A stretch of 64,000 bases of DNA from Nodularia sp. LEGE 06071 (lineage in GTDB: Bacteria > Cyanobacteriota > Cyanobacteriia > Cyanobacteriales > Nostocaceae). The position numbers and the translations under genes were made by a program. The notes beneath the pieces are model-generated. The model was not told the DNA's origin. It ran no database searches and saw nothing but the letters and a program-made list of their open reading frames with translations. Positions 1-64,000 of this stretch are shown here, piece by piece; positions within the stretch are counted from its first letter, which is position 1, and each line of letters opens with the position of its first letter. Where the stretch lies: the NCBI RefSeq assembly GCF_015207755.1, contig NZ_JADEWH010000001.1, forward strand, positions 124,001-188,000, given 5' to 3'.

Positions 1-367
1 TACTAATTTAGCTGGGGCTGACCTAACGAGAGCAAATCTCACTCAAACTGAGGTCAGTAGTGCAAATTTACGAGGAACCAAACTAGATGAGGAAACCGCA
101 CCAGAGAAATGGCGTTTAGTTTGGCAAATTGTCAATCATGGTGCAGTTGGTCGAGATTTGAGCGGAGCAGATTTAAGCGGAACTGATTTGAGCGGTGCGA
201 ATTTCAGTGGAGCTAACTTAAAAGGAGCTAATTTGAGTAGTGCAAATCTCAGTCGGGCAAATCTTAGCCAAGCTGATTTAAGTAACGCTAACTTGCTCAA
301 CTCCAATTTATATGAAGTAGATTTTACAGATACCATTTTAGCAGATGTGGATTTATCTAACACCTAA
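1..367 (+). CDS. Pentapeptide-repeat protein, C-terminal part (5' end outside window)
   Basis: The reading frame is open from base 2 to the TAA at 365-367 and has no start inside the window, so this is the end of a longer gene. It encodes A(D/N)LxG-type pentapeptides (for example SGADLSGTDLSGANFSGANL), which in this family fold as a right-handed quadrilateral beta-helix. The run is interrupted by a non-repeat stretch, WRLVWQIVNHGAVGRDL. A very similar interruption occurs in the next gene (IYLIWQIINQGAENINL), so the two are probably paralogues. The 83-bp gap and same strand allow co-transcription. The biochemical role is unknown. A later internal ATG at 158 exists but would cut through the repeats. 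Confidence 0.85.
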   Translation, partial: TNLAGADLTRANLTQTEVSSANLRGTKLDEETAPEKWRLVWQIVNHGAVGRDLSGADLSGTDLSGANFSGANLKGANLSSANLSRANLSQADLSNANLLNSNLYEVDFTDTILADVDLSNT

Positions 368-450
368 GTTTTATTTGGTAATTTCATCCTGAACAGGCTA
401 TTTAAAACTGTCATTATTCTTTTAACAATCAATACAAGGAGATATTAATA

Positions 451-2442
451 ATGATGAGCAGTTCTGAACTACTCAAGCGTTATGTAAATGGAGAAAGAGA
501 TTTTTCTGGTTCTGATTTACGAGGCATCAAACTCTATGGTTCACAAGGTAAAAAGATTGATTTGAGTGGTGCTAATTTCAGTGGAGCTAACTTAGAAGGT
601 GCTATTTTGAGCCATGTCAATCTTGATCATGCTAATTTCAGTCATACCAATCTTAAAGAAGTCCGAATGAATGGCAAAATTAATAATACTGATTTTAGTG
701 GAGCCGACCTGACGAATGCTCATATAGGTGCTTCTCGAATTAATGGGACTAAATTTAGAGGAGCTAATTTAACGAATGTTGATTTTGGTGCTAATGGATT
801 AGGTAACACCAATATTGACTTTGCAAATGCTGATTGCACAAATACAAAGTTAACGTGTGATTTAATTGAAGCAAACTTTCAAGGCTCAAACTTAAGAAAT
901 GCTATTTTTCGTCACCAAAACCTCTATTGGTATCGAGCTAATCTTAGTCGTGCTAATCTTAGCCAATTAGACCTAAGTGGGCAAAATTTTTCTACTCTAG
1001 AGATGAAAGGTGTCAATCTCAATGGTTCTAATTTAACCAATACAAATCTTAAAAGCACTAATCTTGAAGGAGCAAACCTACGTAACACAAACCTTGAAAA
1101 TGCAGATTTAACTTATGCTAATTTGCGAAATACTCAAATTGAAGGAGCCATTAACCTATATCCAAAAATATATCTCATCTGGCAAATTATTAATCAAGGA
1201 GCCGAAAACATAAATCTGGCTAATGTTGACCTTAGCAGTGCCAATCTTCAAAATGTCAATTTCAGCGGACTTAATTTAAGAGGGATAAATTTCCAGAGAG
1301 CTAACTTAACTAAAGCAAATTTTAGCCATGCCGATCTTAGTAGTGCAAATCTTAAAAATGCTTACTTAAGTAGCGCCAATTTAGAAAGTGCAAATCTTAG
1401 CCAAGTTGATTTGACTGGTGCTAATTTGAAGGGTGCTAATCTTAATCAAGCTAACTTAAATCAAGCTAATTTAATTGGTGCAAATTTAAAACAAGCAAGA
1501 CTGCAAAATGCTAATTTACACAATGCTAATTTGACAGATGCCAATTTAGAAGGTGCTGATTTTACGGAGGTAGATTTGACTAGTGCTGATTTAACTGGTA
1601 CTAAACTGTTCGGCACTAATTTGACAAATGCCCGCAATACATCTGGTTCAGCTGCTATTTTTTCTAATTCGCCAAATAACCCAAATTTGGAACTACTTGA
1701 GCAAATTCGACAAGCTTCTCAAGGACTGTATTACGGTAGTGAAGCAGATTACCCCTATGAAGTTTTTTTGTGGGAAGTTGCAAATCGAGGAGAGTTTACC
1801 TTAGAAGGATTACTAAAAGCTTTTGGATACTTGAGAGAAATTTCTAGTGATGATTTTCGTAATGGAAATTTTGATGATTTATTGCCAGAAAATAAACAGG
1901 TAATTCAGTCTTTCCGAACATTATTATTGCAGTTAAAGTCATTTTTAACTAATTTACAAGTTTATCGATTAGCGGTTTCCGCGCCAGACTTTTATATTGT
2001 TATCGGTAATACGCCTTCAGGAGATTGGCTAGGTATCTCAACTAAAGTCTCGTCTTACTTGGAACAACAGCATTATTCTTCTCAAATTTTTCGGTTCAGA
2101 GATTCAGCAGTCGCCAAGCTAGAAAATCAAGAACTGATTGTGACTTTGGAAAATGAAATTGCAGAAGTACGTTTTGCTTCTGAATACTTAAAAAGCTTTG
2201 TTTGGGAAATAGCGGAGCGAAAAAGCGCACTCATCCATAATTTGCTAGATACTGTTGGGATTGTTACCACAAATGAGGTCAAAAATCCTTTTGGTAGCGA
2301 GACTCAGGCTGAGTTAGTCCGTTCAAACCTAACCAATTTAAGACTTTATCGATTAAGTGCCGGAGAAATTGAAATGTATATTATTGGTCAAACTGAAAAT
2401 GGTGACTGGATTGGTCTTCACACTAAAGCAGTTGAAACTTGA
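451..2442 (+). CDS. Pentapeptide-repeat protein fused to NuiA-like nuclease-inhibitor domains
   Basis: 663 residues. Residues about 15-235 and 255-395 are pentapeptide repeats of A(N/D)LxxA type, split by a helical-looking interruption (YPKIYLIWQIINQGAEN). From about residue 413 the sequence changes to LLEQIRQASQGLYYGSEADYPYEVFLWE, followed by an LQVYRLAV...FYIVIGNTPSGDWLGISTKV block. These match, from memory, the conserved segments of NuiA, the small inhibitor of the Anabaena nuclease NucA. A second, weaker copy occupies about 567-663 (FASEYLKSFVWEIAERK ... LRLYRLSAGEIEMYIIGQ...DWIGLHTKAVET). Two ATGs open the gene behind AAGGAG at 436-441. Binding to a nuclease is inference. Neither NucA nor another nuclease gene is adjacent. 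Confidence 0.88.
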   Translation: MMSSSELLKRYVNGERDFSGSDLRGIKLYGSQGKKIDLSGANFSGANLEGAILSHVNLDHANFSHTNLKEVRMNGKINNTDFSGADLTNAHIGASRINGTKFRGANLTNVDFGANGLGNTNIDFANADCTNTKLTCDLIEANFQGSNLRNAIFRHQNLYWYRANLSRANLSQLDLSGQNFSTLEMKGVNLNGSNLTNTNLKSTNLEGANLRNTNLENADLTYANLRNTQIEGAINLYPKIYLIWQIINQGAENINLANVDLSSANLQNVNFSGLNLRGINFQRANLTKANFSHADLSSANLKNAYLSSANLESANLSQVDLTGANLKGANLNQANLNQANLIGANLKQARLQNANLHNANLTDANLEGADFTEVDLTSADLTGTKLFGTNLTNARNTSGSAAIFSNSPNNPNLELLEQIRQASQGLYYGSEADYPYEVFLWEVANRGEFTLEGLLKAFGYLREISSDDFRNGNFDDLLPENKQVIQSFRTLLLQLKSFLTNLQVYRLAVSAPDFYIVIGNTPSGDWLGISTKVSSYLEQQHYSSQIFRFRDSAVAKLENQELIVTLENEIAEVRFASEYLKSFVWEIAERKSALIHNLLDTVGIVTTNEVKNPFGSETQAELVRSNLTNLRLYRLSAGEIEMYIIGQTENGDWIGLHTKAVET

Positions 2443-2540
2443 TTCTGCCAATTGGAGAGTGATCTACTACCCTTGACCATTTTCCCTTTTCCTTAACTTG
2501 TCACCAATGGACACACCCTGATGTACAACTATTTTTTTAA

Positions 2541-3491
2541 TTAAGCATACAAAGCCTGAACCCATTGCCATTCCTGAGTTAAACCCTCTTTTAAGGAAAC
2601 TTGGGGCTGATATCCTAAGATTTCCTGGGCTTTCGAGACATCAGCAGCCGTATGACGCGCGTCTCCCATCGCTTTTTCGATGTAATTTTTTTTAATGGGT
2701 TTACCAACTATTTCTGCCATAGTGTCCAAAACTTCTGCCAAAACTACCCTGCTACCACCGCCAATATTGAAGATTTCACCCACCGCTTGGGGTACAGTAG
2801 CGGCAGCTAAATTGGCAGCTACGACATCACTGACAAAGGTAAAATCTCGCGTTTGCTGTCCATCTCCGTAAATAGGAATTGCCTCATCCTGCAAAATAGC
2901 TTTGAAAAACTTATGAAAAGCCATATCTGGGCGCTGTCTAGGCCCATAAACTGTAAAATAACGTAATGCCACAATCGGGACACCAAAGTTTTTGTGATAT
3001 AGTCCGCACAAACGTTCAGCGGCTAGTTTGGTAATTCCATAGGGAGAAACCGGTTGCGGCGGAATTTTTTCATGGGTGGGTAATGTTTCGGCATCGCCAT
3101 AGACACTAGATGTAGAGGCAAATACTAATCTTTTCAGGTTTTCAGCATCCTTAGCAGCTTCTAACAAAACTTGTGTGGCACTAATATTCCGTTCAGTATA
3201 ATTTCGGAAACCTTCACCCCAACTGGCTCTTACCCCAGCTTGTGCCGCCTGATGGTAAACAACCTCAACATTTTTCAGCAGCCCCGGCCAATCTAAAAAC
3301 TGAATATCTTCTTCAATTAAAGTAAACTGAGGTGAATCGTTTAAATGTGCAATAGTTTTGTGCTTTAATCTAGGGTCGTAGTAATCATTAAATTGATCAA
3401 TCCCGATTACTTCATTTCCTTGTTGCAGTAATGCTTCCACAAGGTGAGAACCAATAAAGCCTGCTGCGCCAGTAACAATAATTTTAGCCAT
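2541..3491 (-). CDS. NAD-dependent epimerase/dehydratase (UDP-glucuronate 4-epimerase-like)
   Basis: 316 residues, an extended short-chain dehydrogenase/reductase. The Rossmann motif TGAAGFIG is at residues 7-14, the active-site Ser-Ser at 128-129 and the catalytic YxxxK at Y151/K155 (SPYGITKLAAE). YFTVYGPRQRPDMAFHKF resembles the substrate loop of UDP-glucuronate 4-epimerases and related sugar-nucleotide epimerases. Such enzymes supply nucleotide sugars for exopolysaccharide or lipopolysaccharide in the cytoplasm. The exact sugar cannot be told from sequence; GDP-mannose or dTDP-glucose dehydratases are alternatives. The ATG start immediately precedes the Rossmann strand. It stands alone and converges on the pentapeptide gene. 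Confidence 0.85.
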   Translation of the reverse strand: MAKIIVTGAAGFIGSHLVEALLQQGNEVIGIDQFNDYYDPRLKHKTIAHLNDSPQFTLIEEDIQFLDWPGLLKNVEVVYHQAAQAGVRASWGEGFRNYTERNISATQVLLEAAKDAENLKRLVFASTSSVYGDAETLPTHEKIPPQPVSPYGITKLAAERLCGLYHKNFGVPIVALRYFTVYGPRQRPDMAFHKFFKAILQDEAIPIYGDGQQTRDFTFVSDVVAANLAAATVPQAVGEIFNIGGGSRVVLAEVLDTMAEIVGKPIKKNYIEKAMGDARHTAADVSKAQEILGYQPQVSLKEGLTQEWQWVQALYA

Positions 3492-3530
3492 GTTTCTGAT
3501 TTTATTGATATCTTTTTAAAGGTTAATACT

Positions 3531-3622
3531 TATAGCATTTCCTAGTCTAATACAGTAAAAAATTATCTGCGTTTATCTGCGTCCATCTGCGTTTAATTAT
3601 TACTGCTAGTACCTCACTTGAA
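3531..3622. repeat. Dispersed repeat, copy 1 (TCTGCGT-rich)
   Basis: About 92 bp starting TATAGCATTT and ending CTCACTTGAAT, with the core ATCTGCGTTTATCTGCGTCC. A closely similar copy lies in reverse orientation at 20811-20903. It fills part of the 439-bp spacer 3492-3930 upstream of purD. I see no gene in the remainder of that spacer, which is AT-rich. Confidence 0.85.
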
Positions 3623-3930
3623 TGAAAATTGCTATACAATCATTAAAAGTCATTAATTAGCAACTTTTTTGCAGTCAATTGTTTTAAGGTTGAAAAACTC
3701 ATTATAAATACTGAAAACCTGGATTCATATTTGGCAAATACTCATAAGTTTACTGTTGTTAAAAGACAGCAATTACTCCTGAAATATATTAAATAAAATA
3801 AGTATAACCTTTAATGTGATTAGCACAGAGTATGATTAGGGGCTTGCATAAGCACAATAATTGATGAAAAAATTGATCCGCGAGAGTTACTAGGGTATTC
3901 TCGTTTCACAAGGGACGCACGAGGAAATCA

Positions 3931-5208
3931 GTGAAAGTTTTAGTAGTCGGTAATGGGGGGCGCGAACACGCTCTAGCCTGGAAACTGTTGCAATCTCCGC
4001 AAATTCAGCAAGTTGTCTGTGTACCAGGAAATGGGGGTACAGCTAGTCTGGAACGTTGCCAGAACTTGCCTTTGGCTGTAGATGATTTTGAGGGTATGAG
4101 CAGATACGCTCTGGAAAATGGGATTTCTTTGGTGGTAGTCGGGCCAGAAGTACCCCTGGCAATGGGTATCACAGATTACCTCCAAAGTCAAGGACTGATG
4201 GTATTTGGGCCTGTGAGAGCTGGAGCGCAAATTGAAGCGAGTAAGGCTTGGGCAAAAGCTTTAATGCAAGAAGCGGGGATTCCGACAGCTAAAGCTGCGG
4301 TATTTACTGAAGCAACAGCAGCTAAATCCTATGTGAAAGCACAGGGAATCCCCATAGTGGTGAAAGCTGACGGTTTGGCAGCAGGTAAGGGTGTGATAGT
4401 TGCTGGAACTTTAGAACAGGCTGAAGATGCCATTGATGCCATTTTTCAGGGACAGTTTGGCAATGCGGGCAACTTTGTAGTTGTGGAAGAATGTTTGATT
4501 GGGCAAGAGGTATCAGTTTTAGCCTTAACCGATGGGTTAACCATTCGCCCGTTGCTACCGGCGCAAGATCATAAGCGGATTGGAGAAGGTGATACAGGCG
4601 ATAATACTGGTGGGATGGGAGCTTACGCCCCCGCACCGATTGCCACACCAGAGTTAATGAAACGGATTCAAACAGAAGTTCTGGAAAGAGCGATCGCCTG
4701 TTTAAGATCCAGAGGCATTGACTACCGAGGCGTACTGTATGCTGGATTGATGATTGCCCCCGATGGCGACTTGAAGGTTTTAGAATTTAACTGTCGTTTC
4801 GGTGATCCTGAAACTCAAGTGATTTTGCCACTGTTAGACACACCCCTAGAAGAATTGATTTTAGCCTGTGTACAGCAACGTTTAGGCGAAATGCCCCCCA
4901 TAGCTTGGAAACAGGGCGCTGCTGCCACTGTGGTTGCCGCTTCCGGTGGTTATCCAGGGGAATACGCAAAAGGCCAAGTTATTACTGGGATTAAAGAGGC
5001 TGAGTCCGCCGGAGTGACTGTATTTCACGCAGGGACAAAATTAAACCAGCAACAACAAATAGTCACAGATGGGGGAAGAGTGTTAAATGTGACTGGCATC
5101 GGCAAAGATTTTCAGGAGGCGATCGCTCAAGCCTACACTGGGATCAAATCCCTGGAATTTGAGGGAATATATTACCGAAAAGATATCGGTCATCGAGTCC
5201 TGAACTAG
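3931..5208 (+). CDS. purD: Phosphoribosylamine--glycine ligase (GAR synthetase)
   Basis: 425 residues, the usual length. It catalyses ATP-dependent ligation of glycine to 5-phosphoribosylamine, the second step of purine synthesis, in the cytosol. The N-terminal domain begins MKVLVVGNGGREHALAWKL (the family signature GxGGREHA). An ATP-grasp region follows (VKADGLAAGKGVIVA, then LEFNCRFGDPETQVILP, a purD signature). The start is GTG, supported by GAGGA at 3921-3925 and by the N-terminal signature beginning at residue 1. It is monocistronic in appearance; nblS follows in the same direction after about 290 bp. Confidence 0.98.
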   Translation: MKVLVVGNGGREHALAWKLLQSPQIQQVVCVPGNGGTASLERCQNLPLAVDDFEGMSRYALENGISLVVVGPEVPLAMGITDYLQSQGLMVFGPVRAGAQIEASKAWAKALMQEAGIPTAKAAVFTEATAAKSYVKAQGIPIVVKADGLAAGKGVIVAGTLEQAEDAIDAIFQGQFGNAGNFVVVEECLIGQEVSVLALTDGLTIRPLLPAQDHKRIGEGDTGDNTGGMGAYAPAPIATPELMKRIQTEVLERAIACLRSRGIDYRGVLYAGLMIAPDGDLKVLEFNCRFGDPETQVILPLLDTPLEELILACVQQRLGEMPPIAWKQGAAATVVAASGGYPGEYAKGQVITGIKEAESAGVTVFHAGTKLNQQQQIVTDGGRVLNVTGIGKDFQEAIAQAYTGIKSLEFEGIYYRKDIGHRVLN

Positions 5209-5218
5209 AAATTCAGTC

Positions 5219-5263
5219 TAGCGGTCTGCTTTGGCAACGCTACACGGCGTAGCCATCGCATCC
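5219..5263. repeat. Short dispersed repeat of CTACxCGGCGTAGCC type
   Basis: The stretch contains CTACACGGCGTAGCCATCGC, a GC-rich near-palindrome unlike the AT-rich surroundings. Partial relatives occur at about 22041-22062 (GGCTACGCCACGCC) and 43081-43100 (CTGAGCGTAGCCGAAGGGC). It lies in the purD-nblS spacer. Confidence 0.5.
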
Positions 5264-5501
5264 AAAATTCAGAGGACTGCGAAGACCACAGTATGATTAA
5301 GGTATATGGAAGTTATCCATCTAGCAGGGCAATAATCGTCTGCTGTCTCTGACCTCATTTGCGGGAATTAAGCAAAACCTACCCTTGAAAGTTGCCATCT
5401 TCTCTATACCCTCATCTTCAATTAACATATTTATCAAATTAACTGTTAATTTTTTAGTTGTTGGGGTTGAATAACCAAAACTACTAACAACTTTGTTTAA
5501 A

Positions 5502-7484
5502 ATGCTGGCTCCTTTAAAAACAATCCGAGAAGCGTTCGCCAACGGCGTGTCCAAGACACTCACCAACTGGTGGTCTGAATTCACACTCCAGACCAAACTT
5601 TTGGCTGTCGCCACCTTGGTAGTGTCATTGGTCATGAGTGGTCTAACCTTCTGGGCTGTGAATACAATTCAGCAAGATGCCCGGATGAATGATACCCGCT
5701 TTGGTCGTGACTTAGGACTACTGCTTGCGGCTAACGTTGCTCCCCTCATAGCTGATCATAATCTCACTGAAGTTGCCCAATTTTCCCAACGCTTCTACAG
5801 CACTACCTCTAGTGTGCGTTATATGCTCTACGCGGATCAAACTGGGAAAATATTTTTTGGCATTCCTTTTTGGGAACCAGAGGTAGAAAACTCCCTGACC
5901 ATTGAACGACGCATACAACTGCCAGAAGATTACACCAATGACCTGGAAAAGCCGATGGTGCGGCAACACATGACTCCATCTGGGGTAGTCACCGATGTAT
6001 TTATCCCCCTGATTGTCGATCACAACTACCAGGGTGTCTTGGCCATTGGCATCAACCCCAACCAAACCGCAGTTATTTCCACTAATTTCACCCGCGATGT
6101 CACCATTGCCGTTTTTATCACGATTTGGGTAATGGTGATTTTGGCAGGAGTAATTAACGCGTTGACTATTACGAAGCCGATTAAAGAACTGCTGGTGGGA
6201 GTAAAACAAATTGCTGCGGGTAATTTCAAGCAGCGCATTGACTTACCGCTAGGAGGGGAACTCGGAGAGGTAATTCTCAGTTTTAATGAAATGGCAGAGC
6301 GTCTAGAGCGCTATGAAGAGCAAAATATTGAAGAATTAACCGCAGAAAAAGCCAAACTCGAAACCCTAGTTTCTACAATCGCCGATGGTGCTGTGTTAAT
6401 TGATAACAGTATGCAGGTGATTTTAGTTAATCCCACAGCGCGGCGCATTTTTGGCTGGGAAGGCATAAAAGTTGAGGGTTGCAATGTTTTACATCATTTG
6501 CCCTCAGCCGTGCAGATGGAAATTAGCCGTCCCTTGTCGGAAATGGCCGCCGGTGAATGTGAAAGTGCCGAGTTCCGGATTCATTTGAACGAAGCCACTA
6601 AGCGCACCGTCCGCATTCTCTTGACTACTGTACTCAACCTGCAAAGAGAGAGCATCAAAGGTATTGCCATCACTGTCCAGGATATTACTCGTGAGGTAGA
6701 ACTGAATGAGGCCAAAAGCCAATTTATCAGCAACGTTTCTCACGAATTACGCACGCCTCTGTTTAATATCAAATCCTTCATTGAAACTTTGCATGAGTAT
6801 GGCGAAGATTTGAGTGTAGAACAACGACAGGATTTTCTCCAAACTGTCAATAATGAAACCGACAGACTCACCCGTTTAGTTAACGATGTTTTGGATTTGT
6901 CCAAACTCGAATCTGGACGCAGCTACAACTTTGGTGGGGTAGACTTAGCCCAAGCCATCGACCAAACCCTGCGGACTTACCAATTGAATGCTAGGGACAA
7001 AGGTATTGAACTCATTCAGGAATTACCCGTGGATTTACCCTTAGTCTTGGGTAATTATGATTTATTGTTGCAAGTCTTAGCTAATTTGGTCGGTAATTCT
7101 CTCAAATTCTCTGAGTCTGGTGGTCAAGTTGCAATTCGCGCCTACCAATTAGATCCCAAGCCGAACTCACACAATCAGCAGGCTCATGTGCGGGTGGAAA
7201 TCTCCGATACTGGTATTGGCATTGCCACAGAAGACCAACAGGCAATTTTTGACCGTTTTTTCCGTGTAGAAAACCGAGTTCACACCCTAGAAGGTACTGG
7301 CTTGGGTTTATCCATTGTGAGAAACATCATGGAACGGCATCGTAGTCAAATGCATCTGGTGAGTGAAGTGGGAGTGGGTACTACTTTTTGGTTCGATTTA
7401 ACTTTATTTGAAGAACAGCCAAAGATGCTAGTTGATTCTCCGGCGGAAACCATCACAATTCCTACAGTCTCAGGATTGGGCTGA
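5502..7484 (+). CDS. nblS: Sensor histidine kinase NblS (DspA/Hik33 family)
   Basis: 660 residues from ATG 5502; a TTG three codons upstream is an alternative. Order: transmembrane segment at about 35-57, a periplasmic sensor region, a second transmembrane segment at about 200-223, HAMP, PAS (about 285-395), HisKA with phospho-acceptor H414 in NVSHELRTPLFNIKS, and HATPase (NLVGNSLKFSE, DTGIGI, GTGLGLSIV). The sequence around AANVAPLIADHNLTEVAQF and IFFGIPFWEPEVENSLTI is characteristic of cyanobacterial NblS. This essential kinase controls high-light, nutrient-stress and phycobilisome-degradation responses, usually with RpaB. No response regulator is adjacent, as is normal for this kinase. Confidence 0.94.
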   Translation: MLAPLKTIREAFANGVSKTLTNWWSEFTLQTKLLAVATLVVSLVMSGLTFWAVNTIQQDARMNDTRFGRDLGLLLAANVAPLIADHNLTEVAQFSQRFYSTTSSVRYMLYADQTGKIFFGIPFWEPEVENSLTIERRIQLPEDYTNDLEKPMVRQHMTPSGVVTDVFIPLIVDHNYQGVLAIGINPNQTAVISTNFTRDVTIAVFITIWVMVILAGVINALTITKPIKELLVGVKQIAAGNFKQRIDLPLGGELGEVILSFNEMAERLERYEEQNIEELTAEKAKLETLVSTIADGAVLIDNSMQVILVNPTARRIFGWEGIKVEGCNVLHHLPSAVQMEISRPLSEMAAGECESAEFRIHLNEATKRTVRILLTTVLNLQRESIKGIAITVQDITREVELNEAKSQFISNVSHELRTPLFNIKSFIETLHEYGEDLSVEQRQDFLQTVNNETDRLTRLVNDVLDLSKLESGRSYNFGGVDLAQAIDQTLRTYQLNARDKGIELIQELPVDLPLVLGNYDLLLQVLANLVGNSLKFSESGGQVAIRAYQLDPKPNSHNQQAHVRVEISDTGIGIATEDQQAIFDRFFRVENRVHTLEGTGLGLSIVRNIMERHRSQMHLVSEVGVGTTFWFDLTLFEEQPKMLVDSPAETITIPTVSGLG

Positions 7485-7486
7485 GA

Positions 7487-7873
7487 TCAAGAAGTTGACA
7501 AAGCGATGAGCAAGCAGACCAATAATAAGCCTAGTAGCAACAGCCAAGACTGATTACGTTTAGTCCAATTTTTCACAGTTGCACCAAAGCTGCTAGCGTC
7601 ACGCTGCTCTTGTAATCTGAACTTGCTCTCTTGGAGATTTTCGTACAAGGTACAGTCTTTAGCGTAGGGGCGTTGAGGAAAGTTACAAGTATTATCGGCG
7701 TGGTATGTGCAACTGTCGCACAGATACTCTTTCCCAGTTGCACGGTGCAGTGGAATCCCTGGATGACCGTAAGCTTTGAGCGTTGTCCGACAATAGGGGC
7801 AGGTAATCGCCTGATTATCAACGAGTTGATGGCAATGGGGACAAGATATATTAGCCACAACCTCAGCACACAT
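7487..7873 (-). CDS. Double zinc-ribbon protein with C-terminal membrane anchor
   Basis: 128 residues. CPHC at 11-14 and CPYC at 25-28 form a rubredoxin-like zinc ribbon. Four more cysteines follow in CDSCTYHADNTCNFPQRPYAKDC. A hydrophobic segment at about 109-126 (WLLLLGLLLVCLLIAL) anchors the C-terminus, leaving a short tail. The cysteine-rich part therefore faces the cytoplasm if the tail inserts post-translationally (inference). It is a conserved cyanobacterial type with no assigned function. It converges on nblS with 2 bp between stop codons, so the two transcripts must overlap unless termination is very tight. Confidence 0.8.
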   Translation of the reverse strand: MCAEVVANISCPHCHQLVDNQAITCPYCRTTLKAYGHPGIPLHRATGKEYLCDSCTYHADNTCNFPQRPYAKDCTLYENLQESKFRLQEQRDASSFGATVKNWTKRNQSWLLLLGLLLVCLLIALSTS

Positions 7874-8014
7874 AAGTAAACATTTCGATTTTAGCGATTT
7901 ATTTGAAGTTGCGATCGCTTAGATTATTGTTGGGACAAGTGAAGGTAGATGAAAAATCGCCTGAAATTACAGCAATTGATTACCTAATTTTATCGTTCAT
8001 TATTTAATAATGCC

Positions 8015-8698
8015 ATGAAAAAATTACCAAAATATGTATACACGTCTCTGCCTCCTGTCAAACTTTTTCTAGAAGATATTGAAAAACTCGACGCAATATA
8101 TCAAACTTATTGCCAATGTTACATCATATGTACTGAAGATTATGAATTAGATTCATTAGAGGAATTAAAACAATTAGGTCAGTCAGAGTTTTACCAAATT
8201 CGATTCCAATCAAAACAGCCACAAGTTAGTTTAAAAATGTCGGATTACGAGACAACAATTTTTGCTTTAGAAGATGATATAGAATCCATAGGAATTGTTA
8301 CTAAGTTAAAAGAAATCCTGGAAACTCGATGTATTAAATCAAAGTCTCATAAGACTTTATGGTTATTTTTGAGGTTACTTAAATCATTTTTACCAATGTT
8401 TATTTTTTTAATAGGTTATTTTTTGCTGGAGAAAAATATTATCAATGTAAATGATGTTATTCAAGTCACTATAGTATACGTTGTTATTATATCCTCATTA
8501 ATAATTTTCATTTTTCATTTAATAACTGAAGACAAAAAATATCCTGTTGTTTATATGATAAATGAACCCAACAAATATAACTTCTTTGTAGAACATAAAA
8601 ACTCAATTATGCTTTTAATAATCGGTGGATTTATCACATTTTGTGGACAGATTTTAGTTCAATTGATTAAACTCCAGATATTAGATCCAGCTTCGTAG
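8015..8698 (+). CDS. Hypothetical membrane protein
   Basis: 227 residues, not recognised. The N-terminal about 110 residues are soluble and rich in Glu and aromatic residues (LPPVKLFLEDIEKLDAIYQTY). Three hydrophobic segments follow at about 122-139, 150-170 and 197-220. A charged loop, EDKKYPVVYMINEPNKYNFFVEHKNS, lies between the second and third. The gene is clearly more AT-rich than its neighbours, which fits recent acquisition or weak constraint. ATG at 8015. It stands between two genes on the opposite strand. I infer only that it is an inner-membrane protein. Confidence 0.7.
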   Translation: MKKLPKYVYTSLPPVKLFLEDIEKLDAIYQTYCQCYIICTEDYELDSLEELKQLGQSEFYQIRFQSKQPQVSLKMSDYETTIFALEDDIESIGIVTKLKEILETRCIKSKSHKTLWLFLRLLKSFLPMFIFLIGYFLLEKNIINVNDVIQVTIVYVVIISSLIIFIFHLITEDKKYPVVYMINEPNKYNFFVEHKNSIMLLIIGGFITFCGQILVQLIKLQILDPAS

Positions 8699-8765
8699 TT
8701 AAAATACAAGAGACAACGAAGCAGAGATAAGAGAAGCGCTTGGGTATTGCTGTTTTGTTTCAGAG

Positions 8766-9689
8766 TTAGGTGACAGTTTTCAGTCCGGCGATAAATGGCG
8801 CGATCGCTTCTACAAATTGAACTGTGGATTCATAGGGTAAAACGTTGCGTCCCGGTAATTTAATTCCACTACCTTGAGGTAAACAGCCGAGATAATCCGC
8901 CATGCGTTCATCTGGTGTTTCTTGTTTACCTTCTTTGCTAATACTCGATGCAGTTTCTCCCAAAACTACCAATGTCGGCTGATTGATACAAGCAAGATAA
9001 CCACTATAATCCTGTCGCCAAAATCCAGCCAAAAAGGAAAAGACTGCATGGCGACTTTCAGGATTTTCCGCCCCCGCAACTAACATATCTAACCATTCTT
9101 TATCTACAGCATTTTCCGAAGCAAAAAGTTGCCGAGTGGAGAAAGAACGCAAAAACTTTTCTGTCCGCGCATAGCGATAGAAAGCTTTACCAAAAGGCGA
9201 ATCAAAGATATTCCAAGCAATTTTGTGCTGCAATGCTGATGAGTTTTTCGTAATCACTGGCCAAGCTGGAGGTCCTGCTAAAATCATTCCAGCAATTAAA
9301 TTAGATTGTTTCTGCACTAACTCTATAGCAACTGGTAATAAAGCACCTTGCACTACAATCACAACAGGTTCTTTGACGATTGTTTGCAAAAAATATTCTA
9401 ATTGCTCTGCCCAATCTTTAGGAGTATAAGCCACATGGGGCATATCACTCTCACCACATCCTAGTAAGTCAGGATTGTAAATAGGATTTTTATGACCTTT
9501 TCTATACCATTGGCTGCGAAATCTCTGCCAAAATTGCCGCGATAATCCCACACCAATCGGATGAATTAAAAGTAAAGGTAGACCCTCATTACTGGAGTTA
9601 GCTGGTTGATGTAGTTCGTAGACACAACGATAATTTTGCCAAGTGTAAAATTGGGTAGGAGATATTGTAATGTTCACTGTGTTTACCAT
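8766..9689 (-). CDS. Alpha/beta-hydrolase-fold protein lacking the nucleophile serine
   Basis: 307 residues. The fold is indicated by LPLLLIHPIGVGLSRQFWQRF (oxyanion/HPIG loop), YNPDLLGCGESDMP (strand 4 region) and LVVLGETASS near the C-terminus. At the nucleophile elbow, where the family has GxSxG, it reads VVIVVQGALLPVAIELV. Aligned on the strand, the serine position is glycine. It may therefore be non-hydrolytic or use a different residue. ATG start. It lies about 20 bp upstream of, and in the same direction as, the YeeZ-like gene, so the two may be co-transcribed. Confidence 0.8.
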   Translation of the reverse strand: MVNTVNITISPTQFYTWQNYRCVYELHQPANSSNEGLPLLLIHPIGVGLSRQFWQRFRSQWYRKGHKNPIYNPDLLGCGESDMPHVAYTPKDWAEQLEYFLQTIVKEPVVIVVQGALLPVAIELVQKQSNLIAGMILAGPPAWPVITKNSSALQHKIAWNIFDSPFGKAFYRYARTEKFLRSFSTRQLFASENAVDKEWLDMLVAGAENPESRHAVFSFLAGFWRQDYSGYLACINQPTLVVLGETASSISKEGKQETPDERMADYLGCLPQGSGIKLPGRNVLPYESTVQFVEAIAPFIAGLKTVT

Positions 9690-9710
9690 AGTATTTATTT
9701 GAAAATTTAA

Positions 9711-10535
9711 TTAAAAAATTATCTGTGGATGAATTAATTTATATCCAGCCTCTTTGATTTTTTGATTGGATACTTTAACATTATATGAGCGGTTATTTTT
9801 GGCAGTATGATCCCATTTTACTTTGGGTAAATTGTGTTTTTCCATCAATCTATCCAGCAATTCTCCACTGGTAAGACCAGCATCATCTACCAGATTATAA
9901 ATACCTTGCAAATGATTGAAACGCACAAATTCTATCGCCCCAACAATATCATCAAGGTGAATCCAATTAGCGACATCTTCACCATTACCGGGACGAGTTG
10001 TACCAGGAACTCTACTGAAGATTTTGATCAGTTCTCTGTTAAATCCATAAATACCTCCCAACCTTAAGATACAAACACGGAGCTTTTCACTCGATGCTCC
10101 TAACAATATATCTTCAGTTGCTTTGAGAATTTTTCCATTATCATGGCTTGGTGTCGCTAGGGTTTCTTCATCTACGCCAGCACCGTTGTGATCGCCATAA
10201 ACAGAATAACTGCCAGTGTATATGAGTTGCTTAACACTAGGAGTATCCTGTAAAATTTCCACTAAAGTTTTCGCAGTATTCAGATAAGTTTCTTCATATG
10301 AATTTGCCCCTTTTGCCCCAATACTCAACAACACAATATCTTGATTGTGCAATACAGATTTTAGCTTTTCTCGGTCATTTCCTTGGGTGACTACAACTTT
10401 TTGGGCTACAGTTTGTAAAGTTGGGACACGCTCAGGGGTAGTTGTGGTAGCTGTGACCATAAAAGTCATCTTTTGCTGCCAAGCTTGAGCAACTGCACAA
10501 CCAACGTAACCACAACCAATAATGGCAATGTTCAT
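9711..10535 (-). CDS. SDR-family (YeeZ-like) NAD(P)-binding protein
   Basis: 274 residues. An N-terminal Rossmann motif (MNIAIIGCGYVGCAVAQAW) is followed by an atypical extended-SDR body (LIYTGSYSVYGDHNGAGVDEE, LRLGGIYGFNRELIKIF, NWIHLDDIVGAIEFV). The usual active-site YxxxK is replaced by DNGKILKATED, which keeps a lysine but no tyrosine in register. Classical dehydrogenase activity is therefore doubtful. Substrate unknown. It shares strand and close spacing with the alpha/beta-hydrolase-like gene that follows it (8766-9689). Confidence 0.82.
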   Translation of the reverse strand: MNIAIIGCGYVGCAVAQAWQQKMTFMVTATTTTPERVPTLQTVAQKVVVTQGNDREKLKSVLHNQDIVLLSIGAKGANSYEETYLNTAKTLVEILQDTPSVKQLIYTGSYSVYGDHNGAGVDEETLATPSHDNGKILKATEDILLGASSEKLRVCILRLGGIYGFNRELIKIFSRVPGTTRPGNGEDVANWIHLDDIVGAIEFVRFNHLQGIYNLVDDAGLTSGELLDRLMEKHNLPKVKWDHTAKNNRSYNVKVSNQKIKEAGYKLIHPQIIF

Positions 10536-10605
10536 AAATAAAACAGATTTTTTCAGTCGATAGTAGGCATCTTTAGGTTAACAATACCTTCTTTGTGTAG
10601 TCATG

Positions 10606-11253
10606 TTAACTATGGATGACACCATCAGGCATAATTGCCCCAGCTAAGTTAGCACCAATCAATTTTACCAGCAGGCGATCGCCTGAACGAATCCGCGCTC
10701 CTGTCAAGTCGGCTCCGCGCAAATCGGCTCCACTCAAATCCGCACCAATCAAGTTAGTAGAACGCAAGTTGGCTTCTCTCATGTCGGCTAAAAGCAAGTT
10801 AGCTCTAAACAAATTTGCTTCAGATAAATTTGCCCCTCTGAGAATAACTTTATGCATAAAACTATCACTGAGATCAGCCCCACTCAAGTCAGCGTAACTC
10901 AAGTTTCTGCCAGATAAATCTTTGTTGCTTAAGTTAGAGCCACTAAAGTCTTTACCACTCAAATCAGGGTTAGTCTTAGGTGGTTTGTAGGTACTTTGAG
11001 GTGGTTTTTTGGCTTGAGATGCTGGAGAATGATAAATGTTTTTCTGCTTACCATGTAAAGAGCGCAATTTATCACGAGCTTCATTAATAGCTTTCAGCTT
11101 GTCTTGGGCTTTCTTTTGTAAGCGGTGATTATCTTGAGGAATGCGATCAGGATGCCAAATGAAAACCAAATCTTTATAAGCTTGGTTAACTTCCTCAAGT
11201 GTTGCTCCAGGTTCTATTTCTAAAACTCTATAATACTGCTCCATCTCGCTCAT
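10606..11253 (-). CDS. J-domain protein fused to pentapeptide repeats
   Basis: 215 residues from the ATG at 11253; a TTG at 11277 would add eight residues. The J-domain is at residues 2-65 and carries HPD at 34-36 (FIWHPDRIPQDNHRL) with the usual flanking helices. This is the hallmark of DnaK/Hsp70 co-chaperones, which stimulate DnaK ATPase activity. A Lys/Pro/Ser linker follows (SPASQAKKPPQSTYKPPKTN), then about 100 residues of pentapeptides (LSGKDFSGSNLSNKDLSGRNL...). The repeats presumably tether the J-domain to a client or surface (inference). It carries no Gly/Phe or zinc-finger region, so it is a type-III-like J protein. Confidence 0.88.
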   Translation of the reverse strand: MSEMEQYYRVLEIEPGATLEEVNQAYKDLVFIWHPDRIPQDNHRLQKKAQDKLKAINEARDKLRSLHGKQKNIYHSPASQAKKPPQSTYKPPKTNPDLSGKDFSGSNLSNKDLSGRNLSYADLSGADLSDSFMHKVILRGANLSEANLFRANLLLADMREANLRSTNLIGADLSGADLRGADLTGARIRSGDRLLVKLIGANLAGAIMPDGVIHS

Positions 11254-11277
11254 TATGATATTATTGTCAACAATCAA

Positions 11278-11725
11278 ATAAAGTATGAGTGATGCAGCCG
11301 CTCAATAAAACCTACTCAAATCTACTCATCAGACTGGAATTGGTTCTAGTTACTGTTTTGGCCAAGCCCGTGGGCGGTTTCTTGTCCCCAGGTATAAATA
11401 AATTCAACAAGAGCTTCTCCTTATCTGCTCTAAATTCAATACTGAGATTTAAATATTATACAAGCGTGTATTAGATAACTCAGTTCATAAATAACCTTTT
11501 TGTGGGCAAATTCTCAAATACTCTATCTTCTTTGTATACACCGAAACTTTACCGTCATCGCCTAGTTAAACGTGTAGTTTTGTATCGATGCAGTTGTTTG
11601 TCATCAGCCTTATGCCTATTTTCCCACTTGATCTAGATATTAGCCATAAGAGGTTTTTATGCCAAACAAATACGAATCAAGTCGTGGCATTTAACTCTGA
11701 TTTTTTGGCTTTTGAGGATTAAATT
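11278..11725. other. Spacer without recognised gene
   Basis: This is an AT-rich stretch between two minus-strand genes. A 61-codon frame at 11289-11474 has no recognisable protein features and no ribosome-binding site. I see no tRNA, hairpin terminator or repeat that I can support. Confidence 0.5.
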
Positions 11726-12223
11726 TTATTCTCTCCCCATCATCCCATTTCGCCACCGATTCATGGCTCTGAAATAAGCGACAACTGGAATTTGATATAT
11801 CTCCACCAAAATCCACAAAATAACGGATAAATGTGACAAAAAAGTGAGTATAGTCCAGATATAAGGTAGCCAAGTAATGGGATCATGAGATAGTGGAGGA
11901 AAGTAATAAGCGACTAGACCAATTAAACTTGTGGGCAACACGACAAAAGCAATTGCTGCTAGCCCATAACCCCAACCCAATTCCACACCTTCCAACTGGG
12001 TTTCTGTCCAGTTAAAGCCATTCCAGCGCCAAATCAGGGGAGGTTGCCGAGAAGGCATCTTGATTTGTTGTTGTTCTAGGTTAACGGTAAAAATTTCATG
12101 GCAGAAGTCACAAGCCATAGTCTCCATCATTGGCATCTGAGAAATTTTACCTACGCGACAGACGGGACAAGGGTAAACTCCTTGAAAATCAAAATTTGTA
12201 GTGAATATTTTGGAACTGGGCAT
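11726..12223 (-). CDS. Zinc-finger-like membrane protein, hypothetical
   Basis: 165 residues. CPVC and CDFC near the N-terminus (YPCPVCRVGKISQMPMMETMACDFCHEIF) form a four-cysteine zinc-ribbon knuckle. A WNGFNW segment follows, then two long hydrophobic stretches (GLAAIAFVVLPTSLIGLVAY and LPYIWTILTFLSHLSVILWI). The tail is basic. It appears to be a two-pass membrane protein with a cytosolic zinc ribbon. I do not recognise a named family. ATG start; single gene. Confidence 0.7.
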   Translation of the reverse strand: MPSSKIFTTNFDFQGVYPCPVCRVGKISQMPMMETMACDFCHEIFTVNLEQQQIKMPSRQPPLIWRWNGFNWTETQLEGVELGWGYGLAAIAFVVLPTSLIGLVAYYFPPLSHDPITWLPYIWTILTFLSHLSVILWILVEIYQIPVVAYFRAMNRWRNGMMGRE

Positions 12224-12372
12224 AATAAAACTACGTTTTGCTCAAAAGTTAATTCAGTTATGGCGAGTCTGAATGTGGTAGGTACGGATTTATCTGTGTA
12301 AATCTGTGGTTCATCCTTGGGTATACCTCACAAAGAGTCAGAACAGCAATAACGCCAAATTAGGTCAAACAA

Positions 12373-12416
12373 TTTTGGATTTTGGATTTTGGATTTTGGA
12401 TTTTGGATTTTGGATT
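12373..12416. repeat. Heptanucleotide tandem repeat (TTTTGGA, about six units)
   Basis: TTTTGGA is repeated head to tail in the 607-bp spacer 12224-12830. This matches the short tandemly repeated (STRR) class known from Anabaena/Nostoc. The rest of the spacer shows no gene that I can support. A TTATCTGTGTAAATCTGTGG motif at about 12290-12309 resembles other small dispersed repeats in the window. Confidence 0.9.
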
Positions 12417-12830
12417 GACCCCACAGATAAAGCTAGCAGCGTCGTATTTTCGATTAATTCCACAGAGACATCTGGGGGCTTGTACCATTAAGGAACTATT
12501 GGTCAGAATCATCTGAACTTATGGAATTTTTCCGGATTGAACACTGACGATTCTAATTACTGATTACCTAACAAGAAAATTTATGTATGTCCAGTGATGT
12601 TTCCTGTCAGCAGCTCGTTGTCTGTGCTGACAAGCAACCAGTCTTTACTCCCAGAGTTGTAACGAGTCTATCGCTTTATTGGGGTGTTGCGGGTTTTGAG
12701 GCTGGCGATACCTTTTGTTGAAGCAACATTCTCAAAGGTATATCTTCAATTTCTAGCTCAATTCTTCTCCAATGTTCCGCAGCAATCACTACTTTTAAAG
12801 CCGAGTATCCCGCATTTTGCCAATTTCAGC

Positions 12831-14063
12831 CTATACTTTCTCTTTTGGTGGTGGCACAATACCACTTCTTTTTAAACCTTGATCAATTTCTCTAAGTAGT
12901 TGAAAATCCTCCTCTGGTAAGGGATAACTATTACTACTTAACAAACCCGCACTGCTAGCCGGATGCTTTTCCAGGAAGGAGAATGCTTGCCGAAACTGTA
13001 TCGGTTCTGCTTTAATCGGTGAGTCAAAGTGACAAGGAATAATCCACTGAAAATCCCAACTAGCCACCTTTGAAGCCCAGTCAATGGTTTCTCTCGGTGC
13101 GCGGTTGAGAATGAGTGTCTGCAAAATCGGGGCGACAAACAAACGACCCTCACCTCTGAGTATATCGAATGAGCGCTGCCAATCTGAGCGCCATTTAAAA
13201 GGAAATAAACCAAAATAAGCCTTTTGTGAGCGATCGCGTGCTTGAATAGCATCGCGCAATACTTTACCCCATCCAATGACTTCTAATACACTGGGACGAA
13301 AATACAAAGCAAATAACGAAATACGCTGCCATCCCTGACGGCGATTTGCTGGAGTATCTGCAATCAGATCAGATGCTTTGTCTTTGGCATGGAATAGCAA
13401 GGGATATGGATCTAATTGTACAATCGCTGGCGGATCTACTGATACGGAAATTATTGAATCGGTTACTAATAAAGTATGCGATCGCTTGTGGAAAAATGCC
13501 ACTTCCGCAAACCTCCCCGGCCCTAGCTCGATAGGTCCGAGAATCGCATAGTCAAACTCCTCAGCAAATGGGGTTTGGCTAGCATCTGGAGGTAATACCT
13601 GAGTTCGTTTAGCAGGTAAGCCCAGCCAGCCCAGAGGAAGATTTAACGGAAAACTCCATTGATGTGGAGCCACAAAAACCTGTGCGTTGGGAAAGTATCG
13701 GGCAAAGGGGCCAACGAAGACTTTGTGTTCTAGCCCGGAGACAGTTGGCAAAATAATATACTTAAGCTCTCCGTGTTCTGCCACCAACTCTTTCACAAGT
13801 CGGATACATTCTGGGGTGGGCGCAACGGGAGCATAGACGAGAAGACCTCCTTGATCTAGCTTAACTACGGTCATGCGAATCGGCACAACAACGTAGAAAA
13901 TGCCCTGCATTTGGTCAAAAGTCCAGATGGTGTCTTTAATTACTTCTTGGCGAATTGTCCGCCGCTTGCCATAAGGGTAGAGTGGCAATGTAAACCAGAA
14001 AGACCAAGAAAAGTCCTGCTGATCAATCTGTTCTGGGCTTACTGTACTTTTATCCTCAGCCAC
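12831..14063 (-). CDS. DUF4336 domain protein (metallo-beta-lactamase-like fold)
   Basis: 410 residues. The DUF4336 features are visible: IWTFDQMQGIFYVVVPIRMTVVKL, LLVYAPVAPTPE, a PTVSGLEHKVFVGPFARYFP segment and WIIPCHFDSPIKA near the end. The fold resembles metallo-beta-lactamases, but the HxHxDH metal motif is absent; EHKVF and PCHFDSP keep only isolated histidines. Function unknown; it is conserved in cyanobacteria and plastids. The start is GTG, supported by a GGGAGGGG ribosome-binding site about 8 bases upstream on the coding strand. Single gene. Confidence 0.85.
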   Translation of the reverse strand: MAEDKSTVSPEQIDQQDFSWSFWFTLPLYPYGKRRTIRQEVIKDTIWTFDQMQGIFYVVVPIRMTVVKLDQGGLLVYAPVAPTPECIRLVKELVAEHGELKYIILPTVSGLEHKVFVGPFARYFPNAQVFVAPHQWSFPLNLPLGWLGLPAKRTQVLPPDASQTPFAEEFDYAILGPIELGPGRFAEVAFFHKRSHTLLVTDSIISVSVDPPAIVQLDPYPLLFHAKDKASDLIADTPANRRQGWQRISLFALYFRPSVLEVIGWGKVLRDAIQARDRSQKAYFGLFPFKWRSDWQRSFDILRGEGRLFVAPILQTLILNRAPRETIDWASKVASWDFQWIIPCHFDSPIKAEPIQFRQAFSFLEKHPASSAGLLSSNSYPLPEEDFQLLREIDQGLKRSGIVPPPKEKV

Positions 14064-14302
14064 TCTGCGACCCCTCCCAAGTTCCCAACACTCGAATTAT
14101 TAAGTAATGACTTAATTTGTAGCAAAAATCTAGTATCTCATAACTCAGGCGACAGATAGAGACAAGATATATTACATACTTACCTGACGGGTGAGTGTGG
14201 CACTGAAGTTTAAAAAAATCACGCAAAATCATTTACAATATTTGTCTATCATTTATTTTGTCTCTATTGAAATTCAGATAAAATACAATTAACAAGCAGT
14301 TT

Positions 14303-15076
14303 ATGAGTCACGAACAAAAGGATTTCTGCTTTTGTACATTAGCCTTAAGAAATAAATATCGTCTTCTGGCTCAACAATTAGCTAGTGATTTAGAAAAATA
14401 TTCTCCTGGCACTATATTATTAGTCTTAACAGACGAACCAAGTTGCTTTCAAGAAAATTCCAATGTTTTAGCTTTTAAACATCGCCAACAGGGGATTCTG
14501 CATTGTTATAATGACAAAAGTATTCTTATGGAAGTTGCTTTATCAAAATTTCCAGCGGCAATTCATATTGATGCAGACACAAGAATATTAGCTCCTTTAC
14601 CAGATAATTTACAGTGGAAACCAGGAATTACAGCCGGACACTATGAAAACTTGGTAGAACACGCCAATAAGTATAATCCTGAAAGATTGCCTCCTCTTCA
14701 AAAAGTAGCTGTAAACTTAAATATAGAGTTAGAAACTGTTACTTATATGGGAGAATCTTTATTTGTTATTACTAGAGACAATGGTAGGGAAGTAGATTAC
14801 TTAAAATGTTGGGCAATGATTGGCAGGTATTTGGAATTAAGAGGGATTCATGCTGGTGAAGGTAATGCAATGGGAATAGCTGCTACTAAGGTGGGTTGGA
14901 CGATTTCTTCAGATGGCTGGCAAGAAATCAAAGATGTAGTTCATCATATAGATGCTTCCTTGATTAACAACCAGGTGAGTTTATGGGGAAAATTGCAAAA
15001 AAGAATTGGCTATCACTACCGTTTAAATTTAGCTAGAGTTATGGCTTTAAAAAATGCTAATTTTTACTATAAATAA
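14303..15076 (+). CDS. Putative GT-A-type glycosyltransferase
   Basis: 257 residues. CTLALRNKYRLLAQQLASDL begins a nucleotide-sugar-binding-like fold, and a DxD motif is at D90-A-D92 (AAIHIDADTRILAPLP). Then come TYMGESLFVITRDNG and EGNAMGIAATKVGWTI, typical of the acceptor half of GT-A enzymes. DxD usually binds a divalent metal and the sugar diphosphate. No signal peptide or membrane segment is evident, so it should be cytoplasmic. Donor and acceptor are unknown and no other carbohydrate gene is adjacent. The gene is AT-rich relative to the window. Confidence 0.68.
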   Translation: MSHEQKDFCFCTLALRNKYRLLAQQLASDLEKYSPGTILLVLTDEPSCFQENSNVLAFKHRQQGILHCYNDKSILMEVALSKFPAAIHIDADTRILAPLPDNLQWKPGITAGHYENLVEHANKYNPERLPPLQKVAVNLNIELETVTYMGESLFVITRDNGREVDYLKCWAMIGRYLELRGIHAGEGNAMGIAATKVGWTISSDGWQEIKDVVHHIDASLINNQVSLWGKLQKRIGYHYRLNLARVMALKNANFYYK

Positions 15077-15158
15077 ATTTAATTACTGAGAAAAAAACTG
15101 CTTGCTATTACAGGTTTTTTTAGGTAAATCAAACACACAAACCCAGATAAAAAAATTT

Positions 15159-15181
15159 AGAGACGTTGCATGAACGTCTCT
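15159..15181. repeat. Palindromic dispersed repeat AGAGACGTT...AACGTCTCT, copy 1
   Basis: An inverted repeat with a five-base loop (GCATG). Relatives with the same GTAGAGACGT/ACGTCTCTAC arms occur at 36953-36980 and 57587-57614. It sits between convergent genes and could also act as a hairpin in RNA, but lacks a following U-tract. Confidence 0.8.
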
Positions 15182-15249
15182 CGACTTTGGTCTAAATTCA
15201 GCAAAAAATGCTGTCAGAATATCTTACTTAATTATCAATAGTTATCAGA

Positions 15250-15618
15250 TCAAGAATCTAAATCTAAAGCTTGCATTCCTTCGCGTTTGGCAAAAGTTAG
15301 CAAACTTCCCAATTGCAGCCAAACCAATAAACAAGTCAGAAGACTTACTGGTAAACCTACCCCCAAAGCCAATGAGGACGGAAAGCCAAATATCTCTAAC
15401 CCTGATGAGAGAAATAGACAAACACCGCCAGTAATTCCCAAAAATGGCACAAATAATTGTTTTAATGAGGAAGGAGATTGAGAAATTTCTGCACTATTTT
15501 TTGTCCATTGCTGCACTATGACTTTTAGTGTGCCTGATAAAGCCAGACCGGAAGTCAATGCTATGAAAAAACCAATGATTAGCAGAAAATAGGGTGGTTG
15601 TTCAGGAAAATAGTACAT
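15250..15618 (-). CDS. Small conserved membrane protein
   Basis: 122 residues with three or four hydrophobic segments: PYFLLIIGFFIALTSGLALSG at about 9-29, FVPFLGITGGVCLFLSSGLEI and LALGVGLPVSLLTCLLVWL. The C-terminus is short and polar (FAKREGMQALDLDS). I do not recognise a named family. ATG start. It lies just downstream of the ABC1/UbiB-type kinase gene on the same strand, with about 50 bp between. Co-transcription is likely but a functional link is not established. Confidence 0.72.
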   Translation of the reverse strand: MYYFPEQPPYFLLIIGFFIALTSGLALSGTLKVIVQQWTKNSAEISQSPSSLKQLFVPFLGITGGVCLFLSSGLEIFGFPSSLALGVGLPVSLLTCLLVWLQLGSLLTFAKREGMQALDLDS

Positions 15619-15669
15619 GAAAACTCCGAATTTAAATTAAAAACTTAAGCAGCAAAAAAATTGAACTTT

Positions 15670-17394
15670 TTATTTTTTACAGTTTGATTGAACACCACCA
15701 AAAGCAGCAAAAAAACCTGATTTGGGAATGATAGCCGCGACGCTTTCTCTAGATAACTCTGTCAACATTCTAATGGCTACGTCTAACAAACGATTCGGTT
15801 TGATGTCATCTTTAACCAAATCCCACAGGCGTTGAACTTCTTCAGTATGGAGACGGTCATCTTCGGTGAGTGCTAATACGAACTCTCGGCGAAGAAATTT
15901 ACCTTCTTCAGACATCAGATATTGTAATCCCATTTGGGCTGTGGGTAATACATCAAAGTTGCTATCAGTACGAGCTATTTCGATCAAATTCTCTAAGCGT
16001 TGCCACTGGAATTTACCATTTTTAAACAAGACGTTCAATAGTCGCCGCCTTAATTCGGGAGATTCCCCAGTTAGTAAGCGTCGTGCTATGTAGGGATAAC
16101 CGACTTCCACAATTTTGAAGTCTGAGTTGAGACTGAGGGCAATACCTTCTTGTGTTACCAAAGAACGAATAATCAAGGCGAACTTTGCGGGAACTCGAAA
16201 CGGATATTCATACATCAGTTCCGAAAATTCATCAGTTATGGTTTTGAAGTTAAATTCCGTGACATTTTTGCCTATGGCATTTCCCAATACTGATTCTAAT
16301 GCGGGGATAATGGGGCAAATATTTGTGTCTGGTGTGAGAAAACCCAATTCAACAAAGTCTGCGGCTAAATCGGCGTAGTCTTTGTTTACCAGATGAACTA
16401 GCGCATCTACTAGAGTTTCTTTGGTGTTTTCCTCTAACTGATCCATCATGCCAAAATCAATGTACGCCATGCGTCCATCGGGCATAGCAAACAAATTTCC
16501 TGGATGGGGGTCAGCATGGAAAAAACCGTGTTCCAATAGCTGTTGTAAACCTGAAGTTACGCCAATTTGGATAATAACTTCTGGGTCTAAACCTGCTGCT
16601 TTGATTCTGTCTGTATCGGTGAGTTTGAAGCCATTAATCCATTCCAGAGTTAAAACATGGGTGTTAGTCTGACTCCAGTAAATCACCGGAATTTTAACTC
16701 GCGGATCGCTGCGGAAGTTGCTGGCAAATTTTTCGGCGTTACGACCTTCATTGATGTAATCAATTTCTTCAAATAACTTGATGCCAAACTCGTCCACAAT
16801 TAAAGTCAGATCGTGACCGAGATTGAGGGGTAGCCAAGGCGCTAACCAGCCAGCTATCCACCGCATCAGATAAAGGTCGAGTGTGATCACTGGGCGTAAG
16901 TTGGGGCGTTGTACCTTCACTGCTACTTCTTCGCCAGTTAGTAAACGACCACGATAAACTTGCCCTAAACTAGCCGCCGCCACTGGGCTAGCTGACAATT
17001 CGCTAAAAACTTCGGAAATGGGTCTGTCTAACTCGGTTTCGATAATTTGATAAGCGATCGCACTATCAAAAGGTGGTAACTGGTCTTGTAGTTTGATCAG
17101 TTCCTCTAAAAAATCCTTCCGGATTAAATCTGGCCGAGTGGATAGGGCTTGACCAACTTTAATAAATGTCGGGCCAAGTCTAGTGAGTAGTTCTCGTAAC
17201 TGAGTGGCGCGTTTACCTTTGTTTTGCTCGACTTTATCTTGCCATTCGTCCCACTTGAGACTGAAGATAAATATAGCAAAAGACCAGATAACTTGTAACA
17301 TTCGCCCCCAAGCAAGCCAGGGACGGTAACGATAGTGACGAGCGATCGCGTCTGAATTGTAGCGTCTTAGCTGACCGGGCTGATTCTGACCCAC
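15670..17394 (-). CDS. ABC1/AarF/UbiB-family atypical kinase
   Basis: 574 residues. Family motifs are present: the KxGQ region (LGPTFIKVGQALSTRPDLI), the Ala-rich nucleotide loop (SPVAAASLGQVYRGRL), the VKVQRP strand with its invariant lysine, the catalytic loop (EHGFFHADPHPGNLFA) and the metal-binding aspartate in YIDFGMMDQL. These protein-kinase-like ATPases support quinone (plastoquinone/tocopherol) metabolism in membranes. A hydrophobic segment (MLQVIWSFAIFIFSL) precedes the kinase core. The start is GTG. Cyanobacteria carry several paralogues, so the specific role is unknown. Confidence 0.92.
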   Translation of the reverse strand: MGQNQPGQLRRYNSDAIARHYRYRPWLAWGRMLQVIWSFAIFIFSLKWDEWQDKVEQNKGKRATQLRELLTRLGPTFIKVGQALSTRPDLIRKDFLEELIKLQDQLPPFDSAIAYQIIETELDRPISEVFSELSASPVAAASLGQVYRGRLLTGEEVAVKVQRPNLRPVITLDLYLMRWIAGWLAPWLPLNLGHDLTLIVDEFGIKLFEEIDYINEGRNAEKFASNFRSDPRVKIPVIYWSQTNTHVLTLEWINGFKLTDTDRIKAAGLDPEVIIQIGVTSGLQQLLEHGFFHADPHPGNLFAMPDGRMAYIDFGMMDQLEENTKETLVDALVHLVNKDYADLAADFVELGFLTPDTNICPIIPALESVLGNAIGKNVTEFNFKTITDEFSELMYEYPFRVPAKFALIIRSLVTQEGIALSLNSDFKIVEVGYPYIARRLLTGESPELRRRLLNVLFKNGKFQWQRLENLIEIARTDSNFDVLPTAQMGLQYLMSEEGKFLRREFVLALTEDDRLHTEEVQRLWDLVKDDIKPNRLLDVAIRMLTELSRESVAAIIPKSGFFAAFGGVQSNCKK

Positions 17395-17618
17395 GCCTTT
17401 ACATACCTCTTCAACTGGGAATTATATACTTTCGTTTTTTATGTCCCAACTTACAAATTAATTGTAATTCGGGATTTTTTGTAGTTTTGTATCAAAAACT
17501 AGGAATTTAAATTGTTTCCGGGTAATATACTTGGCCGTTTTAGCCTACAATACTGCCCAGATGTTTTTATCTTTTTCTTAATTATACTTTATAAAACTAC
17601 AAATATTTTCTTGAGAAG

Positions 17619-17904
17619 TAGGGAAAGAGGCAGGGGTGCAGGGTGCAGGGTGCAGGGGGGAGAAGACAGTCACTTCTCAATGACTAATGACCAATGACCG
17701 GGGAGTGGTGAGTGGGGAAAGAGGCAGGGGAGCAGGGTGCAGGGGGGAGAAGACAGTCACTTCTCAATGACTAATGACCAATGACCAATGACCAATGACC
17801 GGGGAGTGGGGAGTGGTGAGTGGGGAAATAGTTTTCCTCATCATCAATACCCCATCTCATGACCAATGACCAATGACCAATGACCAATGACCAATGACCA
17901 ATGA
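17619..17904. repeat. Composite heptamer-repeat block (GCAGGGT and CAATGAC units), partly duplicated
   Basis: The block has two direct copies of a roughly 100-bp unit, starting at about 17619 and 17717. Each runs GGGAAAGAGGCAGGGG, then GCAGGGT repeats, AGAAGACAGTCACTTCTCA, then CAATGAC repeats and GGGGAGTGG. A final run of CAATGAC ends at the stop codon of the aminopeptidase gene. It occupies most of the 510-bp spacer 17395-17904, in which I see no gene. Confidence 0.92.
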
Positions 17905-20490
17905 CTATTTAGATTTTGCTTCCAAACCTTCTAAGCGACTTTTCAGTTCTTGATTTTGTTGCTTGATTTGGTCGAGTTCCTCACGCATCTGGCGCAGTGC
18001 ATTGTCTGTACCCACATTCTTTTGCACCTTGGAAATTTCTTCTTCCGCATAGCGACGCACACGCCCATCTGGTGTTTGGTCGGCTAGCGATCGCAAAATT
18101 CCCATAGCTTTGCGAGTTTCCATTTGTCCCAAGGCTATAACTACAGCAACTTGGGTGAGAAAGAAGGTTTCTTTGGCTAGTTCTGCTAACTTTTCTAAAA
18201 TCCGTTCTAAATTCACCGGACTTTGACCCACAGAAATCTTGCCTAAAGCCCGAATTGTGGCTAGACGTAATGGTTGTGGTACACCCAGTTTCGTGTATTC
18301 TAGCAGCAGGTTTACAGCAGCTTCCGAAGTTTTCAGTTCAGCTAAACCAACCACTGCACCACTCCGCACCACTTCATTCCAACCCGCCTTTGATTCTAAA
18401 ACGGATTGCAGCAGCTTGATTACTTTTTCTTCCTTGGGTTTGTCTGCCAAATTCACAGATGCGATTGACCCCACAGCCCGACAAGCGGCTGCTTCCACGT
18501 AGTAACTGGGATCGCCATTTTTGACCAACTTTTTCACAGCTTTGTAACTGTCATGGGTTTTGATGGTCGCCAGTGCTTCGACTACAGAACGCCGCACATA
18601 AGCATTTTGGTCTTGTAATCCAGGAACTAACCCATCAAAGGCTTGATCTAACTTAATTTCTGCCAGTTGTTTAGCAGCTTCGACCTGCACACCCCAAAAG
18701 GAATCATTTTTCAGTGCAGCTGATAGGGCAATGGTAGCTTCTAATCCGCCTTTTTTTGCTAAAGCTTCGGCTGCATAGATCCGAGAAATGGGGTTAGGGT
18801 CAAATTCTAACTGTGCTTTCAACTCTGGAACTGAATATTCCAAAGTCACAGTTTTGAGGAAATGATTTCCCACATCAAAGCTGACAAATTGGGGCTTTTC
18901 TGCTAGGGGAAAGTAAAAGCTTTGTTCCCGTTCATTCACCCGCACAGTGAAAGTGGTGATTTGTGGAGGTTTACCCAGTTGATTGTAGCCAAAACCAATG
19001 GGGATTTTCAGATCAAACAAATCTTTGCTATCATTCTTGTCAGCTTGGGTTTGAGTGACTGTGACTTTCGCCAAATTAGCATCTCCATCCCAAGAGTAAG
19101 CTACTTTAAAATCGGGATGACCACCACGATAAACGTATTGATCGAACAGGTATGCCAAATTACGCCCGGTAGCCTTTTCAATGGCGCGGAGTAAGTCTAC
19201 TGTTTCTACAGTTTTATGGGCATTATCTTGGACAAAACTTTGAATTGCTGGCCAAAATAATTCTTCTCCTAATTCCGCCCGAATCATGTGATAAACACAA
19301 GACCCTTTTTCGTAGATATGGCGGTCATAAAGTTCTATGGCTTCCCGGTAAACATGAGTTACCATCGGGCGGCGGTAGCGGTGGCTATCTTCGCTTAAGT
19401 AACTTCTCGCTTCTAATAATCGATAGTATGCGGCTTCTTGGTCGCCATATTCGTGTTCTGTCCACATAACTTCCGAATAGGAAGCCATACCTTCCTTAAT
19501 CCAAGCATGAGACCAATGTTTAATTACGATTAAGTCACCAAACCACTGGTGCGCTAATTCGTGAACAACTAAACTTTCTGTGCCACGGTTATCTAAAGTG
19601 GCGCGTTCATCGAGTAAACATCTATCTGTTAGTAGGGTTGTGGAAGTATTTTCCATCCCACCAAAGATGAAATCATCTACACAAACTTGGGCATATTTAG
19701 GAAAAGCATAAGCATAACCATACTTTTCGCTCAAAAACTCGATCATGCGGGGAGTTTTGCCCATGCTGCGTTTAGCATCGTCCTTTCTACCCTTTTCTAC
19801 GTAGTAGGTGACGGGTTTACCTTGCCATTCATCACGAATTTCGGCAAAGTCACCTACTGCTAAGGTCATTAAGTAGGTAGGATGAATCTGCTGTTGTGAC
19901 CAATGGTAGATTTTTTCATCCCCATCTTTTTGGGTGTCAATCAGTTCGCCGTTGGAAATAGCAATTAAATCTTTGGGAACCCGTACCCGAATTTCGGAAG
20001 TAGAAAGTTGTCCGGGATAGTCGAAGCAGGGAAACCAGAAACGAGAGTCTTCGTCTTCGCCTTGTGTCCAGACTTGGGTGGGCTTGTTGGGGTAGTGTTT
20101 GTCTGGTTGAATAAAGTATATACCGCGTTGAGGCTTTTCCACTGAGTAGGCGATCGCAATCAACAAATGCTGACCAATCTGCGTTGGTTGAGAAAGTTGA
20201 ATCACCAGATGTTCGCCGTTATAGTCAAAATCCTGCGCTATCTCGTCTACCTGTACAGATTGGATATTTAAGTTGACAGCATCCAAAGTCAAACGGTCAA
20301 TACCATTGCGGATCGGCAACAGGCGAATGCTGCAACTACCGTGGTAACTTTGGTGAGGAATATCCAAGCACAGATCGAGAAAAATATGCTCTACTTGTCC
20401 AGGGCGGTCTGGGTTGTAATGCGGTCTAGCGCCTGGTAATTCAAAAGATTTATGACCGTTATTGTTTGTATCAAAATAAAACTGCGACAT
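17905..20490 (-). CDS. M1-family aminopeptidase with C-terminal HEAT repeats
   Basis: 861 residues. A zinc aminopeptidase with the substrate motif GGMENTST and the zinc motif HELAHQW (H310, E311, H314, plus E333 with the family spacing of 18 residues). After residue about 560 come tandem HEAT-like repeats (LEATIALSAALKNDSFWGVQVEAAKQLAEI..., DQNAYVRRSVVEALATIK). The chain ends in a coiled coil (LRQMREELDQIKQQNQELKS). It resembles PepN-like enzymes that trim N-terminal residues from peptides. No signal peptide, so cytosolic. ATG start. Its TAG stop is contiguous with a CAATGAC heptamer array. Confidence 0.95.
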   Translation of the reverse strand: MSQFYFDTNNNGHKSFELPGARPHYNPDRPGQVEHIFLDLCLDIPHQSYHGSCSIRLLPIRNGIDRLTLDAVNLNIQSVQVDEIAQDFDYNGEHLVIQLSQPTQIGQHLLIAIAYSVEKPQRGIYFIQPDKHYPNKPTQVWTQGEDEDSRFWFPCFDYPGQLSTSEIRVRVPKDLIAISNGELIDTQKDGDEKIYHWSQQQIHPTYLMTLAVGDFAEIRDEWQGKPVTYYVEKGRKDDAKRSMGKTPRMIEFLSEKYGYAYAFPKYAQVCVDDFIFGGMENTSTTLLTDRCLLDERATLDNRGTESLVVHELAHQWFGDLIVIKHWSHAWIKEGMASYSEVMWTEHEYGDQEAAYYRLLEARSYLSEDSHRYRRPMVTHVYREAIELYDRHIYEKGSCVYHMIRAELGEELFWPAIQSFVQDNAHKTVETVDLLRAIEKATGRNLAYLFDQYVYRGGHPDFKVAYSWDGDANLAKVTVTQTQADKNDSKDLFDLKIPIGFGYNQLGKPPQITTFTVRVNEREQSFYFPLAEKPQFVSFDVGNHFLKTVTLEYSVPELKAQLEFDPNPISRIYAAEALAKKGGLEATIALSAALKNDSFWGVQVEAAKQLAEIKLDQAFDGLVPGLQDQNAYVRRSVVEALATIKTHDSYKAVKKLVKNGDPSYYVEAAACRAVGSIASVNLADKPKEEKVIKLLQSVLESKAGWNEVVRSGAVVGLAELKTSEAAVNLLLEYTKLGVPQPLRLATIRALGKISVGQSPVNLERILEKLAELAKETFFLTQVAVVIALGQMETRKAMGILRSLADQTPDGRVRRYAEEEISKVQKNVGTDNALRQMREELDQIKQQNQELKSRLEGLEAKSK

Positions 20491-20810
20491 TGATGATTAC
20501 TGACCTTTTAATCCTGAAGAGTCTGTTTAGACGTATTTAAATGCTATCCGGTTAATCTCCCAAATTACAGCAGGTTTCAACTATTTAGTTTTGCCATTTG
20601 CTTGGTAAGGATATTTGCATGACAATTTTCGTTAAAGAAATCTAATATATATTTAATCTAATTTTTTGTCATTAATAGTCAGCATTTCCGGAAATTTGGC
20701 GCAGGTTTAAGAGAATTGGCTTTGCTTATTTGCTGAATTTTTGGTTCACGGTCAAAATTCGAGGTGCAGTAACCAAGCCATGTTTTTCGCCATTAGTCCC
20801 AGCAATTCCT

Positions 20811-20903
20811 ATTCAAGTGAGGTACAAGCAGTAATAATTAAACGCAGATGGACGCAGATAAACGCGGATAGTTTTGGACTTTATTAGACTGGGAAATGCT
20901 ATA
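20811..20903. repeat. Dispersed repeat, copy 2 (reverse orientation)
   Basis: This is the reverse complement of the element at 3531-3622, with only scattered differences. It begins ATTCAAGTGAGGTAC and ends GGGAAATGCTATA. It lies in the 603-bp spacer 20491-21093 downstream of the first precursor-like gene. I see no gene in the rest of that spacer. Confidence 0.85.
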
Positions 20904-21093
20904 CCGATATCAATACAATCTCCAGAAACGTCCAAAAGTTAATGTATTGCCAAACACTGAACTGTTCCCAAGGGTCTTTGGGCTATGTCAAAAAACACCT
21001 TGAGAACGTTTCATTTTTGGCTCGCTGACATCCCCAGCTAATATAAGCATGGGAAATTACGCGATTTCGTGAAAAAATTTATACCGTTTCCGA

Positions 21094-21372
21094 TTAATTA
21101 AGTAATAAACTCAAAGGAAACTGAATCGAAAATCCCAGTGCTTGTGCCTGTAATACTGCTACTGTTCCTGCTGCTTCTGCTGCTGCTGCTGCTGCTTCTG
21201 CTTCTTCTCTTCCCGGAATGAGTAAATCAGCAGGAAACGCATCCAAAATCGACAGGGAGAACAATCCACCAACTGCGCTATCTTGCTGTGCCAAATTGAG
21301 CGGTTCAAATAGTGGCTTTGTATTACAGTTTAGCTGTTGTGGATTTGTTAGTTTTTGTTCGTTGTTTTTCAT
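21094..21372 (-). CDS. Double-glycine-leader peptide precursor 1
   Basis: 92 residues from the ATG at 21372. The leader (residues 1-36) reads MKNNEQKLTNPQQLNCNTKP then LFEPLNLAQQDSAVGG. It ends in the Gly-Gly motif recognised by C39 peptidase/ABC exporters of bacteriocins and many RiPPs. The 56-residue core is Ala/Glu-rich in the middle (REEAEAAAAAAEAAGTVAVL), hydrophobic at the end, and has no cysteine. The leader is nearly identical to that of the next gene while the core is unrelated, the usual sign of a modular precursor family. An upstream in-frame start at 21525 would give 143 residues. I prefer 21372 because only from there do both copies match as proteins of equal length. No exporter or modifying enzyme is nearby. 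Confidence 0.75.
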   Translation of the reverse strand: MKNNEQKLTNPQQLNCNTKPLFEPLNLAQQDSAVGGLFSLSILDAFPADLLIPGREEAEAAAAAAEAAGTVAVLQAQALGFSIQFPLSLLLN

Positions 21373-22060
21373 TTTGTTAATCTTTAAAGCTATGTGAACG
21401 ACTACACAAATACCAGGATAGGGGTACAGGGTGGGTTTTCCCCAACAGAAATGCCTGAGTTGCTGCGTAGCTTCTTTGGTTTTATATTCCCTGTAGGGGC
21501 AGGAGTCCCGATTCTCAAGATCCAAAAAATAAACTAAGTAATGTTTTAGTTTACACGTAATAATTTAGCATAGAAATCTTGTATAAATATAACCGCAGCC
21601 TCATATTTGAGGACACTTTTCATTGATCAGGACTCTGACACTGGTTTTATACTTAGTAATTCCAATTTAGCTATACATTTCTAGCTGCTTTTGTTTAGCT
21701 GTGAATACCGTCATAGTTACGATATTTAGCCATATCCCCCTTTTTTTGCTCCTGCGATATTTACAGTGCTGTTATTTAGCAGCTTGTAGCATTTTATGAC
21801 CAAAAAATGTCTGGATGATTATTTTGAGTGATCAAATCGCGATTCTCTCCACACCACACAAAAAGGTGATAAAGTAGCTTGGGACACATTTAAAACGGCT
21901 CAGGGGCGGAAATGGTGGGCAAATCGGCGATACCCCTTTTAAAGTTTCATAAATTACTGTAACGTAAAGCACAAGTCCCCACTCTCAATGTACGCATAGG
22001 GTGGGGATTTTGAGCCGGTGATTCACGAAGTAAGGGTTGTAGAAGGCTACGCCACGCCAG
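21373..22060 (-). promoter_or_regulatory. Long conserved upstream region of precursor 1
   Basis: The region 5' to precursor 1 is conserved with that of precursor 2. Blocks include 21537-21580 (GTTTTAGTTTACACGTAATA, ATTTAGCATAGAA) and 21768-21792 (TTAGCAGCTTGTAGCAT), which have counterparts at 22565-22608 and 22797-22821. This suggests a shared promoter or structured leader RNA. I cannot place -35/-10 elements confidently. The part from about 21800 to 22060 shows nothing I can name except a GGCTACGCCACGCC repeat fragment near 22048. Confidence 0.5.
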
Positions 22061-22339
22061 CTATTGAGGTTCCACGGGACTGGGGGCTAAATTGATTGCA
22101 CAAATAAACGTTCCACAGGGACCAAAACCCTGCGGAAAAAGGTTAGGATTCGCCGGAACGTTAGGACTCGGTGGCACAAATCTAGTTGCAAGACCTACTG
22201 CTTGATTTAAAATCACTTCTGTGAAACTTTGACCACCAACTACGCTATCTTGCTCTTCCAATTTGAGGGGTTCAAATAGTGGCATTTTATTGCAGTTTAG
22301 CTGTTGTAGATTTGTGGGTTTTTGTTCGTGGTTTTTCAT
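22061..22339 (-). CDS. Double-glycine-leader peptide precursor 2
   Basis: 92 residues from the ATG at 22339, the same length as precursor 1. The leader is MKNHEQKPTNLQQLNCNKMP then LFEPLKLEEQDSVVGG, nearly matching that of precursor 1 and again ending in Gly-Gly at 36. The 56-residue core begins QSFTEVILNQAVGLATRF, is Pro/Asn-rich (PPSPNVPANPNLFPQ), has two cysteines (GPCGTFIC) and ends SPVEPQ. The two cysteines could form a disulphide after export (inference). An in-frame ATG 24 codons upstream exists. The surrounding about 750 bp appears to be a tandem duplicate of the precursor 1 region. Confidence 0.75.
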   Translation of the reverse strand: MKNHEQKPTNLQQLNCNKMPLFEPLKLEEQDSVVGGQSFTEVILNQAVGLATRFVPPSPNVPANPNLFPQGFGPCGTFICAINLAPSPVEPQ

Positions 22340-23025
22340 TTTGTTAATCTTTGAAATGATTTGAACTGCTAAACAATCACCCGGATAGGGGTAATTTGTG
22401 GGCTTTCCCATTCAACAGAAATGCCTGAGTTGCTCAATAGCTGCTTTGGTCTTATATTCTCTCTAGGGAAAAAAGTCTTGATTTTCAAGATTCAAGAATA
22501 AACTAATTGACATTTGTCACGCATTCCTTAATAGCTTGATTTTTGCTGGTAGGACTGGCGTATGAGTAATGTTTTAGTTTACACGTAATAATTTAGCATA
22601 GAAGTCTTAGATAAAGATGGACGTACTCGCATAATTTAGGACATTGTTATTCCTCAAAATCGGTAATTTTATGGGTTTTTACTTAATGATTAGCACTTGC
22701 TAATACATTGCTATGTTGTTTGATTTGGATGTGAATGAGCCACATTTAGTATGATTAGGCAGATTTTTCCTTTTTTGAGATGGCTATATTTAGGGTGATG
22801 TTACTTAGCAGCTTGTAACATATTTTTTCCAGAAGTCAGTTGGTACAATAAAACAAATATATGTTTAGTTTTGTGAAAATGTGAAACCCCCTATTGTCAA
22901 GCTATTAGCTTTCTTTACATTTCGTTATAGACATTTAAATTTTTCCGCCGACTTAGTTCTTGACTCGGTACATTGGGATATATATTCAGAAAAATTTTCT
23001 GTGCAAACCTGACCCCTAAATAGTA
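22340..23025 (-). promoter_or_regulatory. Long conserved upstream region of precursor 2
   Basis: Counterpart of the precursor 1 upstream region. It carries the conserved blocks 22565-22608 and 22797-22821, and a segment just before the start codon that still reads like a peptide-coding frame (22380-22500). The end nearest 23025 also contains whatever promotes the divergent acetyltransferase gene. Confidence 0.5.
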
Positions 23026-23514
23026 ATGAAAAACTATTATCAAGATTTTTTGATTCGTAACTGGGAGATAGGCGATCGCACCAGAGCAGCTTCTGTCGTC
23101 AGTTATGTATTATCAGAATATGGTCTGGGTTGGGAACCCAAGGGCGCAGACAAAGATGTGCTGCAAATAGAGGAATTTTACTTAGAAACTGGAGGTGAGT
23201 TTTGGGTAATCGAACACCAAAATCAGCTAGTTGGTACGGGGGCATATTACCCGATTAAACGTGGTAGAAAAGCTGTGGAAATCCGCAAAATGTATCTTTT
23301 ATCGAGTGTCAGAGGTTTAGGACTGGGGAAATATTTATTACAACAACTAGAAGCAGCGATCGCCAACCGTGGTTTTCAGGAAATTTGGATTGAAACCGCT
23401 AGTGTATTGGTGGAAGCAGTCAAACTGTATGAAAGCAATGGTTATCAAGCTGCAACGGGAGTAGAAACACCACGCTGCGATCGCGTATATATGAAATTGC
23501 TGCACAATAGTTAA
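23026..23514 (+). CDS. GNAT-family N-acetyltransferase
   Basis: 162 residues, the length of a single GNAT domain. The acetyl-CoA-binding motif A is KMYLLSSVRGLGLGKYLLQQLE, with the RGLGLG pyrophosphate loop. The core strand is IEIRKMYL-like and the C-terminal motif B region is AVKLYESNGYQAATG. It transfers an acetyl group from acetyl-CoA to an amine of unknown identity. It could modify the nearby precursor peptides, but it is divergently transcribed and nothing else supports that. ATG start. The comF-like gene follows on the same strand after 45 bp. Confidence 0.9.
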   Translation: MKNYYQDFLIRNWEIGDRTRAASVVSYVLSEYGLGWEPKGADKDVLQIEEFYLETGGEFWVIEHQNQLVGTGAYYPIKRGRKAVEIRKMYLLSSVRGLGLGKYLLQQLEAAIANRGFQEIWIETASVLVEAVKLYESNGYQAATGVETPRCDRVYMKLLHNS

Positions 23515-23559
23515 AAACTCAAGGGGATTTTCCCCATTTCCCACTCCCTACTCGTTTAA

Positions 23560-24264
23560 ATGCCAATCTGGAAGCACAGTTTTAACAACTTTCTCAACCT
23601 GTTTCTGCAATCCAATTGTCTTTTATGCCAAAGACCTACATCTGGTGAATTTTGTCCTGACTGTACGAAGCAACTACAAAAGTGTCAGCACAAAGATCCT
23701 ACGGTTTTGTGGCAACAACCAATACCAGTATTTGGCTGGGGAATGTATGGTGGGATTGTCAAAAGAGCGATCGCCGTGATGAAATATGAAAATCAACCGC
23801 AAATTGCCCGCCCCTTGGGTCAATGGCTAGGAGAAGCATGGTTGTTATCAAATGTGTCCAAAACGCTTCCTTTAGTTATCCCCATCCCACTTCATCCCCA
23901 TAAGCAAAAAAAACGTGGTTATAACCAAGCTGCATTAATAGCAAAAAGTTTCTGTCAAACAACTGGGTTAAAATTGCAGGTCAATGGTTTAACCAGAGTC
24001 CAAGAAACTAAACCACAATTTGATTTATTAGTCTCTGAACGAGAAGCTAACTTAGCTGATGCATTTGCTGTTGGGCAAGAATTACGCCGTCGCCGTCCCC
24101 ATGTCCCAGTGTTGTTAGTTGACGATATTTATACCACTGGTGCTACAACCAGGTCGGCTGTAAAAATACTTAATCAGCATGGTATTACCGTCTTAGGTTT
24201 AGTCGCTGTTACTACTCCCCAAAAACTTTACAAGCAAATTACAGCTGAACAAACCTATAATTAA
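23560..24264 (+). CDS. comF: ComF-family phosphoribosyltransferase-like protein
   Basis: 234 residues. An N-terminal zinc finger uses C20, C23, C32 and C35 (SNCLLCQRPTSGEFCPDC). The phosphoribosyltransferase domain contains PIPLHPHKQKKRGYNQAALIAK (the family's RGYNQ signature) and the PRPP loop VLLVDDIYTTGAT. ComF/GntX proteins act in DNA uptake: ComF is needed for natural transformation in several bacteria, including cyanobacteria. The reaction, if any, is unknown. The PPC-domain gene follows 36 bp after the stop codon. Confidence 0.92.
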   Translation: MPIWKHSFNNFLNLFLQSNCLLCQRPTSGEFCPDCTKQLQKCQHKDPTVLWQQPIPVFGWGMYGGIVKRAIAVMKYENQPQIARPLGQWLGEAWLLSNVSKTLPLVIPIPLHPHKQKKRGYNQAALIAKSFCQTTGLKLQVNGLTRVQETKPQFDLLVSEREANLADAFAVGQELRRRRPHVPVLLVDDIYTTGATTRSAVKILNQHGITVLGLVAVTTPQKLYKQITAEQTYN

Positions 24265-24300
24265 CCGATTACCCTGTTTTTGTGGGAACACAGTTTAATA

Positions 24301-24759
24301 ATGATCAGTAAAGCTTTTGTGGTGGGTTTGAGACAACTAATGATTATTCCTGCCACCTTGTTAGTCATGGGCATCAATCCCAGGGTAGGATTTGCCCAAA
24401 ATAAATTGTATAGTCCAATTCCTTTAACTCCCAGCACGGAACTTGCCGATACACTCTCAAATAAAGACATTCCCACAGGACAGGGTGGGTTTGGCCGTGA
24501 TTATATGGTGAACCTGAACACAGGTGATAACTTAGTCATTGACTTGTCTTCTGAGAGTTTTGACACCATCATCACACTCTTAGGCCCCAATGGCGCGCAA
24601 GTGGCAGAAAATGATGATGGCCCGGATGGTACTAGCAATTCCTTACTGTTTACTCGCATTCAGGAAACCGGAAACTATATTATCCGTGTCTGGTCTTTTG
24701 GGGAAACCGGGGTTGGACCTTTTAAACTGAAGGTGACAAAACTGCAAGAAGTTAAGTAA
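24301..24759 (+). CDS. Secreted PPC-domain protein
   Basis: 152 residues from ATG 24301; a TTG at 24280 is possible but weaker. An N-terminal signal sequence (LRQLMIIPATLLVMGINPRVGFA, cleaved before QNK) is followed by a single bacterial pre-peptidase C-terminal (PPC) beta-sandwich: YMVNLNTGDNLVIDLSSESFDTIITLLGPNGAQVAENDDG and NYIIRVWSFGETGVGPFKLKVT. PPC domains usually accompany secreted proteases; here it stands alone, so it is probably a periplasmic or extracellular binding module. The TAA stop is itself the first three bases of the following heptamer array. Confidence 0.85.
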   Translation: MISKAFVVGLRQLMIIPATLLVMGINPRVGFAQNKLYSPIPLTPSTELADTLSNKDIPTGQGGFGRDYMVNLNTGDNLVIDLSSESFDTIITLLGPNGAQVAENDDGPDGTSNSLLFTRIQETGNYIIRVWSFGETGVGPFKLKVTKLQEVK

Positions 24760-24823
24760 TTCGTAATTCGTAATTTGTAATTCGTAATTCGTAATTCGTA
24801 ATTCGTAATTCGTAATTCGTAAC
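24757..24823. repeat. Heptamer tandem repeat TAATTCG between convergent stop codons
   Basis: About nine TAATTCG units with one variant (TAATTTG). The array begins with the stop codon of the PPC gene and ends at the stop codon of cobS on the other strand, filling the whole interval. Confidence 0.95.
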
Positions 24824-25593
24824 TAAAAAGTGGTCAAAACGCAGAGAAATAAGGCTTCTGTCCACTCAACAACTGCGCCGTAGGTGTCTCCTGTGTGTCC
24901 GCCTAATTTGTGATGGAACCATAATCCGGTAAGGGTGGCGATCGCACTTCCAGCCAATATCATACTGAGGGCGAAAAATAAATATTTCCTATCTAATAGG
25001 ACTAAAACACCACTGAGACTAAATAATAAAAACAGTCCCGGTAATAAATCCTGGTATGAACGAATCGCTGCTTTGTGAAATGCGCCTTTACCCGTCGGTT
25101 TCAAATAAGGATATCGAGCGATCGCTACTTGTTGTCCCCAGCGTCCCCATCCACAAGCCGCCATCAGCACTAGCCAACGGTGATCTGCAATATCTATGAA
25201 CGCTGTGGTTTTCAGTAAGATTAAGGCGATCGCCGCCATCGCCCCAAATGCACCTGTAGCACTATCTGTCATCACCTCTAAGCGTTTTTCTGGGTTACCC
25301 ACCGCCAAACCATCGGCAGTATCCATAGCCCCATCTAAGTGCAAACCTCCAGTAATCGCAATCCAAATACTCACCACCAAAGCGCTACGAGTGAGCAGTG
25401 GTATCCCCAAATAATTCATGACCACATCACATAGCCCTAAAATTGAGCCAATCATCACCCCGACTAGCGGGGCAAAATGCGCCACTCTGGCGAAGTCTAG
25501 CCCGTTTATATAGGGCAGAGGAATAGAACTGTAGAATATTATACTAGCAAATAAATTTAAACCTAATTTTTTCCACCACTGGGGCTGATTCAT
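24823..25593 (-). CDS. cobS: Adenosylcobinamide-GDP ribazoletransferase (cobalamin synthase)
   Basis: 256 residues from the ATG at 25593, a normal CobS length; a TTG at 25626 would add 11 residues. It joins adenosylcobinamide-GDP and alpha-ribazole in the last steps of (pseudo)cobalamin synthesis at the inner membrane. Motifs: [18 protein letters not shown] (the metal/substrate signature), [10 protein letters not shown] and [10 protein letters not shown] near the end. Several hydrophobic segments fit the polytopic enzyme. I see no clear cobalamin riboswitch in the upstream spacer. No other cob genes are adjacent. Confidence 0.96.
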
Positions 25594-25964
25594 CGCGTTA
25601 ATTAATATACCTAAACTTGCTGACAAATGTTGTCCACAATTCCGGTAGGAGCAGCAGTAGGGGATTTTAAAGCTTTAAAAAAGATCACCTATGATCAGAG
25701 ACTCATTGAGAAAACTTTGTTATGCTGTTCTCAGTAATATCTGTTTCGAGTGCTGATTGCAACTGAATACCAGTGAAGTTAGCAAACCAAACTAGTACAA
25801 GAAAGAATTGGACTTTGCATTCTTCAACTAATAACTTACCCTAGACTTAATTGAGACGATCGCCCTCCAAAGTTGATATTTTTTTAAATGTAGGGGGCCA
25901 ACAGGCTGTGAAATTGAGCTTTTAGCTGTGTTGTACCTCACCTTTGCTTATCTCCTATTTTCCT
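25594..25964. other. Spacer between divergent genes
   Basis: This 371-bp spacer must hold the promoters of cobS and the downstream conserved gene. I see no RNA gene or repeat that I can support. Confidence 0.4.
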
Positions 25965-26417
25965 ATGAGTCACCATCTACCCGACACCAGGATACCAGCT
26001 CCGTGTATTGTTAACACGGGAATAATTGTAAATAAGCTCGACATTCGGCGATTGCTGTCTGATTTAGGTCGAGTCCACTACATCTACACTCAATTCGGCA
26101 AATTACAGAGCGAGGGTGAAGGAGATGTGATGGAAGTCTTTGTTAATCCTCAAAGGTCTACCCTAGTTGCTAACTGTGCGCTTTACTTGAATGTTTATAG
26201 TTTTGATTACCTAGAACTCAAACAGTCCCCGCAACAAGAAACCTACTTTGATTTGTTGCAAGAAGGTATGTGTTTACGGCTGATTCCGCTTTCGACTCCC
26301 TCACAAGAGCGCAAGGAGCGCGGCTTGAATGTCAACGCCATAGAAGCGATGATGGAGCAAGTCTTCTCTGCTAAATGGGATGCAGAAATTGACGATGACT
26401 GTTCTGATTCATTTTAA
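25965..26417 (+). CDS. Conserved cyanobacterial hypothetical protein
   Basis: 150 residues from ATG 25965; an in-frame upstream start at 25944 adds seven residues. The sequence (ALYLNVYSFDYLELK, QQETYFDLLQEGMCLRLIPL, NAIEAMMEQVFSAKWDAEIDDDCSDSF) shows no membrane segment or signal peptide, and an acidic C-terminus. It has normal codon use and a compact length, and looks like a conserved soluble protein, but I cannot assign a family or function. tgt follows on the same strand after about 265 bp. Confidence 0.7.
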   Translation: MSHHLPDTRIPAPCIVNTGIIVNKLDIRRLLSDLGRVHYIYTQFGKLQSEGEGDVMEVFVNPQRSTLVANCALYLNVYSFDYLELKQSPQQETYFDLLQEGMCLRLIPLSTPSQERKERGLNVNAIEAMMEQVFSAKWDAEIDDDCSDSF

Positions 26418-26517
26418 TGAGCAACAGATAAAGCATATACTCAAAAAGTCGGTCATAGGTTGGTCGTGAATATAACCCCTTTCAAAATGGGTAAAAATTG
26501 TAGTCAAAACATTCCTC

Positions 26518-26556
26518 TTAACTCTGTGTCCTCTGTGCCTCTGTGGTTAAATAAAT
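26518..26556. repeat. Small dispersed repeat of CTCTGTGxCTCTGTGGTTAA type
   Basis: TGTGTCCTCTGTGCCTCTGTGGTTAAATAAAT resembles the stretch TCTGCGACTCTGCGCCTCTG at about 60908-60950. It also shares style with CACAGATGAACACAGAT at about 30270. These are short degenerate intergenic repeats common in Nostocales. Confidence 0.55.
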
Positions 26557-26661
26557 TTCTTTTCCACCCCACCAAATACAGAGAACGAAGAGAGAAATCA
26601 GGCTTAGTAGTGATTACTCAAGTATTCACAATCAATCAATTACCACTATTTAAACATTTAG

Positions 26662-27786
<1,125 letters not shown>

Positions 27787-27912
27787 GGAATAGGCACTGT
27801 CCCAGAATTTGTTCAATCCCAAAATATTAAATACCCAATCCCCAATACCCAAACCATGTTAAGATAAATTTCAAATATTAACTCTGTGTTAGATAGGTGG
27901 ATTTAGACAAAC

Positions 27913-28050
27913 ATGGAAGCAGCATTGTTATTAGCAAAATTGCCTGAAGCTTACCAAATCTTCGATCCTTTGGTAGATGTTCTCCCAATTATTCCCGTAT
28001 TTTTCTTGTTGTTGGCTTTTGTATGGCAAGCAGCCGTTGGATTCAGGTAA
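27913..28050 (+). CDS. psbK: Photosystem II reaction centre protein K
   Basis: 45 residues. The precursor leader [14 protein letters not shown] is followed by the conserved mature part [20 protein letters not shown] and [11 protein letters not shown]. PsbK is a single-pass thylakoid subunit at the PSII periphery near CP43. The mature protein conventionally starts around the lysine/proline cleavage region (KLPEAY). This start is the only ATG. A strong hairpin follows within 25 bp of the stop codon. Confidence 0.97.
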
Positions 28051-28072
28051 GCTAACCGATTACCGATTATTG

Positions 28073-28093
28073 GGACAGGTAATATACCTGTCC
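28073..28093 (+). terminator. Hairpin downstream of psbK
   Basis: GGACAGGTA and TACCTGTCC form a perfect 9-bp stem with a three-base loop, followed by a U-rich but not uniform TATTTATTTGG. It probably terminates psbK transcription or stabilises its 3' end. Confidence 0.75.
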
Positions 28094-28242
28094 TATTTAT
28101 TTGGCAACTTCTTTGTATTTAAACTTGATATTTCTTAATATTTTGTAATAAACTACCAGAAATTAAGTAGGATAGTTTACGGAACCTGTGCAGAACTCAG
28201 CTTTTCCAGCCACGCCTACAGTCAAAAAGGTATCAATCAGCT

Positions 28243-28539
28243 ATGGGTAACATCAAATTTGTCAAAGAAAATAAAGAAGTAATAGCAGCTGATGGGGCTA
28301 ACCTTCGACTCAAAGCCATGCAAAATGGCATTGACATCTATAAATTAATTGGCAAAATGACCAATTGCGGTGGTGCTGGTCAATGTGGTACTTGCATTGT
28401 AGAGATAGTCGAAGGAATGGAAAACCTTTCCCCACGCACAAATGTAGAGAACCAAAAGTTTAAAAAAAAGCCTGATAATTACCGTCTCGCCTGTCAAACC
28501 CTAGTCAATGGACCAGTTAGTGTAGTCACAAAACCCTAA
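28243..28539 (+). CDS. [2Fe-2S] ferredoxin
   Basis: 98 residues. Cluster cysteines are C42, C48, C51 and C84 ([19 protein letters not shown] ... YRLACQTLV). The C-x5-C-x2-C spacing resembles adrenodoxin/bacterial-type rather than plant photosynthetic ferredoxins (C-x4-C-x2-C). It is therefore probably not the main photosynthetic carrier. It lies between psbK and psbM on the same strand. Its electron donor and acceptor are unknown. ATG start. Confidence 0.92.
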
Positions 28540-28636
28540 CATCTAACTTGTCAAAAATTTCAGCTAACACTGGCATCGATAATGCTATTCTAAAGTTGTT
28601 GACTGGAAACTGAAATTAAAGAGAGGCTTTCTTGCT

Positions 28637-28753
28637 ATGCAAGTGAATGAACTAGGGTTCGTAGCGAGCATTCTGTTCGTTCTAGTTCCCGCAGTGTTTT
28701 TAATAGTTCTTTACATCCAAACTGCTAGCCGTGAAGGTGGAAAAGATTCTTGA
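28637..28753 (+). CDS. psbM: Photosystem II reaction centre protein M
   Basis: 38 residues: [20 protein letters not shown] then [18 protein letters not shown]. This is a single transmembrane helix with the conserved Q-N start and a polar cytoplasmic tail. PsbM sits at the PSII dimer interface. A hairpin terminator follows closely. Confidence 0.97.
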
Positions 28754-28772
28754 CATTTGTGTATAAGATAAA

Positions 28773-28806
28773 GAACCCCAACACCATTGGTGCAGGGGTT
28801 TTTTGT
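28773..28806 (+). terminator. Intrinsic terminator of psbM
   Basis: AACCCC and GGGGTT pair around an inner CACC/GGTG stem, followed by a T-run (GGGGTTTTTTG). Confidence 0.9.
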
Positions 28807-28819
28807 TGACCGAAAATAA

Positions 28820-28997
28820 TGGGATACAAGCCCCGTCCTTTTCGGACGGCTTTCTGGTAATATTGAAATATAGTCGCCACAGGGCATTGGGAGACTTTAA
28901 ACGAACGTCGAGGGATGGTAAGACTATTTCGATAGCATCGACCCAATGAAGCGTTAAGGAATACTCTCTCCTTCAGGAAGAGGAGGTATGTCAACAA
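28820..28997. mobile_element. Small IS200/IS605-like relic or MITE
   Basis: The left part has an imperfect hairpin, AAGCCCCGTCC ttttc GGACGGCTT. The right part ends with a hairpin (CTCTCCTTCAGGAAGAGGAG) followed by TATGTCAAC. The element at 51204-51597 has the same layout: a left AAAGCC/GGCTTT hairpin and a right hairpin followed by TGTCAAC. Subterminal hairpins instead of inverted repeats are typical of IS200/IS605 ends. There is no transposase or TnpB frame, so it is at most a deletion derivative. Confidence 0.5.
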
Positions 28998-29017
28998 CCG
29001 CTAAATTTAGGGTGATG

Positions 29018-29869
29018 TTAAGCCACAGTCCGCGCCAACAACACAGGACAAGTGGCATTCACTCGAACATAGTCAGACAAAGAAGCACCGATAAGTCTGT
29101 CTATATCGACAAAACTCTTAGCCACCGATGGCCGACGGTCTGGAGATCCGATCAACAATAAGTCTGTATTTAACTCTTCTGCCTGGCGACAAATTTCTTC
29201 ACCTGGTTTGCCGCTACTAGTGACACAACGAGTTTGCACACCGTATTTTTGGGCTTCGGCAACCGCTTCTGCCAAAACTGAATTTTTCTCTGGGTTAATA
29301 TCCGTCACTTCAGATGTTTTGCCACGCAAATCTGTAGTAACATTAGTCAAAATTAACTGACTACCCGGAATATCTCGTAACAAAAACAGAGCCAAACTTA
29401 AGCATTTTTTGGCAGAATCAGAATTATCCATCGCTACCATCACGCGCTTAATTTTTTTGACATAAATGTCATCTTTTACCAGCAACATGGGGCGAGAAGA
29501 TAGCTGGAAAACATACTGACTCACCGAGTTAGATAAAATTGATTGCAGACGCTTGAGTCCCCGTGAACCCATAATAATTAAGTTAGCATCCATTTCATCT
29601 GCTACCTGGCAAACTACATCCTTGGGATCACCTTGCCGCAAAATTGAAGACACCTGACTGGGGTCTAAATTCAGAGACTGAATGGCATTAGCCAGGATTT
29701 TACCACCCTCTTCCCATTTATCTGTCATTGCAGACGCAGTACTTTGGGGAGGTACAACGTGCAAAACTGTAACCTTTGCGGATTGGATTGATGGCATCTC
29801 CTTTAAGGTTTTGAGCATTTCTTCTGCATGGCCCAAGCCAGAAACCGCTAGCAAAATTTTATCAATCAT
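29018..29869 (-). CDS. Tandem-domain universal stress protein
   Basis: 283 residues made of two UspA domains. The first is residues 1-138, with ATP-loop-like GSRGLKRLQSILSNSVSQYV and the closing strand SRPMLLVK. The second is about 142-283, with the more degenerate GSPDRRPSVAKSF and the closing strand TCPVLLAR. Usp proteins bind ATP or AMP and are induced by stress; the exact output is unknown. The first domain retains the G-2x-G-9x-G(S/T) pattern approximately. ATG start; single gene. Confidence 0.93.
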   Translation of the reverse strand: MIDKILLAVSGLGHAEEMLKTLKEMPSIQSAKVTVLHVVPPQSTASAMTDKWEEGGKILANAIQSLNLDPSQVSSILRQGDPKDVVCQVADEMDANLIIMGSRGLKRLQSILSNSVSQYVFQLSSRPMLLVKDDIYVKKIKRVMVAMDNSDSAKKCLSLALFLLRDIPGSQLILTNVTTDLRGKTSEVTDINPEKNSVLAEAVAEAQKYGVQTRCVTSSGKPGEEICRQAEELNTDLLLIGSPDRRPSVAKSFVDIDRLIGASLSDYVRVNATCPVLLARTVA

Positions 29870-31017
29870 TGTTACTTCTCGCCCTTAAACTTGCTTTGGT
29901 GTTTGCTCTTATTACTTGGCTCAGTTGAAAGTTTCAACGCCTTGCTTAATAACCTAGTCAGTAACTCAGCACAAACAAACTTTTCATCATTAGCTATTAG
30001 CACTAAAAAGTGTGACAAATAGTTAATTAATGTTGAGTTTTTTGTCTCTAAGTCACCTAAACTTTTAACTAGGCTTCAAGGATTAAGCATACTCTCAATT
30101 TAGCGTAATAAACTTCATAAATTATTATGTTAGTTATTATTTTTAATCTATGTTAATTTATTTTAATTATAGAAAAATTAAGTATTGCAAAGAAGTTTAA
30201 TATAATCATCTGTCTGTGTTTTTTCTGAAAAATTATATGGTATTCCTCACTAGAGGGAATTAATTAACCACAGATGAACACAGATATAGACGCGTTAACT
30301 TTTAAATTCAACAGTTTTTATGCAGATTTTTCTGCTTAAATGAGACTGTTATATTTACATTTGTAAAGTATAAGCAAATTTGCGAGAAAAATATTGTCTA
30401 GATAAAACAATATAAACAGGGTGTGCTATGCAGTATATTCATATACCTTAATTTTTTGAGCCTGCTGTATTCTTAGCATTCAACACATTGCTATATCAAG
30501 ATGGTACTTTGGGTTGCGCGACAACACACCCTTGTATTTAAAAATAATTAGTATTTTATTAGATCAAAAGTATTAGCAAGCAAATCAAAACTTTATTCAT
30601 TTTAACTTTTTGTTAAAAATATTATCATTTTTATTGAAATTATATTCAAGATTTATCTCTGAATATAATTTCTTGCTTACGCATCCTGTTTTAAGGCTCG
30701 CATAAGAAAAATTAAAACAACAAGTTTGTAGATTGAGTTGATGAATTTAGCGTTAACCAAACTATTTATGAGAGCCAACTAACTCGGCTCTCATAGCCAA
30801 ATTGTTGTTTTTTTCATGTTTTTTTCCATATGACAACAGAGAAAACTGCCTTCAGTTTATTCTGCTGCTATCGATATGAGTAGAGCAACTTCATTAAACA
30901 GAAAACATTCGTAAGGTGTGTTAATGGCATTCTTTTTAATGCACTTTATTCTGATTTTTTTTAGGTTGAGCTACTTAACTGACTAATTTATCTAACCGAT
31001 TGTAAGGAATAGTTATA
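29870..31017. other. Large AT-rich spacer with repeat fragments
   Basis: This 1.15-kb spacer holds no gene I can support. It contains a small dispersed repeat at about 30264-30290 (CCACAGATGAACACAGAT). It also holds an element bounded by AGGGTGTG (30418-30425) and CACACCCT (30525-30532), whose right end resembles 47474-47500. The promoter of the 31018 gene must lie near the right end; a Shine-Dalgarno AAGGA is at 31004-31008. Confidence 0.6.
30418..30532. mobile_element. Possible MITE with AGGGTGTG terminal repeats
   Basis: The 115-bp segment has 8-bp terminal inverted repeats (AGGGTGTG / CACACCCT). The right 24 bases, read outward-in, give AGGGTGTGTTGTCGCGCAAC, closely matching 47474-47493. 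It contains no frame. A target-site duplication is not evident. Confidence 0.4.
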
Positions 31018-32403
31018 ATGGCTGAAAACAGTATCGAAGGTAATGGCAATTGGTACTATACAGATGGTCAATGGATATCTGATGAAGGTGCCGATTTAAG
31101 TGTGGCTGATGCCTTCGCTAGTGGGAACCCCCCTGATGGTTATATTCCCGATAATATTTCTGATGCTACTAGTTTCGGCGACAGTAGCGGTGGTAATCCC
31201 TTTGGTGATGGTGGTGACAGTAGCGGTGGTAGTCCCTTTGCTGGGGGTAATCCCTTCATGAGCGGGGATGGAGGAAATGTGTCTACGACTAGTGAGGATG
31301 GCCAGTACAGCTACAACTACACTCGGACTGAGGACGAGCGCAGTTTAGCACCTGATGATAACAACCCCTTCGGTCAATTAATTGACATTCTCAGTCTTGA
31401 CAGTAACTCGTCTGATAGCGGTAGCAATTCTTTCGATGGTGGTAACGACTTAGCTGGAAACTTGCCTATTGGTAGCACCCCAGCCTCTTCAACAAATGAG
31501 AACGTCCTACCAGAAGCTCCTGAAGGTATATCTGTACCATACAATAGTGACAACTTGACAGTCGAAATGAACGATTTAGAATCTGGTGAACTTGGGATAA
31601 GTAATAGCGATAACACAGGTAATGGAAATGGCAATTCCTTCGGTGGTGGTAACGACTTAGCTGGAAACTTGCCTATTGGTAGCACCCCAGCCTCTTCAAC
31701 AAATGGGAACGTCCTACCAGAAGCTCCTGAAGGTATATCTGTACCATACAACAGTGATAATTGGATATCTGATCTCAAAGATTTAGAATCTGGTGAAACT
31801 GGTGCAAGCACTGAAGGTAACACAGGCAATGGAAATGGCAACTGGTTTTACGGAAGCAACAATACTGCCGATGGCAATGGCAATTGGTATTTTGGTAGTG
31901 GCAACACTACCGATGGTAATGGTAACTGGCAGTTAGGTGATAACAATACTGCCGATGGCAATGGCAACTGGGAGTTTGGTAGTGGCAACACCAGTGATGG
32001 CAATGGTAACTGGCAGTTAGGTGATAATAATACTGTTAACGGTAATGCCAACATACCTAGTGGCGATGGCAACAATATCAACGGTAATAGCAACATCCTC
32101 AGTGGTAATAGCAGCAATGTTCTTGGTAATACCAATACTTCCAACATTAATAATGGTAGTTTACTCGGTAATAGTATTGAGGCTACTGATGATGGCAAAG
32201 CATATATTGGTAACGAGGATTGGTCTTTCGATATCCTTGATGAACTGACATCCCTGGGGAGTGGTGTGTCGGGGGTTGGTAGTGATGTCAACAGTTTGTT
32301 GAGTCATCCTGATATAGTATCAACTACCACTAGCAAGGAAGGTTTTACTGATTCCCCCTTCTTAGCAAACTCGGATTATCAATTTGAATTTAGTGGTGTG
32401 TAG
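31018..32403 (+). CDS. Gly/Asn/Ser-rich repeat protein (probable beta-solenoid)
   Basis: 461 residues, not assignable to a named family. The N-terminal 20 residues (SIEGNGNWYYTDGQW) foreshadow the later repeats. Residues about 140-190 and 208-258 are near-identical 50-residue direct repeats (GGNDLAGNLPIGSTPASST ... VLPEAPEGISVPYNSDN). Residues about 270-375 are 14-residue repeats of consensus TxDGNGNWxxGxxN, which decay towards GNxNxLxG. This periodicity suits a right-handed parallel beta-helix, perhaps Ca-binding. No signal peptide or membrane segment and no cysteine; secretion by a type I system is possible but no C-terminal signal is recognised. Strong AAGGA ribosome-binding site. Confidence 0.85.
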   Translation: MAENSIEGNGNWYYTDGQWISDEGADLSVADAFASGNPPDGYIPDNISDATSFGDSSGGNPFGDGGDSSGGSPFAGGNPFMSGDGGNVSTTSEDGQYSYNYTRTEDERSLAPDDNNPFGQLIDILSLDSNSSDSGSNSFDGGNDLAGNLPIGSTPASSTNENVLPEAPEGISVPYNSDNLTVEMNDLESGELGISNSDNTGNGNGNSFGGGNDLAGNLPIGSTPASSTNGNVLPEAPEGISVPYNSDNWISDLKDLESGETGASTEGNTGNGNGNWFYGSNNTADGNGNWYFGSGNTTDGNGNWQLGDNNTADGNGNWEFGSGNTSDGNGNWQLGDNNTVNGNANIPSGDGNNINGNSNILSGNSSNVLGNTNTSNINNGSLLGNSIEATDDGKAYIGNEDWSFDILDELTSLGSGVSGVGSDVNSLLSHPDIVSTTTSKEGFTDSPFLANSDYQFEFSGV

Positions 32404-32866
32404 CTTCCCGCTAAAAGTAGGCTAAACATCCCATGAGTCATAATTTTTGCCAAAGAGTAGAGATAATGGCGCAGTATCAAAGAAAATGATTGATGGCTGT
32501 TGTGTCGGAAATTGGAGAAGCTAGGGAACCACATTTCTGGATTAGCTATGTGTTGCAGTTGATCAACAACCCTACTTTCTGATATCTAGTGCAAACAATG
32601 GTTGCCGCAAAACGAGTTTATTTGTGATTGTTTTGGGGATAGCGATCGCCTTGATCCTATCCTTTTTCTTTAGCCTGATACCAATTTTCTGTGACAGTCT
32701 ACCACTTCTTCTCAGATACAAGCGCCATCGCTTGACTTTTCAGACAGTCGCTACAAAAAATGATTTGGAATGGGTGTCCCCACCCGTCCCTGAATCAGGG
32801 CGGGTATCTTTGCTCTCCCCGACAATATGGATAAGTTATTGCTAGGAAATCCCTAAAGCACTAGGA
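32404..32866. other. Spacer with GC-rich palindrome
   Basis: This 463-bp spacer contains the palindrome CCCGTCCCTGAATCAGGGCGGG near 32782-32803, of unknown role (repeat or terminator-like hairpin without a U-tract). A 73-codon frame at 32624-32845 is not supported as a gene. Confidence 0.5.
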
Positions 32867-33706
32867 TTACTCAACAAATTTTGGTCGTGCTTTTCCCGTT
32901 GACTGTAATTTTAGTTCTAAACCTGCCCAATCTTCTTGCTCAATTAAGTTAGTTAATTCATCAAGATTTTGGCGATATTGTTGTAATGAATTTAGCAATG
33001 CGGAGCGGTTATACTGCGCCATCATTACCCCTAATTCTGGGTTACCACCACCTACACGGCTGGTATCCCGAAAACCTGAACTAGCTAGATTTTGGGCTAA
33101 TTGCAGCACTTGGTGATCAGTTTCACCCATGCAAGCAGCAATTAAGGCCGCACTGACCATTACAGGTAAATGGGAAATTAAACTGACAGCACGGTCATGT
33201 TGATCTGGTTGGCAATAATAAAGATTAGCCCCAAGCGATCGCACAATTTCTTCTACAACTGAAATCGCTGTCTTTGGTGTTGTCGCATCTGGTGTGAGAA
33301 CATAGGGTCTATCCACAAATAAATCCCGTTGTGCGGCTTCTATGCCACTATCTGCCGTTCCCGCCATCGGGTGACCACCGATGAAATTTTCCCACACCGG
33401 AGCGATCGCCTGGACAATGGGTGCTTTGACTGAACCAACATCGGTGATTACCGTAGTTACAGGCACATGATCGATTAGCACCTGTAATTGGGGAATAATA
33501 AGACTAATAGGTGTACAAATAAAAACAACTTCGGCGGCTGCTAACAGGCTCATGTCCACAGATGCTTGATCAACGCTACCTAAAGCGATCGCTCTTTCAC
33601 AGGTAGATTCCCGGCGACTGACTCCTAACACATGATGACCTTGCGATCGCAGATCATAACCCAAAGAACCGCCGATCAATCCCAGTCCCAAAATACCAAT
33701 TTTCAT
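32867..33706 (-). CDS. tyrA: Prephenate/arogenate dehydrogenase
   Basis: 279 residues. Rossmann motif MKIGILGLGLIGGSLGYDLRS; a basic residue pair in GVSRRESTC, at the position of the 2'-phosphate-binding residues, fits NADP preference. The catalytic-domain motif is FIGGHPMAGTADSGIEAA, followed by SLISHLPVMVSAAL. Cyanobacterial TyrA is typically an NADP-dependent arogenate dehydrogenase making tyrosine directly. There is no chorismate-mutase or ACT domain, which suits the short cyanobacterial form. Single gene, divergent from the pentapeptide gene. ATG start. Confidence 0.95.
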   Translation of the reverse strand: MKIGILGLGLIGGSLGYDLRSQGHHVLGVSRRESTCERAIALGSVDQASVDMSLLAAAEVVFICTPISLIIPQLQVLIDHVPVTTVITDVGSVKAPIVQAIAPVWENFIGGHPMAGTADSGIEAAQRDLFVDRPYVLTPDATTPKTAISVVEEIVRSLGANLYYCQPDQHDRAVSLISHLPVMVSAALIAACMGETDHQVLQLAQNLASSGFRDTSRVGGGNPELGVMMAQYNRSALLNSLQQYRQNLDELTNLIEQEDWAGLELKLQSTGKARPKFVE

Positions 33707-33777
33707 TTTTGATTTAGACTACGTATTTTCTGCATACTTTACCAACTATTGAAGTTGGTATCTAAGGGGTAGCATTC

Positions 33778-35343
33778 ATGACTGTAGAAGAGTTGCTAGA
33801 ACAATACGCAGCAGGAGTTATTAACTTTACTGGTATTAGCCTTTGTGAAGCTAACCTGAATGGTGTCAAACTCAGCGGCATAAATTTCAGCGCAGCTGAC
33901 TTAAGTATAGTTAACTTCAGTGGTGCAAACCTTAGCGGTGCTAACTTGAGTCATACCAAGCTGAATGTAGCTAGACTGAGTGGCGCAAATCTTGAAAATG
34001 TGATTCTGAATAATTCTAGTTTAAATGTCGCTAATTTAATTCGAGCCGATTTGACTGGCGCTCAACTGCGAGGAGCATCCCTAGTTCGGGCTGAATTAAT
34101 TCGGGCTAACCTCAGTCGTGCTGACTTGTTCGAGGCTAACTTGAATAGTGCCGATTTACGAGAAGCTACACTCCGCCAAGCTAATCTTCGCTACGCTAAC
34201 TTAAGCGGAGCAAATTTGAGAGGTAGCTCATTAATCAGGGCTAACTTAGAAATGGCTAACCTCAACGCCACTGATTTGAGTCGTACTAACCTCAGTGGTG
34301 CGACGATGCGAGATGCTGAACTCAAACAAGCTAATCTCAGTCATGCTAATCTCAGTGGTGCCGATTTGAGTAACGCAAATCTCCGGTGGGCTGATTTAAA
34401 GGGCGCAAATCTTTCTTGGGCTGATTTAAGTGGAGCTAAATTCAGTGGAGCTAATTTAATTGGTGCAAACTTGAGTAATGCCAATTTAACAAATGCCAGT
34501 TTAGTCCATGCTAATTTGAATCAGGCAACCTTAATTAACGTCGAATGGGTCGGTGCAGACTTAACGAGTGCGATTTTAACAGGGGCAAAACTTCATTCTA
34601 CCTCCCGCTTTGGTCTAAAAACTGAAGGCATCACTTGCGAATGGATTGATTTAAGTCCCACAGGCGATCGCTCCATTATTCAAAAATTTGCTTGTGAAGA
34701 TGCACGAGACTTTTTCAATGAAACCTCACCCACCATCCGCATTATTATTGATGCACCCCTAGAACACGAAGCTAATTTTGCTCTAGCTGGTTCTTATTAC
34801 CAAATTGCTCAGGAATATCGCGGACTCAAACAACCCCCCAGCGTAGAAATTAGTCGTCGCCGGACTGTCTTGACTTTCCCGGTAGACAACGACCAAAGCT
34901 TATTAGCTACAGCTTGTATCGCTATTCTGCCATTTCAAGATGCTATTAATACCCAGAAAAACATTTACACAATCCTGGAAATGTTGAACAGAGAAGATAT
35001 ATTTCATTTAGGGTTAAAAGCACCCGATCAAATACAGCAATTAACTAGGCTGACCCAGGAAGCTATTAGTCAGGGGCGGATAATTACACAAATGAAAAGA
35101 AATTTGGAATTAGCCGCCAAATTAAAGTTCTGTAGAAGACCTACCCAGACAATATTGACCAATTCCAGCGCTCAAACTTTAATTGTGTATGATCACCCTA
35201 ACTTTGGTAAACGATTTATTAATTCCTCAGCTCAAGATATGAAATTTTTACCTAAGATATCCAGCGAAGCTGCTACATTTATACCACCTGCTGTAAATAT
35301 GGTTGTGGATTTTATTAACAGCTTTCACTACATCAGTCAATAG
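33778..35343 (+). CDS. Pentapeptide-repeat protein with unassigned C-terminal domain
   Basis: 521 residues. The N-terminal MTVEELLEQYAAGVINFTGI cap resembles that of other cyanobacterial pentapeptide proteins. Residues about 22-275 are uninterrupted A(D/N)LxxA repeats, a long quadrilateral beta-helix. From about 285 a different, mixed alpha/beta region begins (FNETSPTIRIIIDAPLEHEANFALAGSYYQIAQEY ... ISRRRTVLTFPVDNDQSLLATACIAILPFQDAINTQ...). I do not recognise it. The DUF1517 gene starts 48 bp after the stop on the same strand, suggesting an operon. ATG start. Role unknown. Confidence 0.88.
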   Translation: MTVEELLEQYAAGVINFTGISLCEANLNGVKLSGINFSAADLSIVNFSGANLSGANLSHTKLNVARLSGANLENVILNNSSLNVANLIRADLTGAQLRGASLVRAELIRANLSRADLFEANLNSADLREATLRQANLRYANLSGANLRGSSLIRANLEMANLNATDLSRTNLSGATMRDAELKQANLSHANLSGADLSNANLRWADLKGANLSWADLSGAKFSGANLIGANLSNANLTNASLVHANLNQATLINVEWVGADLTSAILTGAKLHSTSRFGLKTEGITCEWIDLSPTGDRSIIQKFACEDARDFFNETSPTIRIIIDAPLEHEANFALAGSYYQIAQEYRGLKQPPSVEISRRRTVLTFPVDNDQSLLATACIAILPFQDAINTQKNIYTILEMLNREDIFHLGLKAPDQIQQLTRLTQEAISQGRIITQMKRNLELAAKLKFCRRPTQTILTNSSAQTLIVYDHPNFGKRFINSSAQDMKFLPKISSEAATFIPPAVNMVVDFINSFHYISQ

Positions 35344-35380
35344 TAGAGATATGATTTTGCAGTGTATGAGTCAAAATTAT

Positions 35381-35385
35381 GGAGG
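35381..35385 (+). promoter_or_regulatory. Ribosome-binding site deciding the DUF1517 start
   Basis: GGAGG lies six bases before the ATG at 35392. This favours that start over the in-frame GTG at 35362. Confidence 0.85.
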
Positions 35386-35391
35386 AAGCAA

Positions 35392-35982
35392 ATGCGGGCG
35401 TTTAATCAAATGATGGGTCGGACTCGGTATGTGGTGTGTCGCTTGTTTTTGCATTTAGCCGGGTCTGATGTCGCACCAATTCTGGGAGTATTAAATAGTA
35501 CAGCACGGGAAGCGATCGCAGCTGATGGTGACCTGAAAGATTTAGGAGAAGGATTAGTCGAAATTTGCGAAACCCTATTGCGATACGATGAATCTTGGCT
35601 TTCTGCTGCCAATGAAGGTGAAGTATTCTGGGATGAAGGTGAGGCGGGAGATTACGTCAATGAATTATTTAGTGACTCTGGCGAACGCTATGGTGCAGAC
35701 CTTGATATAAATTCCGCTTCTAGTTCAGATGCATCTTTTTCTGTCCCTGTAACCCGCAACGTCATTGTCATGCTCACTGTCGCTTATGAAGGTGAAGTTC
35801 CGGATTTAGAAGCTGACCTCTCCAACATCCCAGCATTAAAGGATGCTTTAAAAGCTTTAATCAATTTGCACTATAAAGAAAAACTGCGCGCCATTCAGAT
35901 ACATTTCTCCCCAGCACAGTTAGGTGACGAACTGACTAATGATCATCTATTCCAATATTACCCAGAATTAATTCCTTTGTAA
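35392..35982 (+). CDS. DUF1517 family protein
   Basis: 196 residues from ATG 35392, chosen because of its GGAGG ribosome-binding site. DUF1517 features include VPVTRNVIVMLTVAYEGEVPDL and a C-terminal LRAIQIHFSPAQLGDELTNDHLFQYYPELIPL. Members are conserved in cyanobacteria and plants, often membrane-associated, with no assigned function. Here there is no obvious membrane helix, so it represents the soluble half of the family. It probably shares a transcript with the upstream pentapeptide gene. Confidence 0.85.
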   Translation: MRAFNQMMGRTRYVVCRLFLHLAGSDVAPILGVLNSTAREAIAADGDLKDLGEGLVEICETLLRYDESWLSAANEGEVFWDEGEAGDYVNELFSDSGERYGADLDINSASSSDASFSVPVTRNVIVMLTVAYEGEVPDLEADLSNIPALKDALKALINLHYKEKLRAIQIHFSPAQLGDELTNDHLFQYYPELIPL

Positions 35983-36051
35983 CTTGTCGGGTATTCTCTA
36001 CATCACCACCCCCCTTGAAGCTTGTTAAGCTGAGAAATAGGACATAGTAAA

Positions 36052-36930
36052 ATGCTCATGACAGTATTACGAAAATTTACAGTTGTTTTTTTAGCACTGA
36101 CTTTGTGCTTAACAACTGTCAGCTGTGGGAGTTCTAACGAAACTGCCTCTCAAAGTAGAAATGTGAGCCGCACCGCTACGAATACCAAGCTCAGTGATGG
36201 TCAGTATCAGGTGCAGCAAGCTAGTTTTGATGATGGAACAGGTGAATATACACTGTTTTTACTCAACAGTACACCCCCAACCTTTAAAACCGAAAATTTG
36301 CAAATGGCACGGCTAACCGATGAAGAAATTAAGGAGGGAAAAAAGACTTCTTTGAAGGTGGAGAACGGACAACCCGCCTTGTATATGACAGAAGACTTTA
36401 AAATTGAGTACGTCCACAACGTCACCGAAACCCAAACCAATCCCCAAACGGGACGACAAGAAACAGTCGTAGTGCGAAGAGAAAGTAACTTTTGGGCCCC
36501 CTTCGCCGGGGCTGTAGCTGGTAACATCGCCGGACAGGTCATCGGTAATATGTTATTTAGACCCCAATACTATGTACCACCTGTCTATCAGCCTGGAGGA
36601 GTGCTAACCGGCTACGGCGGTTATGGCTCCACCTATAATCAAGCGGTGAGTAGCTATCGGACTCGCTACAATGCTCCACCAGCAGTTGAGCGTAATCGGA
36701 CAACTTTCCGCACTACAGGAAACGTGAGAAGATCATCTCCTGCTAGTTCAACTGTACGCACTACACCAAGTAGAAATACAGGGAATCGTCCCTCTGGTTC
36801 CGGTGTGGGTAGCAGTAACTTAAAACCTTCTAACAGATCCGGTGCTACCAAACGGAACACTAATAGTGGTTTTGGTTCTGGTGGACGTTCTACAGGCTCT
36901 CGCAGTCGCTCAGGCGGCAGAAGGCGTTAA
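36052..36930 (+). CDS. Putative lipoprotein with Ser/Arg/Gly-rich tail
   Basis: 292 residues. The signal peptide with lipobox (FLALTLCLTTVSC, Cys followed by GSSNET) predicts lipid attachment. The middle third is hydrophilic (VRRESNFWAPFAGAVAGNIAGQVIGNMLF includes a Gly-zipper-like hydrophobic patch). The last about 100 residues are low-complexity, rich in Arg, Ser, Thr and Gly (SRNTGNRPSGSGVGSSN, GGRSTGSRSRSGGRRR), and basic. Such tails can bind polysaccharide or nucleic acid (speculation). Single gene. ATG start; a second ATG at 36058 is equally placed for the signal peptide. Confidence 0.82.
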   Translation: MLMTVLRKFTVVFLALTLCLTTVSCGSSNETASQSRNVSRTATNTKLSDGQYQVQQASFDDGTGEYTLFLLNSTPPTFKTENLQMARLTDEEIKEGKKTSLKVENGQPALYMTEDFKIEYVHNVTETQTNPQTGRQETVVVRRESNFWAPFAGAVAGNIAGQVIGNMLFRPQYYVPPVYQPGGVLTGYGGYGSTYNQAVSSYRTRYNAPPAVERNRTTFRTTGNVRRSSPASSTVRTTPSRNTGNRPSGSGVGSSNLKPSNRSGATKRNTNSGFGSGGRSTGSRSRSGGRRR

Positions 36931-36952
36931 TAGTCCTCTTCGGTGAATCCTT

Positions 36953-36980
36953 GTAGAGACGTGACATGGAACGTCTCTAC
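36953..36980. repeat. Palindromic dispersed repeat GTAGAGACGT...ACGTCTCTAC, copy 2
   Basis: Ten-base arms around GACATGGA. It lies just downstream of the lipoprotein gene. Confidence 0.85.
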
Positions 36981-37022
36981 ATTCTGTGTCATCAGATGTC
37001 TAATGCAAAAGCCTGCCGTAAA

Positions 37023-37062
37023 AATTACGAATTACGAATTACGAATTACGAATTACGAATTA
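37023..37062. repeat. Heptamer tandem repeat AATTACG abutting an aroF-type stop codon
   Basis: About five AATTACG units (the reverse complement of TAATTCG arrays elsewhere). The array ends directly at the TAG stop of the DAHP synthase on the minus strand (37063-37065). Confidence 0.92.
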
Positions 37063-38124
37063 CTAATTAGTTACAGCAACGACTGGTTGCGGCCAACGTC
37101 CGACAGCGTTACCAATCACGCCTAATTGTTGCATTAAATAATCAAAACGTTCTGGTGTCAGAGATTGCGGCCCATCAGATAAAGCCTTAGCAGGGTTGGG
37201 GTGAACCTCAATCATCAGAGAATCAGTGCCAGCTGCGATCGCCGCCATAGCCATCGAAGGTACAAATTCAGACCAGCCCGTGCCATGACTGGGGTCAATC
37301 ATAATTGGCAAGTGAGTGAGCTTTCTTAATACTGGTACTACTGACAAATCCAAAGTATTGCGAGTGTGTTGGCGGTCAAAAGTCCGAATTCCCCGCTCAC
37401 ATAAAATCACATTCGGGTTTCCTGCTGCCAAAATATACTCAGCCGCCATCAACCAATCCTCAATAGTAGCTGCCATTCCCCGCTTTAAAAGAATGGGTTT
37501 TGGTTGCGCCCCCACTTTTTTCAGTAAAGAGAAGTTTTGCATATTTCTTGCCCCCACCTGGATGACATCAGCAACCTCAGCGATCATATCCAGTTCAGCA
37601 GCATCCATTACTTCTGTAATAATCCCCAAACCACTCACTGCTCGCGCCTTTGCCAACAATTCCAAAGCACTTTCGCCATGACCTTGAAAGGCGTAAGGCG
37701 AAGTTCGGGGTTTATATGCTCCACCACGTAAAAATTTAGCTCCTGCGGCTTTAACGCGCTGTGCCGTTTCTACGATCATCTCTTCATTTTCTACGGAACA
37801 AGGGCCAGCAACAACGATTAAAGGATGGTGTTCTCCAAATGTCACGTCTCCATCGGGAGTATTCACCACCACCTCAGAAGCTTCCCCATGACGAAACTGG
37901 CGGCTAGCTCGTTTGTATGGTAACTCTACCCGCAATACTTGCTCAATCCAGGGGCTGAGTTCCTGAATTTGTAACGGGTCTAAGCTAGCTGTTTCACCTA
38001 CCAGACCAATTACCACTTTGTTTTGACCAATGATTTTTTCTGGTATTAGTCCCCGGCTAATTAGTTCCTCGCTAATGCGGTTGATTTCCATTTCTGGGGA
38101 ACCGCTTTTCATGACTACAATCAT
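37063..38124 (-). CDS. aroF: 3-deoxy-7-phosphoheptulonate (DAHP) synthase, class I-beta
   Basis: 353 residues. It condenses phosphoenolpyruvate and erythrose 4-phosphate, the first shikimate step. The N-terminal about 95 residues form a ferredoxin-like regulatory domain (MIVVMKSGSPEMEINRISEE). The barrel carries VVAGPCSVENEEMI, FLRGGAYKPRTSPYAFQG, VGARNMQNFSLLK, LLKRGMAATIEDWLMAAEYI and MIDPSHGTGW. The I-beta type is distinct from the E. coli type encoded at 43150. Feedback by tyrosine or phenylalanine through the N-terminal domain is known in relatives. ATG start; single gene. Confidence 0.95.
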   Translation of the reverse strand: MIVVMKSGSPEMEINRISEELISRGLIPEKIIGQNKVVIGLVGETASLDPLQIQELSPWIEQVLRVELPYKRASRQFRHGEASEVVVNTPDGDVTFGEHHPLIVVAGPCSVENEEMIVETAQRVKAAGAKFLRGGAYKPRTSPYAFQGHGESALELLAKARAVSGLGIITEVMDAAELDMIAEVADVIQVGARNMQNFSLLKKVGAQPKPILLKRGMAATIEDWLMAAEYILAAGNPNVILCERGIRTFDRQHTRNTLDLSVVPVLRKLTHLPIMIDPSHGTGWSEFVPSMAMAAIAAGTDSLMIEVHPNPAKALSDGPQSLTPERFDYLMQQLGVIGNAVGRWPQPVVAVTN

Positions 38125-38457
38125 CTTAAATTACCTGATTAGTTGACGTGAATTTCAAACAAATAGGAGCCAAGTTATCTGGCTTTTTTGTATTTAATTT
38201 AAATTTAGTTTAAATATTTGCAGTGATCCAAACAAAAACTTAATCGCGTTTCCCGGACTATTAATTCTTTCCTAATGTAGAGACTGCCATATTAGGGAAA
38301 AACAGAGGGCGCTCAGTACTTTTGCGGATGAGTATTAGGTTTTATCAAACATCATAAATTGTTATTTAGTAATGTTGAAGTTGAGATTTCCTAACTTCAA
38401 CATTTACTGGAAAATCTACCCAATACAGCAGTTAGCCTGGTATCTGAGCGCCAAGGA
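38125..38457. other. Spacer without recognised gene
   Basis: AT-rich. It must contain the DAHP synthase promoter. I see nothing else I can support. Confidence 0.4.
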
Positions 38458-38928
38458 TCATACGTTTTTTTGCCGAGTTTCTCGCCAAACTTCCACCATT
38501 CGACCCCAATTGGTACTAAATTCACCCAAACCCCATAGACTTCCGGGTCTTTCTTCATCCCATGAGGCTGAGAGAACACCATAAGTTATCCCCAAAACTC
38601 CTATACCAAATAATCCCATATTCACCAATAACACGGCAATGGGAGGCAATTGGATCTCGGAGTAAATAGCGAGTAAATAGCTGACTACTAGGGTTGTAAT
38701 CCCCAACGCTGTGGGAATACCACAGAATCCAGCTACCCGCCGGATCATCCTTTGGCTCACAACTTGGGGAATTGCCATCTCTTCTTTATTAAAAGGTGGC
38801 TGCTTACTAGCCTGTTTTTCAGAGGTCTTGGGCTGTGCTTGTGGTTTGCTTACAGCTTTGGCGGGTTTTTGGCGCTTTGTTTTTGGTTCAAAAGGTAAGC
38901 TATTGCGCTCAGATTCTTCAGCAGACAT
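38458..38928 (-). CDS. PAM68-like photosystem II assembly protein
   Basis: 156 residues. An N-terminal Lys/Gln/Pro-rich cytosolic segment (about 1-60) is followed by two transmembrane segments (FCGIPTALGITTLVVSYLLAI and AVLLVNMGLFGIGVLGITYGV). The conserved tail is LSASWDEERPGSLWGLGEFSTNWGRM. This matches the PAM68/DUF3464 family, which assists early PSII assembly in thylakoid membranes. rpsO starts just upstream on the same strand (12 bp between its stop codon and this start), so co-transcription with rpsO is likely. ATG start. Confidence 0.9.
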   Translation of the reverse strand: MSAEESERNSLPFEPKTKRQKPAKAVSKPQAQPKTSEKQASKQPPFNKEEMAIPQVVSQRMIRRVAGFCGIPTALGITTLVVSYLLAIYSEIQLPPIAVLLVNMGLFGIGVLGITYGVLSASWDEERPGSLWGLGEFSTNWGRMVEVWRETRQKNV

Positions 38929-38940
38929 AAGCGATAGTTC

Positions 38941-39210
38941 CTATCCCCGAATACCGAGACGAGCAATTAAACCTTGATATTTTTCCCGACTTCCTTGCTG
39001 AATATAGGCGAGAAGACGCTTGCGCTGACCAATCATCTTCAATAATCCTCGCCGGGAAGAATGGTCTTTTTTATTTCCCTGGAGATGTAAGCTGAGGCGA
39101 CTAATGCGATCGCTTAACATGGCCACTTGAACTTCGGCAGATCCAGTATCGGTTTCGTGAACTTGATAGTTCGACATTATTTCTTGTTTGCGCTGTTGCG
39201 TCAGAGCCAT
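38941..39210 (-). CDS. rpsO: 30S ribosomal protein S15
   Basis: 89 residues, the standard length. It carries the signature helices [24 protein letters not shown] and [25 protein letters not shown]15 binds 16S rRNA early in 30S assembly and in several bacteria regulates its own mRNA. Here it precedes the PAM68-like gene by 12 bp. ATG start. Confidence 0.98.
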
Positions 39211-39319
39211 AATCGATTCACTTTCTAGTTATTTTAAATGTATGCAGCAGTCTCCCATGATATCACAGGCCTCAACTTGCGGGTATTACTGGGCAATGAG
39301 TATTTTAGCTGTCTAAAAG

Positions 39320-40171
39320 TTAGATGTTTGGGGAAGTAACTGGGATAGAGACATTTTCCACAGCACTTTGATTCAATATAGGTTGGCGAGTGTTGAGATC
39401 AAATTTATAACCATTTGGCAAAATATGCAGTTTCGCTGCAAAAATCGCCAACGGCTCATCCTTGAGGATTTCGCCCATATTGTTTGTAGCTTCAGACTCA
39501 TCAATAATGGTTACCGAACCTTCTCCAATGACTTCAATTTCATGCTCAGTGACTACCATTGCGGTATTCTCATCAATGCCAAATCCTAATACGGCAGGTT
39601 CTTGGACTAATGCAGAAAGTAAACGTCCCAAGCGTCCGCGCTGCGAAAAATGCTGGTCAATGACTACACCTGGGAGAAAACCCAGACCCGGCCCGATGTC
39701 CACAATTTCCATTCGCGGATGGGTTTGAGCATCGCCTTCCACAATCATTTTATCAGGCATGACTGCGGCTCCGGCGCTTGTACCTGCTACAACTATACCT
39801 TCCGAGAAGCGTTGATGAATTGCTGCATCTATTTCAGTATCCTTGAGGATGCTGGTAATCCGAGCCTGGTCTCCCCCTGTAAAAAATATCCCAGTTGCTT
39901 GTGCGATCGCTTCCAAAGCTGTGGATGAAGACGCATCATCACGGGTTTCTGTGTCAAGGATGCGAACTCCTTCAGATCCTAGACGTTCAAACACTTTAAT
40001 ATAATCATCTCCTACATCCCTTGGTAGTTCCGCGGCAGCTGTCATAATCACAATCTTGGCCTTGATACCCCCAGCCCGGCGCACAAACTCCCGCAGAATT
40101 TGGGAATCTCCATCTCTGTCTTCAGCTCCCCCAATAATCACCAATTGGCGTTTAGTTGTAATATTCGTCAT
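39320..40171 (-). CDS. cphB: Cyanophycinase
   Basis: 283 residues from the ATG at 40171, which follows AGGAG with five-base spacing; the adjacent ATG at 40174 is also possible, and a longer frame begins at 40255. A serine exopeptidase of the S51 type that degrades cyanophycin to beta-Asp-Arg dipeptide. The nucleophile motif is VVAGTSAGAAVMPD, with FFTGGDQARI, DQHFSQRGRLGRL and GFGIDENTAMVV as family signatures. Cytosolic. It lies in the reverse direction next to a small gene and cphA2. This order matches what I recall of the cphB2-small gene-cphA2 region of Anabaena PCC 7120. Confidence 0.93.
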   Translation of the reverse strand: MTNITTKRQLVIIGGAEDRDGDSQILREFVRRAGGIKAKIVIMTAAAELPRDVGDDYIKVFERLGSEGVRILDTETRDDASSSTALEAIAQATGIFFTGGDQARITSILKDTEIDAAIHQRFSEGIVVAGTSAGAAVMPDKMIVEGDAQTHPRMEIVDIGPGLGFLPGVVIDQHFSQRGRLGRLLSALVQEPAVLGFGIDENTAMVVTEHEIEVIGEGSVTIIDESEATNNMGEILKDEPLAIFAAKLHILPNGYKFDLNTRQPILNQSAVENVSIPVTSPNI

Positions 40172-40350
40172 CATAACTCCTGATTTGACCCTTTCACCCC
40201 TAATTGCTGCCACATACTTTCCCCAGCACGTTTTCATGCTTTCAAGATGGAGCATTTATTCTGTGTAATCTCAACTGTTGCCACAACTCACCTCAGCATG
40301 AATCTGCGGGTGTAACAGGAGTCCTCTTGCAGAGTAAACATAGAAAAAAA

Positions 40351-40548
40351 TTAACCAAATTGGTTTCTATAAAGTAAGTTAATTAAAAACAACCGAGCTT
40401 GTTCGAGTGAGATATGCCTGGGCTTGCCCAGGTAAACAATTTGATACTCATTGATATCTGGCCTATCTCCATAACCAGAAATTAGCTTGCGGTGAAAAGC
40501 TTCCTCAGCAAGTTGAGCAACTTCATCTCTAAGAGCAGCTTGATTCAT
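40351..40548 (-). CDS. Small conserved protein between cphB and cphA2
   Basis: 65 residues: MNQAALRDEVAQLAEEAFHR (helical) then KLISGYGDRPDINEYQIVYL and GKPRHISLEQARLFLINLLYRNQFG. It has no membrane segment or cysteine and a balanced charge. I recognise no family. Its position between the two cyanophycin genes appears conserved in Anabaena relatives (from memory), which supports its being real. It may be a partner or regulator of cyanophycin metabolism (inference only). Confidence 0.72.
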   Translation of the reverse strand: MNQAALRDEVAQLAEEAFHRKLISGYGDRPDINEYQIVYLGKPRHISLEQARLFLINLLYRNQFG

Positions 40549-40950
40549 CGGTTGCTGTCTCCGCGAAATATATTTGAGACATGGACATAATTTACAAATC
40601 CTAGCAAAGACTTTGTATGCAACGTTTTCACATATTTTTACCCAGATGTCTTTGTAATATTATATAAATTTTGCGAATCCATTTCATCTTTCAAAGGTTA
40701 TATATTTGATGATTTACGACCTTTAATGGCTGATATTATCTACTTAATGAGTAATGGCGATTAAGTTATGCTGTGGGGTGGTTGAAAATGCTTAGTAATA
40801 AGGTATATAATTTAGTGGATATAATTTTATCTAAGTTCAACGAACTCCATATCTGCCAAATAATAATCTAAAATCGACTACAATCCATAAGTCTAAATAA
40901 TCGATAAATTAAATTTCACATTTAGGGTGTCTAGCTAAAGGTTTATATCA
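40549..40950. other. Divergent promoter region of cphA2
   Basis: This is an AT-rich 402-bp spacer. I could not identify a perfect NtcA box (GTA-N8-TAC) at a sensible position. Confidence 0.4.
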
Positions 40951-42861
40951 ATGATTCAACATAAAAGCAACAGTTTAGTCCTGATTAATGCGAGAAAAAC
41001 TGATGTATTTGATATTTTTAATTTCAAGCATTACGAGGGGTCTAACCCATATTTGGATACAAGGGCGCTAGTCTTTGATTTTGCTCTGATTGAGTCTAGA
41101 CAACCCGTACCCATTGAAGAGTATATTTCCAGAATAGGCGATCGCTTTGGGCAACTACGAGAACAAACCTACCCATCCCATGCCCATCTGTTTGCCAGAG
41201 TTGCCTCCGAAGTCGGTAAGCTAGACATGGGTTTACACCTCAACCGTTGGAGTGTGAAACCATATGCAGATTATGCGCGAATTAGCATTCAATCGTTGCA
41301 TGAAAGCACCACTAGAGCCGTAATTTACCTTGTCTGGGATTGGTTTGAAGCCATCAACCAAAACCAAAAATTCTTCTTTGATGAGAAACTGCTAACTATT
41401 CAGAAAAAGTTCCGTGATTCTGTCTACGGCGGCCCCACAGTTTACGCCCTATTGCGAACAGCTGATAAAAAAGGTATTCCCACCTTTTATCTGTGGTCAG
41501 AAGCACTAATGCAATATGGTTACGGCAAAAAACAAGTTCGTGGTATCGCCACAACCTTTGATTGCGATAGCCATCTAGATTCAGATTTCACCACCCGCAA
41601 AGATGAATGCAAAATATTTATGCAAACATTGGGTTTACCAGTACCAGAAGGTGATATTGTTTTTTCCGAAAAAGAAGCCTTGGAGGTAGCAAAAGAAATA
41701 GGTTACCCAGTTGCAGTTAAACCTGTAGTTGGTCACAAAGGAATAGGCGTTACAGCTGGTGTGCGAAATTCCAGAGAACTCGCATCTGCTTATAGTATTG
41801 CATTATTAGCAATTCCCGAAGACCAGCCAGCGCGGATAATTGTGGAAAAAAGCATTTCGGGAACAGACTTTCGCTTGTTGTGTGTTAATGGTAAATTTGT
41901 CGCCGCCATTGAACGCCGTCCCGCATCAGTTATAGGTGATGGTTACGCAACTATTGCAGAGTTAATCCGCAGAGAAAATCGCCAACCAGCACGCTTAGAT
42001 ACACCCACCTCGGCCATGTCTAAGATACAGTGTGATCAAGCAATGGAACTCTACCTGGACGAACAAGGTTTTTCCTTGAACAGTGTGATTAAAAAAGGAC
42101 GCACTGTTTATCTTCGCAAAGTTGCCAATCTTTCAGCTGGAGGTATGAGCATTGATGCTACATCCACAATTCATGATGACAATATTATCTTAGCCCAAGA
42201 CATCGCCCAACACTTCCGGCTAACTTGTCTAGGCATTGATGTCATTGCCGAAAACCTGTCAGAATCTTGGAAGTCAAATAGTAACTTCGCCATTCTGGAA
42301 ATCAACGCCGCACCAGGAATTTTGATGCATCTTAATCCTGCTGTTGGTGAAAGTGTTGATGTACCTTCCCGCATCTTAGAAAGCTTTTTTGAATCTGGGG
42401 TAAATTCCAGGATACCCATTATTACCTTTAATAAAATTTCAGTTGCAGAATTGCAAGCAACAATTGACCATATTCTCTCGCAGCATCCTGACTGGATAAT
42501 AGGTGCTGTTTGTCATGATGCCGTGTTTGTCAATCGGTCACAAAAAGCATTACGCAACGATTACAATAGTAACGTCGAAATTTTGCTGCGTAATCCCCAA
42601 CTTGATTTACTAATTACCGAGTATCCAGAATCCATACTGGAAGCACAGGGAATGTTTTACCAGGGAAGTAACATGGTAGTTTTAAATAATCCCACAGAAA
42701 CAGAGATGATGTTAGTGCGGGATATCTTCGATGATTCTACGGTGGTGATTAAGAAAGAAAACGACATTTCTATCCGTCGTCGTGGGTTGATTGAAGACTA
42801 CACCTTGGGAGAAGATGAACCATTTAGTAGGGTGTATTTAAAAGAAATTGGCGCAATTTAA
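40951..42861 (+). CDS. cphA2: Cyanophycin synthetase 2 (short form)
   Basis: 636 residues, against about 870-900 for classical CphA1. The N-terminal domain (1-200) and ATP-grasp domain (about 215-480: TRKDECKIFMQTLGLPVPEG, GYPVAVKPVVGHKGIGV, IVEKSISGTDFRLLCVNGKF, FAILEINAAPGILMHL) are intact. The C-terminal Mur-ligase-like domain is reduced to about 150 residues and lacks the GTxGKT P-loop. Reduced C-terminal domains define CphA2, which in N2-fixing cyanobacteria polymerises beta-Asp-Arg dipeptides using one ATP per dipeptide. With the adjacent cphB product this makes a recycling pair. The frame is intact, so it is not a pseudogene. Confidence 0.9.
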   Translation: MIQHKSNSLVLINARKTDVFDIFNFKHYEGSNPYLDTRALVFDFALIESRQPVPIEEYISRIGDRFGQLREQTYPSHAHLFARVASEVGKLDMGLHLNRWSVKPYADYARISIQSLHESTTRAVIYLVWDWFEAINQNQKFFFDEKLLTIQKKFRDSVYGGPTVYALLRTADKKGIPTFYLWSEALMQYGYGKKQVRGIATTFDCDSHLDSDFTTRKDECKIFMQTLGLPVPEGDIVFSEKEALEVAKEIGYPVAVKPVVGHKGIGVTAGVRNSRELASAYSIALLAIPEDQPARIIVEKSISGTDFRLLCVNGKFVAAIERRPASVIGDGYATIAELIRRENRQPARLDTPTSAMSKIQCDQAMELYLDEQGFSLNSVIKKGRTVYLRKVANLSAGGMSIDATSTIHDDNIILAQDIAQHFRLTCLGIDVIAENLSESWKSNSNFAILEINAAPGILMHLNPAVGESVDVPSRILESFFESGVNSRIPIITFNKISVAELQATIDHILSQHPDWIIGAVCHDAVFVNRSQKALRNDYNSNVEILLRNPQLDLLITEYPESILEAQGMFYQGSNMVVLNNPTETEMMLVRDIFDDSTVVIKKENDISIRRRGLIEDYTLGEDEPFSRVYLKEIGAI

Positions 42862-43149
42862 ATAGGTGATATCATCCCCGCCAAATCTATGCTGTGTCTC
42901 CCCTCCTCGCCTGCGGGGAGGGGCTGGGGGTGGGGTGCAATTATTGTGTAATCATAACTAATTCACCAGACTCGATATCACCCCTCAAAACAGGAACTAA
43001 GTAGGTAAGCAGGAATAAACCAAACTATCTTACAACTTGTAAATACTCCTGAAACCCTCACCAATGACCAATGATTTACCCTGAGCGTAGCCGAAGGGCT
43101 AAAGACAAATGACGACCCTAGCCAGTTAACTTTATTTACGCCGACCTAC
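42862..43149. repeat. Spacer with GC-rich CCCCTCC...GGGGAGGGG repeat and CAATGAC fragment
   Basis: CCCCTCCTCGCCTGCGGGGAGG at about 42901-42922, followed by GGGCTGGGGGTGGGG, is one of a family of GC-rich palindromic repeats; relatives flank 58420-58610. CACCAATGACCAATGA at about 43059 is a short heptamer tract. No gene seen. Confidence 0.6.
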
Positions 43150-44193
43150 TTAACTTAGTTTTTCGTAAGCAGCCAAAATAGTTTTTTCGGTTTCATCCCA
43201 ACTAATACATTTATCAGTTACAGAAACACCATACTTTAATTCTTCTCGCTTACCAGTCATCGGTTGATTACCTTCATACAAGTTTGATTCCAGCATCACA
43301 CCGACTATTGATGTATTACCATCAACTATTTGTTGAATGACATTTTCTAACACAGTCGGTTGTAATGTGTAATCTTTATTGGTATTTCCGTGGCTACAGT
43401 CAATCACAATTCTTGGTGATAAATTAGCCGCTTTTAATTTTTCTTCTACCAGTTGGACATTTTCTGCGTCAAAGTTAGGCTGACTACCACCGCGGAGGAT
43501 AACGTGACCATAGGGATTTCCCCTCGTTTCAAAGACACTGACTTGTCCCTTATGATTAATACCCAGGAAATTATGAGAGCTTTTAGCTGATTGCAAAGCA
43601 TTTAAAGCTACTTGAATATTACCATCAGTACCATTTTTAAAACCTACAGGCATGGAAAGACCACTAGCCATTTCGCGATGGGTTTGTGATTCCGTAGTGC
43701 GTGCGCCAATGGCAGACCATGTAATCAATTCACTAATATATTGAGGTATAATCGGATCTAGTGCTTCTGTACCAGCCGGTAAACCCAACTCTGCTATTTT
43801 TATCAGTAGGCTACGTGCAGTTAATAAACCTTTTTCTACATGAAAAGAATCATCCATATCTGGATCATTAATCAATCCTTTCCATCCTACCGTAGTTCTG
43901 GGTTTTTCAAAGTACACCCTCATAATCAGTAGCAGTTTATCCTTGACTCGTTCAGCCAGAACTTTCAATCTCTGGGAATATTCGAGGGCTGCTTGTGTAT
44001 CATGAATTGAGCATGGGCCAACGACAATAAATTTTCTGCTGTCCTGAAAATCGAGAATATTTTTGATTTCCTGTCTATGTTGCAAAACAGTCTGTTCAGC
44101 CGATTTAGTTAAAGGCAATTTTGATTTTACTTCATTGGGTGTTAGTAATACGTGAGAGTTCTTGATGTTAGTATTAAATAATTTATTGTGCAT
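43150..44193 (-). CDS. 3-deoxy-7-phosphoheptulonate (DAHP) synthase, class I-alpha
   Basis: 347 residues, the length of E. coli AroF/G/H. Motifs: FIVVGPCSIHDTQAALEYSQRL, MRVYFEKPRTTVGWKGLINDP, GARTTESQTHREMASGLSMP, FKNGTDGNIQVALNAL, VILRGGSQPNF and IVIDCSHGNTNKD. It catalyses the same reaction as the product of 37063-38124 but belongs to a different subclass, with an N-terminal extension that binds aromatic amino acid effectors. Carrying both types gives separate feedback control. ATG start; single gene. Confidence 0.95.
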   Translation of the reverse strand: MHNKLFNTNIKNSHVLLTPNEVKSKLPLTKSAEQTVLQHRQEIKNILDFQDSRKFIVVGPCSIHDTQAALEYSQRLKVLAERVKDKLLLIMRVYFEKPRTTVGWKGLINDPDMDDSFHVEKGLLTARSLLIKIAELGLPAGTEALDPIIPQYISELITWSAIGARTTESQTHREMASGLSMPVGFKNGTDGNIQVALNALQSAKSSHNFLGINHKGQVSVFETRGNPYGHVILRGGSQPNFDAENVQLVEEKLKAANLSPRIVIDCSHGNTNKDYTLQPTVLENVIQQIVDGNTSIVGVMLESNLYEGNQPMTGKREELKYGVSVTDKCISWDETEKTILAAYEKLS

Positions 44194-44341
44194 AGAGCCG
44201 AACTTGTGATTTTTGCAATTCCACTAAGGAATGAAGTTAATATATTATTTTAAATCAAAAGTACAACACCAACTGAGAGATTTCTCGAATTTCAAAATCT
44301 CCATAACTGCGGATAGAGAATTGTGTTGTTTTCATAACTTC

Positions 44342-44366
44342 AAAAGGGGACAATCAGCCCCCTTTT
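44342..44366 (-). terminator. Hairpin terminator after the GH13 gene
   Basis: AAAAGGGG (44342-44349) and CCCCTTTT (44359-44366) form an A/T-flanked stem. It is symmetrical, and on the minus strand it follows the GH13 stop codon by about 40 bp with a UUUU end. Confidence 0.75.
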
Positions 44367-44406
44367 CTGTATTATGAGACTGTGGTTTCAGTACCACCAG
44401 ATGTGA

Positions 44407-46065
44407 TTACTGCCATACAAACACTTTGGCTTCGTATGGTCCTAAGTCAGTAATCATACCATCATCACCAGCCTCAACCTGATAATTGCCTGTCCATTCA
44501 TGCCATGTCCCACCACAGGGGAAATTAGGAATGTGATAGCTACTCAGGAAGTTTTCCGAAAAATTTACTACAACAACGACACGAGAACCTTCTTCGTTCC
44601 AGCGACTATAAGCTAGTACCTTGGCTTCTAGGTTTTCGTGAATAAAATCAATATTTTCTGTGTAGAGGGCATGACTATTTTTACGCAGATGAATCAACCC
44701 CTTATAGTATTCAAATAACTGCCGATTTAGATCATTACTTAGCAGTGACCATTCGATTTTGGATGATTCAGGTTGTTTGGGTCTGTATTCACCGAACTCT
44801 TCTCCCATCCAAATTAAAGGTACACCAACAGATGTCATGAGAATAGCTACTGACAATTTAGCCCTATTAAAGCCTTCTTCATCAAAAATCTGCCGATTAG
44901 CCAGTTCTAGCATAGTCCGCTCATGGTCGTGGTTAGTTAGATAATTAACCACATTGGTTGTACCCATAAAGCCTTGACGTTTACCATCAATCACATCTTT
45001 GAGGCTTTCTAAATCAAAAGTATCACCACAAATATGCACCATGATTGTATGACGGAAGCTGTCGTGCCAACAACCATCCATTGGGCCATCTATATTGGTA
45101 ATACTGGTAGTTTCGGGGATGTGTTCGGCAATGTTATAAAAAGGCTTAGTACCAGCAGTATTTTTGGCTTCTTCAACAATCCAGTGCATGAAATCATAGT
45201 TAGCAATTTGCCTGGCTGCATCATAACGAATACCATCTATATGATATTCTGTAATCCAAAAACGAATTGTCTCCCCAATAAATTTTCGTGCTGGGTAAAT
45301 GTCTAAAACTTCGTCATAATGTTCGTAATTAAACTCTGGACCCCAGTTATTTTCAGGGTCACGCGGAGAATGGTGATACCAATAATCATGGTCAATTTGA
45401 GTTAATGGACTTGACGCTTCTGAGTGGTTATATATACCATCCATAATCACCCGAATGCCTCTACCGTGGCACTCATCGATGAGCTGCTTTAACTCAACAG
45501 TAGAACCATAACTGGATTCGGTGGCAAAGAAATAACAGGGATTATAACCCCAGCTATAACTTCCTGGATATTCTTTGATTGGCATCAACTCAATAGCGTT
45601 GATTCCTAAATCACATAAATAATCTAACTTTTCAATGACGTGTTTATATTTTCCTCGCGCGTATTTGTCATCCTCACCACCAGAAAAATCACCAACGTGC
45701 AATTCATAAATTACTAATTCATGGTCAGCAGGTAGAGGTTTATCATCGTGTTGCCAAACGTAAGTGTCAACAATTCTTGCCCCATCTTTGATGCGGACAA
45801 TACCTTTATCTTCGCCACTTTCTCCATTGATGTCAGTGGCGTAAGGATCTATCACATCAACCCACTGTTCCGGTTCAAAAAACCATGAATTTGACTGAAC
45901 CCTGAATTTATATTCATAGATGCCATCTTCTATTTCAACAGTTGTCCGAAAATAGCCATCATCGCCCCTTGTCATGGATATTTCTTGCCAATCAGAAAAA
46001 GAGCCAATTAATGCCGCTCCTTTGTTATGAGGCGCAAATAAATTAAATTCAATGGGTGTTGCCAT
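44407..46065 (-). CDS. GH13-family alpha-glucan enzyme with N-terminal CBM48-like domain
   Basis: 552 residues. Residues 1-95 form a CBM48-like beta-sandwich (FNLFAPHNKGAALIGSFSDWQEI). The GH13 barrel shows VIMDGIYNH, GIRYDAARQ (nucleophile Asp), FYNIAEHIPE (acid/base Glu) and NYLTNHDHERT (third Asp). A C-terminal beta domain ends GPYEAKVFVWQ. It probably acts on glycogen or maltooligosaccharides as an amylase or branching-type enzyme. It is shorter than GlgB and lacks the long linker, so it is not the main branching enzyme. No signal peptide, so cytosolic. ATG start. Confidence 0.9.
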   Translation of the reverse strand: MATPIEFNLFAPHNKGAALIGSFSDWQEISMTRGDDGYFRTTVEIEDGIYEYKFRVQSNSWFFEPEQWVDVIDPYATDINGESGEDKGIVRIKDGARIVDTYVWQHDDKPLPADHELVIYELHVGDFSGGEDDKYARGKYKHVIEKLDYLCDLGINAIELMPIKEYPGSYSWGYNPCYFFATESSYGSTVELKQLIDECHGRGIRVIMDGIYNHSEASSPLTQIDHDYWYHHSPRDPENNWGPEFNYEHYDEVLDIYPARKFIGETIRFWITEYHIDGIRYDAARQIANYDFMHWIVEEAKNTAGTKPFYNIAEHIPETTSITNIDGPMDGCWHDSFRHTIMVHICGDTFDLESLKDVIDGKRQGFMGTTNVVNYLTNHDHERTMLELANRQIFDEEGFNRAKLSVAILMTSVGVPLIWMGEEFGEYRPKQPESSKIEWSLLSNDLNRQLFEYYKGLIHLRKNSHALYTENIDFIHENLEAKVLAYSRWNEEGSRVVVVVNFSENFLSSYHIPNFPCGGTWHEWTGNYQVEAGDDGMITDLGPYEAKVFVWQ

Positions 46066-46419
46066 ACAATTATTTTGATTAAAAAATGTAGATATGAATA
46101 TCTTCTAAATTATTAATCAATTTGCAAACCAGTCTTTAGAGATATTTATGTAACTGCTTCATCTGTCTGAAGTTAGATTCTCTTGGATGGAAATGGGTTG
46201 TTTATTGAGTATTAACTGCTGAGATTACTCATGATTAAATTATATAGCAATTCGATTTGATTCCTCAAATCATTTGTAGAGGCAGGGGACAGGAAACAGT
46301 CAAGGATGAATCCAGGACTTTGGAGGTGTTATTCAATTAAATGAGAGTCCTATGGTATACTGTTCATTATCATTAGGTAGAAATATTTTCCAAGTCATTT
46401 TTGATTTTTGCTGCCAAAT
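46066..46419. other. Spacer without recognised gene
   Basis: AT-rich 354 bp. It must contain the promoter of the GH13 gene. I see nothing else I can support. Confidence 0.4.
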
Positions 46420-46797
46420 TTACTCAATTTTGCCGTTGATTTGTTGCAAATAACTTAATAACCAATTGGCGGCTGTGGCTCTACGAGTCTGGCGAGGTCC
46501 AAATTCACCAATTTTGTAACCTTTAAAACCCAATTTTTCTTTGGCTATTTGTTTATTTTCTTGAGGAATAGAACGAGTTAATTTGACTGTGGCTGGGCGA
46601 CTATCAATAAAATCAGGTGGTTCTGGGTACTCATCTCGCCATGCTGATGCCACTTCGCTATTATCCCATTTGTCGGTTGAAGAGTTATAACGATAACCTA
46701 AGTAGTGCCAGACTAATTGATTGACTGTGGCATCATCAATTTGATCATTAAAAATTGCCCAGATTGTTTCTGTATTCAGTGGTGGCAAGTTAGACAT
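46420..46797 (-). CDS. DUF1823 family protein
   Basis: 125 residues, soluble. It matches the cyanobacterial/plastid DUF1823 type: QLVWHYLGYRYNSSTDKWDN, WRDEYPEPPDFIDSRPATVKLTRSIP and YKIGEFGPRQTRRATAANWLL. Function is unknown; it is conserved in oxygenic phototrophs. ATG start; single gene, divergent from the acylphosphatase gene. Confidence 0.85.
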   Translation of the reverse strand: MSNLPPLNTETIWAIFNDQIDDATVNQLVWHYLGYRYNSSTDKWDNSEVASAWRDEYPEPPDFIDSRPATVKLTRSIPQENKQIAKEKLGFKGYKIGEFGPRQTRRATAANWLLSYLQQINGKIE

Positions 46798-47018
46798 AAG
46801 TGATTAAAACTTAGAATTCACGTGTGCAAAAATTAAATTGTGGCAAGCAGTTGGGCTGACTTTAATAGACTCCTACAGATAAAAATGATTTGATCTCTTT
46901 ATACATTTATACACTTACTGAAAAAGTTATCCGCCAAAAATACAAGTGCTTGAATGAGAAATTCGGTTGTGTGTCTACAAAGCAGGTAGACTGGAAATTG
47001 TAAAGCATTGACTGGTCT

Positions 47019-47321
47019 ATGCCCAATCCTACATCACTGCCCAAAATAGTCCGCGCCCATGTATTTATTTCCGGTCGAGTACAAGGGGTAGGCTATCGCT
47101 ATGCGACTGTTGAGACAGCTAGCCAGTTGGGATTAACTGGTTGGGTGCGGAATCTCCCTGATAACCGTGTGGAGGCAGTTTTTGAAGGTGCGCGGGTGGT
47201 CGTTGAAGACATGGTTCGCTGGTGTCATACTGGCCCACCTGCTGCGGTGGTGAAAGATGTTGTCGTTGAGTATGAAAAACTTGAAGGTTTGCGGGGGTTT
47301 GAAGTTAGGCGCTTTGAGTAG
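47019..47321 (+). CDS. acyP: Acylphosphatase
   Basis: 100 residues. It hydrolyses acyl phosphates. The phosphate-binding loop is SGRVQGVGYR with catalytic R27, and the catalytic N45 is in GWVRNLPDNRVEAVFEG. It has the usual ferredoxin-like fold length with a ten-residue N-terminal extension. Cytosolic. ATG start; single gene. Confidence 0.95.
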   Translation: MPNPTSLPKIVRAHVFISGRVQGVGYRYATVETASQLGLTGWVRNLPDNRVEAVFEGARVVVEDMVRWCHTGPPAAVVKDVVVEYEKLEGLRGFEVRRFE

Positions 47322-48047
47322 ACCTGTTTTAGTGTGCGTCGCCTATGCACAGGTGAAAACCTATTTTACACTCTTAAAATCTCAGTGGGCGATATACGTT
47401 TAGCACCATTTGGGAAGGTTGCAATCAGTAAGTAGATACGAATATTTATCACTATCTAAAGACAAATGAAGTCTAGGGTGTGTTGTCGCGCAGCCCAACG
47501 CACTGTCAACACTTGGGTTGCGCTCAGTGTTTTAATAATTTAAGGTGCGGCTTAACACAACGGCAATACAGAGGAAGAAAAATCCACACCGCTTTTTGCT
47601 TCCTCTACAAATAATTTATACTTCTTCATATACATTTAATTTCTCTTGCAGACTTACTTAGACATCTCTACAAGGCTTTGGGAAAAAGCATATTTGAATT
47701 CGGTCGATGTCTCATGTTTCTACTTGAAACACTTGCAGTAGGGTAATTTGTCATCTCCCTACTAGTCAACTACCAACATAACCTAACCTGTAATTTTGCT
47801 AGTACAGAGGCTATCTCATGCCGCGTTTGCTGGAGCTAGAGCAAAAGAATTAACCGCTGTTATCTAAATTTTTTGTAAATTATATTGACTTTATGTAACG
47901 AACTTGTTAATATTATTTACATAAGTTAGCAAATACCTCAAACACCTACGTAAATCACTATTAATAAAGTTGCCTTGGAATTGAGCTAAAATTTCGCTTC
48001 TCAGTATAAATGTATCTAAATCGTCATTCTTAGTTATCCGAATCACA
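47322..48047. other. Long spacer with repeat and possible small RNA
   Basis: A repeat at 47474-47530 (AGGGTGTGTTGTCGCGCAGC... CTTGGGTTGCGCTCAG) is related to the right end of the element at 30418-30532. No protein gene is visible. An intrinsic terminator follows at 48048-48075, over 700 bp from any upstream gene. A short non-coding transcript in between is therefore possible. Confidence 0.5.
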
Positions 48048-48075
48048 AACCTCAGTTGCCAAGCTGAGGTTTTTT
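48048..48075 (+). terminator. Orphan intrinsic terminator
   Basis: AACCTCAG (48048-48055), loop TTGCCAAG, CTGAGGTT (48064-48071), then a T-run to 48075. The nearest plus-strand gene (acyP) ends more than 700 bp upstream. Confidence 0.85.
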
Positions 48076-48175
48076 GTTTGGGATGAGCGCCCCAGAGGGG
48101 AAGTCAAAAGTATTAAATCCCTTCGTAAAGAATGGGCTAAAAGCCTCGCTATATCAGGGTTATACCTTGCTTTCG

Positions 48176-48973
48176 TTATGAGTTAGTTGGTTTTTGAAAT
48201 ATTTCGGCAAAAAACTGCTTGAGGGCTTGCCATGAGCGCTTTTCTACAACTGGGTTATAAAGTGATTGCGGTGGATTGTTGGCTTCTGGGTTGGTGAAGC
48301 TATGGACTGCGCCACCGTAGGAAATTAATTGCCAATCGACATTTGCCTCTCGCATTTCGGTAGCGAATGCTTGTACTTGTTCTTCTGGGACTAGGGGATC
48401 ATCTGCACCATGTAAGACTAATACTTTGGCTTTGATGTTTTTGGCATCATTCGGGTTAGGAGTGTCGAGGTTGCCGTGAAAACTTGCTACGCCGGCAATA
48501 TTTGCCCCACTCCGGGCTAGTTCTAGGACTGTTCCACCGCCGAAGCAGTAACCAATGGCGGCGATGCGTTGAATATCGGTTAAGGGGTTTTGTTGTAAAA
48601 CTTTTAATCCGGCGTTGGTGCGATCGCGCAATAATTGTCTATCCTGACGATACATCGTCGCTTGTTTGCCTGACTCTTGGGGATTGTTTGGTCTAATACC
48701 TTTGCCATAAATATCGGCAGCAAATGCTACATAACCAAGCTTGGCTAATTCTTCAGTGCGTTGTTTCACAAAGGACTGTAATCCATTCCACTCATGAACT
48801 ACTAAAACGCCGGGACGCTTGCCTTGAATGGAATCGTCAAAGGCGAGATAACCTTCTAAAACAGTATTTCCGTGTTTATACTCAATAGTTCTCGTTTGAA
48901 TTGCGGCTAGCACTTGTGTAGAACATAAGGACATCAGCACAGGTGAAACTAAAACAGGAATCAGTAATTTCAT
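48176..48973 (-). CDS. Secreted dienelactone-hydrolase family protein
   Basis: 265 residues from ATG 48973, which begins a signal peptide (MKLLIPVLVSPVLMSLCSTQ then VLAA); a GTG at 49018 would add 15 residues before it. The alpha/beta-hydrolase triad of the DLH family is visible: Cys in AAIGYCFGGGTVLELA, Asp in LVLHGADDPLVP and His in GGAVHSFTNPEA. It should be periplasmic. DLH proteins cleave cyclic esters of chloroaromatic catabolism, but cyanobacterial copies have unknown natural substrates. Divergent from the M3 oligopeptidase gene. Confidence 0.9.
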   Translation of the reverse strand: MKLLIPVLVSPVLMSLCSTQVLAAIQTRTIEYKHGNTVLEGYLAFDDSIQGKRPGVLVVHEWNGLQSFVKQRTEELAKLGYVAFAADIYGKGIRPNNPQESGKQATMYRQDRQLLRDRTNAGLKVLQQNPLTDIQRIAAIGYCFGGGTVLELARSGANIAGVASFHGNLDTPNPNDAKNIKAKVLVLHGADDPLVPEEQVQAFATEMREANVDWQLISYGGAVHSFTNPEANNPPQSLYNPVVEKRSWQALKQFFAEIFQKPTNS

Positions 48974-49091
48974 GGGGTAATTAATGGGGAATTTTTGAAC
49001 ATTTTGCCATTTTGGCACGGCTAAATCACACAGCGATCGCTACATTAGAAGATACAACAAGATATTATTTATAGGCGACTCACACAAAACC

Positions 49092-51203
49092 ATGAGTGCA
49101 AATGTCACTATTTCTCAAAATCCCTTACTTAAAGGTTCTGGCTTACCTCCCTTCGGTGAAATTCAACCAGAGCAAATAGTACCAGCCTTCAAGCAGCTAT
49201 TGGCAGAACTTGACCAGAAGCTAACTATCTTGGAGGCTAATATCCAGCCTACTTGGAGCGGTTTAGTAGAACCATTAGAAAAACTGACAGAAAGCTTGAG
49301 CTGGAGTTGGGGCATAGTGAGCCATTTAATGGGTGTGAATAATAGCCCTGAACTGCGCGCAGCTTATGAAACCGTACAACCACAAGTGATACAGTTCAGC
49401 AACAAGCTCGGTCAAAGCCAAGCAGTTTATCATGCTCTTAAGGAACTCCGCGCCAGTGAGAATTGGGTAACTTTAGAATCAGCCCAGCAGCGAATTGTTG
49501 CAGCTGCTATCAGAGATGCTCAACTTTCCGGTGTAGGCTTAGAAGGAGATGCACGGGAACGTTTCAACGCCATCCAAATGGAGTTAGCAGAACTTTCTAC
49601 CAAGTTCTCAAACCATGTCCTCGATGCCACCAAAGCCTTTAGCTTAAACCTGACAACCAAAGCCGAAATAGAAGGCTTACCCGATAGCTTAGTTAGTCTA
49701 TCTGCACAGATGGCCCGTGATGCGGGAGCAGAAAACGCCACCCCAGAAAATGGCCCTTGGCGGATTACCTTAGACTTTCCCAGCTATGGCCCTTTCATGC
49801 AGCACAGCACCCGCCGAGATTTGCGTGAAAGACTTTATAAAGCTTACATAACTCGTGCTGCATCAGGTGAATTTGATAATCAGCCCCTGATTGAGCGCAT
49901 TTTAGAATTGCGGCAAGAACTAGCTCAATTACTCGGCTTTGAGAATTATGCCCAGTTGAGCCTAGCCAGTAAAATGGCTCCTAATGTGGCCGCAGTTGAA
50001 GCATTATTAGAAGAACTTCGTCAAGCGAGTTATGATGCTGCTGTCAAAGACTTAGAAGCACTCAAAGCTTTTGCCGCTAGCAAGAAAGCACCAGAAGCCG
50101 CAGATTTACAACACTGGGATACCAGCTTTTGGGCAGAACGCCAAAGGGAAGAAAAATTTGCCTTCACCGCCGAAGAATTACGTCCTTACTTTCCCTTACC
50201 TCAAGTTTTAGATGGTTTATTTGGACTAGTGCAGCGACTGTTTGGGATTACCGTCACCCCTGCTGATGGTCAAGCCCCAGTCTGGAATGAGGATGTGCGT
50301 TATTTCCAAATTGCTGATGAAACGGGTACTCCTCTTGCTTATTTCTACTTAGACCCCTACAGCCGTCCAGCAGAAAAGCGCGGTGGTGCTTGGATGGATG
50401 TCTGTATTAATCGCAGCAAAATTACTGAAAATGGTGTAACGGCGATTCGTTTACCTGTAGCGTATTTGGTATGTAACCAAAGTCCCCCAGTCGATGGTAA
50501 GCCTAGTTTGATGACTTTCTATGAAGTAGAAACTTTATTTCATGAGTTTGGTCATGGCTTGCATCATATGCTGACCAAAGTAGACTACACCGGGGCAGCA
50601 GGCATCAATAATGTCGAATGGGATGCCGTAGAACTACCCAGCCAGTTCATGGAAAACTGGTGCTATGAGCGACCTACTTTGTTTGGCATGGCGAAGCATT
50701 ACGAAACTGGTGAACCTCTACCGGAGCATTATTACCAAAAACTTTTAGCGGCACGTAACTATATGAGTGGTAGTGTGACTTTGCGCCAAGTTCACTTTAG
50801 TAGTGTTGATTTGGAAATACACTATCGTTATCGCCCTGGTAGTGGTGAAACTGCCGCCGATGTGCGTCATCGCCTGGCCAAAACTACTACGGTTTTACCA
50901 CCATTACCAGAAGATGCTTTTTTATGCGCTTTTGGACACATTTTTGCCGGTGGTTATGCGGCAGGTTATTACAGTTACAAGTGGGCTGAGGTACTGAGTG
51001 CTGATGCGTTTGCTGCTTTTGAAGAAGCAGGTTTAGAAGATGAACAGGCGATAAAAGCTACAGGTAAACGTTACCGGGATACAGTGTTAGCTCTCGGTGG
51101 TAGTCAGCACCCGATGAATGTGTTTGCATCTTTCCGAGGTCGTGAACCTAGTACGGTTTCGTTACTCAAGCATACTGGCTTATTACCGAAAAATTGGGTA
51201 TAA
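49092..51203 (+). CDS. prlC: Oligopeptidase A (M3 family)
   Basis: 703 residues. A zinc metallopeptidase of the thimet/OpdA type with LFHEFGHGLHHML (H484, E485, H488), AYFYLDPYSRPAEKRGGAWM and the closing HIFAGGYAAGYYSYKWAEVLSAD. It degrades short peptides, including cleaved signal peptides, in the cytosol. ATG start; starts with SANVTISQNPLLKGSGLPPF, typical of the family. It is separated from the next gene by an IS-like relic. Confidence 0.96.
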   Translation: MSANVTISQNPLLKGSGLPPFGEIQPEQIVPAFKQLLAELDQKLTILEANIQPTWSGLVEPLEKLTESLSWSWGIVSHLMGVNNSPELRAAYETVQPQVIQFSNKLGQSQAVYHALKELRASENWVTLESAQQRIVAAAIRDAQLSGVGLEGDARERFNAIQMELAELSTKFSNHVLDATKAFSLNLTTKAEIEGLPDSLVSLSAQMARDAGAENATPENGPWRITLDFPSYGPFMQHSTRRDLRERLYKAYITRAASGEFDNQPLIERILELRQELAQLLGFENYAQLSLASKMAPNVAAVEALLEELRQASYDAAVKDLEALKAFAASKKAPEAADLQHWDTSFWAERQREEKFAFTAEELRPYFPLPQVLDGLFGLVQRLFGITVTPADGQAPVWNEDVRYFQIADETGTPLAYFYLDPYSRPAEKRGGAWMDVCINRSKITENGVTAIRLPVAYLVCNQSPPVDGKPSLMTFYEVETLFHEFGHGLHHMLTKVDYTGAAGINNVEWDAVELPSQFMENWCYERPTLFGMAKHYETGEPLPEHYYQKLLAARNYMSGSVTLRQVHFSSVDLEIHYRYRPGSGETAADVRHRLAKTTTVLPPLPEDAFLCAFGHIFAGGYAAGYYSYKWAEVLSADAFAAFEEAGLEDEQAIKATGKRYRDTVLALGGSQHPMNVFASFRGREPSTVSLLKHTGLLPKNWV

Positions 51204-51597
51204 AGCCCCGTTGTTTTACGACGGCTTTCAATTTATGAGTGTACCAATATGCTGCTATAGTAATTGTAGTGGAAAGGTAATCAACCACTTAAAAAACCTA
51301 GCCGTCGAAAGACAAAGCACTGAACCTTGATAATTGAATCTATGCGGTTCTACTGCATTATTCTAGTTTCCTCCTAGCAGTAGGTAAAAGATTCATAGGG
51401 GCTAGACGAATCAGCATTTTGAAACAATTTGTTTCAAACCAAACAGGACTTGCACTAATGCAAATAGGGTAGGGCATACCCGAATTAACGCTTGGGGAGA
51501 ATCCCACCTCTGGTCTAGACGACGCAAGGACTCTAGGTTAAGTGGTTTCGTTGAACCAAGAATCCCCGTCGATTTATCGCGGGGAGTGTCAACAACT
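51204..51597. mobile_element. IS200/IS605-type relic without transposase
   Basis: It starts directly after the M3 stop codon with the hairpin AAAGCCCCGT tgtttt ACGACGGCTTT and ends CCCCGTCGATTTATCGCGGGG followed by AGTGTCAAC. The right-hand about 150 bp (GGGTAGGGCATACCCGAATT, ACGCTTGGGGAG, then GTTGAACCAAGAATCCCC) resembles the right-end RNA-coding part of TnpB-bearing elements. No TnpA or TnpB frame remains. A smaller element with the same end structures lies at 28820-28997. The rest of the 531-bp spacer up to 51734 shows no gene. Confidence 0.55.
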
Positions 51598-51734
51598 GGG
51601 AATTAACGATTTCAGTTGCGTAGTCATCAATATCAAACTCCATCGCTAGAGATATCAAGCGCGTGCAAGTAGCAATAAAACGAAAATGCCCGCGCTCCGA
51701 CTGATTGTAATGTAACTATATGAGGGCGATTGTG

Positions 51735-52232
51735 CTATCTTTTTGGCCACAATTGCCCATTTTTGCTATTTTGTAGGATTATGCCACCGACCACAACCAT
51801 GAGCAAGCCGGACAGTAAAAATCCCACATCCCAAGCTAACTGATTTGGCCCTGGTTTGACGTGGTGAATACCCAAAATTTGGTGGTTAATCAATCCTTCC
51901 ACGAAATTGAATAAACCTGCACCCATCAACAAAGACCCCACAAAGATATGTGTTGACCAAGGAACATCTGCACGACCTCCAGCGCGCCACAGTAACGCCA
52001 CTCCTACCACGGTCATTACCCAGTCAAAGGCATGAAATAACCCGTCCCAGACCATGTTCAAATCTATATTTGAGACAGTTTTTAGGGGACGAACATTGCT
52101 TAACATATGATGCCATTGCAGAATCTGATGCAACACAATACCATCAACGAAGCCTCCTAAACCCAGTCCCAGAAAGATCCCGGCGATCATCAACGGCAGA
52201 GGGCGATCGCCATTTTCACTCTTCACCTCCAT
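51735..52232 (-). CDS. DUF2243 membrane protein
   Basis: 165 residues from ATG 52232, preceded by GAGG at six-base spacing; a GTG at 52244 adds four residues. Four hydrophobic segments are present. The signature is FLGLGLGGFVDGIVLHQILQWHHML, with a repeat-like partner GAGLFNFVEGLINHQILGIHHVKPGPN. The paired H-Q and H-H motifs in the first and third helices suggest internal duplication and perhaps metal or haem binding (inference). The function of DUF2243 is unknown; it is often found near cytochrome oxidase genes, but not here. Confidence 0.9.
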   Translation of the reverse strand: MEVKSENGDRPLPLMIAGIFLGLGLGGFVDGIVLHQILQWHHMLSNVRPLKTVSNIDLNMVWDGLFHAFDWVMTVVGVALLWRAGGRADVPWSTHIFVGSLLMGAGLFNFVEGLINHQILGIHHVKPGPNQLAWDVGFLLSGLLMVVVGGIILQNSKNGQLWPKR

Positions 52233-52397
52233 TGTCAACCTCACAGACAGACTTTTTTACCACATTCCACAATAGAATTTTTCTCCCAGTCATATCTTCT
52301 GTCTGGAGACAAGTGCTAGCTTTCAATCTAAAGTTCACAACTTCTTGCTAGTATCTACAGGCATCATAGAAATTGATATATAAAGAGCAATTTTCAA

Positions 52398-52883
52398 ATG
52401 ACCATATACTTTTACAAGGTGTGGCAGCCTTATGGCTGTTTTTCTAACTTTTCTCCCCACAGCATCCAAATTCAGGGTACTTATTGGTCAACTGTGGAGC
52501 ATTATTATCAAGCGCAAAAGTTTGTCGGCAGTGTGGATGCAGTAATTATACCCTTTATCCATGCTGCCGAAACCCCAGAAGCAGCTGCGGCTTTGGGACG
52601 TTGCTGCACTCGCCAACTCCGTCCAGACTGGGAGATTGTCAAAACTAAAGTTATGCGAGAAGCTGTACTCAAAAAGTTTCTCACTCATCTGGATATTCAA
52701 AAAATTCTGCTCACCACTGGTAATGAGACGCTGGTAGAAAATTCGCCAAACGATTATTTCTGGGGCTGTGGTGCCGAAAAAACTGGTCAAAACCATCTTG
52801 GCAAAATCCTCATGGGTGTGCGTGCAGAAATCCGCCAATCGCGACTTTTTACCGTAATTTCTGGGGAAAGTAAGTTAGATTAA
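52398..52883 (+). CDS. NADAR-family protein
   Basis: 161 residues covering one NADAR domain: YGCFSNFSPHSIQIQGTYWSTVEHYYQAQKF, WEIVKTKVMREAVLKKF, LLTTGNETLVENSPNDYFWGCG and QNHLGKILMGVRAEIR. NADAR proteins bind or hydrolyse ADP-ribose-type or riboflavin-pathway intermediates. Some members act as ADP-ribosyl-guanine hydrolases opposing DarT toxins. No DarT-like gene is adjacent, so a housekeeping role is more likely. ATG start; single gene. Confidence 0.92.
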   Translation: MTIYFYKVWQPYGCFSNFSPHSIQIQGTYWSTVEHYYQAQKFVGSVDAVIIPFIHAAETPEAAAALGRCCTRQLRPDWEIVKTKVMREAVLKKFLTHLDIQKILLTTGNETLVENSPNDYFWGCGAEKTGQNHLGKILMGVRAEIRQSRLFTVISGESKLD

Positions 52884-53190
52884 ATATCTGCTGTGGCAGG
52901 GGAATGTTGTCATTCCCCCAGATTAACAATTATGAGAAACTTTTTTCAGTAAAATCACTTAATAAGTGCTGTAAGATGTTAAAATTGTCTAGAAATATCA
53001 AGAAATTTCTGAAGTTTTCTCATCTGCTTAATATTACTCTATACATTTTGTTGTTGAAGTTATAATATTAAGTGCTTATTAATAACCTTTTCTTAATCTT
53101 ATACCCGTAATAATCAGTAATGCCACTGGCAATTCTTGATTACTAAGGGTTTTTAACCAGTCTTTGTATTATTTTTTAGGTGTACCAGTA
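52884..53190. other. Spacer without recognised gene
   Basis: AT-rich 307 bp preceding the multi-GAF kinase. I see nothing else I can support. Confidence 0.4.
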
Positions 53191-55935
53191 ATGGGATTTA
53201 CCGATGACCCCAGTGATTTGCATCCAACCTTTAACCAGGAAAATTTATTGCATCGGATCACAAATCAGATTAGGCGATCGCTTGAGCTTCAAGAAATATT
53301 AGCAGCGACTGTTGACGAAGTTCGTTCATATTTGGCTACAGATCGAGTTATGGTGTATCGATTTGAAGCTGATGGTAGTGGTGAAGTGATTGCCGAATCT
53401 ATTCATGAACAGCGTCTACCAAAGCTATTAGGACTACACTTCCCAGCCGATGATATTCCGCCGGACGCGAGAGAGATGTTTGTAGCAGCGCGGCAACGTT
53501 CCATAGTGGATGTAGCTAGTGGGAAAATAGGACTATCACCGCTCAAGTCACGAGAAACTGGCAAATATCTTCAAACCGAGAACATCCACTATCGGGAGAT
53601 CGACCCATGCCATATTCAATACTTAACAGCAATGGGCGTACAGTCTTCACTGGTTGTCCCAATTCTACATCAAGAACCTGGAGAGCAAGGGAAATCACCA
53701 AAGCGGCAACTGTGGGGATTGTTGGTGTCGCATCACAGCCAACCACGCACGATTTTGAGGCGGGAACTCAGAATAGTCCAAAAAGTTGCCGATCAGGTGA
53801 TGATCGCGATCGCTCAAAGTAACTTACTCACCGAAGCCCGTACCCAGCAAAAGCGAGAAGCCACGATCAACAGAGTCACCACACTGCTGCATAAACTACC
53901 CACAATCCAACTACAAGAAGCATTAGAAGAAGTAATCACCGCATTTAGTGGCGTAGGTGGGAGAATTTACATTGATCACAGTGGCGAAACATACACATCA
54001 GGCCAACAGCCCCAACTAGGCGATGAATTAGAAAACACTACCATTCAACAACATCAACTGTGGGAAAACTGGAGAGATGAATTTCAGCCAGGTGATATTT
54101 GGGCAGTTACTGACATCTACAAAGAACCACGTTTGCGAGTTTTAGCAACTGCCTTCTCATCCACTCAAATTCGCGGACTCCTGGTGATTCCCCTACACGA
54201 TCGCCAAAATTTTATGGGTGTAATTAGTATTTTTCGCCCTGGATTTGACAACGAAATCCTCTGGGCGGGACAGCATGACCCCCATCAGCACCAACGACTA
54301 CCTCGACATTCCTTTAAAATTTGGCGAGAAGAAAGAAAGGGGCTAGCACCGGAATGGAAACCCGAAGAAATTTCCTTGGGGAAAGCTTTGTCCCATCACT
54401 TCTCAATGGCAATTTACCAGCAGCAAATGTACCAACAGGTGCAGGCGCTAAATACCAACTTAGAATCTCGCGTCCAAGAAAAAACTGCGGCACTCAAAAA
54501 ATCATTACAGCTGACTAAGGCAATCAAGCAAGTCACAGAGCAAATTCGCAGTACCTTAGACTTAAACAGTACCTTGCAAGCCATTGTTCAGGAAGTCCGT
54601 CCCCTGCTAAATTCAGACAGAGTGCTGATTTACCAGCTAATGGGTGAATTTGGTGGCAAAGTAATCGTAGAAGATATTAATGGCGAATGGCCGTCGGTGT
54701 TAGGAATGAACGCACCACTAGGATGTTTTCCTGATGAGACAGCGCGTTTATACTTTCGGGGCAGAATTAGAGCAATTGACAATGTTTCCACAGATACTTT
54801 AAGCGATTGTCATCGAGAGTTTTTGCAAAATCTGCAAGTACAAGCTAACTTAATTGTGCCGATTAATATTAGTCTGCAACTCTGGGGATTACTAATTGTG
54901 CATCAATGTCATGGGCCCAGAAACTGGCAGGATACAGAAATTGATTTACTGCAACAGCTAGCACATCAGGCAGCGATCGCCATTCAACAAGCCCAACTCT
55001 ACGAACAAAGCTGTACTGCCGAAATCCAAGCAAAAGCTAAAGCTGCACAATTAGAAAACGCTTTGTCGGAACTGCGAGAAACCCAGACTAAATTGATTCA
55101 AACTGAAAAAATGTCCAGTTTAGGGCAGTTAGTAGCAGGTGTAGCCCACGAAATCAACAACCCAGTTAACTTTATCTACGGCAACCTGTCCCACGCCAGT
55201 AACTATGTCCAACAACTACTAGAACTATTAAAGCTCTATAATTTGCACTATCCTCAACCCGATGATCAAATTCAATCATTAATCGAAGTAATTGATTTGG
55301 ATTTTTTGGTAGACGACTTACCAAAAACTATATCATCAATGCAAATTGGAACTGATCGCATTCGTTCCATAGTTTTATCATTACGTAATTTTTCCCGTTT
55401 AGATGAGGCGGAAAATAAGCCTGTTGACCTACATGAAGGTATCGAAAATACTTTATTAATTTTGCAACATCGGCTAAAAGCAAATGCCAATCTTCGGAGT
55501 ATTGAAATAATTAAAGATTATGGTAGTTTGCCCCGCATAGAATGTTTTGCTGGTCAGATGAATCAGGTATTTATGAATATTCTCAGCAATGCCATTGATG
55601 CCTTAGAGGAAACCAGAATTATGATCAAGGGCGGAAATCCTCTTCCTAAACCTACAATTTGGATTTCTACTCAAATTACCACAGACCAATCCCGTCTGCT
55701 AATTCGCTTTGCTGACAACGGTCTAGGAATGACTGAAAAAGTCAAGAAGCGCATTTTTGACCCCTTTTTCACTACCAAGTCAGTTGGTAAAGGTACAGGA
55801 CTGGGGCTAGCAATTAGCTATCAAATTGTGGTAGAGAAGCATGGTGGATCAATGGAGTGTATCTCAGAAATAGGCAAAGGTACAGAATTTTGGGTTGAAA
55901 TCCCGATTAAACGCTTCAGTTACATCAATAGCTAA
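53191..55935 (+). CDS. Phytochrome/cyanobacteriochrome-type GAF histidine kinase
   Basis: 914 residues from ATG 53191; a TTG at 53164 is less likely. Order: GAF1 (about 20-215) with a DIP motif near D88 and the bilin-attachment Cys-His at C140-H141 (DPCHIQYL); GAF2 (about 230-420), without a bilin cysteine in that position; a coiled linker; GAF3 (about 445-615) with C540-H541 (SDCHREFLQ) and a second cysteine C512 (LGCFPDE); a coiled coil; HisKA with H653 (GVAHEINNPVNF); HATPase (DNGLGM, GKGTGLGLAI). It is soluble and probably a light sensor. No response regulator is adjacent. Confidence 0.9.
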   Translation: MGFTDDPSDLHPTFNQENLLHRITNQIRRSLELQEILAATVDEVRSYLATDRVMVYRFEADGSGEVIAESIHEQRLPKLLGLHFPADDIPPDAREMFVAARQRSIVDVASGKIGLSPLKSRETGKYLQTENIHYREIDPCHIQYLTAMGVQSSLVVPILHQEPGEQGKSPKRQLWGLLVSHHSQPRTILRRELRIVQKVADQVMIAIAQSNLLTEARTQQKREATINRVTTLLHKLPTIQLQEALEEVITAFSGVGGRIYIDHSGETYTSGQQPQLGDELENTTIQQHQLWENWRDEFQPGDIWAVTDIYKEPRLRVLATAFSSTQIRGLLVIPLHDRQNFMGVISIFRPGFDNEILWAGQHDPHQHQRLPRHSFKIWREERKGLAPEWKPEEISLGKALSHHFSMAIYQQQMYQQVQALNTNLESRVQEKTAALKKSLQLTKAIKQVTEQIRSTLDLNSTLQAIVQEVRPLLNSDRVLIYQLMGEFGGKVIVEDINGEWPSVLGMNAPLGCFPDETARLYFRGRIRAIDNVSTDTLSDCHREFLQNLQVQANLIVPINISLQLWGLLIVHQCHGPRNWQDTEIDLLQQLAHQAAIAIQQAQLYEQSCTAEIQAKAKAAQLENALSELRETQTKLIQTEKMSSLGQLVAGVAHEINNPVNFIYGNLSHASNYVQQLLELLKLYNLHYPQPDDQIQSLIEVIDLDFLVDDLPKTISSMQIGTDRIRSIVLSLRNFSRLDEAENKPVDLHEGIENTLLILQHRLKANANLRSIEIIKDYGSLPRIECFAGQMNQVFMNILSNAIDALEETRIMIKGGNPLPKPTIWISTQITTDQSRLLIRFADNGLGMTEKVKKRIFDPFFTTKSVGKGTGLGLAISYQIVVEKHGGSMECISEIGKGTEFWVEIPIKRFSYINS

Positions 55936-56331
55936 GTAAAGTTTAGTTGCAAAAATATCCAGGCTAATTTATCAAGTGCTAATCTAATAATTGAAGCTAC
56001 AAACCTACAGCTTCCCTGGCAGATGCAACAGCTAAATGTGTAATAGAACAAGAGGTAAAAACGCTGTTTAACTTATGTCTGTCTCGTCCAAACCCCACAA
56101 CACCCAACGCGAAAGCTGATATTTCCTCAAATAGTGAAAATCAGGGGGCGCTGTAAGCGGTTTTCATTGCTTGTTTAAGGTGATGGAACTGATTACATCC
56201 CTGGATAGAGTCAACAAGGTGAGGAAATCATTACAGCGAGTAGAAGTTTGGGTGTTGTTGTTTAAATGGGTACAGTTGGGTGTAAGCTAATGACGAAGTT
56301 AAAAAGTCAAAGAAATTTGAAATAGCGCCTT
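55936..56331. other. Spacer without recognised gene
   Basis: 396 bp; no open frame, repeat or RNA that I can support. Confidence 0.4.
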
Positions 56332-57102
56332 ATGTCAATTATTGCGCTCAGAGCCTGGTATATTCAAAATTATGAGCCGATTGCCGAACTGGAGAAACGT
56401 CCGCCAGACATTCGCCTCAGTAAAAAAAGTCTGCTGAAATCAGCATTAAGAGCGGACTTTCTAGAAGAGATTGACCATGTTAAGCAATCAACCTGGTTTG
56501 GGCGTTATTTAGAAGGGGAAAATATTGAATTTTATATTGAAGGTAGTGGTGGCTATTGCGTAGCAAACATTGACTTAATTAGTCATGAAATTTATTTTAC
56601 TAAACAAGCATTGTTAGCTCAGTTAGAACCAACGATTTTTTTATGCTCCCAGAAGGAGTATGCACCAGCGAGTGATGCCTTACGAGAGGAACTACAAAAA
56701 AGTTTGGAGTCTTTGAACTTGCGATCGCGTTTGCCTTTAACATTAGTAGAATCTTCCCGTCCTAGTAATGCTCCCATCAGACTCAGCCGCACCATTATGC
56801 GAAAAATCCGCAGGAGTTTGTTGTTTATCGCAGATACTACACCCATTGCGAGCATTTCCCGTAAAGAAACCAATCAATTGATACCTAGTCCCAATGTCTG
56901 TGTAGAAATTGGCTATGCGATTCAAAGTAAGCGTTCCGAACAAATTTTGTTAGCACAGATGCAACACCCAGACTTTGAGGGGGAATTTCCCTTCGATTTG
57001 CCCACACAGCAGATTTTGCAATTTCAAGACAGTACAGAACTGCATAAAATGATCACTGGAGCCATTGAAACTCAGTTAGCACGATTTAAACTATTTTTCT
57101 AA
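56332..57102 (+). CDS. Conserved protein with TIR/deoxyribosyltransferase-like region (candidate)
   Basis: 256 residues. The N-terminal about 95 residues (ALRAWYIQNYEPIAELEKRPPDIRLSKKSLLKSALRADFL) are of no recognised family. From about 98 a Rossmann-like order appears: TIFLCSQKEY, an acidic helix, RSLLFIADTTP (about 162-172) and SPNVCVEIGYAI with E192. The last motif resembles the PNVxxELGYA element of TIR-like and nucleoside 2-deoxyribosyltransferase-like domains, where the glutamate is catalytic. This is a motif-level match from memory, not a family assignment. It converges with the NIL-ferredoxin gene with no gap. ATG start. Confidence 0.75.
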   Translation: MSIIALRAWYIQNYEPIAELEKRPPDIRLSKKSLLKSALRADFLEEIDHVKQSTWFGRYLEGENIEFYIEGSGGYCVANIDLISHEIYFTKQALLAQLEPTIFLCSQKEYAPASDALREELQKSLESLNLRSRLPLTLVESSRPSNAPIRLSRTIMRKIRRSLLFIADTTPIASISRKETNQLIPSPNVCVEIGYAIQSKRSEQILLAQMQHPDFEGEFPFDLPTQQILQFQDSTELHKMITGAIETQLARFKLFF

Positions 57103-57579
57103 TTACAAATTCGTGGAAATTGCTTGTACCGGACAAGTAGGAATACATTGTTCACAGACGATACAGCGCGATCGCGTGAAAGTCAACTTCGATGTTTCAG
57201 GGTGCAAAGTCAGGGCTTCCGTGGGGCAAACCCCAGTACACAAACCACAATGGACACAGACATCTTCATCAATGACAATTTCACCTAAGTTATGAGAAAC
57301 ATTGATATGACGCGATCGCATCCACTCAATAGCTTCATCTAAGCGATCAATATCTCCTGATAATTCCACCACCAGTTTACCAATTTGGTTTGGTGCAACT
57401 TGAGCGCGGATAATATTGGCGGCGACATTAAATTCCTTTGCCAGTAGGTAAGTAACAGGCATTTGAATAGCGCGTTTGGGAAAGGTGAGGGTAACTCGTT
57501 TTTTCACAGGTTTCGCAGAGAGTAGTTTCTGTTCGGCGTTGCTGATTTGAAGTATGAACACGATTTGTGATGATGTCAA
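57103..57579 (-). CDS. NIL-domain 4Fe-4S ferredoxin
   Basis: 158 residues from a TTG at 57579. A NIL domain at about 25-100 (KKRVTLTFPKRAIQMPVTYLLAKEFNVAANIIRAQV) is followed by a two-cluster ferredoxin (CVHCGLCTGVCPTEAL, CIVCEQCIPTCPVQAI). In methanogens and cyanobacteria this architecture serves sulfur or homocysteine metabolism, so a redox/assembly role in sulfur transfer is likely. The N-terminal start is uncertain: no ATG precedes the NIL domain, and a palindromic repeat sits at 57587-57614, so the original start may have been disrupted. A GTG at 57561 is another option. Confidence 0.88.
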   Translation of the reverse strand: MTSSQIVFILQISNAEQKLLSAKPVKKRVTLTFPKRAIQMPVTYLLAKEFNVAANIIRAQVAPNQIGKLVVELSGDIDRLDEAIEWMRSRHINVSHNLGEIVIDEDVCVHCGLCTGVCPTEALTLHPETSKLTFTRSRCIVCEQCIPTCPVQAISTNL

Positions 57580-57586
57580 AACCCCT

Positions 57587-57614
57587 GTAGAGAAGTTCCA
57601 TGGAACGTCTCTAC
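57587..57614. repeat. Palindromic dispersed repeat, copy 3
   Basis: GTAGAGAAGTTCCATGGAAC then GTCTCTAC: an almost perfect 28-bp palindrome eight bases upstream of the presumed start of the NIL-ferredoxin gene. It is related to the copies at 15159 and 36953. Confidence 0.88.
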
Positions 57615-57740
57615 ATTTAAATTCATATTTTGTTTCAGCAACGCCTTCTGTTCTAGCTTAGTGTGACTTGCAAAAGCCGCAGAAGCAGAAAACGTTAAAC
57701 TAAAGAGTGACAATAGTTAATAAGTTTTAATAAATTTCCT

Positions 57741-58331
57741 ATGACTACAGAAACCCCTATGAATGCTACCCCTAAGCCGGAAACCACATCTGGGACGAGG
57801 GTGAGAAATTTCTTAATTGCCATAGTGGCGATCGCACTCAGCGTTGCCTTAGTCTTAGGATTGAGAACCGAAACAACATCGGCTTCTTTAGCCAACTTAG
57901 ATCAAACATCCACCCCTCTAGAAGTAGCAATTAGCAACGGTAAACCCTCAATAGTCGAATTTTACGCCAATTGGTGTACTGTCTGCCAAAAAATGGCTCC
58001 TGATATGGCCGAACTCGAACAGGAGTATGCGGACAAAGTGAACTTTGTCATGTTGAACGTAGACAACAGCAAATGGCTACCGGAGATGCTGAAATATCGA
58101 GTAGATGGCATTCCCCACTTTGTATTTTTAGCTAAAGATGGCGAAACCATCGCCCAAACCATTGGCGACCAACCTCATACGGTCATGGCCAGTAACTTAG
58201 ACGCGTTGGTGGCTGGTTCCTCCTTACCCTATGCTAAAACTAACGGACAAGTTTCCCAATTTCGCGCCCCTGTTACACCCGCCAACAATCAAGACGATCC
58301 TCGCAGTCATGGAAGCCAGGTGGTTGATTAA
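57741..58331 (+). CDS. txlA: Membrane-anchored thioredoxin-like protein (TxlA/HCF164)
   Basis: 196 residues. A single N-terminal transmembrane segment (about 22-41) is followed by a thioredoxin fold with W78-C79-T-V-C82 (EFYANWCTVCQKMAP) and the cis-proline region VDGIPHFVFL. The plant orthologue HCF164 works in the thylakoid lumen, reducing apocytochromes during cytochrome b6f assembly. The Pro/Gln-rich tail (PVTPANNQDDPRSHGSQ) is typical of cyanobacterial TxlA. ATG start. Its TAA stop is the first triplet of a following heptamer array. Confidence 0.92.
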   Translation: MTTETPMNATPKPETTSGTRVRNFLIAIVAIALSVALVLGLRTETTSASLANLDQTSTPLEVAISNGKPSIVEFYANWCTVCQKMAPDMAELEQEYADKVNFVMLNVDNSKWLPEMLKYRVDGIPHFVFLAKDGETIAQTIGDQPHTVMASNLDALVAGSSLPYAKTNGQVSQFRAPVTPANNQDDPRSHGSQVVD

Positions 58332-58389
58332 TTCGTAATTCGTAGTTCGTAATTCGTAGTTCGTAGTTCGTAGTTCGTAATTCGTAATT
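58329..58389. repeat. Heptamer tandem repeat TAATTCG/TAGTTCG beginning at a stop codon
   Basis: About eight units alternating TAATTCG and TAGTTCG. The first unit's TAA is the txlA stop codon. Confidence 0.93.
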
Positions 58390-58426
58390 TAGCCCGCTTT
58401 GGAATTGCGTCAAAAACTCCCCTCTC

Positions 58427-58591
58427 CTTAGTAAGGCTACGGTGTACACACAAGTGATCGAATCGCCCCCTAACCCCCAATTATGGGGGAACAAGAATTT
58501 TCAAAGTCCCCCAAACTTGGGGGATTTAGGGGGCAAAACAGGCTCAAACGCAGACAGGAAGGACTTGTGTGTACACGATAGCCTTAGTAAG
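58427..58591. mobile_element. MITE with 20-bp inverted repeats and 9-bp target duplication
   Basis: The element is 58436-58582. The inverted repeats are GCTACGGTGTACACACAAGT (58436-58455) and ACTTGTGTGTACACGATAGC (58563-58582), matching at 18 of 20 positions. They are flanked by the 9-bp direct repeat CTTAGTAAG (58427-58435 and 58583-58591). The inside contains CCCCCTAACCCCCAATTATG and GGGGGATTTAGGGGGC, so it can fold extensively. There is no open frame. The target was a palindromic CCCCTCTCC...GGAGAGGGG-type repeat. Confidence 0.8.
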
Positions 58592-58650
58592 CAGAGGGGT
58601 TGGGGGTGAGGTTCTATATTTTATTAAATCCGCCCAAAATTAACTCAATC

Positions 58651-59931
58651 CTACTGAAGGCGCACAGAAACGCTACCGCCATGAGCTGGTAAACCTTCCG
58701 CAGCTGCGAGAGTTACCGCAGCTTGACCAATTCTTTGCAGTGCTTGTTGATTACATTCTAAATAGGTAATTCGCTTGAGGAAATCGTAAACACTCAAGCC
58801 AGAGGCAAAACGGGCAGAACGGGCAGTAGGTAGGACATGATTTGGCCCTCCTAAATAATCGCCAATGGCTTCTGGGGTATAACGTCCGAGAAATATACTC
58901 CCAGCAGATTTAATTTGACTAGCAAGCTCTTGGGGATAGTCTACGCATAATTCTACGTGTTCGGGAGCTAACTGATTGAGCAGTGGAATGCTGGCGGCTA
59001 AATCTTCCACCAGAATTACTGCGCCATGTTGTTTCCAACTAGCACTAGCTACTTCTTTGGTGGGGAGATTTACGAGGATTTGCTCAATAGCTGCGATCGC
59101 TTTTTCTGCAAAACTGGCAGAATCAGTAATTAAAATCGATTGGGCGCTGGGGTCATGTTCGGCTTGGGAGAGTAAATCCCAGGCTATCCACTCTGGGTTA
59201 TTTTTGTCGTCGGCTACTACCAGAATTTCGGAAGGCCCGGCTACGCTGTCAATACCTACAGTCCCAAATACCTGACGTTTGGCTTCGGCTACATAGGCGT
59301 TACCAGGGCCAACAATTTTATCTACAGGGGTCAAGCTTTCTGTACCATAAGCTAAAGCGGCGATCGCCTGCGCCCCTCCTATACTATAAATTTCTTTCAC
59401 CCCAGCAATTTGGGCTGCTGCAAGTACCGCAGGATTAATTTCACCACGAGGCATAGGTACTGCCATGACAATTCTTTCCACACCCGCAATTTTGGCAGGT
59501 AAAGCGTTCATCAGTACAGAACTCGGATAACTGGCGCGTCCTCCAGGGACATAAATCCCCACCTGAGATAACGCCACCCAATTTAATCCCAGCTTCACCC
59601 CAGCTGTGTCTGTATAGCCAATATCTTGGGGTAGTTGCTTTTGATGAAAAAACCCAATTCTTTCCGCAGCTAATTCCAGCGCATCCTTGACATCTGGCGG
59701 ACATTGTTCTGCGCGTTCCGCAATAAAATCGGCGCTCAGATGCAGAGATGGGGGACTGTAATGATCAAAACGGCTAGTATATTCCTTAACTGCGGCATCA
59801 CCACGCACTTTCACATCAGCGAGAATATCTTTAACTGTACCACTAACATCAACCGTAGCTTCCCGGCGATCGCTCACCAAGGCTTTGAATTTTACAGAAA
59901 AATCTTTGTCGGTTGTTTTAAGTAGCTGCAT
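58651..59931 (-). CDS. hisD: Histidinol dehydrogenase
   Basis: 426 residues. It oxidises L-histidinol to L-histidine in two NAD-dependent steps. Motifs: YVPGGRASYPSSVLMNALPAKIAG, IVGPGNAYVAEAKRQVFG, SVAGPSEILVVADD, DLLSQAEHDPSAQSIL, LAPEHVELCVD and DYLGGPNHVLPTARSARF with zinc and catalytic histidines. Cytosolic. ATG at 59931. The first about 20 codons and 45 bp of upstream DNA are duplicated at 60744-60857, on the far side of a two-gene module. Confidence 0.97.
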   Translation of the reverse strand: MQLLKTTDKDFSVKFKALVSDRREATVDVSGTVKDILADVKVRGDAAVKEYTSRFDHYSPPSLHLSADFIAERAEQCPPDVKDALELAAERIGFFHQKQLPQDIGYTDTAGVKLGLNWVALSQVGIYVPGGRASYPSSVLMNALPAKIAGVERIVMAVPMPRGEINPAVLAAAQIAGVKEIYSIGGAQAIAALAYGTESLTPVDKIVGPGNAYVAEAKRQVFGTVGIDSVAGPSEILVVADDKNNPEWIAWDLLSQAEHDPSAQSILITDSASFAEKAIAAIEQILVNLPTKEVASASWKQHGAVILVEDLAASIPLLNQLAPEHVELCVDYPQELASQIKSAGSIFLGRYTPEAIGDYLGGPNHVLPTARSARFASGLSVYDFLKRITYLECNQQALQRIGQAAVTLAAAEGLPAHGGSVSVRLQ

Positions 59932-60032
59932 AAAATATATCTCTGAAAGTAGTGCGGATTTTGCCGTAGTTATATTAATAATAAATTAATTTCAATGGTT
60001 GATTTTATTTATGCTGCGTTGTGCTGTAACAA

Positions 60033-60461
60033 CTATTCTGAGACTGTCTTCTTAGGACTTACTGCAAAATATAGTTGTGAGCGATAAAAACAAACGTCAA
60101 ACTCCATGAAAAAATTAACTTGCCCTAAAATGAGGGGAACTTGCACAGCTTTTGTCCAAGCAAATACAAGTTGCACCGATTCAAACTTACCAATTATGGC
60201 TTGAACAACTACAACGCGAGCCTCATACTGAGCCAAGTTACCAGTTAAATTCAAAGTTGCTGTCTGACGTTCCCAAACATACCCCAAATCAAGACCTACT
60301 GTATAAGGTAGTACATTTACTGTCGCACCTGTATCTAACAACGCTGATATTGTGATTGAAGATTCTTGTTTCACAAGTGCTATGGGCATATACGGGCGAA
60401 AACCAGCCTCGCCCAAAGTTGTATCAGCATTGATGAAGGTAAATTGTTCGACATTAGACAT
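60033..60461 (-). CDS. Retropepsin-like aspartic protease-fold protein
   Basis: 142 residues. The hallmark ALLDTGATVNVLP (D43-T-G45) followed by a flap-like region and LILGQVNFFMEFDVCFY fits a single-domain, retroviral-type aspartic protease that would act as a dimer. No signal peptide. Its start overlaps the end of the preceding small gene by 8 bp, so the two are translationally linked. The substrate is unknown; some of these small proteins may be inactive. ATG start. Confidence 0.85.
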   Translation of the reverse strand: MSNVEQFTFINADTTLGEAGFRPYMPIALVKQESSITISALLDTGATVNVLPYTVGLDLGYVWERQTATLNLTGNLAQYEARVVVVQAIIGKFESVQLVFAWTKAVQVPLILGQVNFFMEFDVCFYRSQLYFAVSPKKTVSE

Positions 60462-60669
60462 TGTTTTGATCTTTGGTAGCTTGCAAAACTTCTAGCATCG
60501 TGTTTGCTGCTTCAAAAGCATCGTAGGGAGACCAAACGGGATAAGATTGCTCAGATTTAATTAGATCAGCTTCTTGTTGGGCTAATTCTGAAATTAAAAC
60601 CTGAACAATGTATAGTTTATCGGCACGGTTGAGTCCTTGGAGTTTACTAAGTAGTTCGGTGGAAACCAT
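60454..60669 (-). CDS. Small partner gene of the retropepsin-like gene
   Basis: 71 residues from ATG 60669; a GTG/ATG-type start six codons upstream (60687) is possible. MVSTELLSKLQGLNRADKLY is helical and resembles the N-terminus of small antitoxin-like or prevent-host-death-type proteins. Then come IVQVLISELAQQEADLI and a WSPYDAFEAANTMLEVLQ segment. The 8-bp overlap with the retropepsin-like gene implies co-expression. I have seen this pairing in cyanobacterial genomes (from memory). Its function is not known to me. A role as regulator or substrate of the protease is inference. Confidence 0.75.
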   Translation of the reverse strand: MVSTELLSKLQGLNRADKLYIVQVLISELAQQEADLIKSEQSYPVWSPYDAFEAANTMLEVLQATKDQNNV

Positions 60670-60743
60670 CTTGAATACTCTAACCACTTAAACAGCTTAA
60701 TTCCATCATAGGACTGGACAAGAAAAATTAACTTAGTAATTCA
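60670..60743. other. Short spacer before the duplicated hisD 5' end
   Basis: It must hold the promoter of the retropepsin-like pair. No repeats seen. Confidence 0.4.
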
Positions 60744-60857
60744 GGCGATCATCGCTCACCAAGGCTTTGAATTTGACAGAAAAATCTTTGTCGGTTGTTT
60801 TAAGTAGCTGCATAGACTATATCTCTGAAGTAGTGCGGATTTTGCCGTAATATTAAT
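60744..60857 (-). pseudogene. Duplicated 5' end of hisD plus upstream DNA
   Basis: It is nearly identical to 59865-59975. It contains the hisD start codon and about 20 codons (MQLLKTTDKDFSVKFKALVS in the minus-strand reading), then about 45 bp of the upstream region. The copy breaks off inside the coding part, so it cannot encode HisD. Confidence 0.88.
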
Positions 60858-60907
60858 TTTAGCGTTGCTGAATTTGAATATGAAATACCAAAACTACATT
60901 TCTTTCA

Positions 60908-60950
60908 CTCATATTCTCTGCGACTCTGCGCCTCTGCGTGAAATAAAATC
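60908..60950. repeat. Small dispersed repeat TCTGCGACTCTGCGCCTCTG type
   Basis: CATATTCTCTGCGACTCTGC followed by GCCTCTGCGTGAAATAAAAT is similar in design to 26518-26556. Confidence 0.6.
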
Positions 60951-61071
60951 ACCTCTTGCCTAACTTGTCAATAGTGAGTTTTAGCTAAATTTGTCACACA
61001 ATTTTAGCTAATCTAGAACCAGAATCATAAAACCTTGATTACTATTCTCAAAATCGGCTCGGCTGAAAATA

Positions 61072-64000
61072 ATGAACTCTCAATCCAACTCTTCTGACGG
61101 GAAGGTTAGCCAAAACGAATTATTTCCCATTGTGGGAATGGGTGCTTCTGCGGGAGGATTAGAGGCATTTAGAGAACTACTCAGCCATTTACCTACTGAT
61201 ACAGGCATGGCATTTGTCTTAATTCAGCATCTCAGCCCCCATCAAAAAAGTTTGTTGACAGATATTCTCTCTCGCACCACCCAAATGCCTGTGGTAGAAG
61301 TAGAGCATGGCATGGTTGTGGAACCAAATCATGTGTATGTAATTCCGCCCAATAGGATGATGACCATTAGTCAAGGAATCCTGCAACTGACTCTACGCGA
61401 AAAGACGCATGGATTTTCCATGACAGTTGATACTTTCTTTATTTCCTTAGCAGAAGAACGGGGAAACAAAGCCATTGGGGTTGTACTCTCCGGGGGTGAC
61501 TCTGACGGCACAAAGGGACTAGAATCAATCAAAGCAGCTGGTGGAATCACTTTTGCTCAGTGTGAAGAATCGGCAAAAGTTAATAGTATGCCGAATACAG
61601 CCGTGGCTTCTGGATATGTAGATTTTATTTTAACACCAAAACAAATAGCCGCAGAATTAGCTAATATCAGTCATCATCCCTACGTTAATCCTCCCACTTC
61701 AGTTAAAGCCATCGATACAATCCCTGAAACCGGAGATGCTTTGACAAACATCTTCACCCTGCTGCGAACTGCGACAAAAGTTGACTTTAGCCATTACAAG
61801 AACACAACCCTGAAGCGGCGCATCCAGCGACGGATGATGTTATCTAAACTAGACAGGCTAGAAGATTACGTCAGTTATCTCCAAGAGAACCCCGCACAAA
61901 TTAAAGCTTTATATCAAGATTTACTAATTACTGTCACCAGTTTTTTCCGCGATCCCGAAGCCTTTGAAGCCTTAAAGACAGAAGTTTTTCCCATAATTAC
62001 CAAAAATAAAACCCCAAACTCACCCATCCGCATTTGGGTAGCTGGTTGTTCTACAGGTGAAGAAGCCTACTCCATCGCTATCTGCTTGCTAGAGTTTTTA
62101 ACTAATCAGGTAATTAATATTCCCATCCAGATTTTTGCCACTGATATCAACGAATCAGCAATTGAACAAGCTCGCAACGGTATTTATAAACTCAATCAAG
62201 TAGCAAATATTTCACCAGAACGGCTCCAGCGCTTCTTTGTCCCCGTCGAGGGCGGTTTTCAAATTAGTAAGCCAGTGCGGGAACTGTGCGTTTTTGCCAG
62301 ACAAAACCTGATTGGCGATCCCCCATTTTCCCGGTTGGATTTAATTACCTGTCGCAATGTGCTAATTTATTTGGGCAGCGCCGTGCAGAAAAAGCTGCTG
62401 CCGATTTTCCACTACGGTCTGAATGCCAATGGTTTTCTGATGTTAGGCACATCGGAAACAGTCGGTGAGTTCCCGGACTTGTTTGCTTTAGTGGATAGAA
62501 AAAATAAGATATATTCCCGGAAAATTACTGCAACTCGCTTGGGCATGGATCTGATTACCAACAACTATCCTTTAGAAACTGTCAACACCCAGCCACCAGT
62601 CAGCGCAGATACTTGGAATGATGTAGAACTGTATAAAGCTGCTGACCTGATTGTGTTAAATGACTACGCTCCGGTGGGTGTAATTATTAACGAAGATTGG
62701 GAAATTTTGCAATTCCGGGGATATACCAGTCCTTATCTGCAACCACCACTAGGCAGACCCAATTTTAACTTAATAAAGATGGCGAAAGATGAATTACGGT
62801 TAGAGTTACGTACCACTATTCATCAAGCCAAAAATAAACAAGTGCCGGTGAGTAAGTCAGGCATACAAATGAGAGATAATGAGCAAGTCAGGCAGGTAAA
62901 AATTGATGTTGTGCCATTTAAACCTCCTGCGGCTAGAGAATGGTACTTCTTAGTCCTGTTTGCATCTTCATCCTCCTCAACCGCTATTTTAGAGGCTGTT
63001 AGCCCTCCTGGGCGGACTGGACGACGCAAGCCCAACGAGCAAGAGCAGGAGATTAACCGACTTAAACAAGAGTTAGCAGCCAATAAAGAGTATCTGCAAT
63101 CAATTATTGAAGAGCAGCAAGCTACTAATGAAGATTTACGAGCCGCTAACGAAGAAATTCTCTCCAGCAACGAAGAATTACAAAGCACCAATGAGGAATT
63201 AGAAACAGCCAAGGAAGAAATTCAGGCTACCAACGAAGAACTGAATACGATTAATGACGAACTGCACCGGCATAATATCCAGTCAAACGAAGTCACCAAC
63301 GATTTACAAAATCTCCTCAGCAGTATTAATATTCCCATCCTGATGTTGGGAGGAAATCTGCAAATTCGCCGCTATACCCCGGTAGCTGAGAAAATTTTCA
63401 ACCTGATTTCCAGTGATATGGGGCGACCAATCAGTGATATTAATCACAACTTGAATATTCCTGACTTAGAGAAACAAATTTTAGATGTAATTGGTACTCT
63501 CAATTTTAAAACACAAGAAGTTCAAGACAAAAACGGGCGTTGGTATGACCTGCGGATTCGACCTTATCGGACAATAGACAATAAAATTGATGGTGCTGTG
63601 GTAATTTTAGTTGATATTGACGACCTCAAACGCAGTTCGGAACAGATTAGAACATCCAGAGATTATGTGCAGGCTATTGTGGATACCATGCGCGAATCTC
63701 TCGTGGTGCTAGATGTCAACTTACGAGTAATCAGCGCCAATCAATTTTTCTACGATACATTTCAGGTTCTACCAGCAGAAACAGAACAACGCTTGGTTTA
63801 CGAAATCGGGAATGGACAGTGGGATATTCCCCAATTGCGATCGCTTTTAGACGAAATTCTCCCATATCAAAACCAGTTTCAAGGTCTGGAAGTTGAACAC
63901 AACTTTGAGCAAATTGGACACAAAATCATGCGGCTCAATGCCCGAAAAATGACTCTAACAGACAATAGGGAAATGATTCTGCTGGTGATTGAGGACATTA
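61072..64000 (+). CDS. CheB-CheR-PAS hybrid regulator (3' end outside window)
   Basis: At least 976 residues; the frame is open to the window end. CheB methylesterase domain at about 18-200: GMGASAGGLEAF with catalytic S26, LIQHLSPHQKSLL and VVLSGGDSDGTKGLESI. CheR methyltransferase at about 225-480: RRIQRRMMLSKLDRLEDYV and the SAM-binding VAGCSTGEEAYSIA at about 323-336. A Glu/Asn-rich coiled coil at about 658-740 (EEQQATNEDLRAANEEI...) is followed by two PAS domains. Such hybrids usually end in a histidine kinase. They signal in taxis or stress rather than classical chemotaxis. ATG 61072. Confidence 0.92.
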   Translation, partial: MNSQSNSSDGKVSQNELFPIVGMGASAGGLEAFRELLSHLPTDTGMAFVLIQHLSPHQKSLLTDILSRTTQMPVVEVEHGMVVEPNHVYVIPPNRMMTISQGILQLTLREKTHGFSMTVDTFFISLAEERGNKAIGVVLSGGDSDGTKGLESIKAAGGITFAQCEESAKVNSMPNTAVASGYVDFILTPKQIAAELANISHHPYVNPPTSVKAIDTIPETGDALTNIFTLLRTATKVDFSHYKNTTLKRRIQRRMMLSKLDRLEDYVSYLQENPAQIKALYQDLLITVTSFFRDPEAFEALKTEVFPIITKNKTPNSPIRIWVAGCSTGEEAYSIAICLLEFLTNQVINIPIQIFATDINESAIEQARNGIYKLNQVANISPERLQRFFVPVEGGFQISKPVRELCVFARQNLIGDPPFSRLDLITCRNVLIYLGSAVQKKLLPIFHYGLNANGFLMLGTSETVGEFPDLFALVDRKNKIYSRKITATRLGMDLITNNYPLETVNTQPPVSADTWNDVELYKAADLIVLNDYAPVGVIINEDWEILQFRGYTSPYLQPPLGRPNFNLIKMAKDELRLELRTTIHQAKNKQVPVSKSGIQMRDNEQVRQVKIDVVPFKPPAAREWYFLVLFASSSSSTAILEAVSPPGRTGRRKPNEQEQEINRLKQELAANKEYLQSIIEEQQATNEDLRAANEEILSSNEELQSTNEELETAKEEIQATNEELNTINDELHRHNIQSNEVTNDLQNLLSSINIPILMLGGNLQIRRYTPVAEKIFNLISSDMGRPISDINHNLNIPDLEKQILDVIGTLNFKTQEVQDKNGRWYDLRIRPYRTIDNKIDGAVVILVDIDDLKRSSEQIRTSRDYVQAIVDTMRESLVVLDVNLRVISANQFFYDTFQVLPAETEQRLVYEIGNGQWDIPQLRSLLDEILPYQNQFQGLEVEHNFEQIGHKIMRLNARKMTLTDNREMILLVIEDI

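Follow-up and report, generated by a model that had tools for sequence, protein, structure and literature searches.

Prochlorosins combine a conserved leader with unlike cores, an arrangement also seen in the two small genes, A and B, of the window, the whole 64-kb stretch of DNA analysed (G000 C1:124001-188000; host genome G000, 5.58 Mb, 54 contigs). Prochlorosins are described with a Nif11-type leader and a lanthionine-forming enzyme (PMC10783134), neither of which is found for A and B in the window. NHLP and N11P precursors with NHLM export (TIGR03794, TIGR03796, TIGR03797), as presented in PMC2887384, have the GG leader in common with the present family, whose leader relatives likewise adjoin ABC1, ABC2 and HlyD genes. 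Unlike them, the Nodularia leader has no NCBIfam precursor match, and no exporter of this kind, at the model cut-off, is encoded near A and B or among the nine C39 proteins of the host.

Bacteriocins of the CTB family (NF038167) are abundant in the same genus, and in Nodularia spumigena CCY9414 CTB genes are transcribed and are up under phosphate lack (nsp31980), according to PMC3610870 and PMC9846622. The last 17 residues of the A/B leader resemble CTB leaders (9/17 identical; hhalign probability only 22, E 0.001), and G001 has a CTB gene that protein A matches (E 3.8e-4). The leaders of A and B differ from the CTB type by 19 further residues before the shared part, by unlike cores and by lack of exporter clustering. 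EbfG1-4 and PteB of Synechococcus elongatus are functionally alike: small GG-leader proteins are cut and exported by a C39 transporter, with processing tested by mutation and mass spectrometry, and mature EbfG is reported by the authors of PMC4997328 to have no homology to other cyanobacterial proteins. This likeness to A and B is in mode of working and is set by description, not by sequence comparison.

For the DNA upstream of both genes, the described counterpart is a PATE-like IS200/IS605 derivative in which the right end is complete and the final 58 nt of tnpB remain (PMC7290912). The copies studied here likewise cover the tnpB 3' end and the right end; those in the window differ in being decayed, in lacking tnpA and tnpB and in being repeated together with a peptide leader. 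TnpB elements are described as making a guide omegaRNA from the tnpB mRNA (PMC10278001).

Wang et al. 2011 list 290 putative precursors near exporters in 58 cyanobacterial genomes, with seven clusters in CCY9414 (PMC3140520). Many double-glycine peptides of cyanobacteria are still without exporter and role. Among open-licence PubMed Central articles, judged by title and abstract start, none was recognised as treating the present leader family or a peptide gene preceded by a TnpB right end. The general kind is familiar, with a conserved N-terminal GG leader (12 aligned sequences) on a small 56-residue core; the leader family and the transposon-derived upstream region seem to be undescribed.

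Description of genes A and B

Gene A (21094-21372, stop codon 21094-21096) and gene B (22061-22339, stop codon 22061-22063) lie on the minus strand. Translation of the window gives 92 codons each, in agreement with the sequence-only reading, which had proposed two 92-residue genes with unlike 56-residue cores. Leader A (21265..21372) and leader B (22232..22339) have 36 codons and a GG end. Core A (21097..21264) is Ala/Glu-rich, without Cys; its type is recognisable in G001 and G002. Core B (22064..22231) is Pro/Asn-rich, with two Cys; the B-type core of G002 has the same C-terminal end. The leaders had been called nearly identical; length and GG end bear this out, and the wording is a little strong at 75% identity as protein (88% as DNA). 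Cores A and B give no overall alignment, and coincidence is limited to scattered residues. The proposal that a single type of double-glycine leader stands on unlike cores is supported; 12 aligned leaders show conservation through the GG. Both start codons, ATG at 21372 and at 22339, are matched in 3/3 other genus copies. A longer protein with an upstream start is rejected: the extended frame is broken by a one-base difference in gene B of G002.

No family match is given by A or B in Pfam, NCBIfam or PHROGs. No NCBIfam precursor model, NHLP and Nif11-type included, matches either protein at E up to 10, nor does the CTB model NF038167 (cut-off 32 bits) at the same E. Membership of CTB, NHLP or Nif11 is rejected on the lack of NCBIfam match and the weak hhalign of the leaders. 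The leader, called unfamiliar from the sequence alone, is so in having no precursor-model match, less so in its last 17 residues, which recall the CTB-bacteriocin leaders of the genus. Matches of Escherichia plasmids to the Ala-codon repeat of core A are taken as low complexity, and leader B gives no useful match against plasmids. No relative is confirmed by tblastn in scans of genome contigs and viral contigs, from which near records are possibly left out.

The pair is flanked by a gene at 17905-20490, presumably a PepN-like aminopeptidase, and by a gene at 23026-23514 that looks like a GNAT acetyltransferase. Besides the precursors, no large frame is present between 20491 and 23025. A stretch at 20801-20903 is ~74-91% identical to sites on several Nostocales plasmids and is likely a dispersed repeat. 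Another frame, elsewhere in the window (31018-32403), encodes 461 residues; Gly, Asn and Ser are abundant in it, and repeats like DGNGNWxxGxxNT occur.

When compared with itself, the intergenic DNA shows a tandem repeat on the minus strand, unit A at 21266..21795 and unit B at 22233..22824, each holding leader, relic (described below) and further upstream DNA. Homology begins at 21266 (A) and 22233 (B), in each case within the codon for the final Gly of the leader, and extends upstream for ~530 bp (A) and ~590 bp (B), far beyond chance and not into the cores. Identity is 82.5% in the near part and 70.8% in the far part. Leader DNA is 88-90% identical between A and B within a genome and 85% identical between orthologues; this excess, some three of 108 bases, is too small for a claim that gene conversion has acted on the leader.

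Leader relatives outside the genus

A leader restricted to this locus would have spoken against the sequence-only reading. The leader is carried by 3/5 genus genomes and by 4/27 genomes of another family. A profile of the five genus proteins matches 7/340 genomes of the order at E 0.01 or better. Accepted are the host, G001 and G319, the last a member of the other family in which a single contig matches the leader at three places (E 2.4e-8, 5.2e-8, 1.5e-4). G372, G193, G262 and G374 (E 0.004-0.009) are not accepted as leader relatives; of 18 genomes with leader matches in another search, the 15 at E 0.1-0.95 are not accepted as real. Against the family of G319, the leader profile matches G319, G327 (2.7e-11), G316 (3.3e-7) and G240 (3.3e-6, 1.2e-5), a count of 4/27 that includes G319 itself, which had supplied rows to that profile. 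In a sample of the phylum 4/386 genomes are matched, the host and G001 being accepted; the weak matches in G596 and G555 are not. The 12 aligned leaders, from seven genomes, have 32-39 residues, most about 36, and share a final motif near LQPLxLxQLDxVxGG, with GA as the last two residues in one of them. Outside the genus there are eight cores, 9-19 residues in length, which show no likeness to one another.

NHLP-type export genes stand beside the leader in 3/4 other-family genomes, above NCBIfam cut-offs. In G240 (L207), ABC1 matches over the whole model, C39 included, at 1157.6 bits (cut-off 853.3), the HlyD-type gene at 328.3 (cut-off 156.2) and ABC2 at 983.5 (cut-off 709.4). G327 (L205) has ABC2 at 1017.3 and HlyD at 345.8. 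In G319, ABC1 is cut by the contig end (867.5, L146), and ABC2 (1002) is on L208, which holds another leader. G316 (L206) has a nif11-class radical SAM maturase at 837.1 (cut-off 725); no exporter is seen on its 10-kb contig. The adjacency of NHLP-type export genes to these leaders is the strongest evidence for the leader as an export signal. The leader of A and B is most likely such a signal, export itself being putative.

The loci L146, L205, L206, L207 and L208 hold a precursor family with a ~36-residue leader, unlike cores of 9-19 residues and adjacent export or maturase genes. L146 251-2104 encodes a fusion of a PvcA-like isonitrile synthase with a TauD-type oxygenase; three leader peptides lie on this locus, the first at a distance of 0.4 kb. 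A 2OG-Fe(II) oxygenase also adjoins the G319 leaders.

Exporters of the host

The host genome has nine C39 domains. Those on the contig of the window lie at 6185, 481380, 489117 and 539470; none of the nine is within the window, which upholds the earlier description of A and B as orphans with no exporter or tailoring enzyme nearby. The genes being orphan, an exporter encoded elsewhere would have to serve them. The NHLP-exporter cut-off is reached by 0/9 host C39 proteins, the HlyB-type model is passed by 2/9. Among the proteins compared, a C4-type short exporter is present in the host and G002 only, a C7-type short exporter in 5/5 genus genomes and a C10 type in 4/5 (not G003). The C7 and C10 types occur in all three module carriers and are therefore the likeliest exporters for A and B, co-occurrence in five genomes saying little. 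On host contig C4 (L083 5035-11205), three genes follow one another, for a small Cys-rich frame of GG type, for a presumably LanM-like enzyme of 1103 residues and for a C39 exporter; this is likely a lanthipeptide cluster of the host.

Proposed mechanism

Genes A and B are probably orphan precursors of two small exported peptides, cut after the GG by a C39 exporter encoded elsewhere. Transcription would enter from or above the relic, and the precursor would be made. The 36-residue leader would dock on an ABC exporter, whose C39 peptidase domain would recognise it; a cut after GG would release the 56-residue core from the cell. Core A would be a Cys-free Ala/Glu-rich peptide, core B a Pro-rich peptide with a possible disulfide. 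The pair would have formed as a tandem repeat of one unit, right-end relic plus leader, joined to two different cores. Once the repeat had formed, the cores would have diverged quickly, in the way that peptides with antagonistic or cell-surface roles are expected to. Such rapid divergence is consistent with strains antagonising one another, or with a role at the surface like that described for EbfG in PMC4997328.

Several findings count against the export reading: no exporter or tailoring gene lies near; the cores have 56 residues against 9-19 in the relatives; two of the five genus genomes are without the module; no host C39 protein is NHLP-type above cut-off; and the likeness to CTB leaders is weak (hhalign probability 22). 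Expression or peptide support for A and B was not found, and the main text on CCY9414 gives no start-site position for gene A.

The A/B leader family is absent from three profile libraries; one lineage has export genes adjacent to it, a second has orphan members with longer cores. The family is a testable case of precursors outliving or changing their exporters.

Copies within the genus and rate of change

Leader carriers are the host, G001 and G002. Both A and B are present in the host and G002, only A in G001, the position being shared by all three. G003 and G004 are without the module, their two flanking genes being 513 and 322 bp apart. Core A type and core B type are each recognisable across species and are thus two lasting types, not a hypervariable set. 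In four orthologue pairs, core dN is 0.26-0.47 and dN/dS 0.46-0.86, leader dN 0.13-0.15 and dN/dS 0.29-0.53; in two pairs of the neighbouring GNAT-like gene, dN is 0.034-0.035 and dN/dS 0.10-0.11. These values are rough, the stretches being short and gapped. Amino-acid sites of the cores change ~10 times faster than those of the neighbouring gene. Silent sites change more than amino-acid sites in both leader and core, so the reading frames are real. Of the cores described as diversifying, the fast change stands; the two lasting types in the genus and a dN/dS below 1 speak for less than the word implies.

It is unlikely that A and B are leftovers of a former NHLP-type cluster, with export and tailoring genes lost and precursors drifting. 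The want of an NHLP-type exporter among the host C39 proteins, the absence of the module from G003 and G004 and of B from G001, and a core dN/dS of up to 0.86 would suit such decay. All five genus copies, from three species, nevertheless keep the open frame, the start, the GG end and the leader spacing, and the leader dN/dS amounts to constraint on the very part that an exporter would read. Retention of GG end and spacing also argues against intracellular small proteins that inherited the GG from a leader and are no longer cut, as does the adjacency of the same leader to export genes in the other family. The orphan position, the lack of a demonstrable exporter link within the genus and cores much longer than those of the relatives are in line with an intracellular role, which is quite improbable. 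The export reading is preferred to both.

Upstream region

The DNA upstream of both genes is a relic of an IS200/IS605-type TnpB right end, overlooked in the sequence-only reading. Relic A (21394..21526, minus strand; E 3.1e-15) is without an internal ~60 bp that the other copies have in the alignment; relic B is at 22362..22558 (minus strand; E 9.6e-14). For a profile of 24 copies from other genera these are the only two significant matches in the 64-kb window, the next match having E 1.6. Both places are also found by two separate profiles, one of 9 tnpB-linked copies alone (E 6e-9, 3.2e-5), the other of 10 solo copies alone (E 1.9e-14, 2.4e-12). The reversed window, as control, gives nothing below E 0.9. 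The relic profile also matches the copies of G001 and G002 (E 6e-25, 1e-12, 5e-12), and has no match in the syntenic stretches of G003, G004 and G010. The five genus copies resemble one another over the ~300 bp that precede each ATG, the ~60-bp gap of host relic A excepted. The relic is on the same strand as the gene and ends 21-22 bp before the ATG. A palindromic box, TTACGTGTAAAC, stands above relic A (21549..21560) and relic B (22577..22588), on the minus strand; in the five-copy alignment it is exact in 3/5 and one or two bases off in the rest. It is a possible, candidate regulator site.

The RNA fold z is -1.5 for relic B and -1.0 for the G001 copy; a solo copy and a tnpB-linked copy, folded for comparison, both give -3.5. 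With no tnpA or tnpB of its own and a weak right-end fold, the upstream DNA is classed as a relic, not as an element. Between host A and B, relic and leader are 75-94% alike and the DNA further up 43-69%; A of G000 and A of G002 are just as alike further up (88-97%). That the repeat is decaying transposon DNA with chance open frames is scarcely credible: the DNA upstream of both frames is transposon-derived, with a level of conservation between copies close to that of the leader DNA, but the relic stops short of each ATG, the other-family genomes share the leader protein while the upstream profile matches there only around the leader start, and substitutions favour silent sites.

For the relic before A and B, with its decayed fold, a promoter or 5'-untranslated role is possible and a surviving guide RNA unlikely. 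No Rfam match reaches the gathering threshold in the window, one match in 21373-22700 being at chance level (E 4.7), and a known RNA upstream is rejected. A scan for sigma-70-like promoters finds 8 sites, where shuffled sequences give 6.5. That the repeat ends so sharply at the GG, and that a relic precedes each gene, suggests a concrete way in which new cores may acquire copies of a leader and its control region. In an extended and rather unlikely form, the TnpB right end would have been taken over as 5' control region, relic and leader making an "express-and-export" cassette copied by tandem duplication and recombination, and any core joined behind the GG would be expressed and exported at once. 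Its boldest version, a relic that still yields a guide-type RNA regulating A and B, is unlikely. Were the relic only a passenger, A and B would be an ordinary orphan precursor pair.

Distribution of the right-end element

The profile of the genus upstream stretch matches a site in G073 at E 1.2e-22. The G073 element is matched in 42/148 genomes of the order at E 1e-6 or better; its copy numbers are lower bounds, with few candidates scored per genome. A tnpB match lies at or near the copy in 9/30 fetched copies (three confirmed with Pfam) and is not found for the other 21. Six scanned neighbours of tnpB-less copies are five enzymes and one hexapeptide-repeat protein. Of 22 copy ends checked, 19 have TAGTTCAC, 2 a close variant and 1 neither, with unlike DNA beyond. 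In the copy alignment, the tnpB 3' end makes up the first part and the right end the rest. Some solo copies stop within 30 bp of a possible start codon (e.g. L154, L157, L159, L160), so that the position of the relic may partly reflect landing sites.

The loci L148-L177 hold a ~200-bp element of tnpB 3' end plus right end, a non-autonomous repeat of TnpB type that is widely spread in cyanobacteria. G001 has a TnpB-type gene (L024 7630-8868; Pfam OrfB_IS605, Cas12f1-like TNB) ~2.5 kb from precursor A. On host contig C2, another solo right-end fragment (L209 2681-2754) is matched at E 1.7e-12; the 5 kb of sequence fetched there contain no match to tnpB.
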